Shown here: piece by piece, positions 1 through 53,156 of the stretch
Position numbering within the stretch: position 1 is the stretch's first letter
Layout: each line of letters starts with the position of its first letter
From: Microgenomates group bacterium Gr01-1014_7
Lineage (GTDB): Bacteria > Patescibacteriota > Microgenomatia > Daviesbacterales > UBA10151
Assembly (NCBI GenBank): GCA_007376405.1
Contig: VMGD01000007.1
Coordinates: forward strand, 1-53,156
Direction of reading: 5' to 3'
DNA: 53,156 nucleotides
The notes under the pieces: generated by a model
Told to the model about the DNA's origin: nothing
The model's input: the letters and a program-made list of their open reading frames with translations, nothing else
Database searches by the model: none
Made by a program: the position numbers and the translations under genes

Positions 1-139
1 GGTTCGCGTTTGTTTTTAAAAGATCTAACCTTTTTACAGTACCTTTTTTGGATTAGGTATCCACTTCTCTACAGTCCCATTTTTGGTTAGGTAAGACTTT
101 GGTTTGGAATAACAATCACAATAAGATATAATACAGATC

Positions 140-434
140 ATGGTTGAGCAGGTATTGGATAGTGCAATTTCCAGAAGAAATTTTTTAAAGGGTACGGCAG
201 TGGCTATTTTAGGTTTAACTTTAACAGGTTGTGCCCTTTCAGGATGAATATAAAAATATAAATTTGGGCAAATCTTTACCATTGCCATTCTTGAGTGCAG
301 GTCTTTATTTGTGGTATTTAATGAGAGAAAGGGGTTATAGTTTTGCTGTTGCAGCACACGCCTTTCAAAATATGGGGAGTTGGATATCACTACTTTATAC
401 TAGAATAGCAAGACAAAATGAAGACATTATGTAA
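140..434 (+). pseudogene. Frameshifted Tat-signal lipoprotein-like gene
   Basis: ATG at 140 reads MVEQVLDSAISRRNFLKGTAVAILGLTLTGCALSG*, with an RR motif and an LTGC lipobox. It stops at 245-247, while another frame stays open from 231 to 434 (PFQDEYKNINLGKSLPLPFLSAGLYLWYLM...). Confidence 0.5.
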
Positions 435-447
435 GCAGTAAAACTGG

Positions 448-672
448 TTATATCGGCTTACCGGCCAGGCCAAAGGACCAGAAATCGCGGGTGAAGCCGA
501 TTAGCTGAAGAGGCCAGGTTAGGATGACAGAATAAAAGCCCGGGGATAAAAAGGAAAGATAGGGCCAGCGGTAATAAAGGGCAAAGATTATGGCAAAGAC
601 AAAACCGATGATAAAGTAAGCGATGGCGATGTTAGATATAAGCTTTGATGCAATAAGTTTTGATTTTGACAT
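448..672 (-). CDS. Small hydrophobic membrane protein, unknown function
   Basis: 74 aa ORF with two hydrophobic segments, directly downstream of gyrA on the same strand. Confidence 0.5.
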   Translation of the reverse strand: MSKSKLIASKLISNIAIAYFIIGFVFAIIFALYYRWPYLSFLSPGFYSVILTWPLQLIGFTRDFWSFGLAGKPI

Positions 673-673
673 A

Positions 674-3600
674 TCACTCCGCTTTTTCCCTTGATGAAAC
701 CACTGTTGCTGCTGCCACTTTTTCTCCCGGCCGCACTCTCATTAAAATTACTCCTTGAGTTTGTCGCTGCAAAGTCGGAACCTGTTTTAGATCCATCTTT
801 ATTAATTGTCCTTTGGTGGAGGTTAAAACCAAGGTATCCATGCTTTTATTTATGGCTTGCGCCGTCACAATGAGTCCTGTTTTTTGGGTAATCTGCGCAG
901 CCTTTACTCCCTGCCCCCCTCTTCCCTGCTTTTTCCAGGCAGAAAATTTGGTTTTTTTACCCAGACCGTTTTCCATAATTAAAAGTAACTCATCTTCATT
1001 GCTTTCTACAAGATTTAAAGAAACCACCGTATCATCACCAGCAAGCCTTATGCCCCGTACACCGGATGTATCCCTGTGAGTTGGTTTAACTTGAGTTTCC
1101 ATAAATCTAATTGATTTACCGCTCCTTGAAACTATGATTAAATCATCTTTACCGGAAGTTGAGGCTACCCAACCCAGTTCATCCGAACTATCAAGTTTTA
1201 TAGCCACTAAACCGTTTTTGCGGATATTGGCGTATTCTTCAATGGCGGTTTTTTTAACAGTGCCTTTTTTGGTGCACATAAAGAAAAACTTTGCTGCTTC
1301 TTCTTTTTGTCGGGTGGTCAAAACTGCCGTAATCTTTTCTCCCTGTTCAATATTAATTAAATTAACAACAGCCTGACCTTTGGCTGCCCGTTGTGTCTCC
1401 GGAATTTCCCAGACTTTAATTTGAAAAACCCGGCCTTTGTCTGTAAAAAACAAAATATTATCATGTGTTTGGGTATAGAAAATATGAGAAACAGCATCTG
1501 TTTCTTTGGTGGAAATACCCATTACCCCTTTTCCGCCCCGATGCTGAGTCCGGAAAGACATCGGAGCTTGTCTTTTGATGTATCCTCCTGCGGTGATGGT
1601 AACAATTGTAGTTTCGTTTGCAACCAAATCCTCCTCATTAAATTCGCCTATCTTTTGTTTATAAACTCTTGTCCTTCTGTCATCTCCATATTTTTCTTTG
1701 ATTTTCAAAAGCTCGTCTTTAATAACTTTTAAGATTTTTTCCGGATGGGCCAGTAGATCCTCAAGATAGGCAATTGTTTCACGGACCATTTTAAGTTCAT
1801 CCTCAATTTTTTGACGCTCCAGGGCTGCCAGTCTTCGTAGTTGCATGTCTAAAATGGCCACCGCCTGAATCTCTGTTAATTTAAACTTGGCCATCAAATT
1901 CTGCTTTGCAGAATCTGCATCTTTACTCTTTTTGATTGTTTCAATAACAGCGTCAATATTATCAACGGCAATTTTCAAACCCTCCAAAATATGTTCCCGG
2001 GCTCGTGTCTCGCGCAATTCAAATTCGGAGCGTTTCCTGACAACTACCTGCCGGTGATAGATAAATTCCTCAAGAATGCGTTTTAAAGTGAGGAGATGAG
2101 GAACTCCGTCTGAAAGGGCTACCAGATTAACATTAAAAACCGACTGCATTGCAGTATATTTATAAAGGTTATTCAAGATTGATTGAGGTTTGCCGTCTCT
2201 TTTTAGATCAAACACAATCCGCACCATCTGTTTTCTGTCCGATTCATCGCGCAAATCCGCAATTCCTTCCAGTTTTTTGTCTTTAACCAGCTCGGCAATT
2301 CTGGCAATCAAGGTCGCCTTATTAACCTGGTAAGGAAGTTCCGAAACAATAATTTGCATTTTTCCAGCTGCTGTCTCTTCAATTTCCGCTTTGGCTCTCA
2401 TGACAATTCTTCCCTTGCCTGTAGCATAAGCTGCCAGGATTTCGGTTTGATCATAAATGGAAGCGCCGGTGGGAAAATCAGGGCCTTTTATATGTTTTAT
2501 TAGGTCTTCAACAGTAGCGGTGGGATGTTCTATCATAGCAATAAGCGCATCACAAACCTCTCCAAGATTATGAGGCGGAATCTGGGTAGCCATGCCAACT
2601 GCAATACCGGATGCGCCGTTTAATAGCAGGTTGGGTATGACTGAAGGAAGCAGTACCGGCTCTTGTACAGTACCGGAATAATTATCTATAAAATCAACGG
2701 TTTCTTTATTAATATCCCTAAGCAGTTCATCGGCAATAGCGGAAAGCCTGGCTTCGGTGTTATGGTTTATGAAGCCATTTGCTACGAACGAATGACATTT
2801 ACTATCAACTCTAATAGAATAGACAGTTTCTATACCTCCATCTTCAATATTAATAATGGGATCGAAAATATAATTATTGTCAATTAATTTTTCAAATAAT
2901 TTTTGAATTTCTATTTTAAGTGTTGGAATAATAGTTGGTAGTATTTGGGAATAATTTTGAGTCAAGTTAGAATAACGATCAAAATTATGCTTGAGAGCAA
3001 ATTCACGCTTTGCATACGCAATATTTGTATCTACCTGATTAAGAACATATTCTCTCAAAAATGGTACATAATCCAAAAGAGAAGAATCTTTATTTAAGAA
3101 ACATAAAACTTTTTCAAGCTTAGCATTCTTGTATTTAGATAAAAAACCGATTTCCTGTTGAAATAGTTTATAATTTTTTAGCCCTCTGATATATAGTTTA
3201 TGAATAGTTTTATATTTATCAAAACGTTTTGTAGAGGTAATACCAAATCTTAAGAAAAGTATTTGCAATTGATGAATCAGCGTTTCACTTTTTGAGCAAG
3301 CTGATAATTCCACCATTTTTTTACTACTACTGATACTGCCATCACCCTCAAAATAGGCAGATAAAAAGGCTGATACAATAGCTTTAGGAGATTTGAATAT
3401 AGTATGGGGTATGATTCTTCCCGGAGATTTTAATGGTGTTAAACCTAAATTCCGTAAAAATTCAATTATATAATGAGAATGTATTTCCAGTCTTTGATAT
3501 GGTTTTTTCCCATAAGATGATGGTTTGCGTAAAAATCTATGAAGACGACAATCTGGAAAAACTGCTTTCCATGATTTGATAAATTGTTCAATCCAAGCTT

Positions 3601-4465
3601 CATCGCTATTGCAAAACTCGATTTTATCCTTTGTAATAGAGCCTTCTGCCAATAAAGCTCCCAGAATAGCGGCTAAATCTTTTGTAAGGGTTTTAGGCAA
3701 AACCTTAATTTGTGTTCTAGCTCCAAGATTCTGCGGTATAAACTGTTCAAGTGGAAGATTTTTTCCTGGCCATAAGACATCTTTACTGCGATCTATTATT
3801 GCAATATCACCTTCTTTACTATGTCCCAACAGTTTCCACTTAAATTCAGGAATGCCAGAAACCGGGTTTTTAGACCATATTAAAATTGGGTGGTTATAAG
3901 TTCCCTGAATATTAAATCCCTGGGCTGTTGTTATTTTTAATGTAGAATGCTTGCCACTATCAAACCATTTTGAGGCAGAATTAATCACTTGGTTATGGGA
4001 TAGGACGGAGATGGAAATATCTTCGGAAATTCCCTCACTAATTTCCTCAATTGGAACTAACCCCCCCGCTGTAGTTACAAGTGTGGACCCTATAGTACAA
4101 TATCGCATTGCTGCCGGCGAGTCACCATCGATAGACCCATAGTTACCTTGTCCATCTACTAACATATATCTCATGGAAAAATTCTGGGCCATTCTGACCA
4201 TGGCTTCATAAACAGGAGCATCTCCGTGCGGGTGAAGATTTTTCAAAACCTCTCCCACTACCGCCGCGCTCTTTTGATAACGGGATGTATGATGCAGCCC
4301 CTGCTGATGCATAGCATAAACAATTCTTCTCTGGACCGGTTTTAATCCGTCACGGACATCAGGAAGAGCCCGGGAGACAATAACCGACATGGCATAGTCC
4401 AAATAAGACTTTTGCATCTCTTCAACTATTGGAGCCAGCTGAATTTTACCAATGTTGTTGTTCAT
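674..4465 (-). CDS. gyrA: DNA gyrase subunit A containing an intein
   Basis: [28 protein letters not shown], and DSPAAMRY...[13 protein letters not shown] interrupted by the intein. The C-terminal beta-pinwheel repeats are present. Confidence 0.97.
2759..4099 (-). mobile_element. In-frame GyrA intein (447 aa) with LAGLIDADG-type homing endonuclease
   Basis: Begins [20 protein letters not shown] and ends [13 protein letters not shown]. Two LAGLIDADG-like motifs ([27 protein letters not shown]). Inserted between Y122 and T of the RYTE motif. Confidence 0.93.
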
Positions 4466-4500
4466 AGAGGCATTAAAAACGAGCTTTAAGCTCTAATAAA

Positions 4501-5421
4501 TTATACTCTTTTTAAGTTGCTATAATCAAGGGGTTTTAAGGCCATTTTAACTAATTTGTCCATTAATTTTGGGAAAGAAATGCCAACTGCAGCTGCTGCT
4601 TTAGGAAAAAGAGAAGAAGCTGTTAATCCAGGAATTGTGTTGATCTCCAAAACATATGGTTTCCCATCTGACACAATGAAATCTATTCGACTGTAATGTC
4701 CCAAATTTAATGTTTTGTGAATTTTTAAAGCTATTTTCTGGACTGATTTTTTCAGTGCAAGAGAAAGAGATGGGGCATGAGGAATTTCTTTTGTTGCTCC
4801 CCAATATTTGTTTTTATAATCAAACCACTCACCCTCCGGTGGAATAATTTCTACCACAGGCAAAGCTTTGCTTTGAAGTATGGAAACAGTTATCTCAATC
4901 CCAGGCAAATACTTTTCTGCAAACAGCTTAAGCCCTGATTTGAAAAGTTTTTGGGAAAGATATTTCTTAAGATCATCAGAGGATTTTAAAATTACCACTT
5001 CTCTGGATGAACCGCCAGCGTCACTTTTTAAAACACAGGGAAAACCAAACTGTAGGATATCTTTCTCGTTATTAACCGTTCTCCAAGCTGCGGTTGGGAT
5101 ATTATTTTTTTCGCAGAATTTCTTGAAAGAAATTTTATACCAGCCTTTTTTAAATCCTTTTGGATCACCTCCTACAAAAGGAATTTTTAAAGAAGTTAAA
5201 AATTGTTGTAATTTACCTCCTTCCCCTTCCTCTCCGTGTAAGACCGGAAAAACTACATCAAATTTTTTTAAAATTTTTTTAAGTTCCTTGTATCCCTTTT
5301 TAAGATTAAACAACTTAACTTTATGTGCAAATTCTTCAAGTCCCTTTTTAACTTCTCCCGCGGACATAAAAGAAATTTTTCTTTCAGATGAGTTTCCGCC
5401 TGTAATTATTAGTACTTTCAT
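4501..5421 (-). CDS. ddl: D-alanine--D-alanine ligase
   Basis: MKVLIITGGNSSERKISFMSAGEV..., VFPVLHGEEGEGGKLQQFL, YVLEINTIPGLTASSLFPKAA; ATP-grasp ligase signatures. Confidence 0.93.
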   Translation of the reverse strand: MKVLIITGGNSSERKISFMSAGEVKKGLEEFAHKVKLFNLKKGYKELKKILKKFDVVFPVLHGEEGEGGKLQQFLTSLKIPFVGGDPKGFKKGWYKISFKKFCEKNNIPTAAWRTVNNEKDILQFGFPCVLKSDAGGSSREVVILKSSDDLKKYLSQKLFKSGLKLFAEKYLPGIEITVSILQSKALPVVEIIPPEGEWFDYKNKYWGATKEIPHAPSLSLALKKSVQKIALKIHKTLNLGHYSRIDFIVSDGKPYVLEINTIPGLTASSLFPKAAAAVGISFPKLMDKLVKMALKPLDYSNLKRV

Positions 5422-6533
5422 AAAACTACCCTTCTGGTGGAGTCAGCCAGATTAACCAGAATTTCATAAGGGAGTTTATTGCAAATTCTTGCCACATTTT
5501 CTATAGAATTCGGGTCTTGAGAGTTATCCGAGTAAACTACAACTTCCTGTTTAATGTAAGGATTCTTAACTTTACCTAAATCTATGATGGTAATATTCAT
5601 GCTGACTCTGCCGATTATTGGACAAGCCACCCCGTCTATCATCACAAAACCCTTGTTAGATAGTGCTCGATCCACTCCATCATAATATCCTATTGGTAAT
5701 ATTCCAGTCAGCATATCTTTTTTGGCAGTGAATGTGCCTTCATATCCTATTTTATTCCCTTTGCTCAAATTTTTAATCTGGATGATTTTGGTGGTTAGTT
5801 TAAAAACTGGTTTGAGAGATGGGATGGTATGATTTATTCCATAAAGAGCCAAACCTACTCTTGCCATATTGCATCCCGGGTTTAATCTATTTAAAATCCC
5901 ACCGGAATTTGACATATGAATCCATTTTGGTTTTATTCCCGCTTGCATAATAATTTTTCTAATGAGACGAAAATTGTTCAGCTGTTTTTTTGTCAGCGGA
6001 TCATTTGCTTTTTCAGAATAGGCCAAATGTGACATCAACCCTTCGACTTTTATTTTTTTAAATTGTTTAATAATTTTTAAGAAATTTGTTAAATCTTCAA
6101 GTGGAACTCCTTCCCTGCCCATGCCGGTATCGACAAAAATGTGTACTCCGCAACCGGGTTGATATTCATTTAAAACTCTAACTGTTTCAAGATCATAAAC
6201 GGCAAAAGAAAATGGCAATTTTTTCACTTTTAAATTTTCAGAGTTGGTATAGCCCATTATTAAAATTGGCGTTTTAACACCGGCCTTTAAAAGTTCATAG
6301 GCTTCATATAAAGAATCTACACAAAAAAAGGGGGCCTTAAGCGGATCCAAAATTTTTGCGATCTCCAGTATTCCATGTCCGTAAGCATTGCTTTTTAAAA
6401 CCGGTGCAACTTTTACCTGTTTATCAAACGAAGATAGATAGTTAAAATTTGCCAGCAAATTTTCTCGAGAAACTTCTACAAGGTTTAGAGTCTGATATTC
6501 TTTTTTAAGTAGCTTGAAAATTTTATTGATCAT
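5418..6533 (-). CDS. alr: Alanine racemase
   Basis: NLLANFNYL...KVAPVLKSNAYGHG (PLP lysine motif), HIFVDTGMGREGV, GRVSMNITIIDL. Overlaps the ddl start. Confidence 0.93.
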   Translation of the reverse strand: MINKIFKLLKKEYQTLNLVEVSRENLLANFNYLSSFDKQVKVAPVLKSNAYGHGILEIAKILDPLKAPFFCVDSLYEAYELLKAGVKTPILIMGYTNSENLKVKKLPFSFAVYDLETVRVLNEYQPGCGVHIFVDTGMGREGVPLEDLTNFLKIIKQFKKIKVEGLMSHLAYSEKANDPLTKKQLNNFRLIRKIIMQAGIKPKWIHMSNSGGILNRLNPGCNMARVGLALYGINHTIPSLKPVFKLTTKIIQIKNLSKGNKIGYEGTFTAKKDMLTGILPIGYYDGVDRALSNKGFVMIDGVACPIIGRVSMNITIIDLGKVKNPYIKQEVVVYSDNSQDPNSIENVARICNKLPYEILVNLADSTRRVVL

Positions 6534-6583
6534 CTGTTAATCATTTGAGATCAGCTTTCTTTACAAGTATAATTGACTTCAAC

Positions 6584-8854
6584 ATGAATTTCCAATCTCT
6601 TAGAAAAAAGCATAAACAGTTTATATATGAAGGATTTGAAATTAACGAGGAAAATGGTGATTTAAAAATAAGTTTTAATTTCACCATTACACCTGATGTT
6701 AAGTTTAAACCGGAAATTATTTTTCCAAATATAAATTGGGAAGATAAATTAAATAATCTGGTTTTTAATTTGGGGATGATTGAAATGTTAAGTTACTGGA
6801 AGGCTACTTGTTCTCCTGAGATTATCATTAAAGCAGGATCTTTAAATGAGGAACAGATAAATTGGTGGAAGGATTTGATTATAAAGGGACTGGGAGAATT
6901 TTTTTATAATAACAAGATAGATTTTACTATTCCGGATTTAGTTAATATAACCTCCGAAGGAGAAATGTATAAAAAAAACACAGGCAAGCTTAAGAATAGA
7001 AATTTAGTATTGATTGGTGGAGGAAAAGATTCGGCAGTAACCTTGGAAAGACTAAAGGGTATCCCTTTAATGTTAAATCCCACAAATGCAGCAAAAAAAA
7101 TTGCTAAAGATGGCATAATTATAAAAAGAAAAATAGATCCAAAGTTATTAGAATTAAATGCAAAAGGATATTTAAATGGGCATACCCCGTTTTCTGCTTA
7201 TTTAGCTTTTTTATCCACCCTGTCAGCACATCTTTATGGTTATCAAAACGTTGTAGTTTCTAATGAGGCAAGTTCTAATGAAGGAAATGTTTTCTATCAT
7301 GGACAAATCATAAACCATCAATATTCTAAATCAAAAGAATTTGAACAAAAGTTTAGGGAATATTCAAAAAAATATTTATCAGCAGATACTAATTATTACA
7401 GCTATCTTCGTAAATTTAGTGAACTTGAAATTGCCAGACAATTTGCCTCCATGGAGCAATATCACAAAGTCTTTAGAAGTTGCAATAGGGGTTCAAAATT
7501 GGGTGGAATTTGGTGTGGAGAATGTTCTAAATGTTTATTTTCATATTTAATTCTTTACCCATTTTTAGGAAAAAAATTAATAAGAATTTTTGGCAAGGAT
7601 TTATTAAATGATGAGACTTTATCTCCCATAATGGAAGAGCTTCTGCAATTTCCAGGAAAATTTAAGCCATTTGAATGTGTTGGAACAAAAGAAGAGGTAG
7701 AGTATGCAATGTTGCTTGGTATTTTAAAAGGGCCAAAGAAATTACTGGAAAAATATAAGAGTAAGATTTCTGTTTTGATTTTGGGTACGGGAAGAGAAGG
7801 GCAGGTAACAAAAGAATTTTTGAAAAAAAATAATATTAAATTTGCCATCGCAGATACTACGAAAAAAAATTACTTAGGGAATTATGATGTAATAATTAAA
7901 TCTCCCGGTATTCCCTTTCTTCCGGAAATTAAAAAAGCAAAGATGAAGAGTAAAATAATCACCTCTGCCACTCAAATTTTCTTTGATTTATGCAAAGGTA
8001 AAATAATTGGAGTAACCGGCACCAAAGGGAAAAGCACAACCGCGGCTATGATTTATGAGGTTTTAAAGACAGGAGGATTAGATGTTTATTTTGTGGGAAA
8101 TATTGGCCGGCCACCACTGGAACTGCTGGAAAAAATTAATGAGAATTCTGTTCTTGTTTACGAGCTATCTTCATTTCAACTGACCGATTTGACAAAAAGC
8201 CCGTATATTGCGGTGATAACCAATATTTATCCGGATCATTTGGACTGGCATGGCAGTTTTGAAAATTACAAAAAAGCTAAAGAAAATATTACAAAATACC
8301 AGACAGACACAGACGTTATTATTCAACATAAAAATCCGGTTGAAGCCGCGAAGATTATTGGCAAATTATTTAAGATCCACACGGATAAAATAAAAAAGGC
8401 TATAAAGAATTTTAAACCTCTACCTCATCGGCTGGAATATGTAGGAGAAGTTAAGGGCATAAAATTTTACAATGACTCACTGGCTACTAATCCTCATGCC
8501 ACTATTTATGGATTAAGGATTTTGGGAGAAGATGTTGAAACTTTAATGGCTGGAGGATTTGACCGCGGAGTTGATTATGCGGTTTTAGGACCGGCGGTTG
8601 CAAAATCAAAAATAAAAACCCTAATTCTTTTTCCTGATACTGGAGAAAAAATTTGGCAAGCTGTTAAGAAGGCAAATGGACCCCAGGAAAAACTTTATGC
8701 AAATTCTATGGAAGAAGCTGTGAAACTTAGCTTTGAAAAAACCAATCCAGGAAAAATCTGTCTAATGTCCCCTGCCTCGGCCAGTTTTAATATGTTTAAA
8801 GATTATGAAGATAGAGGAAATCAATTTAAGAAATATGTGTTACAAAGAAATTAG
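6584..8854 (+). CDS. Fusion protein: N-terminal MurL-like UDP-MurNAc-L-Ala-L-Glu epimerase domain plus C-terminal MurD-like (MurD2-type) amino acid ligase
   Basis: N-terminal half: SYWKATCSPEI, LVLIGGGKDSAVTLE, VVVSNEASSNEGN, INHQYSKSKEFE, GGIWCGECSKCLFSYL. C-terminal half is Mur ligase: ILGTGREGQVTKEFL, GVTGTKGKSTTAAMIYEVL, VITNIYPDHLDWHGSFENY, PHRLEYVGEVKGIKFYNDSLATNP. A start at the ATG at 6584 is preferred over the TTG at 6545. Confidence 0.8.
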   Translation: MNFQSLRKKHKQFIYEGFEINEENGDLKISFNFTITPDVKFKPEIIFPNINWEDKLNNLVFNLGMIEMLSYWKATCSPEIIIKAGSLNEEQINWWKDLIIKGLGEFFYNNKIDFTIPDLVNITSEGEMYKKNTGKLKNRNLVLIGGGKDSAVTLERLKGIPLMLNPTNAAKKIAKDGIIIKRKIDPKLLELNAKGYLNGHTPFSAYLAFLSTLSAHLYGYQNVVVSNEASSNEGNVFYHGQIINHQYSKSKEFEQKFREYSKKYLSADTNYYSYLRKFSELEIARQFASMEQYHKVFRSCNRGSKLGGIWCGECSKCLFSYLILYPFLGKKLIRIFGKDLLNDETLSPIMEELLQFPGKFKPFECVGTKEEVEYAMLLGILKGPKKLLEKYKSKISVLILGTGREGQVTKEFLKKNNIKFAIADTTKKNYLGNYDVIIKSPGIPFLPEIKKAKMKSKIITSATQIFFDLCKGKIIGVTGTKGKSTTAAMIYEVLKTGGLDVYFVGNIGRPPLELLEKINENSVLVYELSSFQLTDLTKSPYIAVITNIYPDHLDWHGSFENYKKAKENITKYQTDTDVIIQHKNPVEAAKIIGKLFKIHTDKIKKAIKNFKPLPHRLEYVGEVKGIKFYNDSLATNPHATIYGLRILGEDVETLMAGGFDRGVDYAVLGPAVAKSKIKTLILFPDTGEKIWQAVKKANGPQEKLYANSMEEAVKLSFEKTNPGKICLMSPASASFNMFKDYEDRGNQFKKYVLQRN

Positions 8855-10044
8855 CTGATAAACTTCTTAGCTATTTTATCCATATCCCCTGCGCCCATAA
8901 AGAAAACAATATCATTTTCTTTTAAGCTTTTTTCTAAATAATTATTAAGTTTATCTTTAGCAATATAGGGTTTGCCCGCTGCATTTGCTAATTGTTTTGA
9001 AGTGACCAATCCCTTATCCGCTTCCCTACTTTGATAAATATCAGTAATAATGATTTTATCTATCGGGATTTCCCTAAATATTTTTACAAAATCATTAAAA
9101 AAGGCCTTGGTTCTGGTGAACATGTGCGGTTCGAAAATTAGCCAGATTCTGGATTTGGGAAATTTTTCCCTGGCTGCTTCCATGGTGGTTTTTATTTCCG
9201 TTGGATGGTGTCCAAAATCAGTATAAATTTTTGCTCCTTTAAAATCTCCCAAATATTCAAATCTTCTGCTAATTCCTGTATAATTTGATAAACTCTCCTT
9301 AATCTTTTCAGGATTAATTTTTAGAAGCAAACCGACCTGATACACTAAAGAGGCATTTAAAATATTAAATTCCCCCGGTATAGCCAGTGCAAAATTTATT
9401 AATTTTGGATTTGGTTGGTCAATTATTTTTTTTGATTTACTTTTAAATTTGTCAAAACTTTCTTGATAAGCTTTAAAATCCTTAAAGTATTCCGGATGGT
9501 CATATTCTATATTGGTAACAACAGATATGTCAGTATGTAATGACAAGAAATTATCGTTATATTCATCTGCTTCTACCACAAAATATTTAGACTTCCCTAC
9601 TTTGTAATTTGCTCTCCATTTTGGGACAATTGCTCCGATTACAACAGTTGGGTCCAAACCGCCGTCTTCCAGCATCGAAGCAATCATGGTAGTGGTGGTG
9701 GTTTTGCCGTGGGTTCCGGCAACAGCAATGACAAATTTATCTTTAGTTAAATACTTTCCCAAGAATTCCTGCCAGGTCATGATGGGAATACGATGTTTCT
9801 TAGCTGCCACAAGTTCCGGATTATCCGGATCCAAAGAATAAATTGCCGGAGTAACTGCCAGAATATCAATATTTTTTATATGCTTCGGAGCATGTCCTTT
9901 AAAAAGTTGGGAGGGTTTGAATTGGGTGGTGAATTCATTATTCGGTTCAAGGTCGCACCCTGTAACTTCAAACCCCTGAGTCTCTGCAATGGCCGCCGCA
10001 GCCGATGCCCCGCTCCCCCCTATTCCCAGAAAATGTACTCTCAT
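8851..10044 (-). CDS. murC: UDP-N-acetylmuramate--L-alanine ligase
   Basis: MRVHFLGIGGSGASAAAAI, VIAVAGTHGKTTTTTMIA, FVVEADEYNDNFLSLHTDISVVTNIEYDH, YTDFGHHPTEIKTTM. Confidence 0.9.
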   Translation of the reverse strand: MRVHFLGIGGSGASAAAAIAETQGFEVTGCDLEPNNEFTTQFKPSQLFKGHAPKHIKNIDILAVTPAIYSLDPDNPELVAAKKHRIPIMTWQEFLGKYLTKDKFVIAVAGTHGKTTTTTMIASMLEDGGLDPTVVIGAIVPKWRANYKVGKSKYFVVEADEYNDNFLSLHTDISVVTNIEYDHPEYFKDFKAYQESFDKFKSKSKKIIDQPNPKLINFALAIPGEFNILNASLVYQVGLLLKINPEKIKESLSNYTGISRRFEYLGDFKGAKIYTDFGHHPTEIKTTMEAAREKFPKSRIWLIFEPHMFTRTKAFFNDFVKIFREIPIDKIIITDIYQSREADKGLVTSKQLANAAGKPYIAKDKLNNYLEKSLKENDIVFFMGAGDMDKIAKKFIS

Positions 10045-10520
10045 TTAACTTGTGATAATTTTTCAATATAGAGATTAAGGTAGTTTATAGCATCTGTCAG
10101 GAATTTATGGTTTTCTTCAGTTGGATCAAGATCACCCGGGTAATTAGTCAATAAATTATTGATTGATTGTTGGTGATTCCTGAATTTACCGATAAACTGA
10201 TTGGCCTTATCTTTTAAATTATTCTGCACAATCAGATTTGTAACCTCACCCGCAGTGGCAGTGTATCTTAAGGACGAATCCCAAAGCAGATAGGTTTTTT
10301 TATTGTAAGTGAGATGTTCCAGCTCTTTCAATCGTACGGAGAGTAAACTGTCATAGTAATCGGCTTTCTGCTCCGGTGAAAGCCGCAAATTCAAAAATAT
10401 TTTTTCCTGAAGTCTCTTTAAATTATAAGTGGGGGAACCGGGATTGGCATTGTTGGATGTAAGCAGTAACAGCGCCAGTACGGTTAAAATAACAATTAAG
10501 AATAGTTTAGCCTGTTTCAT
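10041..10520 (-). CDS. Hypothetical secreted or membrane-anchored protein
   Basis: N-terminal hydrophobic anchor (MKQAKLFLIVILTVLALLLLTSN). The internal Met avoids overlap with gyrB. Confidence 0.55.
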   Translation of the reverse strand: MKQAKLFLIVILTVLALLLLTSNNANPGSPTYNLKRLQEKIFLNLRLSPEQKADYYDSLLSVRLKELEHLTYNKKTYLLWDSSLRYTATAGEVTNLIVQNNLKDKANQFIGKFRNHQQSINNLLTNYPGDLDPTEENHKFLTDAINYLNLYIEKLSQVK

Positions 10521-10527
10521 ACCGGGA

Positions 10528-12486
<1,959 letters not shown>

Positions 12487-12489
12487 CTA

Positions 12490-13119
12490 TCAAATTTGGC
12501 CGGGCATCACAAGCATTAAGTATTCCAAAATGGCCCGGATGTTGACATTTTGCGCTGCCCATTCCTCTGCTTGCAAAAGTTCTTTGACAAAATCTTTATT
12601 AGCCGGGAGATGCTTTCTAAAAAAGATAACTAAAGCATATAAAAATTCTTTTCTATCTTTTAGTTTTTCAATATATTCAAACCGCTCCCCGGTTTCCGAA
12701 TTAATTAATTTTTCTATATCTTTTATATAATCTGACGACTGATGACTAACGACTGATGACTGAATTCTGATTATTTGGCATCTGGAAAGTACAGTTGGCA
12801 AAAATATGGCATCAGAAGGAGCTGCCAAAATTAAAATGGCATCAGGTGGAGGCTCTTCCAGAGTTTTTAAAAGTGCGTTCTGGGCTTCTAAAGTTAGCGC
12901 GGATGCGTCTTCCAAGACTATAACTCTCCCCTTAGCAGAATATGGCTTTAAAGAAAAATGCTCCTTAATTTTTCTGGCCTGTTCAATGCCAAGTTTAGAG
13001 TCGTGAGTGAAATAAAGGAGGTCAGGATGAGGGGTTGGTAGATTATGGCTCGCTAAAATTTTTCTTATCTCCTTCAGTCTTACTTCAAGATCAGGTGAAA
13101 TTAACAGTCTTGCAATCAT
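12490..13119 (-). CDS. holB: DNA polymerase III delta'-like subunit (HolB-like)
   Basis: GRVIVLEDASALTLEAQNALLKTLEEPPPDAILILAAPSDAIFLPTVLSRCQIIRI, typical of clamp-loader AAA+ delta'. Confidence 0.8.
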   Translation of the reverse strand: MIARLLISPDLEVRLKEIRKILASHNLPTPHPDLLYFTHDSKLGIEQARKIKEHFSLKPYSAKGRVIVLEDASALTLEAQNALLKTLEEPPPDAILILAAPSDAIFLPTVLSRCQIIRIQSSVVSHQSSDYIKDIEKLINSETGERFEYIEKLKDRKEFLYALVIFFRKHLPANKDFVKELLQAEEWAAQNVNIRAILEYLMLVMPGQI

Positions 13120-13144
13120 GGGAGAATTCTAACATAATGAATGT

Positions 13145-14851
13145 ATGGCTGCCCAGACTACTCAAGGTAATGCAATTGAGGATATTTTACTAGAACAAGG
13201 TTTGCTTACTCCTGATCAGGTATCTGCAATAAAGCTGGAAAGCATTAATTCCGGTCAGGCAGTTGACAGAATTCTTTTGCATCACAACATTGTGCCGATG
13301 GAAAAAATTGCCCAGGCCAAAGCCCGGATTTTAAATGTCCCATTTGTTAAACTTGAGGGGAAAGCTATCTCTACTGATGTCTTAAACCTTATTCCCGAGC
13401 CGGCTGCCCGCCGCTACCGTATTATTCCCTTTGAAAAATCCGGTGATGAACTTTGGGTGGCCATGGAAGACCCTTTGGATATCCAGATTATCCAGTTTGT
13501 GGAAAAAAGAAGCGGGATGAGGACCAAGCCCTTTTTAGCTTTAACCGATGATATTTTAAAAGCAATTGGTGATCAATATGCTCAAAACTTAACCACAGAT
13601 GTTACTTCGGCACTACGAGAAGTAGAGTCGGTACAACCCGAGCAAGTATTGGGAGTGGGTCCTGAAATTATCAGAGAAGCTCCGGTTTCCAATATAATCA
13701 ACCAGCTTTTGGAATACGCCATAAAATCCCGGGCCTCCGATATCCATATTGAACCCCAGGAGGATAGGACCAGAGTCAGATACAGAATTGACGGGATTCT
13801 GCAGGAAAAAATACTGCTGCCAAAAGGGGTGCATGAGGCTTTGGTTTCCAGAATTAAAATTTTATCTGTTTTAAAAATAGATGAAAAACGTTTACCTCAG
13901 GATGGTCGTTTTACCTTTACCTATGGACAGGCCGAGGTTGATTTGCGTGTTTCCATTATTCCGACCGTTTTTGGAGAAAAAGTGGTCTTGAGGCTTTTGC
14001 CAAAATCCAGCGCCGCCCCGACGCTTTTAGAGTTGGGTCTTAGAGGTGCATCGCTAAAGGCTTTGGAAGCACAGCTTCTTAGAACTCACGGAATTATTTT
14101 AATCTGCGGTCCTACCGGTTCCGGAAAAACCACTACTCTTTACTCTATTCTTGCCAAAATCTCAACCAGCAAAGTAAATGTAGTGACTATTGAGGATCCG
14201 GTTGAGTATCAAATACCCGGTGTTAATCAGGCACAAGTTAATCCGGGAGTGGGATTGACCTTTGCTTCAGCTTTAAGGAGCTTCCTGCGACAGGACCCTA
14301 ATATAATAATGGTAGGTGAGGTTCGTGATACCGAGACTGCCGAGCTGGCAATACAGGCAGCATTAACCGGCCACCAGGTTTTTTCAACAGTTCATACCAA
14401 CTCCGCTTCCGGCGCTCCTCCCAGGCTTTTGGACATGGGAGTTGAGCCCTTTTTACTGACTTCCGCGCTAAATTGCGCTGTGGGACAGCGGGTCGTCAGA
14501 AAAATCTGCACTTATTGCAAGGTAGAATTTAGCGCGCTGCCTGAGGTTATGGAAAACTTTAAACAGGTTTTGGGAAAATTCATGCCTCCGGCATCAGCTT
14601 CGACAAACCTCTCTAAAGGAAAGGGATGTAAGTATTGTGGTAATACAGGATACTTGGGGAGGATTGGGATATTTGAAGTTTTGGTGATAACAGATCAAAT
14701 TGCAAAGCTGGTTTTGGAACATGCCGCTTCTAATTCTATAGAGGAAGCCGCGGTCGGCGTAGGGATGATTACGATGAAGCAGGATGGATATTTGAAAGCG
14801 TTGGAAGGAGTAACAACTTTGGAGGAGGTGCTCCGGGTAGCACAGGACTAA
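13145..14851 (+). CDS. pilB: Type IV pilus assembly ATPase PilB (GspE family)
   Basis: Walker A GPTGSGKTTTLYSIL, VTIEDPVEYQIPGVNQAQVNP, RQDPNIIMVGEVRDTETAELAIQAALTGHQVFSTVHTNSA, C-terminal CxxC pairs. Confidence 0.95.
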   Translation: MAAQTTQGNAIEDILLEQGLLTPDQVSAIKLESINSGQAVDRILLHHNIVPMEKIAQAKARILNVPFVKLEGKAISTDVLNLIPEPAARRYRIIPFEKSGDELWVAMEDPLDIQIIQFVEKRSGMRTKPFLALTDDILKAIGDQYAQNLTTDVTSALREVESVQPEQVLGVGPEIIREAPVSNIINQLLEYAIKSRASDIHIEPQEDRTRVRYRIDGILQEKILLPKGVHEALVSRIKILSVLKIDEKRLPQDGRFTFTYGQAEVDLRVSIIPTVFGEKVVLRLLPKSSAAPTLLELGLRGASLKALEAQLLRTHGIILICGPTGSGKTTTLYSILAKISTSKVNVVTIEDPVEYQIPGVNQAQVNPGVGLTFASALRSFLRQDPNIIMVGEVRDTETAELAIQAALTGHQVFSTVHTNSASGAPPRLLDMGVEPFLLTSALNCAVGQRVVRKICTYCKVEFSALPEVMENFKQVLGKFMPPASASTNLSKGKGCKYCGNTGYLGRIGIFEVLVITDQIAKLVLEHAASNSIEEAAVGVGMITMKQDGYLKALEGVTTLEEVLRVAQD

Positions 14852-15903
14852 TGAATATACAGCAGCTATTAGATCTAACTATTGCCAGAAATGCTTCGGA
14901 TTTACACCTTTCTGTAGGATTTCCCCCTACCCTGCGGATTCATGGAGATATGATTCCGGTTATAGGTGAAGCTCCTTCGACCCCTGAACAGATTGAAAGC
15001 TTAATCCAGCCGCTCCTTTCAGATATTCAAAAACAGATTTATAAACAAAATTTTGAGCTGGATTTTTCTTTTGATTTTGAGTCCAAAGCCCGATTTAGAG
15101 TCAATATTTACCGGCAAAAAGGTTATGTTGCTGTCGCTCTAAGGCTGATTCCTTTCAGGATTCCTCCCCTTGCACAGCTCGGTCTTCCCCCGGTTGTGAG
15201 TAAACTAACAGAACTTAAACAGGGCTTTATTCTGGTAACCGGTCCAACCGGTCATGGAAAATCTACTACCCTGGCTTCTTTTATAAACAAAATTAATCAG
15301 GAGAGAGCAGTACACGTTATTACCGTAGAAGATCCGATTGAATACGTCTATCCGCCGGGCAAATCTTTGATTGAACAAAGGGAAATGTATAAAGACACCA
15401 GATCCTGGAATAATGCGCTGCGTTCGGCCCTGAGGCAGGATCCGGATGTGGTACTTGTTGGAGAAATGAGAGATTTGGAAACAATTTCATCGGCCATGAC
15501 TATAGCTGAAACAGGCCATTTGGTTTTTGCCACCCTTCATACTAACTCGGCTGCTCAGTCTGTAGACCGTATAATAGATGTTTTTCCTGAAATTCAACAA
15601 CCACAAATTAGACTTCAGCTGGCTTCAACTTTAGAGGCAATTATATCCCTGCGACTTATTCCGACAGTACAACCCGGCAGGACTCTGGCCGCAGAGCTTT
15701 TATTTGCCACTCCTGCTGTTAGGAATGTTATCAGGGAGGGAAAATCTTACCTTACAGACAACATAATTGAAACTTCTGCTGAGCAGGGTATGCAAATTCT
15801 TGAGCGCTCTTTGGCCGGTCTGGTTAAGACAGGAAAGGTATCGGAGGAGGTAGCCTCAAGGTATGCTTTGCGACCTGAGCTTTTAGCTAAGTTACTTAGG
15901 TAA
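14851..15903 (+). CDS. pilT: Type IV pilus retraction ATPase PilT
   Basis: ARNASDLHLSVGFPPTLRIHGDM, GPTGHGKSTTLASFINKIN, RQDPDVVLVGEMRDLETISSAMTIAETGHLVFATLHTNSAAQSVDRIIDVFP. Confidence 0.95.
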   Translation: MNIQQLLDLTIARNASDLHLSVGFPPTLRIHGDMIPVIGEAPSTPEQIESLIQPLLSDIQKQIYKQNFELDFSFDFESKARFRVNIYRQKGYVAVALRLIPFRIPPLAQLGLPPVVSKLTELKQGFILVTGPTGHGKSTTLASFINKINQERAVHVITVEDPIEYVYPPGKSLIEQREMYKDTRSWNNALRSALRQDPDVVLVGEMRDLETISSAMTIAETGHLVFATLHTNSAAQSVDRIIDVFPEIQQPQIRLQLASTLEAIISLRLIPTVQPGRTLAAELLFATPAVRNVIREGKSYLTDNIIETSAEQGMQILERSLAGLVKTGKVSEEVASRYALRPELLAKLLR

Positions 15904-15922
15904 CTTAAGTCACTTAAAAATT

Positions 15923-17125
15923 ATGGCCGAGTTTCTCTATAAAGCTAAAGATAATAAAGGAGAAGATCATGCCGGATCTGTTCAGTCTACCGATGTCCAT
16001 CAAGCGGCCTCGGCTCTCCGCAGGCGGGGGTTAATTGTTATCACGTTAAAACTTAAAGAATCGACAGGTAACAGGTTTTTAGGACGACTATTCAATAGGG
16101 TCAATTTTTCCGAATTAGTTATACTCACAAGACAATTGGCCACCATGGTTTCATCGGGCCTGGTTTTATCCGATGCCATAGATATTTTGTATGAGCAAGA
16201 AACAAATAAAACCTTAAAAAAAGCCCTGGAAGAAATTTCACAGGATATAAGGGGGGGGTTAACTTTGGCTCAGGCTTTGGGAAAGCATCCAAACATTTTC
16301 CCCAGGCTTTATGTGAACCTGGTTAAAGCTGGTGAGGCTTCGGGAAAGCTGGATCAGGTACTTCTGCAAATGGCCGACGGCCTGGAAAAACAAAGAGAAT
16401 TTCAGGCAAAAATCAAGGGAGCAATGATATATCCGGCAGTAGTTTTGGGAATGATGGTGGTAGTTATTATTATAATGATGGTGTTTGTCATACCAAAATT
16501 GATTACGCTTTACCAGCAATCAACCATTGAGCTTCCGCTTCCAACTAAGATTTTGATTGCGACTTCCAATCTTTTTGTCCAATTTTGGTGGCTGGGACTT
16601 ACTTTACTGATTGTAATAATCATTGCTTTCAACAGGTGGAATAAAACGGAGGAAGGCAGATTTTTTATAGGTAAGATGCTTTTGAGAATGCCTTTGGCCG
16701 GCAAAATCATTATCAGCGTGACTTTAACCAATTTTAACAGAACTTTTGGGCTGTTAACATCTGCAGGTATCCCCCTTTTGGAATCCATAGGAATAGTTTC
16801 CGATCTGACAGACAATCCGGTTTTTAAAAAATCGCTAAAAGAAGCTTATGATGGGGTTGAAAGAGGTTTGCCCTTTTCTTCTCTTCTGACGGCTGCCGTT
16901 TTCCCCAAAATAGTCGGACAAATGGTTAATGTTGGGGAGCAAACCGGTAAGGTGGACGAGATTTTTTTTAAACTTGCTGACTACTTTGAGTCGGAATCGG
17001 ATCATATGATTAAAAACTTAACAGTGGCTATTGAGCCAATAGTATTGATTATTCTGGGTGTGGGTGTAGCTTTTCTGGTTATTTCAATTATCCTACCTAT
17101 ATACAAGTTAACTACCTCATTCTGA
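15923..17125 (+). CDS. pilC: Type IV pilus inner membrane platform protein PilC (GspF family)
   Basis: ELVILTRQLATMVSSGLVLSDAIDIL, MVNVGEQTGKVDEIFFKLADYFE, three hydrophobic segments. Confidence 0.93.
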   Translation: MAEFLYKAKDNKGEDHAGSVQSTDVHQAASALRRRGLIVITLKLKESTGNRFLGRLFNRVNFSELVILTRQLATMVSSGLVLSDAIDILYEQETNKTLKKALEEISQDIRGGLTLAQALGKHPNIFPRLYVNLVKAGEASGKLDQVLLQMADGLEKQREFQAKIKGAMIYPAVVLGMMVVVIIIMMVFVIPKLITLYQQSTIELPLPTKILIATSNLFVQFWWLGLTLLIVIIIAFNRWNKTEEGRFFIGKMLLRMPLAGKIIISVTLTNFNRTFGLLTSAGIPLLESIGIVSDLTDNPVFKKSLKEAYDGVERGLPFSSLLTAAVFPKIVGQMVNVGEQTGKVDEIFFKLADYFESESDHMIKNLTVAIEPIVLIILGVGVAFLVISIILPIYKLTTSF

Positions 17126-17204
17126 GGACTTGACTAAATAGATAATAGTATGACTACAATAAGTTATTAGACAAAATTTAATTTTTGAGAGGGGGTGAAT
17201 ATTT

Positions 17205-17741
17205 TTGAAAAAATCTGCCCATGGGTTCACTTTAGTTGAACTTTTGGTTGTTATTGCAATTATTGCCATATTGGCAGCAGTGGTTGTTTTAATCATTAAT
17301 CCGCTGGAGCTGACAAGACGAGGTAGGGACGCGGCCAGACTTTCTGATTTGGCAAATCTTCAAAATGCCATCAATGTTGCTGTACAGGAAGCAACAGGTT
17401 CGGGTGCTGTAGCAGTGCTTTGTAAGCAGTCAGGTAGCTATCCTTGTGAAGGATCTTCAAACGTAGGTACCAGAGTATCAGACGGTACGGGTTGGGTAAA
17501 GACAGATATGTCTGCTGCGAAGAGCGTTTCTGTTTCCACTCTTCCGGTTGATCCTGTTAACGATACGACCCTTCATTATAAGTATTGCGCGAATAACGAT
17601 GCCTGGGAAATAGATACCAAATTGGAATCTTCTCAACAGAGTGGAAAAATGACCGGAGATGGTGGAAATGATACTACTGTGTATGAGGTGGGATCTAATT
17701 TGAGTTTGATTGCTACTTCCGGTGGATCATGTACATATTAG
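17205..17741 (+). CDS. Type IV pilin-like protein
   Basis: Prepilin motif HGFTLVELLVVIAIIAILAAVV. TTG start preceded by a purine-rich RBS (gagagggggtg). Confidence 0.9.
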   Translation: MKKSAHGFTLVELLVVIAIIAILAAVVVLIINPLELTRRGRDAARLSDLANLQNAINVAVQEATGSGAVAVLCKQSGSYPCEGSSNVGTRVSDGTGWVKTDMSAAKSVSVSTLPVDPVNDTTLHYKYCANNDAWEIDTKLESSQQSGKMTGDGGNDTTVYEVGSNLSLIATSGGSCTY

Positions 17742-18643
17742 GTTTGGGATTTATCGTGGGTACGGCTTTAGGCAGCTTTGCTAAGGCAATAGCCGACCGA
17801 AGTCTTACCAACAGGTCTTTTTGGGGAAGGTCGTGCTGCGAGGGGTGTAAAAAAAACCTGCCCTGGTACGACCTTCTTCCGGTTTTTTCCTTTTTTCTTC
17901 TTCATGGGAAATGCAGGTATTGCCGGAAAGGCATAGGCATAGAATATCTTCTGGTTGAGGTAGTAATGGGAGTTTTGATTGGTTATCTTTTTAACCAGCA
18001 GGTTTCTAATTTTCAATTTTCAATTTTTAATTTTAAATTTCTCATTTTTATTATTGACCTACTTTTTAAAACATTCTTTATTACAGTTTTAGTTGCGCTT
18101 TTTTTGACCGATATCAAAAAAATGCTTATACCGGATCGGGTGGTATTGCCTGCAATCGTCATAAGTATAGTTTTTATAATTTTCATAACCGTTATGAAAA
18201 TTACATTTTTATATTTTTCATTAAATCAAACCCGCATTGGCCAATTACTTCTTCCTCCACATAGTGATTATTTTCAGAGGCATGCTTTAATGATAGCAGA
18301 GCCGCTTTTTTTGGGAATACTCATGGGAGTGTTAATTGGCGGATTCTTTATGGCTTTAATTATTATTACAAGAGGGAAGGGTATGGGAGGTGGAGATGTT
18401 AAGCTGGGGGCATTAATGGGTCTTGTCCTGGGTTTCCCAAATTCTATATTGGCACTGATGGTTGCCTTTTTGTCGGGGGCTATCATATCTTTAATTCTGA
18501 TTTTTGGCGGGAAGAAGCATCTAAAATCCGCCATCCCATTCGGACCCTTTTTAGTGTTTGGTAGCCTGGTTGCCCTGTTTTTTGGAAAAGAAATTTTTAA
18601 CAGGTATCTCGGACTTGACATCGGAGGAAATTTATTCAAATAA
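17729..18643 (+). CDS. pilD: Prepilin peptidase PilD
   Basis: CEGCKKNLPWYDLLPVFSFFLLHGKCRYC...IGIEYLLVE, FLTDIKKMLIPDRVVLPA, GKGMGGGDVKLGALMGLVLGFP. Confidence 0.93.
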   Translation: MYILGLGFIVGTALGSFAKAIADRSLTNRSFWGRSCCEGCKKNLPWYDLLPVFSFFLLHGKCRYCRKGIGIEYLLVEVVMGVLIGYLFNQQVSNFQFSIFNFKFLIFIIDLLFKTFFITVLVALFLTDIKKMLIPDRVVLPAIVISIVFIIFITVMKITFLYFSLNQTRIGQLLLPPHSDYFQRHALMIAEPLFLGILMGVLIGGFFMALIIITRGKGMGGGDVKLGALMGLVLGFPNSILALMVAFLSGAIISLILIFGGKKHLKSAIPFGPFLVFGSLVALFFGKEIFNRYLGLDIGGNLFK

Positions 18644-18652
18644 TAAGTCAAG

Positions 18653-19138
18653 GTGAAAAAATCTGCTCTGAGTAAACGTTGTGAATCGAAGGGTTTTACC
18701 TTGGTTGAACTTCTCGTAGTTATTACTGTTATTGCAATACTTTCCGCCATCGGACTGGCTGTTTTCAATGGGGTTCAACCCAGAGCAAGGAATGACGCAA
18801 GAAAAGCGGACTTAGATTCTATCAGTAAAGCTCTGGAGGTTAATAAAACCAATAGTAGTTATGTAGCTTTAGCAGATAGTCAATTCGCGACAGGTAAAAT
18901 ACCATTGAAAGATCCTCAGGGTTTGGTCTATTGTGGAAATGTCACAGTCAATAGTACACCATCAGATATAACAGCTGCGCCAACTGCTTCAGTCTGTACA
19001 TCATCCGCCGACTATAGTCCAATTAGTACTACTGTTCCAGTTCTCGCAGCAGGGGCAACATCCTGGAAAATTTGTACCTGGTTGGAAGCTGAGGGAGGAA
19101 ATCCCGCAGGGGCTTATTGTATTAAGAGCGCCCAATAA
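18653..19138 (+). CDS. Type IV pilin-like protein
   Basis: KGFTLVELLVVITVIAILSAIGLAVFNGVQPRARNDARKADL. Confidence 0.9.
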   Translation: MKKSALSKRCESKGFTLVELLVVITVIAILSAIGLAVFNGVQPRARNDARKADLDSISKALEVNKTNSSYVALADSQFATGKIPLKDPQGLVYCGNVTVNSTPSDITAAPTASVCTSSADYSPISTTVPVLAAGATSWKICTWLEAEGGNPAGAYCIKSAQ

Positions 19139-19142
19139 CACT

Positions 19143-19631
19143 ATGAAAAAATTACTGCCCAATAAACGCGGGTTTACCCTGGTTGAACTTTTGGTAGTCG
19201 TTTCAATAATTGCTGTTTTATCGGCAATTGGTCTGGCTATATTTGGAAATACACAAAAAGCTGCTAGAGATGCCAGAAGAAGGGATGATATAAATTCTAT
19301 TGCTCAAGCTATGGAGATAAATTATGGTAAAACAACCGGGGGTCAATATGATCCCCTTGCAGCAGCAATGTTTTCATCAGGGACTGTACCAAGAGATCCG
19401 ATTAGCACAAGCGCTACACCGGATAGCGCCTGTCCGGGTGTGTGTCAATATTGTGTCAGACAAGGATCAGGCACTCAAGCAGGAGCTGTTTGTACTCAGG
19501 CAGTTACAGACATAGCAGCTCCAAATATGCCATTAGGAGGGGCATCCAATCCAAACTGGATAGTATGCGCTAATTTAGAAGCTCCCAAAGTAGGTGATCC
19601 TACATTTTACTGTCGTAAGAATCAACAATAA
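19143..19631 (+). CDS. Type IV pilin-like protein
   Basis: RGFTLVELLVVVSIIAVLSAIGLAIFGNTQKAARDARRRDD. Confidence 0.9.
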   Translation: MKKLLPNKRGFTLVELLVVVSIIAVLSAIGLAIFGNTQKAARDARRRDDINSIAQAMEINYGKTTGGQYDPLAAAMFSSGTVPRDPISTSATPDSACPGVCQYCVRQGSGTQAGAVCTQAVTDIAAPNMPLGGASNPNWIVCANLEAPKVGDPTFYCRKNQQ

Positions 19632-20083
19632 TGAATTCCCGGGGATTCACTCTTATTGAACTAATGATAGTTGTTACTATCATTGCTATTTTATCTTCAG
19701 TTGGCATAGTTTATTACGGCAATTTCTTAAAAAATTCAAGGGACGCCAAAAGACAATCGGACTTAAAGTTTATTCAGTCAGCCCTGGAAGAATATCATGC
19801 GGATGCTCTTCACTATCCCCCTTCAGGCGATGTTATTCCAGGTGGTCAGCTATCATATGGTCCTTCTGGTTCTGCTAAAATCTACCTCAATCAAATCCCG
19901 GTCGATCCGCTTCGCATACCTCCTTATTTATACAGACCATCCGGCACAGGTTGTGATTCAGTTTCTCAAAACTGTACCAATTATTGTCTATATGCAAAAA
20001 TGGAAGGAACGAATCCTTCACATGGTGATTCGGCTTGCAACCCCCCGCCCGAAGGATACAACTATGGAGTGACAAGACCATAA
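19631..20083 (+). CDS. Type IV pilin-like protein
   Basis: RGFTLIELMIVVTIIAILSSVGIVYYGNFLKNSRDAKRQSDLKFIQSALEEY. Confidence 0.9.
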   Translation: MNSRGFTLIELMIVVTIIAILSSVGIVYYGNFLKNSRDAKRQSDLKFIQSALEEYHADALHYPPSGDVIPGGQLSYGPSGSAKIYLNQIPVDPLRIPPYLYRPSGTGCDSVSQNCTNYCLYAKMEGTNPSHGDSACNPPPEGYNYGVTRP

Positions 20084-20104
20084 GATTTATGCTACGTTTA
20101 ATGT

Positions 20105-20617
20105 ATGCGGGGCTACACTCTGATTGAACTTCTGATTGTAATGTTAATAATGTCCATTATTGGAGTAACAGGGTATGTAAATTATAAGGATTATGCAATA
20201 AGGAAGGAAACAGAAAAAGCTCTGGGTCAAATTCAAACAATTTTAAGATTGGCCCAAACCAATGCCACAACATCCACAGTGTGTAACGGTTTGGGTGGAG
20301 CTTCATGGTCGGTGCAGTTTGAAACCGATCAAAAGACAATCACGCTTGTTTGCGGTCCAGCAAACTCTTCACAGAAAACCTATTCTCTTGAAAACGTCAA
20401 AATCTCATCCATTGCAGGTAGTGGATGTCAGGAGATTGGTTTTAGCTCACCTGTAATTATAACCTATTCATCCGGGCAGGGTGCATTGACAATTTCACCA
20501 TCTGAAAATTGTTTACAAAATGCCAGCACGATCAGGTTTACAGTCGAAAATACTAAAGATAGCAATGTTACTAAAGTTTTTAATCTTTCAAAGGGGGGAG
20601 CTGTAAATGCACAGTAA
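20105..20617 (+). CDS. Minor pilin-like protein (GspH/FimT-like)
   Basis: MRGYTLIELLIVMLIMSIIGVTGYVNYKDY. Confidence 0.8.
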   Translation: MRGYTLIELLIVMLIMSIIGVTGYVNYKDYAIRKETEKALGQIQTILRLAQTNATTSTVCNGLGGASWSVQFETDQKTITLVCGPANSSQKTYSLENVKISSIAGSGCQEIGFSSPVIITYSSGQGALTISPSENCLQNASTIRFTVENTKDSNVTKVFNLSKGGAVNAQ

Positions 20618-21095
20618 CCAAAAAGGACAGACTCTCTTAGAATTAATTGTAGTAATGTCTGTAGCAGTAATGGTAGTGGGAGCTTTGGTTTTTGCAACAA
20701 TATCATCTTTGCGAAATGCCCAGTTTGCCAAGAATCAAGCTCAGGCTACCAAGCTGGCACAAGATGGATTGGAAAAAGTCAGAAGTTTACGGGATAGGGA
20801 TACAGAAGGATCTGTCTCTTATCAAAGTACAACCAGCAAATTTAGTGATCTTTGGCCTATTCCGTTCACTTGCGGTGCCGGCGGAAATTGTTATTTCCAT
20901 TTTAATAGCAGCGAGACGATTTTTATTGGTGAGAATTCTTCCCAATCGATACCCCCTTTTCAAAGGCAATTTTTAATAGAAGATGAAAACGGCTCCGGCA
21001 TGACTCAAAAGCGAGTTACCTCCGTAGTAAAATGGACTGATTTTTCAGGGACCCATGAATCAAGACTGACAACTATTTTAAGGAGAATACAATGA
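20607..21095 (+). CDS. Minor pilin-like protein (PilV-like)
   Basis: KGQTLLELIVVMSVAVMVVGALVFATISSLRNAQFAKNQAQATKLAQDGLEKVRSLRD. Confidence 0.8.
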   Translation: MHSNQKGQTLLELIVVMSVAVMVVGALVFATISSLRNAQFAKNQAQATKLAQDGLEKVRSLRDRDTEGSVSYQSTTSKFSDLWPIPFTCGAGGNCYFHFNSSETIFIGENSSQSIPPFQRQFLIEDENGSGMTQKRVTSVVKWTDFSGTHESRLTTILRRIQ

Positions 21096-21730
21096 AACAA
21101 AAAGGCTTAACCTTGATAGAACTGTTGGTGGTGATGGCGGTTTTGGCAATTGCCGGGACGTTTATTTTCAATATTTTTACCTCAACTTTGCGTGGCAGCA
21201 ATAAAACTCAAATACTCGGTGTAATCAAGCAAAACGGTCAGGCAGTTCTGGAAACTATGGATAAAACAATCAGGAACTCTGATAATGTGGTCTGTCCCTT
21301 TTTTCTTTCCCCCACCGACATAACCTCTTCTTCAAATACTTTAGTGACGGTTAAAAACGGTATTTATACCCGGTACAGATTTTTCCCTCCGGAACAAGAA
21401 GCTAATGGCCTGATTAAGCAGGATAATCCTGTTAAACAAAATGTCGGAGAGACTACAATAGAAGAGACTGATCCTCAGTTTGTTGACAGAATCTGTAATG
21501 TTAGTTCTTTGTTAAGTAATGCAGTGTTTTTGACTGATACAAATCCCCAGACAGGAGTTTCCATTTCAATCCAAAGCGGACAGAGTGGTATTTTTACTAG
21601 GAACAGATCGTCCGGATTTAAAGATAAGGTAACAATTAAATTCACAGTAAAGCCAGGGGTGGGAGTATCCATCTCAGTATCAGGTCAAATAGATCCGGTT
21701 CTATTTCAAACAACTATAAATTTAAGATGA
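21092..21730 (+). CDS. Minor pilin-like protein (PilW/GspJ-like)
   Basis: KGLTLIELLVVMAVLAIAGTFIFNIFTSTLRGSNKTQ. Confidence 0.8.
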   Translation: MKQKGLTLIELLVVMAVLAIAGTFIFNIFTSTLRGSNKTQILGVIKQNGQAVLETMDKTIRNSDNVVCPFFLSPTDITSSSNTLVTVKNGIYTRYRFFPPEQEANGLIKQDNPVKQNVGETTIEETDPQFVDRICNVSSLLSNAVFLTDTNPQTGVSISIQSGQSGIFTRNRSSGFKDKVTIKFTVKPGVGVSISVSGQIDPVLFQTTINLR

Positions 21731-22662
21731 AACACTTCGACGCAGTTTATCCCGAGCGAAGTCGAGGGACTCAGTGTAAACAAAAAGGACAAATTATTCT
21801 GATCTTAATAATGGTTATGACTGTGGCTTTGGGGATTGGGCTTTCTATTGTCCAAAAAAGCCTGGTGGATATTTCCACTGCTTCTAAAGTGGAACAATCA
21901 TCCCGGGCCTTTTCCGCTGCAGAGGCAGGAGTGGAAAAGGCATTACAAGAAAATACTAATTGTCAGAACTGTAAAGATTTTACCGATAATAGTTCCAGCA
22001 TAAAGGAGATTACAGGTACAGATTTAATTCCTCCTGCTGCAACTGCCGGCAACCGGCAGGTTGCTTTAGAATTTCCTCCTTTGGCCAAAGAAGATGTTGT
22101 TCAAGTTTGGTTGGCTGATTATACTTCTTCGTCCAATCCTCCTCAAACTTATTATAACCAAAACCGTCTGGACGTTTATTGGGGAGCAACCGGGATTATT
22201 GATCCGGATAACAAACCCGCTATCGAAATAAAAGTAATTTATTTTGATGGCAGTTATCAGGTTAAACCTTTTTATCTAGACTCAAATAGTTCAAGAGTAG
22301 CTTCTAATGGATTTACTAATGCCTCTGGAGACTGCACTTCGCCTACTATAACTACTACTTCCGGGAGCAATAGACAATTCTTTTGCAGATCATCTCTTTC
22401 TGGTTTAACTCTTCCCTTAATGTTAATACGGGTTCGACTGCTTTATAGTTCTATCAGCCAACCTTTGGCAGTACAAGCAGGCGTAACTTGTCCAACGGAG
22501 CCTTGTGCAGCGTATTCCCTTCCTGCTCAAGCAAAGGAAATTATCTCAACGGGAGTATCTGGTGAAACACAAAGGAAAGTCAAAGTTTTCCTACTCAACA
22601 AAGTAGTGCCTCCCTTTTTTGATTATGCAATTTTCTCGGCAGGAGAGATTAATAAGCAATGA
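21727..22662 (+). CDS. PilX-like pilus assembly protein with repeat-derived N-terminal extension
   Basis: KGQIILILIMVMTVALGIGLSIVQKSLVDISTASKVEQSSRAFSAAEAGVEKAL, preceded by DAVYPERSRGTQ encoded by a palindromic repeat. Confidence 0.75.
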   Translation: MKHFDAVYPERSRGTQCKQKGQIILILIMVMTVALGIGLSIVQKSLVDISTASKVEQSSRAFSAAEAGVEKALQENTNCQNCKDFTDNSSSIKEITGTDLIPPAATAGNRQVALEFPPLAKEDVVQVWLADYTSSSNPPQTYYNQNRLDVYWGATGIIDPDNKPAIEIKVIYFDGSYQVKPFYLDSNSSRVASNGFTNASGDCTSPTITTTSGSNRQFFCRSSLSGLTLPLMLIRVRLLYSSISQPLAVQAGVTCPTEPCAAYSLPAQAKEIISTGVSGETQRKVKVFLLNKVVPPFFDYAIFSAGEINKQ

Positions 22663-23057
22663 AAGAGCGCGGTGTTTCTTTAATCGAATCGCTTATGGTG
22701 ATTGTGGCAGTTGCCGTGATAATTTTCTTAATAGCAAATATACCCAACGCGATAAGTCTGATGACCAAAAGTAACCACCTAAGCTTGGCCAGAGAAATTG
22801 CTCTAAAACAGCTGGAAGATAAAAGGACCACCAGTTATATTAATTTGGTTAACGGTACAACCGCAATTGCCGATAGCAGATTTGGTCTTCTCCCCCAGGG
22901 AGCAGGGACAGTTATTGTTTCAGATTGTGATCCTCTGGTTTGTACAAACGGCGAGCAGGTCAAAAAGATTACGGTTGCTGTTTCCTGGAAAGACAATAAC
23001 AAAACGCAGGACTTTAAAATAGATACTTTTATTGGAGAAGGAGGGCTAAATCAGTGA
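22659..23057 (+). CDS. Minor pilin-like protein (PilV-like)
   Basis: RGVSLIESLMVIVAVAVIIFLIANIPNAISLMTKSNHLSLAREIALKQLEDKR. Confidence 0.8.
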   Translation: MKERGVSLIESLMVIVAVAVIIFLIANIPNAISLMTKSNHLSLAREIALKQLEDKRTTSYINLVNGTTAIADSRFGLLPQGAGTVIVSDCDPLVCTNGEQVKKITVAVSWKDNNKTQDFKIDTFIGEGGLNQ

Positions 23058-23599
23058 GCCGGCAAGGCCTGACTCTTCTTGAGGTGCTTGTTGCTATGGG
23101 GATAGCGGTGATAATAGGGACTCTGCTTGTGTCAGTAATGATAAATAGCGCCGGACTTTTTTATAAGCAATCTTCCACGCTTCAGGAAGGTTTGAATATC
23201 AATGATACATTAGGAAAGGTACGGGAAGCCGTAAAGCAGTCAAGCGGAGTTGCAGCTACCTCATCTGCAACACAGATTGTTTTAAAAGTTCCGGCAATTA
23301 ATTCTTCCGGAAATATTATTACCGATACTTTCGATTATATTATTTTTTTCCAGGATCAAACCAAATTGCGTTATAAATTTTTTCCTGATGTCATAAGTTC
23401 CCGAAAATCCCAGGATCAAATCTTTTCAGTGAGTGTTGACAGTTTAACTTTTAAATACCTCGATTCTCAAAATCCGCCAAATGAGGTTAGCCCGGCTTCG
23501 GCCACGAAAGTAAGAATTATTTTAAGTCTAAAACAAAAAACAGGACAAAATATTGAAGTGAATACAGCCACATCGGAGGCCAGTTTAAGAAATGACTAA
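23054..23599 (+). CDS. Minor pilin-like protein (PilW-like)
   Basis: QGLTLLEVLVAMGIAVIIGTLLVSVMINSAGLFYKQSSTLQ. Confidence 0.8.
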   Translation: MSRQGLTLLEVLVAMGIAVIIGTLLVSVMINSAGLFYKQSSTLQEGLNINDTLGKVREAVKQSSGVAATSSATQIVLKVPAINSSGNIITDTFDYIIFFQDQTKLRYKFFPDVISSRKSQDQIFSVSVDSLTFKYLDSQNPPNEVSPASATKVRIILSLKQKTGQNIEVNTATSEASLRND

Positions 23600-25361
23600 A
23601 GAAAGCGGGCAGATTCTGGTAATGGTTTTTGTGGCAGTGGGGGTGGTTTTGTTTACGGTTTTATCTGTTATTGCCGGAGCCCAGATTTATTACCAAAATG
23701 CTACTTATGCGCAAAATGCGGAGAAAGCTGCTGCTTTGGCCGAGGCCGGAGCGGATAAAGCCCTAAACTCCCTTAACAAAACAGGAGGAAGCTACAATGG
23801 TGAATCTGAAACCTTACTGGGAGATGGGTCATATTCGGTTACTATTACCTCAACAGATGCTGCCACAAAAGTTATTACCGCCGCGGGCTATGTTCCAAAT
23901 AAATCTCAAGCCAGAGCCAAAAGAACTGTTAAAATAACTGCCTCAAGAGGCGTGGGTGTGGCTTTTGCATATGGAATACAAGTAGGAGAAGGAGGGTTGG
24001 AGCTTGGTAATTTAAATACAATTCAGGGTACTATTTATTCAAACGGTCCTATAACCATGGGTAATGACAATACTATAACCGGTGGTGCTTGGGTAGCAGC
24101 AGGCGTTCCGCCTACAGCCAACCAGCAAACTGATTGCGAAGGGTCAAACTGCGTAGACTTTTTATTTGGCAAAACTGTTGACGGTCAAAACAGGCAGGAT
24201 ATAGCTCAAAGCTTTAAACCCTCCATAACAGATAAAATAAGGAAAGTTTCAATAAAGATTAAAAAATTTGGCAACCCCCCTGATGTAACAGTAAGAATTA
24301 TGGGAGATGAGGGCGGAAAACCTAAAAAAAATGATGTTTTTGCAACAGGAACTCTTGCTTCAAGTTTGGTTACTTCGCAGTACGGATGGATTGATGTAAC
24401 TTTTTCCACAAACCCAACACTTTCGGCAGGAACCGCATATTGGATTATGGTTGATACCTCATCAGATTCATCCAACTATTGGTCTTGGCAAAATGATTTG
24501 GCCCAATCTTATGGTAATGGGGTGCCTAAATGGTCTTCTAATTGGAGTGCAGGTAATCCGGCTTGGAACTTACTTTCAGGAGATTTAAGCTTTAGAGCAT
24601 ATATGGGTGGGACTACTAATTCTCTTCTTTCCGGAAATAATACTAGAGTTAAAGGAGATGCCCACGCAAATACTATAGACAGACTTATTATAGAAAAGGA
24701 TGCTTATTATCAATCTATTACAAATTCAACAGTTTTGGGTTCGTCTTTCCCTGGATCAGAAGATCCTCCTCCTAAAACATTCCCTATATCCGAAGCAAAT
24801 ATTACAGGTTGGAAAAGCGAGGCCGCAGCAGCAGGTCCTATTTCCCAACCTACTTGCGGTTCACTAGTTGCCTGGGGGCCAGGGAAATTTATAGGAGATC
24901 TTACTTTAGGAAATGCATGTATCCTTAAAGTAAAAACCCCAATTTGGATAACAGGAAATATTACCATGGGTAATGAGAATCAATTTACATTAGATTCTTC
25001 TTATGGAACCGGTTCCGGAATAATTGTAATGGATGGGCAAGCATCAATGGGTAATGAAAACAAGCTTTTAGGCACCGGAGAAGGAAACAGTATTTTGGTG
25101 ATTTTAACAACATATGATTCAAGAACGAATAATAACAGTGCCATCACAATTGGAAATATAGGCAACACAGGGGTATTTTATGCTGATAAAGGGATTATTG
25201 ATCCGGGAAATAATAATCAATTTAAGGAGATAACAGCTTGGAAAATAAAACTGACAAATGAATCTATCATAGATTATGAAACAGGACTTGCATCAATACT
25301 GTTTACATCAGGCCCAACAGGAGGGTATACTTTAGTTAAGGGGACATATCAGGTGAAGTAG
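23592..25361 (+). CDS. Large PilX-like pilus protein with beta-rich passenger
   Basis: N-terminal SGQILVMVFVAVGVVLFTVLSVIAGAQIYYQNATYAQNAEKAAALAEAGADKAL. Recurrent (T/S)MGN(D/E)N motifs and an inserted jelly-roll-like segment (SFKPSITDKIRKVSIKIKKFG...YWIMVDTSSDSSNYWSW). Confidence 0.7.
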   Translation: MTKESGQILVMVFVAVGVVLFTVLSVIAGAQIYYQNATYAQNAEKAAALAEAGADKALNSLNKTGGSYNGESETLLGDGSYSVTITSTDAATKVITAAGYVPNKSQARAKRTVKITASRGVGVAFAYGIQVGEGGLELGNLNTIQGTIYSNGPITMGNDNTITGGAWVAAGVPPTANQQTDCEGSNCVDFLFGKTVDGQNRQDIAQSFKPSITDKIRKVSIKIKKFGNPPDVTVRIMGDEGGKPKKNDVFATGTLASSLVTSQYGWIDVTFSTNPTLSAGTAYWIMVDTSSDSSNYWSWQNDLAQSYGNGVPKWSSNWSAGNPAWNLLSGDLSFRAYMGGTTNSLLSGNNTRVKGDAHANTIDRLIIEKDAYYQSITNSTVLGSSFPGSEDPPPKTFPISEANITGWKSEAAAAGPISQPTCGSLVAWGPGKFIGDLTLGNACILKVKTPIWITGNITMGNENQFTLDSSYGTGSGIIVMDGQASMGNENKLLGTGEGNSILVILTTYDSRTNNNSAITIGNIGNTGVFYADKGIIDPGNNNQFKEITAWKIKLTNESIIDYETGLASILFTSGPTGGYTLVKGTYQVK

Positions 25362-25374
25362 TCCCCTCTGCTCT

Positions 25375-26412
25375 ATGGGAAAAATTACTATTGGTTTGGA
25401 TTTAGGTTTATCTTCAATAAAAATGGTGGCCCTGGCAAAAGAGGGGGATAAATTTAACTTAAAAACTTTGGGATCTATTCCCGCCCCTTCCCCCGGAATA
25501 TTATCCGACAATGAAGAAGCTCTGCTTGCAGTTTCCGAAGCAATTAAGAAACTAATGACTGCTACAAAAATTGAACAGAAAGAAGTGGTGGCAGCACTGC
25601 CCGAGTCAAAAGTATTTACCAGGGTGATTGATGACCTGCCGTATTTAACAGATAGCGAGTTACAATCTGCAATCAGGTATGCTGCAGAGGAGTTTATTCC
25701 GATGCCTCTCTCGGAGGTTAATTTAAACTGGCAGGTTTTGCTTCGCTCCGATCCCAAAAGCAAGGAAACCAAAACCATTGTACTGGTGGTGGCATCCCCT
25801 AAAAATGCTGTTAATAAGTACCTAAAGGTATTAACAGAGACAGGACTTAAACCCAGAGCTTTGGAAACCGAAACTATCGCAGTGACCAGATCCCTGGTTG
25901 GCAACAACCCCTTCTCCCCCACTACCATGATTGTACAACTGGGAGCGGCAACCACCGATTTTGCGGTAGTTTCAAAGGGTTTAATCTGGCTGACCCGTTC
26001 TATCTCAACTGGCGGAATGGCCTTGACGCGCTCCCTGGCCCAGCATTTTAACTTTGAAATAAATCAGGCTGAGGAGTATAAAAAGGTTTATGGTTTACTT
26101 GAAGATCAACTTGAGGGAAAAGTGTTCGAGGCGCTAAAGCCTGTTACGGATATTATTTTGGTAGAACTAAGAAGGATGATTCAAGCCTTTGAGGCAAAAT
26201 ATCCTCAGAATCCAATCAAACGGATGGTTTTATCCGGAGGCGGAGCAAAAATGCCGGGACTGGTGATTTATTTTGCCAACAATTTGGGGTTGGAAGTACA
26301 AGAGGCTGACCCCTGGTATTCTATTGCCAAAGATAAGGGAATAATTTCCAAATTGGCTACAGATGCGCCTTCCTATTCGGTAGCAGTAGGATTGGCGCTT
26401 CGGGAGGAGTAG
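25375..26412 (+). CDS. pilM: Type IV pilus assembly protein PilM
   Basis: ITIGLDLGLSSIKMVALAKEG, AALPESKVFTRVIDDLPYLTDSELQSAIRYAAEEFIPMPLSEVNLNWQVL, VLSGGGAKMPGL; actin-like ATPase. Confidence 0.93.
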   Translation: MGKITIGLDLGLSSIKMVALAKEGDKFNLKTLGSIPAPSPGILSDNEEALLAVSEAIKKLMTATKIEQKEVVAALPESKVFTRVIDDLPYLTDSELQSAIRYAAEEFIPMPLSEVNLNWQVLLRSDPKSKETKTIVLVVASPKNAVNKYLKVLTETGLKPRALETETIAVTRSLVGNNPFSPTTMIVQLGAATTDFAVVSKGLIWLTRSISTGGMALTRSLAQHFNFEINQAEEYKKVYGLLEDQLEGKVFEALKPVTDIILVELRRMIQAFEAKYPQNPIKRMVLSGGGAKMPGLVIYFANNLGLEVQEADPWYSIAKDKGIISKLATDAPSYSVAVGLALREE

Positions 26413-26413
26413 C

Positions 26414-26959
26414 ATGCAAAAACTTACCATAGACTTACTTCCTGAAGAATTTAAGCAGACGCAAATTAAAAGGTCTAAATTTTATAAAATCCAGTCTATC
26501 GGGATAGTGGTAATTGCGCTGACTGCTTTTTTAGCTTCTTTATTAGTGGTCTTAAGAATACTGCAGAGTCAGAAAATAGTGCAGGTTCAAAGTAGGGCTA
26601 AAGAGGTTGAAACAAGAGTGTCTCAGCTAACTTCTACTCAAGGCTATTTATTACTCTTAAAGAATAGACTTTCCACCATAAACCAATATCTGGGAATTCC
26701 CTCAAGGCAGGCTCAAATATATAATTTAATAGGAAAACTCATACCCCCTTCGGTTTCTATAAGTTCAGTTGCCGTTGATAAGGGTGGAGAGGTTTTGATT
26801 TTGGCAACAAGCAGTGATGGAGGCTCACTTGATCTATTTATAAACAGTTTGCTTTCCAAAGATACAAATGAGGATAAGGTTAAGGAGATTAATATGGAAA
26901 GTTTAAGCAGAGGGAGGGATGGGATTTACAGATTAAGCTTTAAAATTAAACCAAAGTGA
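26414..26959 (+). CDS. pilN: PilN-like pilus assembly protein
   Basis: LTIDLLPEEFKQTQIKRSKF followed by a TM helix and a PilN-like C-terminus; follows pilM. Confidence 0.75.
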   Translation: MQKLTIDLLPEEFKQTQIKRSKFYKIQSIGIVVIALTAFLASLLVVLRILQSQKIVQVQSRAKEVETRVSQLTSTQGYLLLLKNRLSTINQYLGIPSRQAQIYNLIGKLIPPSVSISSVAVDKGGEVLILATSSDGGSLDLFINSLLSKDTNEDKVKEINMESLSRGRDGIYRLSFKIKPK

Positions 26960-27660
26960 TGAAAAAAGAAGAATTATTAAAATTTTATCTGAATTACAGA
27001 TTGTATATTTTCCCGACTGTAGCCTTCGTTTGCAGTTTGATTTTACTGATGGTGGTGATTTATCCTCAGTTGGTGAAACTTTTGAGTAATGAGAGAACTA
27101 TACAGGATTTAACTAAGAGAGGAATTTTTTTAGAGGCTAAAGCGGAGGTTATGGAAAATTATGATATTTCTGATTTAGATAACAAGATAAAAAATGTTTT
27201 AAGTTCCTATCCTGCTGATAAGGATTTTGCCGCTGTGATAGGAGTTTTGCAGAATTTAACAGCTCAGGCAGGATTTAATATTGTGTCTTTATCTTTGGGA
27301 GGCGGTTCGAAAGAAACTAAACTTCAAAGTTACGGTATAAAATTGGATCTTTTGGGGCCGGTAAAATTTCTTCCGATTTTGATAAATAATATTGAACACT
27401 CACCTCGCCTTATGCGAGTTTCCAGTATAGAAGCCACAACCGGAAAAGATGCTCAATCTGCTGTGGTAACCCTTAATGTAGAAGTTTTATATGCTGAGGT
27501 TCCAAAGGAGTTTGGGAGTGCTGATTCTCCCTTGCCCGAGTTATCCCAGAAAGATGAGGAAGTTCTGGCAGCGCTGGCAGGAGCTGCACCATACCCTCTT
27601 TCCCAGCCGCAAGCTACTCCGGGAGCTTCTCTTCGGGGCAAACCTAATCCGTTTGAGTAA
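26956..27660 (+). CDS. pilO: PilO-like pilus assembly protein
   Basis: Single TM, coiled-coil, then a ferredoxin-like C-terminal domain; position after pilN. Confidence 0.7.
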   Translation: MMKKEELLKFYLNYRLYIFPTVAFVCSLILLMVVIYPQLVKLLSNERTIQDLTKRGIFLEAKAEVMENYDISDLDNKIKNVLSSYPADKDFAAVIGVLQNLTAQAGFNIVSLSLGGGSKETKLQSYGIKLDLLGPVKFLPILINNIEHSPRLMRVSSIEATTGKDAQSAVVTLNVEVLYAEVPKEFGSADSPLPELSQKDEEVLAALAGAAPYPLSQPQATPGASLRGKPNPFE

Positions 27661-27671
27661 TAAAATCAGCC

Positions 27672-27688
27672 CCCACCCCTGGGGTGGG
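27672..27688. repeat. GC-rich palindrome, copy 1 (CCCACCCC-T-GGGGTGGG), possible terminator
   Basis: 8-bp perfect arms immediately 3' of the trmD stop and in the convergent pilO/trmD intergenic gap. Confidence 0.8.
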
Positions 27689-27689
27689 A

Positions 27690-28388
27690 TTAAGTTGCCA
27701 GATCAGGTCTAACTTTTTTAGTTTTTTGTAAAGCTTTTTCTTTTCTCCATTTTTCTATTTCTGCATGGTTTCCGGATAAAAGTATTTTTGGGACCTTTTT
27801 GCCTTCGAAGTCCTCAGGTCTGGTATATTGCGGACCTTCTAATAGGGTATAGGGTTTAGCGTTTAGGGTATAGTTAGAAAAAGATTCAATTTCAGTGGCC
27901 TCGGGTTTTTCCAGAACTCCGGGAAGTAGACGCACTATAGAATCAACAATTACCATGGCTGGAATCTCTCCGCCGGTTAACACATAATCTCCAATGGAGA
28001 TTTCCTCATCTACATACCTATCAATAAACCTCTGATCAACACCCTCGTAATGACCGCATATTATAATAATGTAGGAATGTTTGGATAAGCTTCGTGCTTT
28101 TGCTTGAGTATATTTTTTGCCTGAAGCCGAAGTAAGAATAACTTTTGACTTTTGATTTTTGACTTTTAACTTTTTTATAGCTTTGGCTAAAATATCTGCT
28201 TTGAGGATCATTCCGGCTCCTCCGCCGTATGGACGATCATCAACTACTTTGTGTTTGCCTTCTCCAAAAGCCCTTAAATTGACAAGTTCAAAAATTATTT
28301 TCCCCTTTTGCTGAGCTCGTTTTAGAATGGAAGTGTTTAATATGGGATCAAAAACTTCCGGAAAAAGGGTAATGATACTGATTTTCAT
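27690..28388 (-). CDS. trmD: tRNA (guanine-N1-)-methyltransferase
   Basis: MKISIITLFPEVFDPILNTSILKRAQQKG, DDRPYGGGAGMILKAD, GHYEGVDQRFIDRYVDEEISIGDYVLTGGEIPAMVIVDSIVRLLPGVL. Internal Met chosen over the ORF start at 28418. Confidence 0.96.
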   Translation of the reverse strand: MKISIITLFPEVFDPILNTSILKRAQQKGKIIFELVNLRAFGEGKHKVVDDRPYGGGAGMILKADILAKAIKKLKVKNQKSKVILTSASGKKYTQAKARSLSKHSYIIIICGHYEGVDQRFIDRYVDEEISIGDYVLTGGEIPAMVIVDSIVRLLPGVLEKPEATEIESFSNYTLNAKPYTLLEGPQYTRPEDFEGKKVPKILLSGNHAEIEKWRKEKALQKTKKVRPDLAT

Positions 28389-28413
28389 AAATTTTCCTAC
28401 GGTGTGTGGGTAC

Positions 28414-28430
28414 CCCACCCCTGGGGTGGG
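28414..28430. repeat. GC-rich palindrome, copy 2 (CCCACCCC-T-GGGGTGGG)
   Basis: Same 17-mer as at 27672-27688; directly 3' of the KH-domain gene stop codon. Confidence 0.8.
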
Positions 28431-28700
28431 TTAGCTTGACACATCGGGAGATCTGTGTTTTTGACCTTCAGGTTCATTAAGCTGAAGGTTTACTCTGACA
28501 TTTTCAGCAATCGCTCTGACTGTCAGCAGTTTCCTGATTGCTCTTATTGTCTGGCCACTTTTGCCAATGATGATTCCCATATCTGAGGGATCAACTGAAA
28601 GGGTTAAATTAATATTTCCGGCCTCAGTTTGTTCGTCAATTGCCACAGAATCTGGTTTAGTTACCAGATTTTTAACTACGTATTCAAGTAAGTCTCTCAT
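28431..28700 (-). CDS. KH-domain RNA-binding protein (KhpA-like)
   Basis: SVDPSDMGIIIGKSGQTIRAIRKLLTVRA (KH GxxG motif); between trmD and rpsP. Confidence 0.88.
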   Translation of the reverse strand: MRDLLEYVVKNLVTKPDSVAIDEQTEAGNINLTLSVDPSDMGIIIGKSGQTIRAIRKLLTVRAIAENVRVNLQLNEPEGQKHRSPDVSS

Positions 28701-29141
28701 TTACTTTTCCTTTTTTGGTTCAGAAGACTCGGAATGACTCGGTTTATCGGATGAGGTCGGAGTTTCAGTAGATTCAGAAGGTTCAGAATTTTCTGGCTGA
28801 GCTATTTCTTTTTCGGGTTTACTGACTTGCTGATTCTCTGAGTTTTCTGATTTCTCTGGAACTTTTGACTCTTCCTTCTTTTCCTTCTTTGGTTTTCTTG
28901 GTGGACGCTGCGGAGCTTTTCCGATCATCCGGAGATATCCTTCTGAAGGTTGAGCCCCCTGAGCAGTCCAGTAATCTATTCTATCCTGCTTAAGTCTTAC
29001 ATCTTTTGGTTCGGTTAAGGGATTGTATGTTCCCAAAAGCTCAAGATAACCACCTGTTCTTTTGGCCCGCTCATCCACAGCCACTACCCGGTAAAAGGGT
29101 CTTTTCTTAGTGCCTATTCTCATTAATCTAATTTTAAGCAT
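28701..29141 (-). CDS. rpsP: 30S ribosomal protein S16 with long acidic/serine-rich C-terminal tail
   Basis: MLKIRLMRIGTKKRPFYRVVAVDERAKRTGGYLELLGTYNP; low-complexity tail of about 60 aa. Confidence 0.95.
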   Translation of the reverse strand: MLKIRLMRIGTKKRPFYRVVAVDERAKRTGGYLELLGTYNPLTEPKDVRLKQDRIDYWTAQGAQPSEGYLRMIGKAPQRPPRKPKKEKKEESKVPEKSENSENQQVSKPEKEIAQPENSEPSESTETPTSSDKPSHSESSEPKKEK

Positions 29142-29160
29142 GGGGATAAGTATAGTGTAG

Positions 29161-29847
29161 TCAGCTTAACTTTTCAAGGGCAAGGGATGCGGCTTGCTCT
29201 TCGGCTACCTGTTTGCTCCCTCCTTCTCCCCTGCCATATTCTTTCCCTTTTAAATATACTGCTACTGTGAATTTTTTAGCGTGATCCGGCCCCCGGGTTG
29301 CCAGAATTTTGTAATGAGGAGACTGTTTTAATTTTTCCTGGACAATTTCCTGCAAGTTTGATTTGGCATCTTTGGGAGGACCTGATTTTAACTCCGCGCT
29401 AAAAAGAGAAAGCAGATTTTTCTCTATTACTTTTTGGACTGTTTCCAAGCCCTGGTCAAGATAAATTGCTCCGAGCAAGGCCTCAAAAGTATTGGCCAGC
29501 AGTTGAGTATTTTCCCTGCCACCTCCTAACTCCTCGCCTTTTGACAAACATAAGTAACTTCCCAGTTTAAGTTTTTTGGCTGCCTCTGCCAGGGAATTGG
29601 TTTTGACAATGTAGGCCCGTAGATTAGTTAGATCACCCTCTGCATCTTTAGGTTTCTCTTGAAAGAGGTGGGATGAAATAACAAAAGAAAGAATAGAATC
29701 TCCTAAAAATTCCAGCCGTTCATTGGACGCAATATTTAGATTGACCTCATTTAAGTAAGACCGGTGATAAAAAGCCTGCTGAAGAAGCTTGATATTTTTA
29801 AAACTTATATTTAGATTTTTTAGAAGGTTTGAAAATTCATTTGACAT
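29161..29847 (-). CDS. rnc: Ribonuclease III
   Basis: NERLEFLGDSILSFVIS catalytic motif, LANTFEALLGAIYLDQGL, C-terminal dsRBD. Confidence 0.95.
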   Translation of the reverse strand: MSNEFSNLLKNLNISFKNIKLLQQAFYHRSYLNEVNLNIASNERLEFLGDSILSFVISSHLFQEKPKDAEGDLTNLRAYIVKTNSLAEAAKKLKLGSYLCLSKGEELGGGRENTQLLANTFEALLGAIYLDQGLETVQKVIEKNLLSLFSAELKSGPPKDAKSNLQEIVQEKLKQSPHYKILATRGPDHAKKFTVAVYLKGKEYGRGEGGSKQVAEEQAASLALEKLS

Positions 29848-30087
29848 CTAATCCAGTAAGTTATCCTCTATCAGGACTATTAAATCCTCCACTTTGTTTA
29901 AATGTTCAATATCATCCGGCTCAAAGCTAACATTAAATTTCTGTGAAAGATTTGATAAAAGGTCATTTAATTCTATTGGACCTAAATTTAACTCTTCACG
30001 CAAAAGAGCCCCCCGGTCTACATCCTCCGGACTCAAAGCCAACTGTTCAGCTATTGCTTGTATAATTTGTGCATCAAGAGTTGACAT
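29848..30087 (-). CDS. Acyl-carrier-protein-like protein lacking the phosphopantetheine serine
   Basis: 79 aa ACP-like helical pattern ([16 protein letters not shown]...[31 protein letters not shown]...VEDLIVLI). The usual DSL is replaced (GPIEL). Confidence 0.65.
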
Positions 30088-30445
30088 GGATTTTTTTAAG
30101 TTTAATTATTCTACCTAGCGCTCCATTGATGAAAGCGCCTGATGAGTCGGAACCGTACTGCTTCCCAAGTTCTACTGCTTCATCAATAACTACCTTAGGA
30201 GGTACGTCTTTCTTTATTATTAACTCAAAAATGCTCAAACGCAAGATAGCTAAATCAATCCGGTTGATTTCAATAAGTGGTCTACTGGAGGCGGCTTTGC
30301 CAATAAGCCCATCAATTTCTTTTAATTTTTTTACAATTTCAGCAATATCTTTTGGGGGAGTTTTCTTTTTAAGAAAATTCCAGGTAAAAAGCTGCTGCAT
30401 TAGCTTAATACGGTGTTGATGGCGAGGGTCTTTGGCAGTTTTCAT
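30074..30445 (-). CDS. nusB: Transcription antitermination protein NusB
   Basis: [68 protein letters not shown]. Confidence 0.9.
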
Positions 30446-30640
30446 TTAAGCTTTTGTCACTTTAACTTCGGGCTTGGTTATTGCTTTTCCGCCGTAAAAT
30501 CCGCACTCTTGACAAACTACATGTGACCTTGTTGGTTTGCCGCAGTTTTTACAAGTTACTAAAGATACAGCTAAATTAATAGCTGCTCTTCTGGTTCGCT
30601 TGCGTGCTTTAGAATGTCTTCTTTTTGGTTCGCCTGGCAT
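30446..30640 (-). CDS. rpmF: 50S ribosomal protein L32
   Basis: MPGEPKRRHSKARKRTRRAAINL...CKNCGKPTRSHVVCQECGFYGGK; zinc-binding Cys pairs. Confidence 0.93.
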   Translation of the reverse strand: MPGEPKRRHSKARKRTRRAAINLAVSLVTCKNCGKPTRSHVVCQECGFYGGKAITKPEVKVTKA

Positions 30641-30647
30641 AAAATTC

Positions 30648-32717
30648 CTAATCCGGCATAACTTGCGCCGAAATCTTTTGTAATTGTGCCCGCAAGTTAG
30701 GATATTTGTCAAGCTCCAGGTTATCAATTAGTAAATCCCGGGCTGCTTGTCTGGTCTTTTCAATCAGAGGTAAATCCGAAAGCCTGGCTATTTTAAATTC
30801 AAACCTGCCATGCTGAGCTGTAGAAAATATTGTCCCAGAGCCCCTGATTTTTAGATCCAGTTCTGCTAATTTTAGTCCGTCAAAAGTTGTTTCCAGATAT
30901 TTTAAGCGTTTGCTGTCCTCAACTGAAGAGTGAGTGGTATAAAGCAGGCAAAAAGACTCTTTGCTTCCCCTGCCGATTCGTCCACGCAGCTGGTGGAGTT
31001 GTGCTAAACCATATCTTTCTGCCCCTTCAATTACCATAATAGTAGCATTGGCAATATCCATTCCCACTTCAACCACCGAAGTTGACACTAAAATCTGTAT
31101 TTTATTTGAGCGGAAGTCACCTATGATCTGCTCTTTTTCTTTGGCCTTCATTCTGCCGTGTAAAAGACCCAGATTAAATCTTGGAAATATTTTCTTTAAA
31201 TTCTCGAATTCTTTTTTGGCAGCACGCACCGATACTAAAGTTTCCGATTCTTCAATCAGAGGAGTAATTATGTAAGCTTGCTCCCCTGTCAGGACGTGCT
31301 TGGCAATAAAGCCGTAGCTGTCTTTTCTTTTTTGCTCAGGCACAACATAAGTCTTTATCTTAAGTCTACCCTTTGGCATTTCATCAATTATTGATAAATC
31401 CAAATCTCCATAAACGGTGAGAGCAACAGTTCTGGGGATGGGAGTGGCGGTCATGGTTAAAAAGTGAGGGGCAGGGCCCGCCTGTCGGACGGGTAAACCT
31501 TTTTGGCGAAGTTTTGTGCGCTGCGCTACACCAAAACGGTGTTGCTCGTCTATTATAACAAGTCCCACATTTTTGGCTGCCAGTTTATCCGATAAAAGAG
31601 CATGAGTGCCAATAATAACAGAGGGTTTAGGGTTTAGGGTGTAGGGTTTAGTAAATTTTCTGCTCCCTGTATAAATCCCGACCGTAATTCCAAATGGTTC
31701 TAACAGTCCGGATACTGTCTCAAAATGTTGCCAGGCAAGAATTTCTGTCGGGGCCATGAAAAGTGAACTGTAGCCATTAAGATGGGCCAGATATATAAAT
31801 AACGCCGCAACTACGGTTTTGCCCGATCCCACCTCTCCCTGCAAAAGTCTGTTCATTGGGTATTTTCTTTTAATATCGCTTGTGATCTCAGTGATTACCT
31901 TAATTTGAGCAGAGGTAAGCTTAAATGGTAAGCTGCTGATAAATCTATCAAGGTCTTTTTTTTCTACTTTCCATGCTTTGGTAATTGGTTTTTCCTGCCA
32001 GCTCAAACGGGTTTTTTGAGTGGCCAAAGAAACATAAAAAAGTTCATCAAAGCCCAGTCTTTCCCGGGCTTTGTCTATCTCATCAGTATCTTTGGGAAAG
32101 TGAATTTTTGCAAGAGCATCTTTTAGGATAAGCATATTATCCCGGATTTTATCCGGCAAGGGGTCTTGAAGTTTATTCAATATAACAGGCAAATATTTAT
32201 CTATTTTTGTCCGCAGCCATTTGGAAGCAACCCCCGAGGTCTCGGAATAAACAGGAACCAGTCTGCCGGTATGAAGGTGTGAAGCTAATCCACCCTCCGG
32301 GTGGTCTAGGTTGGCACCTACTCTTTCCCATTGGGGAACCATGATTGACAGTTTGTTTTTATATTTTGCCAATTTCCCGGAAATTTGCAGTTTATCCCCT
32401 GCTTTGATGCTTTTAATAAGATATGACTGATTAAACCAGGTCAGCATTATCGGCGAGGTGCCGTCATTAAAAATGGCCTGGGTTAAAACTCTACCATAGC
32501 GGGTATAAATATTTTTAATAGACCAGATTTCACCCTGCAGGGTGACAACCTCCCCTATTTGAGTTTCATCTGCCGGTTTGATAACAGAATAATCATCATA
32601 TCTGAAAGGAAAATGGAAAATTAAATCCTCAAGAGTAAACAGCTCCAGCTTCTCCAGCCTTTTGCCCATAAAAAAACCTATGCCGGGCAAACTGGAAAGC
32701 GGTGTCTCTAGATCCAT
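30648..32717 (-). CDS. recG: ATP-dependent DNA helicase RecG
   Basis: RLLQGEVGSGKTVVAAL, MAPTEILAWQHF, VIIDEQHRFGVAQR, MTATPIPRTVALTVYGDLDLSIIDEMPKGR, GRIGRGSKESFCLLYT. Confidence 0.96.
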   Translation of the reverse strand: MDLETPLSSLPGIGFFMGKRLEKLELFTLEDLIFHFPFRYDDYSVIKPADETQIGEVVTLQGEIWSIKNIYTRYGRVLTQAIFNDGTSPIMLTWFNQSYLIKSIKAGDKLQISGKLAKYKNKLSIMVPQWERVGANLDHPEGGLASHLHTGRLVPVYSETSGVASKWLRTKIDKYLPVILNKLQDPLPDKIRDNMLILKDALAKIHFPKDTDEIDKARERLGFDELFYVSLATQKTRLSWQEKPITKAWKVEKKDLDRFISSLPFKLTSAQIKVITEITSDIKRKYPMNRLLQGEVGSGKTVVAALFIYLAHLNGYSSLFMAPTEILAWQHFETVSGLLEPFGITVGIYTGSRKFTKPYTLNPKPSVIIGTHALLSDKLAAKNVGLVIIDEQHRFGVAQRTKLRQKGLPVRQAGPAPHFLTMTATPIPRTVALTVYGDLDLSIIDEMPKGRLKIKTYVVPEQKRKDSYGFIAKHVLTGEQAYIITPLIEESETLVSVRAAKKEFENLKKIFPRFNLGLLHGRMKAKEKEQIIGDFRSNKIQILVSTSVVEVGMDIANATIMVIEGAERYGLAQLHQLRGRIGRGSKESFCLLYTTHSSVEDSKRLKYLETTFDGLKLAELDLKIRGSGTIFSTAQHGRFEFKIARLSDLPLIEKTRQAARDLLIDNLELDKYPNLRAQLQKISAQVMPD

Positions 32718-32729
32718 TAAGGAATTATA

Positions 32730-34178
32730 CTATGATTTGGTAGCTAGGGTTTCTTTAACTACTTTTCTGGGTTCTATCCAGTAACCGCTTACTAAATCAT
32801 CCGCATGCGGATTGCCGTTGTAAGGCAGCGCTACTCCCGACCATTTCTGACCTGTAGCATCCTCTACATCAATCGGGTATATTCCGGCCTTAAAGTCTCT
32901 ATCCGATACAGGATTTGTCTTAGCGTCCTCCGAAACGTAACGGATACCTACCCCGCCCATGTCAGCATTCATCATGGCTATTTTTTTATCCACTCTTAGT
33001 TCATTGAACCCTAGTCCCCTGCCTACGAGTCTGTCTTTCCTGCCGTTGAAAATATCAAAATCAAAGGCTGTATTTAAATCAAAATCTAAAACTAAACCGT
33101 CTTTCTCTTTTCCTGTTTGCCTATTTAGAAAATCTCTGAAATTTATTAAAAAGGCCGGCGCTAAAACAGGATTGACCAGATTTCCTTTTGCATTATTAAT
33201 CAAACTATCAAGAATATGATGCTTCCGGTGATGCGGTAACCGACCCTTTTCCCATCCTGCAGTTTCCCCTTTCATATACTGTACAACGCTTACTGAATTT
33301 AAAGAACGCCTTCCTGTTTTAAATTGCTGTGCCGGGTACTCCACACCGTCGATAAAAATCTTGTGGGCATAATGGTCATATGGTATATCCATATCCAGTT
33401 TTCCTCCTAATACTTCATCTACAAAATTTTTGATTGTAGCATCAGAAAAAACCATCTGAAAATCCATGGATAGTCCTGTGGCCTGTTCAAAAGTTTCCCT
33501 CATTAAATCAAATCCGCCAATTTCAAAAGAATTATTTATTGAAAGAATATAGGGATTTTCACCTGTAATTTGTTTGTAATATCGTTCTACGTTGGGGGCT
33601 CTGGTTTCACTGGTTATGGAGATTAAATCCACAGTTCTCTTTTTTAGAGCAATGGATAATATCTGATTGGCAGTGAATCTGCCAGGATCAAGACCGGGAC
33701 GGAGCATTATCCCGGAACCATATAGCAAAATATTAATTCTGCCTTCATTTAACTGCCTGTCAACCCTATGGTAATAGTTCGGATCGGATTCAGCCCTTTG
33801 TTTTCTTCTTCTGGCAGCTTCCTCTATAAGAGGTTTTATGAATTCATTAAAAATTGTTGGCAGTTCTCTTAGGCTCTCCGGTAAAATTGACCTTACATCA
33901 GTACCGGGAGTTGCTTTTCCGGAAATAAAACCCAGAGCTGTACTTCCTGCCAGGCCTAATAGAAACTTCCTTCTGGAAATTCCCCTCCCGGGAGGTTTTT
34001 GGACAGCAGGTAAAGTATCTGGTTTTTCTGGGGGAGGTTGACTAAGTTTAATCCTTACATCTGCAATAATTTCGTCAATATCAGGCCTTGCTGATAAATC
34101 CCTCATTATTTTATCTCTCAAGCTTTCCTGTGGATTTTCTACATGAGCTTGATTAGGTTGAGGTTCAGTGTCTGACAT
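32730..34178 (-). CDS. Tat-exported protein, possibly a divergent LytR-CpsA-Psr (LCP) family member
   Basis: Twin-arginine signal GISRRKFLLGLAGSTALGF. LCP-like ordering of INILLYGSG, RFTANQILSIALKKRTVDLISITSETRAP, IDGVEYPAQQFKTGRRSL. Confidence 0.5.
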   Translation of the reverse strand: MSDTEPQPNQAHVENPQESLRDKIMRDLSARPDIDEIIADVRIKLSQPPPEKPDTLPAVQKPPGRGISRRKFLLGLAGSTALGFISGKATPGTDVRSILPESLRELPTIFNEFIKPLIEEAARRRKQRAESDPNYYHRVDRQLNEGRINILLYGSGIMLRPGLDPGRFTANQILSIALKKRTVDLISITSETRAPNVERYYKQITGENPYILSINNSFEIGGFDLMRETFEQATGLSMDFQMVFSDATIKNFVDEVLGGKLDMDIPYDHYAHKIFIDGVEYPAQQFKTGRRSLNSVSVVQYMKGETAGWEKGRLPHHRKHHILDSLINNAKGNLVNPVLAPAFLINFRDFLNRQTGKEKDGLVLDFDLNTAFDFDIFNGRKDRLVGRGLGFNELRVDKKIAMMNADMGGVGIRYVSEDAKTNPVSDRDFKAGIYPIDVEDATGQKWSGVALPYNGNPHADDLVSGYWIEPRKVVKETLATKS

Positions 34179-34198
34179 TTACTTTAAGTATAACAGGA

Positions 34199-35287
34199 TT
34201 AAGGAGTGCGCCTTGCTCTATACTCACTTATAACTTGTGCTGTTGCTTGTTTTTCTGACATGCCTTTCATCTTAACTAGAGCCTCAATCTCTCCTGCTAA
34301 ATGAGCTTTAATTGCATCGTCCGTAAATTCTTGGGGGTTAACTTCAGATTGAGTAGCTGGTGGTTTCGGTCTACGTCTAAAAGGAATGGATATTCTGAGT
34401 CCTCTTTTGGATGGCGGTTCTATTGGTGTTGTAAGTTCTCCCGAGGCTCTCATTGCTTGAACAGTTTCTTCAAAGGCGCGGCGGCTTTCCCCAGCTCTAT
34501 CTAGTGGGTCTGCAACATCTACATTCCCACTTTCCAAGTGGGAAGCTGGTTCTTCTGGTACAGGGGATTGGGGTCTTTCACGGATTGCTTCATCCAGAAT
34601 CCGCTGGCCCTCTATTGTATCTTCTCTTACTTGTTCTCTGGCAGCTGCAGCTTTTTGGTCAATAACTTCCTCTGCGGAAGTCGGAGATTCTGCAGCTGTA
34701 GGTTCAGCAGGAGGTGGTTGCGGAGGAGCTTCTGTAGGTTCCTCAGTGGACTGGATACCTGCAATCCTGGCAAGTTCCGCTGGTGAAAGAGAGGGAATTG
34801 TAGGAACAGGCACAATAGCATGAGGGTCAGGTAAAACTGTAGTTTGATATACATTCCCACCCGCTTCGCCAGCCTTTGGTGTGATTTCACTAGGCGAGCT
34901 TTCCAAGTGGGAAGCTGGTTCTTCACCAGGGTGTGCAGATTCGACTGGAATCTTGGTTGCTAAAAAGTCTAAACGAGCAGCTACTACCGGAGATTCATCA
35001 AGTCCTAAAATTCTGGCTCTTGAGAGATCCTCTTCCAGCAAATTAAGATCATATTTTGTAATAATTCCTACCTCGTGCCTTGATATGGCATCAAATAAGC
35101 CTATAACAACCTCTTCCCTTCTTCCAATCTGCCTGATTTGAGCTAAATTTGGGTCATTCGGGCCGATCTGGTCCAAAAGACTTAAAAATGTTGTTACATT
35201 TCTTGGCTTTGCCAAATCCAGAGATTGCATTTTATTTAACACTGCTTCTGAGTCAGGATTTTGTACCATATATGATAATTTTACCAT
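34199..35287 (-). CDS. Hypothetical protein with Pro/Glu/Ala-rich disordered centre carrying two embedded repeats
   Basis: 362 aa ORF; PASHLES appears twice, encoded by palindromic repeats. Divergent from the 35307 gene. Confidence 0.6.
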   Translation of the reverse strand: MVKLSYMVQNPDSEAVLNKMQSLDLAKPRNVTTFLSLLDQIGPNDPNLAQIRQIGRREEVVIGLFDAISRHEVGIITKYDLNLLEEDLSRARILGLDESPVVAARLDFLATKIPVESAHPGEEPASHLESSPSEITPKAGEAGGNVYQTTVLPDPHAIVPVPTIPSLSPAELARIAGIQSTEEPTEAPPQPPPAEPTAAESPTSAEEVIDQKAAAAREQVREDTIEGQRILDEAIRERPQSPVPEEPASHLESGNVDVADPLDRAGESRRAFEETVQAMRASGELTTPIEPPSKRGLRISIPFRRRPKPPATQSEVNPQEFTDDAIKAHLAGEIEALVKMKGMSEKQATAQVISEYRARRTP

Positions 35288-35306
35288 TTTGTGAGATAAT
35301 TTACAT

Positions 35307-38300
35307 ATGGGCGTTGAAAGTAGCAGTTCAGGTGAGCTAAATGTGCCTCCAACACATGAGGAGGCCCTTAATGCTGCGCTGGATTTGGTAAGAAAACCTG
35401 CAGGCGCTGCTGGGCCGGTTCACCAACCCGGAATTACTACTGCAAGTGTTGCACCGGAAATAAGAGGAGAAACTGTAGGCGGGTCCTCGGAGCCTCAATC
35501 GTTCAATGATGACTGGCCGTCACCTGATGAGGATGGGCCTCCAACGCCGGCATCACCTGCCGGAGCTGATGTAACATCGGAACCTGCAGTAGCTAACAGG
35601 CCGGTAAACATTTTATCCGGAGAAGAAGAAAGGAGAGTTAGACAAGAGAACATTGATTTTTATAGAAATGAAGTAGACAAACGTATTAGCGCTTTTCAGC
35701 AGGGTAATCTTCATATGGAAAGCCTGACTAGTTTTCTTCCCTGGGATTTAGTTCTTTCCAGATATGAGGCAGGAAGCCAGGAATTGGAGGATGCCTTTGC
35801 CAGAGTAAGAAATGTGCTTACACCTGAAGAATTTGAAAGAATTCAGGGACTGTTTTATGAAAATATTGCTTCTTTGATAAACGTGATAGAGTTTACGTCT
35901 TCTGGTCTCCCAGGGGGATGGGGGCTTTTGCCGGGTGATGCCGGATGGCTGGACCAGTACAGAAGGGATATTATTGCGCATCCTGAACGGGGAATTAAAA
36001 TCACCAATGATGATGAAGAGTGGAATAAATGGGTAGCAAATCCTGTCCAGACCCTGGCTACTGCTCCAAGATCCGGAATTACTACTGCTAGCGTTCCACC
36101 TGCACGAGAATTACCAGTCTTACCAACGGAGTTGGCTGATTTTGAAGCCTTAAGGGCCTCGGGTGATTTAATTCCATTAGACCCTCGAGCAGACCCGGTA
36201 AACTTTGGACCAGAATCAGCTGAACCTGCAGGTTCTGGATTGCCCGGAGATGAAGCAGGAACAGCAGATACTGCTGCAGCCAGTACCCCGGCCCGGCCTT
36301 TAACAGATGAAAATGAACAGCGAAATACTGAAATAACACAAGGAAGAGAATTGGTGCAGGAATGGATAGATGTATTTAAAAAACCGAGTAATGGGGCAGG
36401 GGGAAAGTTTTCAATTTTCCATCTCGAACATAATCAACTGGAAAGATTCCAGAGATTATTAGTATCAGCAAGATTTTCACCTGCTGAAGCTGTTGAAATT
36501 AGCAACCAAACCCAAGCCATTCTCATTCCTATAGAGTCTAGATATGTACAAGCGTCGTACAGATCTGATCTGGCATCTCTTATTAACGCTATAGAGCTAC
36601 CAGAAATTTATGGCAGGACATATAGAGCTGATGGTGGATGGTTGAATGAATGGAGGCAATACTTTATTGATAACCCGCAATTAGGGGTAGAAATTACTGT
36701 TAATGATGAGGATTGGAATAACTGGTTGGCAGATTTGGAAAAATCAGAAGTTATACCTGAAGGATATACAGGGCCAAGGACTCCGTGGAATACTCCGGTT
36801 GCGGAAAGAAGAATCAGTACGTCGGAGCTGGCAGAAATGTCAGGAAGCAGTGGAATGACAATAGAAGACAGGTCGGGAGAACTTGCCAGATCACTGCTTG
36901 AGCAAATAGATTTATACAGAGTTTTTGTACTGCAGGATCCAAAATTGCATGATGAATTCTACAGAATCCTTAATAACGGAACTCATCCGCAAAATTCTCA
37001 CCTTTTGGGATGGATGGAAGAAAGATACAGGAATTATTTAGATGATGGTCAATTTACCGGTGACAGAAGGGAATTTTTAGAAAATCAGGCTGAGTGGTGG
37101 TTATATGAAGAAATGCCTAATCTTATTTATAGATCAGGTGTTGGGCTTAATACTATCCTGATAAAAGGTAATTTAAGAGGTCTGCTTACACATGAGGAAT
37201 TCGTAAGAGTAGTAGTCCGGGTAAGGGATTTATATGAAATAAATTCTCCGGGCCAGGGTGCAGAGTGGTCTGAATTTTTCCGTGAAGTTCAGGGAAATCC
37301 TAACTGGATGCAGGCTGACCGAGAGGGAGACAGTGGCGTGGAACTAAGGGATACAATTCAAAAACTTTTGGATTTTGCTCATGAAGAGAGAATTGAAGGA
37401 AGATTGGAGATTAATGATTTATTAAACTTTGCAGAGTATGAACGTGGAATTTCCCCGGGGTTCAGGGACAGAAATGTAAAGGCTTTCGTAAATGAGTTGT
37501 TAGAAGAAAGAATTCCTGGAATAATTGTAGATCTGCAGCTGGGACCGGGTAATGATTTAATAGCTTCGCTACAAGAGATCCTGGAAGATAAGTTATATGC
37601 AAAAGTTGTTCACGGAGTCGCCCAAAGGCACCACAACTATATAAAGCAGCAAACAGTAGCAGGGCAAATACTAGCAGATGAAGACACACAAAAATTAGCT
37701 GAAATCTGGTCTAAGCTGGATCAGGAACTTCAAGAGAAACAATCTCAGAGAGGGTTTAGAGGTAAGGCTGGAAGAGCTTTTGCCGGGTTAAGAAGAGGTC
37801 AAAGGCCAGTTGCCCCGGAGCCGGCTGCAGTCGTAGCAGTTGAGCCTGTATCCCCTCAAGTCCAGGAACAAAGGCAAAGATTAAATACAATTTTATCACG
37901 AATGGAAGAAGCTAGAAGAAGTGGATGGGATGTGTGGACTTTAGAAGATATTGCACAAGTTCTAAGCAGAGAAGCTCAGGAGGTACGTGGGCGTCCCACT
38001 GATAGGTTTCAATTTTCCGGAAATGCAGAGGCCCTTGAGCAAGAAATAGTAGATACTTTTGTTGGTTCAGGATTTGGGTCGCAAGATAGAGGTTTAGAGA
38101 GTGTGGTTAGACGGCTGGAAGGTATTTTAGGTAGTGAAGCGAGTAAAACTATTATTGATCATTATAGAGCCAACCTGGATGCCGTTCAGAGTTATGCGGA
38201 TCTTCGGTCAGCTAGGGAAATAGAGCAAAGGTATAAACAACTTGAAGAGGATCTAAGATACAGATCAATTGATGAAACACAGCTACCACAAAGATTAGTG

Positions 38301-38423
38301 GCATTTGAAATGGTACCTAATGATAGAGTTCATGAGTTATTAAAAGAGTACTTGTCACTCAACCAATATCAAAGAGTTATGGAGCAGTTTTACCAATTGA
38401 TGGATGAAGAAGGAGGAAAGTAA
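35307..38423 (+). CDS. Large uncharacterised protein (1038 aa) with internal duplication
   Basis: Long ORF. Parallel segments SLINVIEF...GGW...DAGWLDQYRRDIIAHPERGIKITNDDEEWNKW and SLINAIEL...ADGGWLNEWRQYFIDNPQLGVEITVNDEDWNNW. Confidence 0.75.
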   Translation: MGVESSSSGELNVPPTHEEALNAALDLVRKPAGAAGPVHQPGITTASVAPEIRGETVGGSSEPQSFNDDWPSPDEDGPPTPASPAGADVTSEPAVANRPVNILSGEEERRVRQENIDFYRNEVDKRISAFQQGNLHMESLTSFLPWDLVLSRYEAGSQELEDAFARVRNVLTPEEFERIQGLFYENIASLINVIEFTSSGLPGGWGLLPGDAGWLDQYRRDIIAHPERGIKITNDDEEWNKWVANPVQTLATAPRSGITTASVPPARELPVLPTELADFEALRASGDLIPLDPRADPVNFGPESAEPAGSGLPGDEAGTADTAAASTPARPLTDENEQRNTEITQGRELVQEWIDVFKKPSNGAGGKFSIFHLEHNQLERFQRLLVSARFSPAEAVEISNQTQAILIPIESRYVQASYRSDLASLINAIELPEIYGRTYRADGGWLNEWRQYFIDNPQLGVEITVNDEDWNNWLADLEKSEVIPEGYTGPRTPWNTPVAERRISTSELAEMSGSSGMTIEDRSGELARSLLEQIDLYRVFVLQDPKLHDEFYRILNNGTHPQNSHLLGWMEERYRNYLDDGQFTGDRREFLENQAEWWLYEEMPNLIYRSGVGLNTILIKGNLRGLLTHEEFVRVVVRVRDLYEINSPGQGAEWSEFFREVQGNPNWMQADREGDSGVELRDTIQKLLDFAHEERIEGRLEINDLLNFAEYERGISPGFRDRNVKAFVNELLEERIPGIIVDLQLGPGNDLIASLQEILEDKLYAKVVHGVAQRHHNYIKQQTVAGQILADEDTQKLAEIWSKLDQELQEKQSQRGFRGKAGRAFAGLRRGQRPVAPEPAAVVAVEPVSPQVQEQRQRLNTILSRMEEARRSGWDVWTLEDIAQVLSREAQEVRGRPTDRFQFSGNAEALEQEIVDTFVGSGFGSQDRGLESVVRRLEGILGSEASKTIIDHYRANLDAVQSYADLRSAREIEQRYKQLEEDLRYRSIDETQLPQRLVAFEMVPNDRVHELLKEYLSLNQYQRVMEQFYQLMDEEGGK

Positions 38424-40245
38424 AACTATGGCTGAGAATATTGGAGGTGTTGATTTTAGAGCAAGATGGACTCAGGATGCAAGAGCAGCAGCTATAGCTG
38501 ATCCAGCCCGCAGGGTTGCCATTTCTCTTCCCTCCCCTGCTTCGGCAGGTTCTGAAAGGTCAATGCGGGAGACGTTGTCTAGGCTGCCGGGGGAAGTTAC
38601 AAGCTTTAAAATTTTAGGTAAATCTGTTGGAGATTTGGGGAAAGAAGCTGCAATTTCCGGCACTGCAGGAGCATTACTGCGGATGGGCTTGGGTGCAACA
38701 GCAGGGGTTGCGGGGTTTACTGCCGTACCCGTTTGGGGAATAGCGGCTGCAGGAGGAGGTATTATGGGAGGGGTAAGAGAGCATTTCAAACGGACTAATG
38801 AAACCTGGGCCAGAATGAGGCAGGAACAAGGCAGAGAAGTACTAGGAGTAGTGAATAAAAAGCTGGGGAAAGGAGATACCCTAAAAGGCTTTTTTAATCC
38901 TGATCAGAAAAGAAGTATTACATTTGCAATAATGAGAGGGTCGGCTTTTGGAGGAGCCGGTAATGTAGCTGGTGGATGGGTTGCAGAAACAGCAGTGGGA
39001 CAAGCTGTTAAAGGAGTTTTTTCAGGAGTAGGAGAAGCTAAAGATGAATTTTTAGGAGGGGTAGGAGGGCTAAAGGATGCAATAGGCGCAGCGCGCAGTG
39101 CGGATACATCTGGTGGTGCAGCTGCAGCTACGCCAACTGAAACTCCAACTCCTACTGCGACATCGACTGCTACCCCAACCCCCACTGCTACTGAGGTTCC
39201 CAAAACTGCAACTGCACTACCTCCTTCCCCTACCGTTCAACCTACTCCAGCAGAAACTCAAACTTCTGTTCCTCATTCAATTCCTGAAGCACTCGGAAGA
39301 GGAATACCGTTTATAGGTAAGCCGTTAGATGCGGTAGCGGGAGGTTTTCATAATGTTGGTTTGAAAGCGCATGAAATAACAGGCTGGGGTTTAGATGCGG
39401 GAAAAACTTTTGTTGATCATAGTCAATACTTTAAAGGAAGAATGGAAATTACAGATAGTTCTCCTGACTGGGTTAAAAATATAAATAGTTTAGACGGAGA
39501 ATATGGGAGGGCTATCCAAGGAACTGTTGTTGAGAATCTACCGGAGCAGCGGGTGAAAGCACAAGAGATTGCTCACATAATTATGGATGAACGAGGTCAG
39601 CCATATTATACCTACCAGACAAACGCTATATCTAACCATATTCAACATATAATGGAGGATCAAGCCAATAAAGCCTTTGATTCTAACTTGCAAAGTTTGG
39701 TTGATCGTGGCGTGAACCTTAATGAGTTAACCCAGAAACAATTTGAGGAAATGATTAAAGAAGAAGGAAGAAAAAAGTTTGAGGAGTGGTTGAGAGATAA
39801 AGCTACAGATGATATTACTGAAGGTGTAAAAGCTATCCTTAATACGGAAGACCAAATTAAGCAGGTTTTAAGTCAGGGTCAGGGTTTGGTAGCTGAAGTT
39901 AGACCTGTTCCCGCTGGCACCAACGTTTTTGATGTAGTTGCCCCCCCTAATGCAGATACGGATATTGAATTTTTGAAAAAGATCATCCCTAATATGACAG
40001 CTAATATTGCTGCCAATGAGGGAGTACTTACGGGATGGTATTGGGAAGGTAATCCAGAGAGAGTTTACCCCGCATATTTGGGTGAACTTAACTATCTGAT
40101 GAAAAAAGCCGAAGAAGGAAATCTCGAAGCGTTATTAAGGTTAAAAGATGCTTTCAAGAGCGTACGCCCGAGTGATTCACAATTTAAAATGTTAACTCCT
40201 GAAGGAATAAAAAGGGTCTTAGAGATATTAAGGCAGTTAGGATAA
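38404..40245 (+). CDS. Uncharacterised protein with Gly/Ala-rich hydrophobic region and Pro/Thr-rich linker
   Basis: AISGTAGALLRMGLGATAGVAGFTAVPVWGIAAAGGGIMGGV; ATPTETPTPTATSTATPTPTATEVPKTATALPPSPTVQPTP. A downstream ATG at 38428 is the likely start. Confidence 0.7.
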   Translation: MKKEESKTMAENIGGVDFRARWTQDARAAAIADPARRVAISLPSPASAGSERSMRETLSRLPGEVTSFKILGKSVGDLGKEAAISGTAGALLRMGLGATAGVAGFTAVPVWGIAAAGGGIMGGVREHFKRTNETWARMRQEQGREVLGVVNKKLGKGDTLKGFFNPDQKRSITFAIMRGSAFGGAGNVAGGWVAETAVGQAVKGVFSGVGEAKDEFLGGVGGLKDAIGAARSADTSGGAAAATPTETPTPTATSTATPTPTATEVPKTATALPPSPTVQPTPAETQTSVPHSIPEALGRGIPFIGKPLDAVAGGFHNVGLKAHEITGWGLDAGKTFVDHSQYFKGRMEITDSSPDWVKNINSLDGEYGRAIQGTVVENLPEQRVKAQEIAHIIMDERGQPYYTYQTNAISNHIQHIMEDQANKAFDSNLQSLVDRGVNLNELTQKQFEEMIKEEGRKKFEEWLRDKATDDITEGVKAILNTEDQIKQVLSQGQGLVAEVRPVPAGTNVFDVVAPPNADTDIEFLKKIIPNMTANIAANEGVLTGWYWEGNPERVYPAYLGELNYLMKKAEEGNLEALLRLKDAFKSVRPSDSQFKMLTPEGIKRVLEILRQLG

Positions 40246-40250
40246 ATAAT

Positions 40251-40574
40251 ATGGATAATGTATTTAATGATTTTTTAGAAAATTTGGTTAATGAATGTTT
40301 GCAGGGGGCAAAGTTTGCTTATCTTTCGGAAAAGGATAAAAAGGAAATTGCACGCAAGCTGCGGGACCATTTTTATTCGGTAACTATTGATACTTTAGTT
40401 GATCAGTTATCAGATGAACAGATAAACCAAATAAAAGGCTTGGATCCAAAAGCTCCGGAAATGGAACAAAAAATGGCTGAATTTGCTGCCTCTATCCCCG
40501 GTTTTGCTTTTGTTTTGGAAGATAAATTAAAAATTGAAATGGACAAAATTCTCCAAACCGGACAAATTTCTTAA
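40251..40574 (+). CDS. Small helical protein, possibly DUF5663-like
   Basis: 107 aa ORF 5 nt downstream of the previous gene: MDNVFNDFLENLVNECLQGAKFAYLSEKDKKEIARKLRDHFYSVTIDTLVDQL. Confidence 0.6.
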   Translation: MDNVFNDFLENLVNECLQGAKFAYLSEKDKKEIARKLRDHFYSVTIDTLVDQLSDEQINQIKGLDPKAPEMEQKMAEFAASIPGFAFVLEDKLKIEMDKILQTGQIS

Positions 40575-40690
40575 AAAGCGGACAGTAAGGGCAAAAGAGA
40601 AAAAAGAATAATTGCCAGCCCGGCAATCAGAGATAAAATTATCCAGAAAATTCTATATTTTTTTGAATACATCATGGTCGGCTTCGCCTC

Positions 40691-40726
40691 CAATTTCTAA
40701 TTACTAATTTCTAATTGACCTAACTA
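40691..40726. repeat. AT-rich simple repeat (AATTTCTAATTA...CTAATTGACCTAAC) flanking the four-helix-bundle gene
   Basis: Direct reading: aatttctaattactaatttctaattgacctaac. Confidence 0.6.
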
Positions 40727-40737
40727 AAAAATACTTT

Positions 40738-41100
40738 CTATTTTACTTTCCTATAAATGGAATTAAAAATCAAGTTTAATTCTTTAGCTTCTGTCCATAA
40801 AGTTCTAGCTTCTTCGGTCATGCTGGGAACAGCAATTGCCATCATTCTTAGAAAATGTTTTGCTTCACGGGCTTCTTTCTTACAGATACCAATTTTGTGT
40901 TTAAAGTCGAGTTTACTCTCAGCGTCATCGGCCTCAGAGTAGTTTGCTCCCACACTAGTACCACACTTGACTAGTTGATTAATCAGAGGATGTGTTAGTG
41001 GACCTATGGGAATTTTCTGACAAAACTTGATAATTGCTTCCCCAAATTTTGCAGTCCTTTCTTCAAGATCAAATTTTTTGGTACTTGTATCATTAGACAT
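40738..41100 (-). CDS. Four-helix-bundle protein (23S rRNA intervening-sequence/S23-like family)
   Basis: FDLEERTAKFGEAIIKFCQKIP...PLINQLVKCGTSVGANYSEADDAESKLDFKHKIGICKKEAREAKHFLRMM. Confidence 0.88.
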   Translation of the reverse strand: MSNDTSTKKFDLEERTAKFGEAIIKFCQKIPIGPLTHPLINQLVKCGTSVGANYSEADDAESKLDFKHKIGICKKEAREAKHFLRMMAIAVPSMTEEARTLWTEAKELNLIFNSIYRKVK

Positions 41101-41102
41101 TA

Positions 41103-41140
41103 TTTAGAAATTAGGTTAATTAGGTTAATTAGGTTAATTT
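41103..41140. repeat. Tandem ttaattagg repeat on the other side of the four-helix-bundle gene
   Basis: agaaattaggttaattaggttaattaggttaatt; partly inverted relative to 40691-40726. Confidence 0.7.
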
Positions 41141-42232
41141 TGTTAACTTCTCTATTTCCTCCAAAGCCTTCCTTCTTTTTGGATCTTCAAAATAACGGCG
41201 TGCTGGTTCTAGTTTTTTAATTAACCATTCTGCCACAGCAGTTTTTAAATCCATGGGGTGCAATTTTTTGCTGGCATAATCTTTTTGCAATTCATTGAAT
41301 GAATTGTAAGTTACATTTCCCCCATGTTCCGGTTTTCTGGAAACTTGTAAAGTTCCGTTCTCTTCATAAAATACTAGATTTTTTGTCCAATCCAAAATTG
41401 GATTAAATGCTATTTCTCCTTCCGGGCAAAAAGCATTATTAACTTTTCTTTTGATTTCATCAGGATAATCATGAATAAAAACAGCAGAATCCGGTTTGGA
41501 TTTGCTCATTTTGGCTGCCTCAATATCTAAAACTTTTTTACCACTCTCATCTGTTGTGAAAACCGGTTGAAGTAATCCCAGGAGTAGATGATGATGAATA
41601 GCCACCGGTTTTCGCTCACCCAAATCCTGCGCAGATTCTCTTGCAACAACATGGACATTTCTCTGGTCAGTTCCGGCGTGGGCTATATTTGCCCCCAATG
41701 CAAAAATGTCGGCAGACTGCATAGCCGGATAAATAAGCATGGCAGTATCGGAGATTTCCGACTCTTTCCGCCCCATTATCGTTGTGGATCTGATCATCCT
41801 TGCTAAAGTTGTTGCTTTGGCAACTCTAACAACGTTAGCCCAATAGTCATTGCCCAGTTTTTCATAAAGGTCGCTGCCCAATACGAAATTAATCTTGTCC
41901 GGGTTCGCACCGGCACATAATGCTGCCGCTTTAAGAGCTTTTTCAAAGTATTCTCTTGCCAGCCTTTTTGCTGTTTCCAGCGTCCCATCGAGTTTTTTAT
42001 TAAGCCAGGTATGCCAGTCAGCAAGGAGAATTTGGATTTCAACTCCTGCGTCTTGTAGATCCTTAATTTTCTGCATGGTATAAACCCAGCCCATGTGACC
42101 TTTTCCTGAAATTTCAAAGCCAATGTAGTGGCGGAGTGGAATTCCTGAGTTGATCAAACTCTTTAACTCTTCCTCCGTTAAAACCTCTTCCAGATTTCTG
42201 GTAATTAAATTAAACTTTTCCTCATTTGTCAT
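41129..42232 (-). CDS. tyrS: Tyrosyl-tRNA synthetase (archaeal/eukaryotic-type)
   Basis: YIGFEISGKGHMGWVYTMQKIKDLQDAGVEIQILLADWHTWLNKKL, KMSKSKPDSAVFIHDYPDEIKRKVNNAFCPEGE, LHPMDLKTAVAEWLIKKLEPARRYF. Confidence 0.92.
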   Translation of the reverse strand: MTNEEKFNLITRNLEEVLTEEELKSLINSGIPLRHYIGFEISGKGHMGWVYTMQKIKDLQDAGVEIQILLADWHTWLNKKLDGTLETAKRLAREYFEKALKAAALCAGANPDKINFVLGSDLYEKLGNDYWANVVRVAKATTLARMIRSTTIMGRKESEISDTAMLIYPAMQSADIFALGANIAHAGTDQRNVHVVARESAQDLGERKPVAIHHHLLLGLLQPVFTTDESGKKVLDIEAAKMSKSKPDSAVFIHDYPDEIKRKVNNAFCPEGEIAFNPILDWTKNLVFYEENGTLQVSRKPEHGGNVTYNSFNELQKDYASKKLHPMDLKTAVAEWLIKKLEPARRYFEDPKRRKALEEIEKLTKLT

Positions 42233-42268
42233 AGTTCGATTATATATTATCGTGCTAAAATAACCAAT

Positions 42269-44089
42269 ATGTTTAAGTTTTTAAATGAGAAAAAAATGGA
42301 GAGGGTTAAGACTACCATTGTGACTTCATGGAGGTTGCTGGGTCTGCTTTGGAGTATTGATAAGTGGTTGCTTTTGGGGAATATGGCGGCGGTTTCCGTG
42401 CCGGCGGTTGTTCCTCTTTTGATTGGTTATATTTTTAAACTACTTATTGATCAGGTGGTATTAATTACTTCTGGAAAGCCCGCGGATAATCATTTGATAA
42501 TTCTGATAGTGGTTGCAGGATTTAGTACTTATGTTTTGCAAAGTTTGGCATTCTCCGCCCAGGACTACCTTGTCAGGTTAATCTATACAAAAGTTCCTGT
42601 TTCCTTATATAACATGATTTTACTGAAGGTTTCCAGTCTGGATATGGCTTATTTTGAAGATAGTGAATTTAAATCCACTCTGGAAAAGGCCAGGGATTCA
42701 TATACCTTCAGACCTTTAAATATGATGGATAATTTGCTTTTTACTTTTCAGGGGTTAATACAAATGATTGCGTCTTTGGCAGTTTTGGCATCCCTTAATT
42801 TGTTTTTAATTTTGCTGGTGATTTTGGTGGCTGTGCCGGAATTTCTAAACCGGGCCAGGCAATCCCAGCTTGCCTGGGGTATTTGGGATGCTAATTCCCC
42901 TTTCAGGAAAAAATTCTGGTATGTATCTTGGCTACTTCAAGAAAGAGATGCCATTAAAGAAATGAAGCTTTTTGCTCTTCCGCACCATTTTTTAGCAGAG
43001 CTTAAAGGTTTGCATGAGAAGTTTTATCAGGATAATAAAAAACTGGCTACCAAATATTTCGGCATTAATACTTTGTTTAATTTACTTGAAGGCTTTGCTT
43101 TTATTGGCATCCTTATATACATAATTTTTGAAACTATTGCCAAAAGATTAACTATTGGAGATATTAGCTACTATACTTCAGCAGCCACTAATTTCCAGAA
43201 TGCCATTGGTGGACTCTTTAGAAATGTGGTTAAACTTTTTGAGGGAAGCCTTTATATTGGTTCTATTTTTGAGGTTTTGGATGCCCAGCCTAAAATCAAG
43301 CAGATTGCAAATCCGGTCCGGTTAAATCTTAAGGGTCCACCGTTTATTGGATTTAAAAATGTTACCTTTTCATATCCGGGTACAAAGATTAAAGTACTGA
43401 AAAATTTTGATCTGACAATCAAACCGGGAGAAAAGATAGCGCTGGTTGGAGAAAACGGGTCAGGTAAAACTACCATCATTAAGCTTTTATGCAGGTTTTA
43501 TGATGTTTTGGAGGGAGAGATTTTAATTAACGGAAAAAATATTAAGGATTTAGATTTGAATGAGTGGTACAAAGCAGTCGGAGTTTTATTTCAGGATTTT
43601 GTTAAGTATGAATATAGCGCCAAGCAGAATATATTTTTCGGAAAGGTTTATGAAAAGATGAGCTTAGGAAAGATTATTGAGGCGGCAATATCTTCTGGTG
43701 CAGACCCAATGATTAGAAAATTGGAAAAAGGGTATGAACAAATGCTGGGCAGGACTTTTGAGGGTGGAGTGGAGCTTTCGGTCGGTCAGTGGCAGAAACT
43801 GGCCTTAGCCAGAGGGTTTTTTAGAAATGCCCCTATCTTGATTTTAGATGAGCCAACCGCCGCAATTGATGCTAAAGCCGAGGCGGAAATTTTTAATCGG
43901 GTTGAAAGGTTATCTAAGGATAAAACCGTAATTATTATTTCTCATCGATTTTCCACAGTCAGGAATGCGGACAAAATTTACGTGATTGAAAAGGGAAAAA
44001 TTATAGAATCGGGTTCTCATGAGCAGTTGATAGATTTAAACGGCCAATATGCCACACTTTTTAAACTTCAAGCCAAAGGCTACCGGTAA
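42269..44089 (+). CDS. ABC transporter, exporter type (TMD-NBD fusion)
   Basis: NBD: ALVGENGSGKTTIIKLLCRFYD, LSVGQWQKLALARGFFRNAPILILDEPTAAID. N-terminal TM domain. Confidence 0.93.
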   Translation: MFKFLNEKKMERVKTTIVTSWRLLGLLWSIDKWLLLGNMAAVSVPAVVPLLIGYIFKLLIDQVVLITSGKPADNHLIILIVVAGFSTYVLQSLAFSAQDYLVRLIYTKVPVSLYNMILLKVSSLDMAYFEDSEFKSTLEKARDSYTFRPLNMMDNLLFTFQGLIQMIASLAVLASLNLFLILLVILVAVPEFLNRARQSQLAWGIWDANSPFRKKFWYVSWLLQERDAIKEMKLFALPHHFLAELKGLHEKFYQDNKKLATKYFGINTLFNLLEGFAFIGILIYIIFETIAKRLTIGDISYYTSAATNFQNAIGGLFRNVVKLFEGSLYIGSIFEVLDAQPKIKQIANPVRLNLKGPPFIGFKNVTFSYPGTKIKVLKNFDLTIKPGEKIALVGENGSGKTTIIKLLCRFYDVLEGEILINGKNIKDLDLNEWYKAVGVLFQDFVKYEYSAKQNIFFGKVYEKMSLGKIIEAAISSGADPMIRKLEKGYEQMLGRTFEGGVELSVGQWQKLALARGFFRNAPILILDEPTAAIDAKAEAEIFNRVERLSKDKTVIIISHRFSTVRNADKIYVIEKGKIIESGSHEQLIDLNGQYATLFKLQAKGYR

Positions 44090-44163
44090 ATTTCAAATTT
44101 TAGCTTCTGTTTGTGGTAATATATCAAGCTGGATGGCTAATATTACAAAATTAACACAGGCTT
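44058..44163 (+). repeat. Duplicated segment copy 1: ABC transporter 3' end plus first codons of the downstream gene
   Basis: ctttttaaacttcaagccaaaggctaccggtaaatttc...atggctaatattacaaaattaacacaggctt closely matches 45431-45536. Confidence 0.9.
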
Positions 44164-44377
44164 CCTGAAGATTTTTTATTATCCGCATGGTGGCAAGGCC
44201 GGTTCCCAGATGCACTTTCCCGGAAATCTCAAAGCCAATATAATGCTTTAAAGGAGTTCCTGATTCAATCAGCTGTTTTAGTTCTTGTTCAGTTAAAACT
44301 TCCTCCAAATTCCTGGTAATTAAATTAAATTTATCATCGCTGGTCATGGATTGATTATACAATATTGTCCTTTGCAA
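44093..44377 (-). pseudogene. Truncated tyrS 5' fragment (duplicate 1)
   Basis: MTSDDKFNLITRNLEEVLTEQELKQLIESGTPLKHYIGFEISGKVHLGTGLATMRIIKNLQEA then unrelated sequence; parallels the tyrS N-terminus. Confidence 0.88.
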
Positions 44378-44726
44378 AGGACAGGAATTTTCGGAGTAAA
44401 TTCTCTAAGGAATCGGATTTGCTAATTTGAAAAGAAGGAGAATTGACATTCTCGTATTGCTTAGAATGAAAATGTAAAGGAAATGTAGAAACTTTAGACC
44501 ATTTTTTATCCGGGGTATTATCCAAACGGTAAATTAAATTATCAATATGATTTCTCTCCCAATGAATGGAGAAGCGAAGTTTTGAAACTGTTGTCGTGTA
44601 GAAAAAGTCAATAAAGCTTTTATCCGTAAGGTAAATACGTAGTTTATGTCCTAAATCTTGTGTTGATAAGACTATACCCGAAAATTCAACTTCGGCAATT
44701 CTAGCAAATCTTGTAAATTTTGCCAT
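44355..44726 (-). CDS. Putative toxin of a toxin-antitoxin pair (DUF6516-like)
   Basis: LRIYLTDKSFIDFFYTTTVSKLRFSIHWERNHIDNLIYRLDNTPDKKWSKVSTFPLHFHSKQYENV; overlaps the upstream small ORF. Confidence 0.55.
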   Translation of the reverse strand: MAKFTRFARIAEVEFSGIVLSTQDLGHKLRIYLTDKSFIDFFYTTTVSKLRFSIHWERNHIDNLIYRLDNTPDKKWSKVSTFPLHFHSKQYENVNSPSFQISKSDSLENLLRKFLSFAKDNIV

Positions 44727-44974
44727 AGGTTGGCCTTTTTAAGTTTTAATTTGCGAAGTTCCTTTTCTATTTTTGTTTTCTCGGATAGCAAGTGATCAAA
44801 CAGGAAAAAATCCTCCCCCACAGTTTCCTCGGATAATTTTCCTTTATAAAGTAATTTATCCAGGTCATCAGTGGTTTTGACTCCATACCTTGACGTAAGG
44901 CGGAATAGTTCGGCTTCAATAAGACGATGTTTTTCAATTAAGATAATAGCTTTAGCTTTGTTTTGTTCACTCAT
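44672..44974 (-). CDS. Putative antitoxin partner, helical/coiled-coil
   Basis: 100 aa, overlaps the start of the 44355-44726 gene in the same orientation. Confidence 0.5.
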   Translation of the reverse strand: MSEQNKAKAIILIEKHRLIEAELFRLTSRYGVKTTDDLDKLLYKGKLSEETVGEDFFLFDHLLSEKTKIEKELRKLKLKKANLWQNLQDLLELPKLNFRV

Positions 44975-45037
44975 ATGAAAAGATTATAACATATTATGAT
45001 AGATAGCATTGTGCTAAGATTACCAATATATTTAAGC

Positions 45038-45135
45038 GGAGTCCCTGAATCAATCAGCTGTTTTAATTCTACCTCTGTTAAAACCTCCTCCAAATTTCGC
45101 TTTATTAAATTAAACTTTTCTTCATTGGTCATTTA
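45038..45135 (-). pseudogene. Truncated tyrS 5' fragment (duplicate 2)
   Basis: Reverse strand from 45133 reads MTNEEKFNLIKRNLEEVLTEVELKQLIDSGTPL, then joins sequence resembling the ABC transporter start region. Confidence 0.85.
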
Positions 45136-45386
45136 TTTTTTTGGCTTTCTTCCCAAATGATAGCTCTTCTTCTATCAGCATCAGATATTTGAGGAAACGT
45201 GAGGCCAGATTTTCCAGCTCTAGCTTCTCTAATGAATGGATTATCAGTGCTAAAGCTGGGAATAGATCTCGTGTTATCGCCTGAAGCATATTGAAGATCA
45301 CGAAGCCAACCAGAACAAGCTTCTGAACCAAATGCTACAGCCAAGCTTACTGCTAAACATAAACCTAATTCAAATCTTCTATCCAT
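45129..45386 (-). CDS. Small putative secreted protein
   Basis: N-terminal hydrophobic signal-like segment MDRRFELGLCLAVSLAVAFGSEAC; lies inside the duplicated mosaic. Confidence 0.4.
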   Translation of the reverse strand: MDRRFELGLCLAVSLAVAFGSEACSGWLRDLQYASGDNTRSIPSFSTDNPFIREARAGKSGLTFPQISDADRRRAIIWEESQKNK

Positions 45387-45430
45387 GAACTGATTCTATA
45401 TTAATTAGTAAAATTTGACAATACACCCTC

Positions 45431-45536
45431 CTTTTTAAACTTCAGGCTAAAGGTTACCGGTAAATTTCAATTTTGAGCCTTTATTTGTGGTAATATAGGG
45501 CTCAAATGGCTAATATTACAAAATTAACGCAGGCTT
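45431..45536 (+). repeat. Duplicated segment copy 2: ABC transporter 3' remnant leading into the start of the intact downstream gene
   Basis: ctttttaaacttcaggctaaaggttaccggtaaatttc...atggctaatattacaaaattaacgcaggctt. Confidence 0.9.
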
Positions 45537-47074
45537 TGGTGGCAGGATACGATAAGGTCTACTCTACTTCCGATGATAAAACAATCTCGGTCAATCCTTT
45601 AGTGGCAGAGCTTGCTAGCTGGTATGAAAAGTTTCGCACAGCCATGGATTACCGGGCTGATGAGGTGTTACTCCGTTCTGCAATAGAGCGGATTTTAAAG
45701 AGAAGATTGCTTTTAAGCAGCAGTGGTGAAGTCATTGCCGCCCCTTTAATTAGAGAACTTGTCTGGGCCCGCTATTTTCCGGATTCCTCAGTTCCCGAAT
45801 CAAAAGTTGTCAGGGTGGCTCAAACTATTGATCTTTTTTTGCTGCTGGAGAAAAAAATTAATCAAAAGCACAGGATAAATACCGGTTTGGTAAATGAATG
45901 GATCATAGATCTTTTATCCTCTGAAATTGAAGATATTTTAAAACCTGGCAATGAAGCGGATTTGATGTCCAATTTTATCTATCAGCTTTTCAGAGGTAAA
46001 GTTACAATCAGTGATGATTCGGAAGAAACCAGGGATATACAGGTTTACATTGCCGTAAGAAGAGCTTATGCCAATGATGATCTGGCCCTCTTACGCTATC
46101 GCCTTTTTAAACAATATTTTGGTAAACTAACTGTTCATAATTTGGAAAAAGTATCGGAAGATTTTGCCGGGGCAAAAAGAAAACTGGAAGAACAGCTCAA
46201 GTTTCCGGCCAGAGATAAAATTTATACTTACATAAAAAATCAGACCATCCCCTTTTCAATTTTGGATGATGTTTTCAGAAAACATCAGGGGAATGTTTCA
46301 ATCTTAGTAGGCGATGAGGATCAGCTTAATCTGGAAATCTTAAATGCCTGCGCGAGCAGATATAAAACTATCAGAGCCAAGGTTAACAGAGCAATTGTAA
46401 GAAGCGTTATTTTTATATTTTTTACCAAAGCGGCCTTTGCGCTATTTATAGAAGGGACTTTTGAAAGATTAATTTATGGGCAGGTTATTATTTCTTCATT
46501 ACTGATTAATACTTTATCCCCGGTAATTTTAATGATAATAGTCGGGGTTTTAATTAAAACTCCGGGCAGGGATAATTCTTTCCGGATTCAAAAAAAGATT
46601 AATACTATTTTATTTGATGACCCTCCCATACTGGATAAGGATTTGATCCTCAGGCGCAGACCAAGCAAAATTGACCCCTTACTTTGGGGTATGTTTATGT
46701 TGCTTTGGCTGGCTACTTTTGCCCTTTCGTTTGGAGGAATTGTCTTTATTTTAAGCAAATTGCGGGTTAATCCTCTTTCCCAGGGAGTATTTATATTCTT
46801 TTTGGCAATAGTTTCTTTTGTGTCATACAGGATAAACAGGACAGCGCATATGTATATCTTAAAGGACCGCAGAGAGAATTTGGGTTCTTTGATTTTTGAC
46901 TTTTTCTTTATGCCTTTTATACAAGTGGGAAGAAAACTGACACAGGCAGTTTCTCAAATAAATATAGTGCTTTTTATATTTGATTTTATTATTGAAACCC
47001 CATTTAAAGGAATTGTGGCCTTTTTTGAACAGTGGCTATTATTCCTGCGGACCCAAAGAGAAAAACTGGATTGA
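45506..47074 (+). CDS. Uncharacterised multi-pass membrane protein upstream of the ATP synthase operon
   Basis: 522 aa; soluble N-terminal half and several hydrophobic segments (IVRSVIFIFFTKAAFALFI, LLWGMFMLLWLATFALSFGGIVFIL). Confidence 0.75.
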   Translation: MANITKLTQALVAGYDKVYSTSDDKTISVNPLVAELASWYEKFRTAMDYRADEVLLRSAIERILKRRLLLSSSGEVIAAPLIRELVWARYFPDSSVPESKVVRVAQTIDLFLLLEKKINQKHRINTGLVNEWIIDLLSSEIEDILKPGNEADLMSNFIYQLFRGKVTISDDSEETRDIQVYIAVRRAYANDDLALLRYRLFKQYFGKLTVHNLEKVSEDFAGAKRKLEEQLKFPARDKIYTYIKNQTIPFSILDDVFRKHQGNVSILVGDEDQLNLEILNACASRYKTIRAKVNRAIVRSVIFIFFTKAAFALFIEGTFERLIYGQVIISSLLINTLSPVILMIIVGVLIKTPGRDNSFRIQKKINTILFDDPPILDKDLILRRRPSKIDPLLWGMFMLLWLATFALSFGGIVFILSKLRVNPLSQGVFIFFLAIVSFVSYRINRTAHMYILKDRRENLGSLIFDFFFMPFIQVGRKLTQAVSQINIVLFIFDFIIETPFKGIVAFFEQWLLFLRTQREKLD

Positions 47075-47107
47075 CGCTTCGAAAGAATCTCCTGTACAAT
47101 ATAAGGG

Positions 47108-48044
<937 letters not shown>

Positions 48045-48053
48045 CGTTCTTAC

Positions 48054-48146
48054 GTCATCCTGAGCGATTAGCGAAGGATCTCCCGATTTATTCGGGACTC
48101 CACTCGCATTCGCGAGAGATCCTTCGGGCTCCGCCCTCAGGATGAC
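48054..48146. repeat. Intergenic dispersed-type palindromic repeat between atpE and atpF
   Basis: Outer arms GTCATCCTGAG/CTCAGGATGAC, inner arms GAAGGATCT/AGATCCTTC, nested hairpins cccgatttattcggg and ctcgcattcgcgag. Confidence 0.9.
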
Positions 48147-48153
48147 AAAAAAT

Positions 48154-48648
48154 ATGAACTTTTTGTCAGACTTTGGTTTAAACCCGGTGCTTTTGGCCGC
48201 GCAAGTGGTCAATTTTTTAATACTTCTTTGGATTCTTAATAAGTTTCTTTACAAGCCAATTTTAAAAATTTTAGCTGAAAGAAGAAAAAAAGTTGAGGAT
48301 AGTTTAGAGCATGCGGAAGAAGCTGAAAAAAAATTACTTGAAGCTACAGAGGAGGCACAAAATTTAATTGCCAAAGCTGCTGTGGAAGGCCAAAAAATTG
48401 TGGACGGCGCAACCAAAGCCGGTTTGCAGATAAAGGATGAAATTGTGCAAAAAGCGAATGAGGCTGCGGCAGTGGTGTACAAAAAGAATGAAGAGGCAGT
48501 GAGGTTAAGGGAAGAAAGAATGATGAATGAAGTGAGAGCCGCAGCAGCAGATTTGGTAACAGTGGTTATCCAAAAATTAACCGGAAAAGTCATTACTAAG
48601 GATGACCAAAAGAGCATGATAGAAAAAGAAGTTAGGAATTTATCGTGA
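48154..48648 (+). CDS. atpF: F-type ATP synthase subunit b
   Basis: MNFLSDFGLNPVLLAAQVVNFLILLWILNKFLYKPILKILAERRKKVEDSL; the ATG at 48154 avoids a start inside the repeat. Confidence 0.9.
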   Translation: MNFLSDFGLNPVLLAAQVVNFLILLWILNKFLYKPILKILAERRKKVEDSLEHAEEAEKKLLEATEEAQNLIAKAAVEGQKIVDGATKAGLQIKDEIVQKANEAAAVVYKKNEEAVRLREERMMNEVRAAAADLVTVVIQKLTGKVITKDDQKSMIEKEVRNLS

Positions 48649-49052
48649 AAAAAACAAAATTATTACTAAAAACTATAACAAAACTGGTGGAGGTAAGTTT
48701 TAGGGAAGGAAGAGTTGTGGAGAGTCAGATTGGCAAGCAACTTAAGTTATTAAAGAGTTTACCAAATCATGAGGCAATTTGGGCAATTGGAGAATATTTA
48801 AAAGAGTTAAAAAGGAGACAAAGACAACATACCATGTATATTGAAACAGTTATTCCCCTTTCCCCTGCTCAAATTAAAAAAGCTAAAAAAATAGTGGAAA
48901 AACGGGTTAAGATTACCAGGGTTTTAACTGCAATTAATCCGGAAATTTTAGGAGGATTTAAATTAAAAGTGGGAGATAATGTCTGGGATGAAAGCATTCT
49001 GGGGAAGTTGAATCAGGTTAGAGAGGAGATTCTAAATGGCAGATCTAATTAG
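48645..49052 (+). CDS. atpH: F-type ATP synthase subunit delta
   Basis: Position between atpF and atp[64 protein letters not shown]. Confidence 0.88.
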
Positions 49053-50530
49053 TCAGATCGAACAAGAGATTAAAGGTTTGAAGCTTAAAGCCGCAAGGCT
49101 AAATGTGGGTAAGGTAATTGAAGTGGGTGATGGCGTGGCAAAGATAGAAGGACTATCCGAAGTCCAGTACTCGGAACTTTTGGATTTTGGTCCTTCGACA
49201 AGCTCAGGACAAGTTCAAGGTTTGGCTCTAAATTTGGAACAATACAGTGTCGGAGCAGTTATTTTTGGAGATTTTATAAAGGTAAAAGAAGGCACAGAAG
49301 TTAGGACAACCGGGAAAGTCCTGGAAGTGCCGGTGGGTGAGGCACTAGTGGGCCGGGTGGTAGATGCTCTTGGTCAGCCTTTGGATGGCAAAGGCCCGAT
49401 TAAGACCGCTAAAAGATACCCTGTTGAGAAAATTGCGCCCGGTGTTATTACCAGGCAGTCAGTCAATACTCCTCTTCAAACAGGCATTAAGGCAATTGAT
49501 GCGCTGATCCCGATTGGCCGCGGGCAAAGGGAGCTTATTATTGGTGATAGAAACACCGGTAAAACAACAATTGCTGTGGATACTATTATTAATCAGCGCG
49601 ATGTCACATGTATCTACGTTGCCATCGGGCAAAAAACCTCCAAGATTGCTCAACTGGTGGCAAAGTTGGAAGAAGCGGATGCTATGGATCATACTATTAT
49701 AGTTACTGCCTCGGCTTCGGATTCGGCTACCATGCAATATCTGGCTCCCTACAGCGGTTGCGCCATGGGTGAGTTTTTTATGGACCTTGGGAAAGATGCT
49801 TTAATTATTTATGATGATTTAAGTAAACACGCCTGGGCTTATCGGCAGATGGCCCTTCTGCTTCGGCGTCCGTCAGGCCGTGAAGCTTATCCAGGTGATG
49901 TATTTTACCTTCATTCCCGGCTGCTGGAGCGGGCTGCCAGGATGAATAAAGAATACGGTAATGGGTCGTTAACTGCCCTGCCTATTATAGAGACTCAAGC
50001 CAATGATGTTTCGGCTTATATCCCGACCAATGTTATTTCCATCACCGATGGACAAATTTATTTGGAAACGGACCTCTTTTTTGCCGGGGTCAGGCCGGCC
50101 CTTAATGTGGGGATTTCCGTTTCCAGGGTTGGTGGAGCCGCCCAAACCAAGGCTATGAAACAAGTTTCAGGAAGATTAAAACTTGATTTGGCACAATTCA
50201 GGGAACTTCAGGCATTCGCTCAATTTGCATCGGATTTGGATCCTGAAACTCGCGCTCAAATTGAAAGAGGCCGGCGGATCACCGAAGTTTTAAAACAACC
50301 TCCCTACTCCCCTGTGGCACTTCCGGAACAGGTGGTGGCTCTTTGGGCAGTAACCAATGGCTACATGGATGAGGTTGAAGTGGATAAAGTTAAAGATTTT
50401 GAAACAAGATTTATTCAGCATTTAAAACTAAGAAACAAAAAGTTGCTTTCAGATATTGCTTCTAAAAAGGAATTGGATGAAAAGTTAACTAAAGGACTTG
50501 AAAAAGTAACTAAGGAGTTTGTAAAACTAT

Positions 50531-50544
<14 letters not shown>
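49036..50544 (+). CDS. atpA: F-type ATP synthase subunit alpha
   Basis: [75 protein letters not shown]. Confidence 0.97.
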
Positions 50545-52796
<2,252 letters not shown>

Positions 52797-53064
52797 TCAC
52801 TCTTCGATTAACTTCTGGAAGGTTTTTCCTCCTGCTCCGTCGGTCCAGTAATCTACCCAACTTCTCAGGTTAGTAAAATATCCACTCTTTGGATTCTCCC
52901 TTAGCAAGTTTAGAACGTGAGAACCCACAGTGTACTTTAATTGCTCTTGCTGCTCACTCCCTTCCAAAAACCACATACCTACTGATTCTATTGTAGAGAT
53001 GGTTTTCGGATTAGCTTCTCCCCTATCTTTTGAGTTATCGATACTCGCTAATGTATGTTTCCTG
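52797..53064 (-). pseudogene. 3' fragment of an ORF of unknown function, truncated upstream
   Basis: Reverse strand reads VRKHTLASIDNSKDRGEANPKTISTIESVGMWFLEGSEQQEQLKYTVGSHVLNLLRENPKSGYFTNLRSWVDYWTDGAGGKTFQKLIEE*. Preceded in frame by TAA at the putative element edge. Confidence 0.55.
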
Positions 53065-53156
53065 ACTTAGGACACCTCAATTAAGCTAGGTTCAAATCAG
53101 CCATTTTTGGGACACTAAGGTTAATAGTTGGTGCGTATATAATTAGGGGGTGAGAA
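53062..53156. mobile_element. Possible terminal end of an insertion sequence (incomplete at window edge)
   Basis: Two GGACAC-containing motifs (cttaggacacctcaattaag, ttgggacactaaggttaat) directly abut the truncated ORF. No transposase ORF is visible. Confidence 0.25.

Follow-up and report, generated by a model that had tools for sequence, protein, structure and literature searches.

In-frame layering of REP-like palindromes in genes of a Daviesbacteria-like family, viewed from a 39-nt insert in one repeat copy

How does one of two otherwise identical repeat copies within a single bacterial gene come to carry 39 additional nucleotides: by insertion of one small palindromic element into another, or by precise loss of such a segment from the other copy? 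The question is posed by a 53,156-nt stretch of a Microgenomates genome (1.09 Mb in 26 contigs), referred to here as the window. The gene harboring both copies lies in the minus-strand frame of 34199-35287, the only one of the six frames with a positive codon-usage score. The relevant features are as follows.

34199..35287, minus strand: host gene, an E/P/A-rich 362-aa ORF containing both copies (ORF list, codon usage)
34521-34555, minus strand: copy 1, the empty form, peptide EEPASHLESGNV (sequence comparison and family consensus)
34524-34544, minus strand: canonical palindrome TTCCCACTTTCCAAGTGGGAA within copy 1 (family consensus)
34851-34924, minus strand: copy 2, the filled form, in which the 35 nt of copy 1 are split by 39 nt (sequence comparison)
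34861-34899, minus strand: 39-nt in-frame insert, peptide SPSEITPKAGEAG, separating the 7-nt centre from the right arm GTGGGAA

An earlier note, made from the sequence of the window, had described the two copies as identical apart from 39 nt that keep the frame at 13 codons. Both descriptions were borne out, the first by 35 nt (acattcccac followed by tttccaagtgggaagctggttcttc) that are 100% identical between the copies, and the second by translation in the coding frame. Copy 1, in coding orientation, has the sequence GAAGAACCAGCTTCCCACTTGGAAAGTGGGAATGTAG, and its hairpin is more stable than that of shuffled sequences (z = -3.8); copy 2 encodes EEPASHLES-SPSEITPKAGEAG-GNV, with the insert (GCTCGCCTAGTGAAATCACACCAAAGGCTGGCGAAGCGG) placed directly before GTGGGAA. 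The insert boundaries are ambiguous by 1 nt (34861-34899 or, equally, 34860-34898). The host protein has no match among Pfam and NCBIfam profiles. Homologues of its gene were sought among 57 relatives and in 45 family genomes and none was found, which rules out a direct empty-site test in that gene; in the genomes searched its empty site is visible only as the paralogous copy 1.

Copy 1 belongs, in canonical form, to a dispersed family of REP-like palindromes. The family consensus is TAGCTTCCCAC-N7-GTGGGAAYGTA, and the centre is nearly always 7 nt long (TCGTCAA, TTGACGA, ATCGGAA, TTCCGAT and other variants). The pattern GCTTCCCAC-N(0-30)-GTGGGAA was found at about 77 separate places in 25 of the 45 genomes of the Daviesbacteria-like family, with 0 to 11 copies per genome, versus 2 matches for its reversed control in the same genomes. 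After both-strand listings and one tandem duplicate had been merged, 79 listed places gave 74 distinct ones. Of these 74 readable places, 54 fall within ORFs that are 150 aa or longer, mostly in a single frame yielding (A/R)SHxxxG(N/K), the family-type peptide being ASHxxxGNV; the other 20 are intergenic or within short ORFs. The family behaves like REPs and is protein-coding as Rickettsia palindromic elements are.

Might the repeat instead be an ordinary protein motif (EEPASHLES...GNV), selected within one protein, with the palindrome as a by-product? The only two canonical copies in the window's genome do reside in this one gene and share the flank GAAGAACC, which is outside the family consensus, though no more extended homology. 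However, relatives carry the same DNA palindrome in genes that are unrelated (holB, pheT, recG and a murC-like gene), and its occurrence in intergenic regions, on either strand and in other frames largely refutes a purely protein-level origin, which we regard as very improbable indeed. Within the palindrome reading, the arrangement of the copies is likely to reflect a short local duplication of the element that preceded the second insertion, although EEP is also found at other sites of this E/P-rich protein.

What might have spread the outer palindrome? Of 43 family genomes, 39 encode proteins with a Y1_Tnp domain, and the window's own genome encodes four. In three genomes (G065, G026 and G023) a RAYT-type gene has the palindrome on both sides and one further copy inside. 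All three proteins match Y1_Tnp above the cut-off; an NCBIfam scan of two of them returned only REP_Tyr_transpos, below the model cut-off. Overall, 5 of 77 palindrome places lie no more than 1 kb from a Y1 domain, compared with 0.62 expected, two of the five being in one locus. GTAG occurs within a few bases 3' of the stem in 19 of 69 copies versus 1.35 expected. By analogy with the REPtron layout, the outer element is probably mobilised by a RAYT-type single-strand transposase, although none of the three RAYT-like genes in the window's genome is flanked by it. We call the element REP-like rather than REP, because classical REPs have a 5' GTAG head, which is lacking here in its usual orientation: the 3'-side GTAG corresponds to CTAC on the 5' side of the opposite strand. 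The initial view that copies near Y1_Tnp genes are simply flanking was abandoned, as some are inside the RAYT ORF and others on both sides of it. The copies within these ORFs (L079 1443-1462, L080 1575-1594 and L081 1454-1473, in G065, G026 and G023, respectively) are in frame and immediately follow a YIHRN motif, a conserved place in the presumed transposase.

The direction of change could be addressed through filled and empty sites in relatives. We searched 382 genomes of the class for palindrome arms 24-54 nt apart, a search that detects only inserts between intact arms and whose control gave 0 matches. Five matches fell inside the family: the window (39 nt), G058 (42 nt), two in G059 (21 nt each) and G026, the last being a 31-nt tandem duplication. 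The four true inner inserts all have a length divisible by three and are all inside ORFs; of the three from relatives, two are in holB, which encodes the delta' subunit of DNA polymerase III (PF13177), and the third is in pheT (PheRS beta). Five matches outside the family were dismissed, four as rRNA-like, carrying GCTTCCCACTTAGATGCTTTCAGCGGTTATC, which we take to be 23S rRNA, and one (G236) as unrelated. A G027 match with a 15-nt centre was likewise dropped as presumably native UvrA sequence (SHNPRSTVGT).

The holB gene provides the fullest record. Among its 30 orthologues, 19 lack the element, 6 have the empty palindrome, 3 have possible remnants and 2 are filled. The two inserts differ, one following ATCGGAA in G058 and the other ATC in G059, the palindrome being otherwise identical. 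In a tree that is largely weakly supported, these two sequences form a sister pair (92/83) inside a group to which most element carriers belong; two separate second insertions, or one insertion later replaced, are the simplest readings. The window itself contains a holB gene (12502-13128, minus strand), which lacks the element. The pheT gene of G059 holds the filled form, with TCAA-CCCCGATTAAATCGGGG-TCAA, and at the same codon the palindrome is empty in G026 and G061. A related arrangement was found in a G058 gene that, judging by its protein, we assume to be murC-like: TAG-CCCCCGATTCAATCGGGG-TAG, with a 21-nt palindrome, lies immediately behind the element and is absent from five orthologues. 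The nesting and adjacency of small palindromes are thus recurrent, with gain as the direction of change. Layered in-frame REP-like elements are, in other words, a real and recurrent feature of the family.

In the window's genome, the 17-nt palindrome of the pheT insert also follows a RAYT-like ORF, about 370 nt downstream. CCCCGATT(A/C)AATCGGGG is a separate small palindrome (L083 near 1909, L131 near 1077 and L076 at 1236-1252); within genes it is flanked by TCAA or TAG repeats, with a total gain of 21 nt each time.

Across the family the empty palindrome is the rule, and orthologues in relatives show both empty and filled palindromes; judged on this basis, the change in copy 2 is an insertion, not a loss. 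The earlier note had treated precise loss as an equal alternative and had taken uniqueness of the 39-mer as a sign of simple deletion in copy 1. The 39-mer indeed proved unique, both in its own genome and in the 382 genomes of the class, so that no donor copy was found, as would be expected had both copies once carried the 39 nt. Deletion does not follow from this, however, because copy 2 minus the 39 nt is exactly the canonical form of the family. A deletion in copy 1 would have had to restore, to the base, a form known at about 70 other places, and it runs against the gain seen in orthologues of holB, pheT and the murC-like gene. We consider it highly unlikely. The empty and filled sites that the note had proposed to look for in related genomes were both found, in holB and pheT.

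What, then, is the 39-mer? The proposal that one small palindrome had been inserted into another holds for the outer repeat, which is real and dispersed; the 39-mer, a single copy, may or may not be mobile itself, the signs in favour being its short inverted ends and a junction and end geometry shared with one relative's insert. We found no second copy in its genome by pattern search or BLAST, and none in the 382 same-class genomes at up to 3 mismatches over 38 of 39 nt. A near match in G011 (CGCCAAGTGAAATCAC) was set aside as what we take to be mreB-like coding sequence rather than an element. The inverted ends noted earlier do exist: GCTCGCC and GGCGaAGC can form 7 bp that leave a single A bulged, an arrangement matched by 0.5% of shuffles and 0.8% of the 39-mers in the window. 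A strong hairpin across the entire insert, in contrast, is not supported, its folding energy being unremarkable (z = -1.05). As to a target-site duplication, nothing beyond the 1-nt ambiguity is present. Elements of the IS200/IS605 type make no larger duplication (PMC2817692), so its lack is compatible with such a route.

A parallel is the 42-nt insert of G058, which has the identical junction (centre|GTGGGAA) and the same end geometry of 7 bp, a bulged A and a 2-nt tail. This geometry arises in 0.04% of shuffles of the 39-mer and 0.12% of shuffles of the 42-mer, the comparison being post hoc, and the best fold of the 42-mer uses a stem different from the end stem. On one hand, the 39 nt may be of local origin, a piece of linker that was copied or captured when replication slipped or switched templates at the hairpin. 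The host protein has E/P/A/S/T-rich linkers to which the peptide SPSEITPKAGEAG is similar, the lack of any other 39-mer copy agrees with such a source, and replication errors do occur at a similar site, as the 31-nt tandem duplication in G026 demonstrates. On the other hand, no match longer than 10 nt was found in the window and no BLAST match in the genome, the ends of the 39-mer pair, its junction and end geometry recur in G058, and the inserts of relatives include clear palindromes. Local capture deserves serious attention as a minority view: the 39-mer may be linker-like DNA that was captured or, in the reading that we favour, a palindromic stem-loop element that has degenerated. By analogy with the relatives, copy 2 would have arisen by their nesting route.

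Overall, a REP-like element residing in the host gene, with copy 2 subsequently gaining a second, 39-nt insert, is the best explanation and one that we hold with reasonable confidence. A RAYT-type single-strand (HUH/Y1) transposase would spread the outer hairpin through the Daviesbacteria-like family, and in-gene copies would persist where an open frame crosses the element, encoding the short, tolerated ASHxxxGNV peptide. Either two acquisitions of the element by the host gene, or a single one with a short local duplication after it, may account for the two copies. Copy 2 would later have gained 39 nt at the junction of hairpin centre and right arm, retained as a stop-free multiple of three lying in a permissive linker. 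Second inserts of 3n length might accumulate because insertions are drawn to hairpins or to the single-stranded DNA that these expose, or else because such sites have already proven permissive; the two are indistinguishable here, since the search sees only inserts between intact arms. A bolder version, in which other small hairpin elements land preferentially in this hairpin, essential proteins such as DNA polymerase III delta' and PheRS beta grow by stepwise in-frame nesting, and the 39-mer and the G058 42-mer form an unnamed insert family targeting the junction of centre and right arm, strikes us as doubtful.

Protein-coding palindromes have precedents in Rickettsia and in some REP-rich bacteria. 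REPs inside genes and Rickettsia palindromic elements (RPEs) are already known, and the literature also mentions REPs within other palindromes (PMC3733652). The REPs of RAYT/REPtron systems are GTAG-tagged palindromes (PMC3733652, PMC2817692), and the family described here resembles them in consisting of short, dispersed palindromes of 20-40 bp, in the flanking of RAYT-type genes of relatives on both sides, in the enrichment of GTAG beside the element and in the presence of some published REPs within genes. It differs in that GTAG is 3' of the stem rather than a 5' head, copies are few per genome (0-11), and most are inside genes, whereas known REPs are mostly intergenic. The RPEs and CGTC REPs of Rickettsia, found in frame in genes whose proteins are likely functional, often those of replication or repair (PMC3733652), offer a second parallel: our palindrome, too, is inserted in frame within genes, as in holB, where 19 of 30 orthologues lack it. 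Unlike RPEs, which have no dedicated transposase (PMC3733652), the family sits beside RAYT genes; it also differs in sequence and nests one element within another in orthologous genes. Palindromes within palindromes have been described for A. variabilis GTAG-15, T. roseum GTAG-23 and H. neapolitanus CGTC-1 (PMC3733652, section 7). In those cases the REP has entered an outer palindrome that is apparently its target, and that section does not describe them as gene insertions, whereas the REP-like element of our family receives the insert, with layers that are in frame in genes.

In the open-access papers searched we found neither a report on such palindromes in genes of Microgenomates or CPR bacteria nor a prior in-frame series of empty and filled sites. 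The setting, protein-coding palindromes beside RAYT genes in the reduced genomes of the Daviesbacteria-like family, is accompanied by a full series in holB: no element, empty, and filled by two different second inserts. Such a series is a natural record of selfish hairpins adding and layering peptide segments in essential proteins, suggests that genes can grow stepwise from nested repeats, and makes it testable whether hairpins are insertion hot spots or merely permissive sites.

The window holds further repeats. A second palindrome family of its genome is represented by the 17-nt CCCACCCCTGGGGTGGG, present at 27672-27688 and 28414-28430, the latter copy being followed by TTAGCTTGACAC, similar to segments of recG and of a uvrC-like gene. 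In recG (30648-32717, minus strand) there are two more palindrome-like in-frame segments, HPEGGLASHL near 32285 and KGLPVRQAGP near 31490, and HPEGGLASHL resembles a segment of a UvrC-like ORF of the same genome (L077, CCCACCCCCGGGGTGGGTTAGCTTCACAC). The recG of a relative (L040, G058) has an ASH-family palindrome at nearly the same spot, which may thus have been hit by two palindrome families. The 1038-aa ORF next to the host gene (35307-38423), with no Pfam match, contains a 28-nt direct repeat (35428-35455 and 36073-36100, 89% identical) encoding GITTASV.P. Finally, the exact 21-nt core TTCCCACTTGGAAAGTGGGAA, whose presence far outside this lineage may stem from shared ancestry, transfer or convergence, was found dispersed in 264 Gb of sequence mainly in Campylobacterota (17 stretches, L009-L025), in Sulfurovum, Sulfuricurvum and MAGs labelled Helicobacter, where the copies have flanks of their own, TGCA...CGAG.
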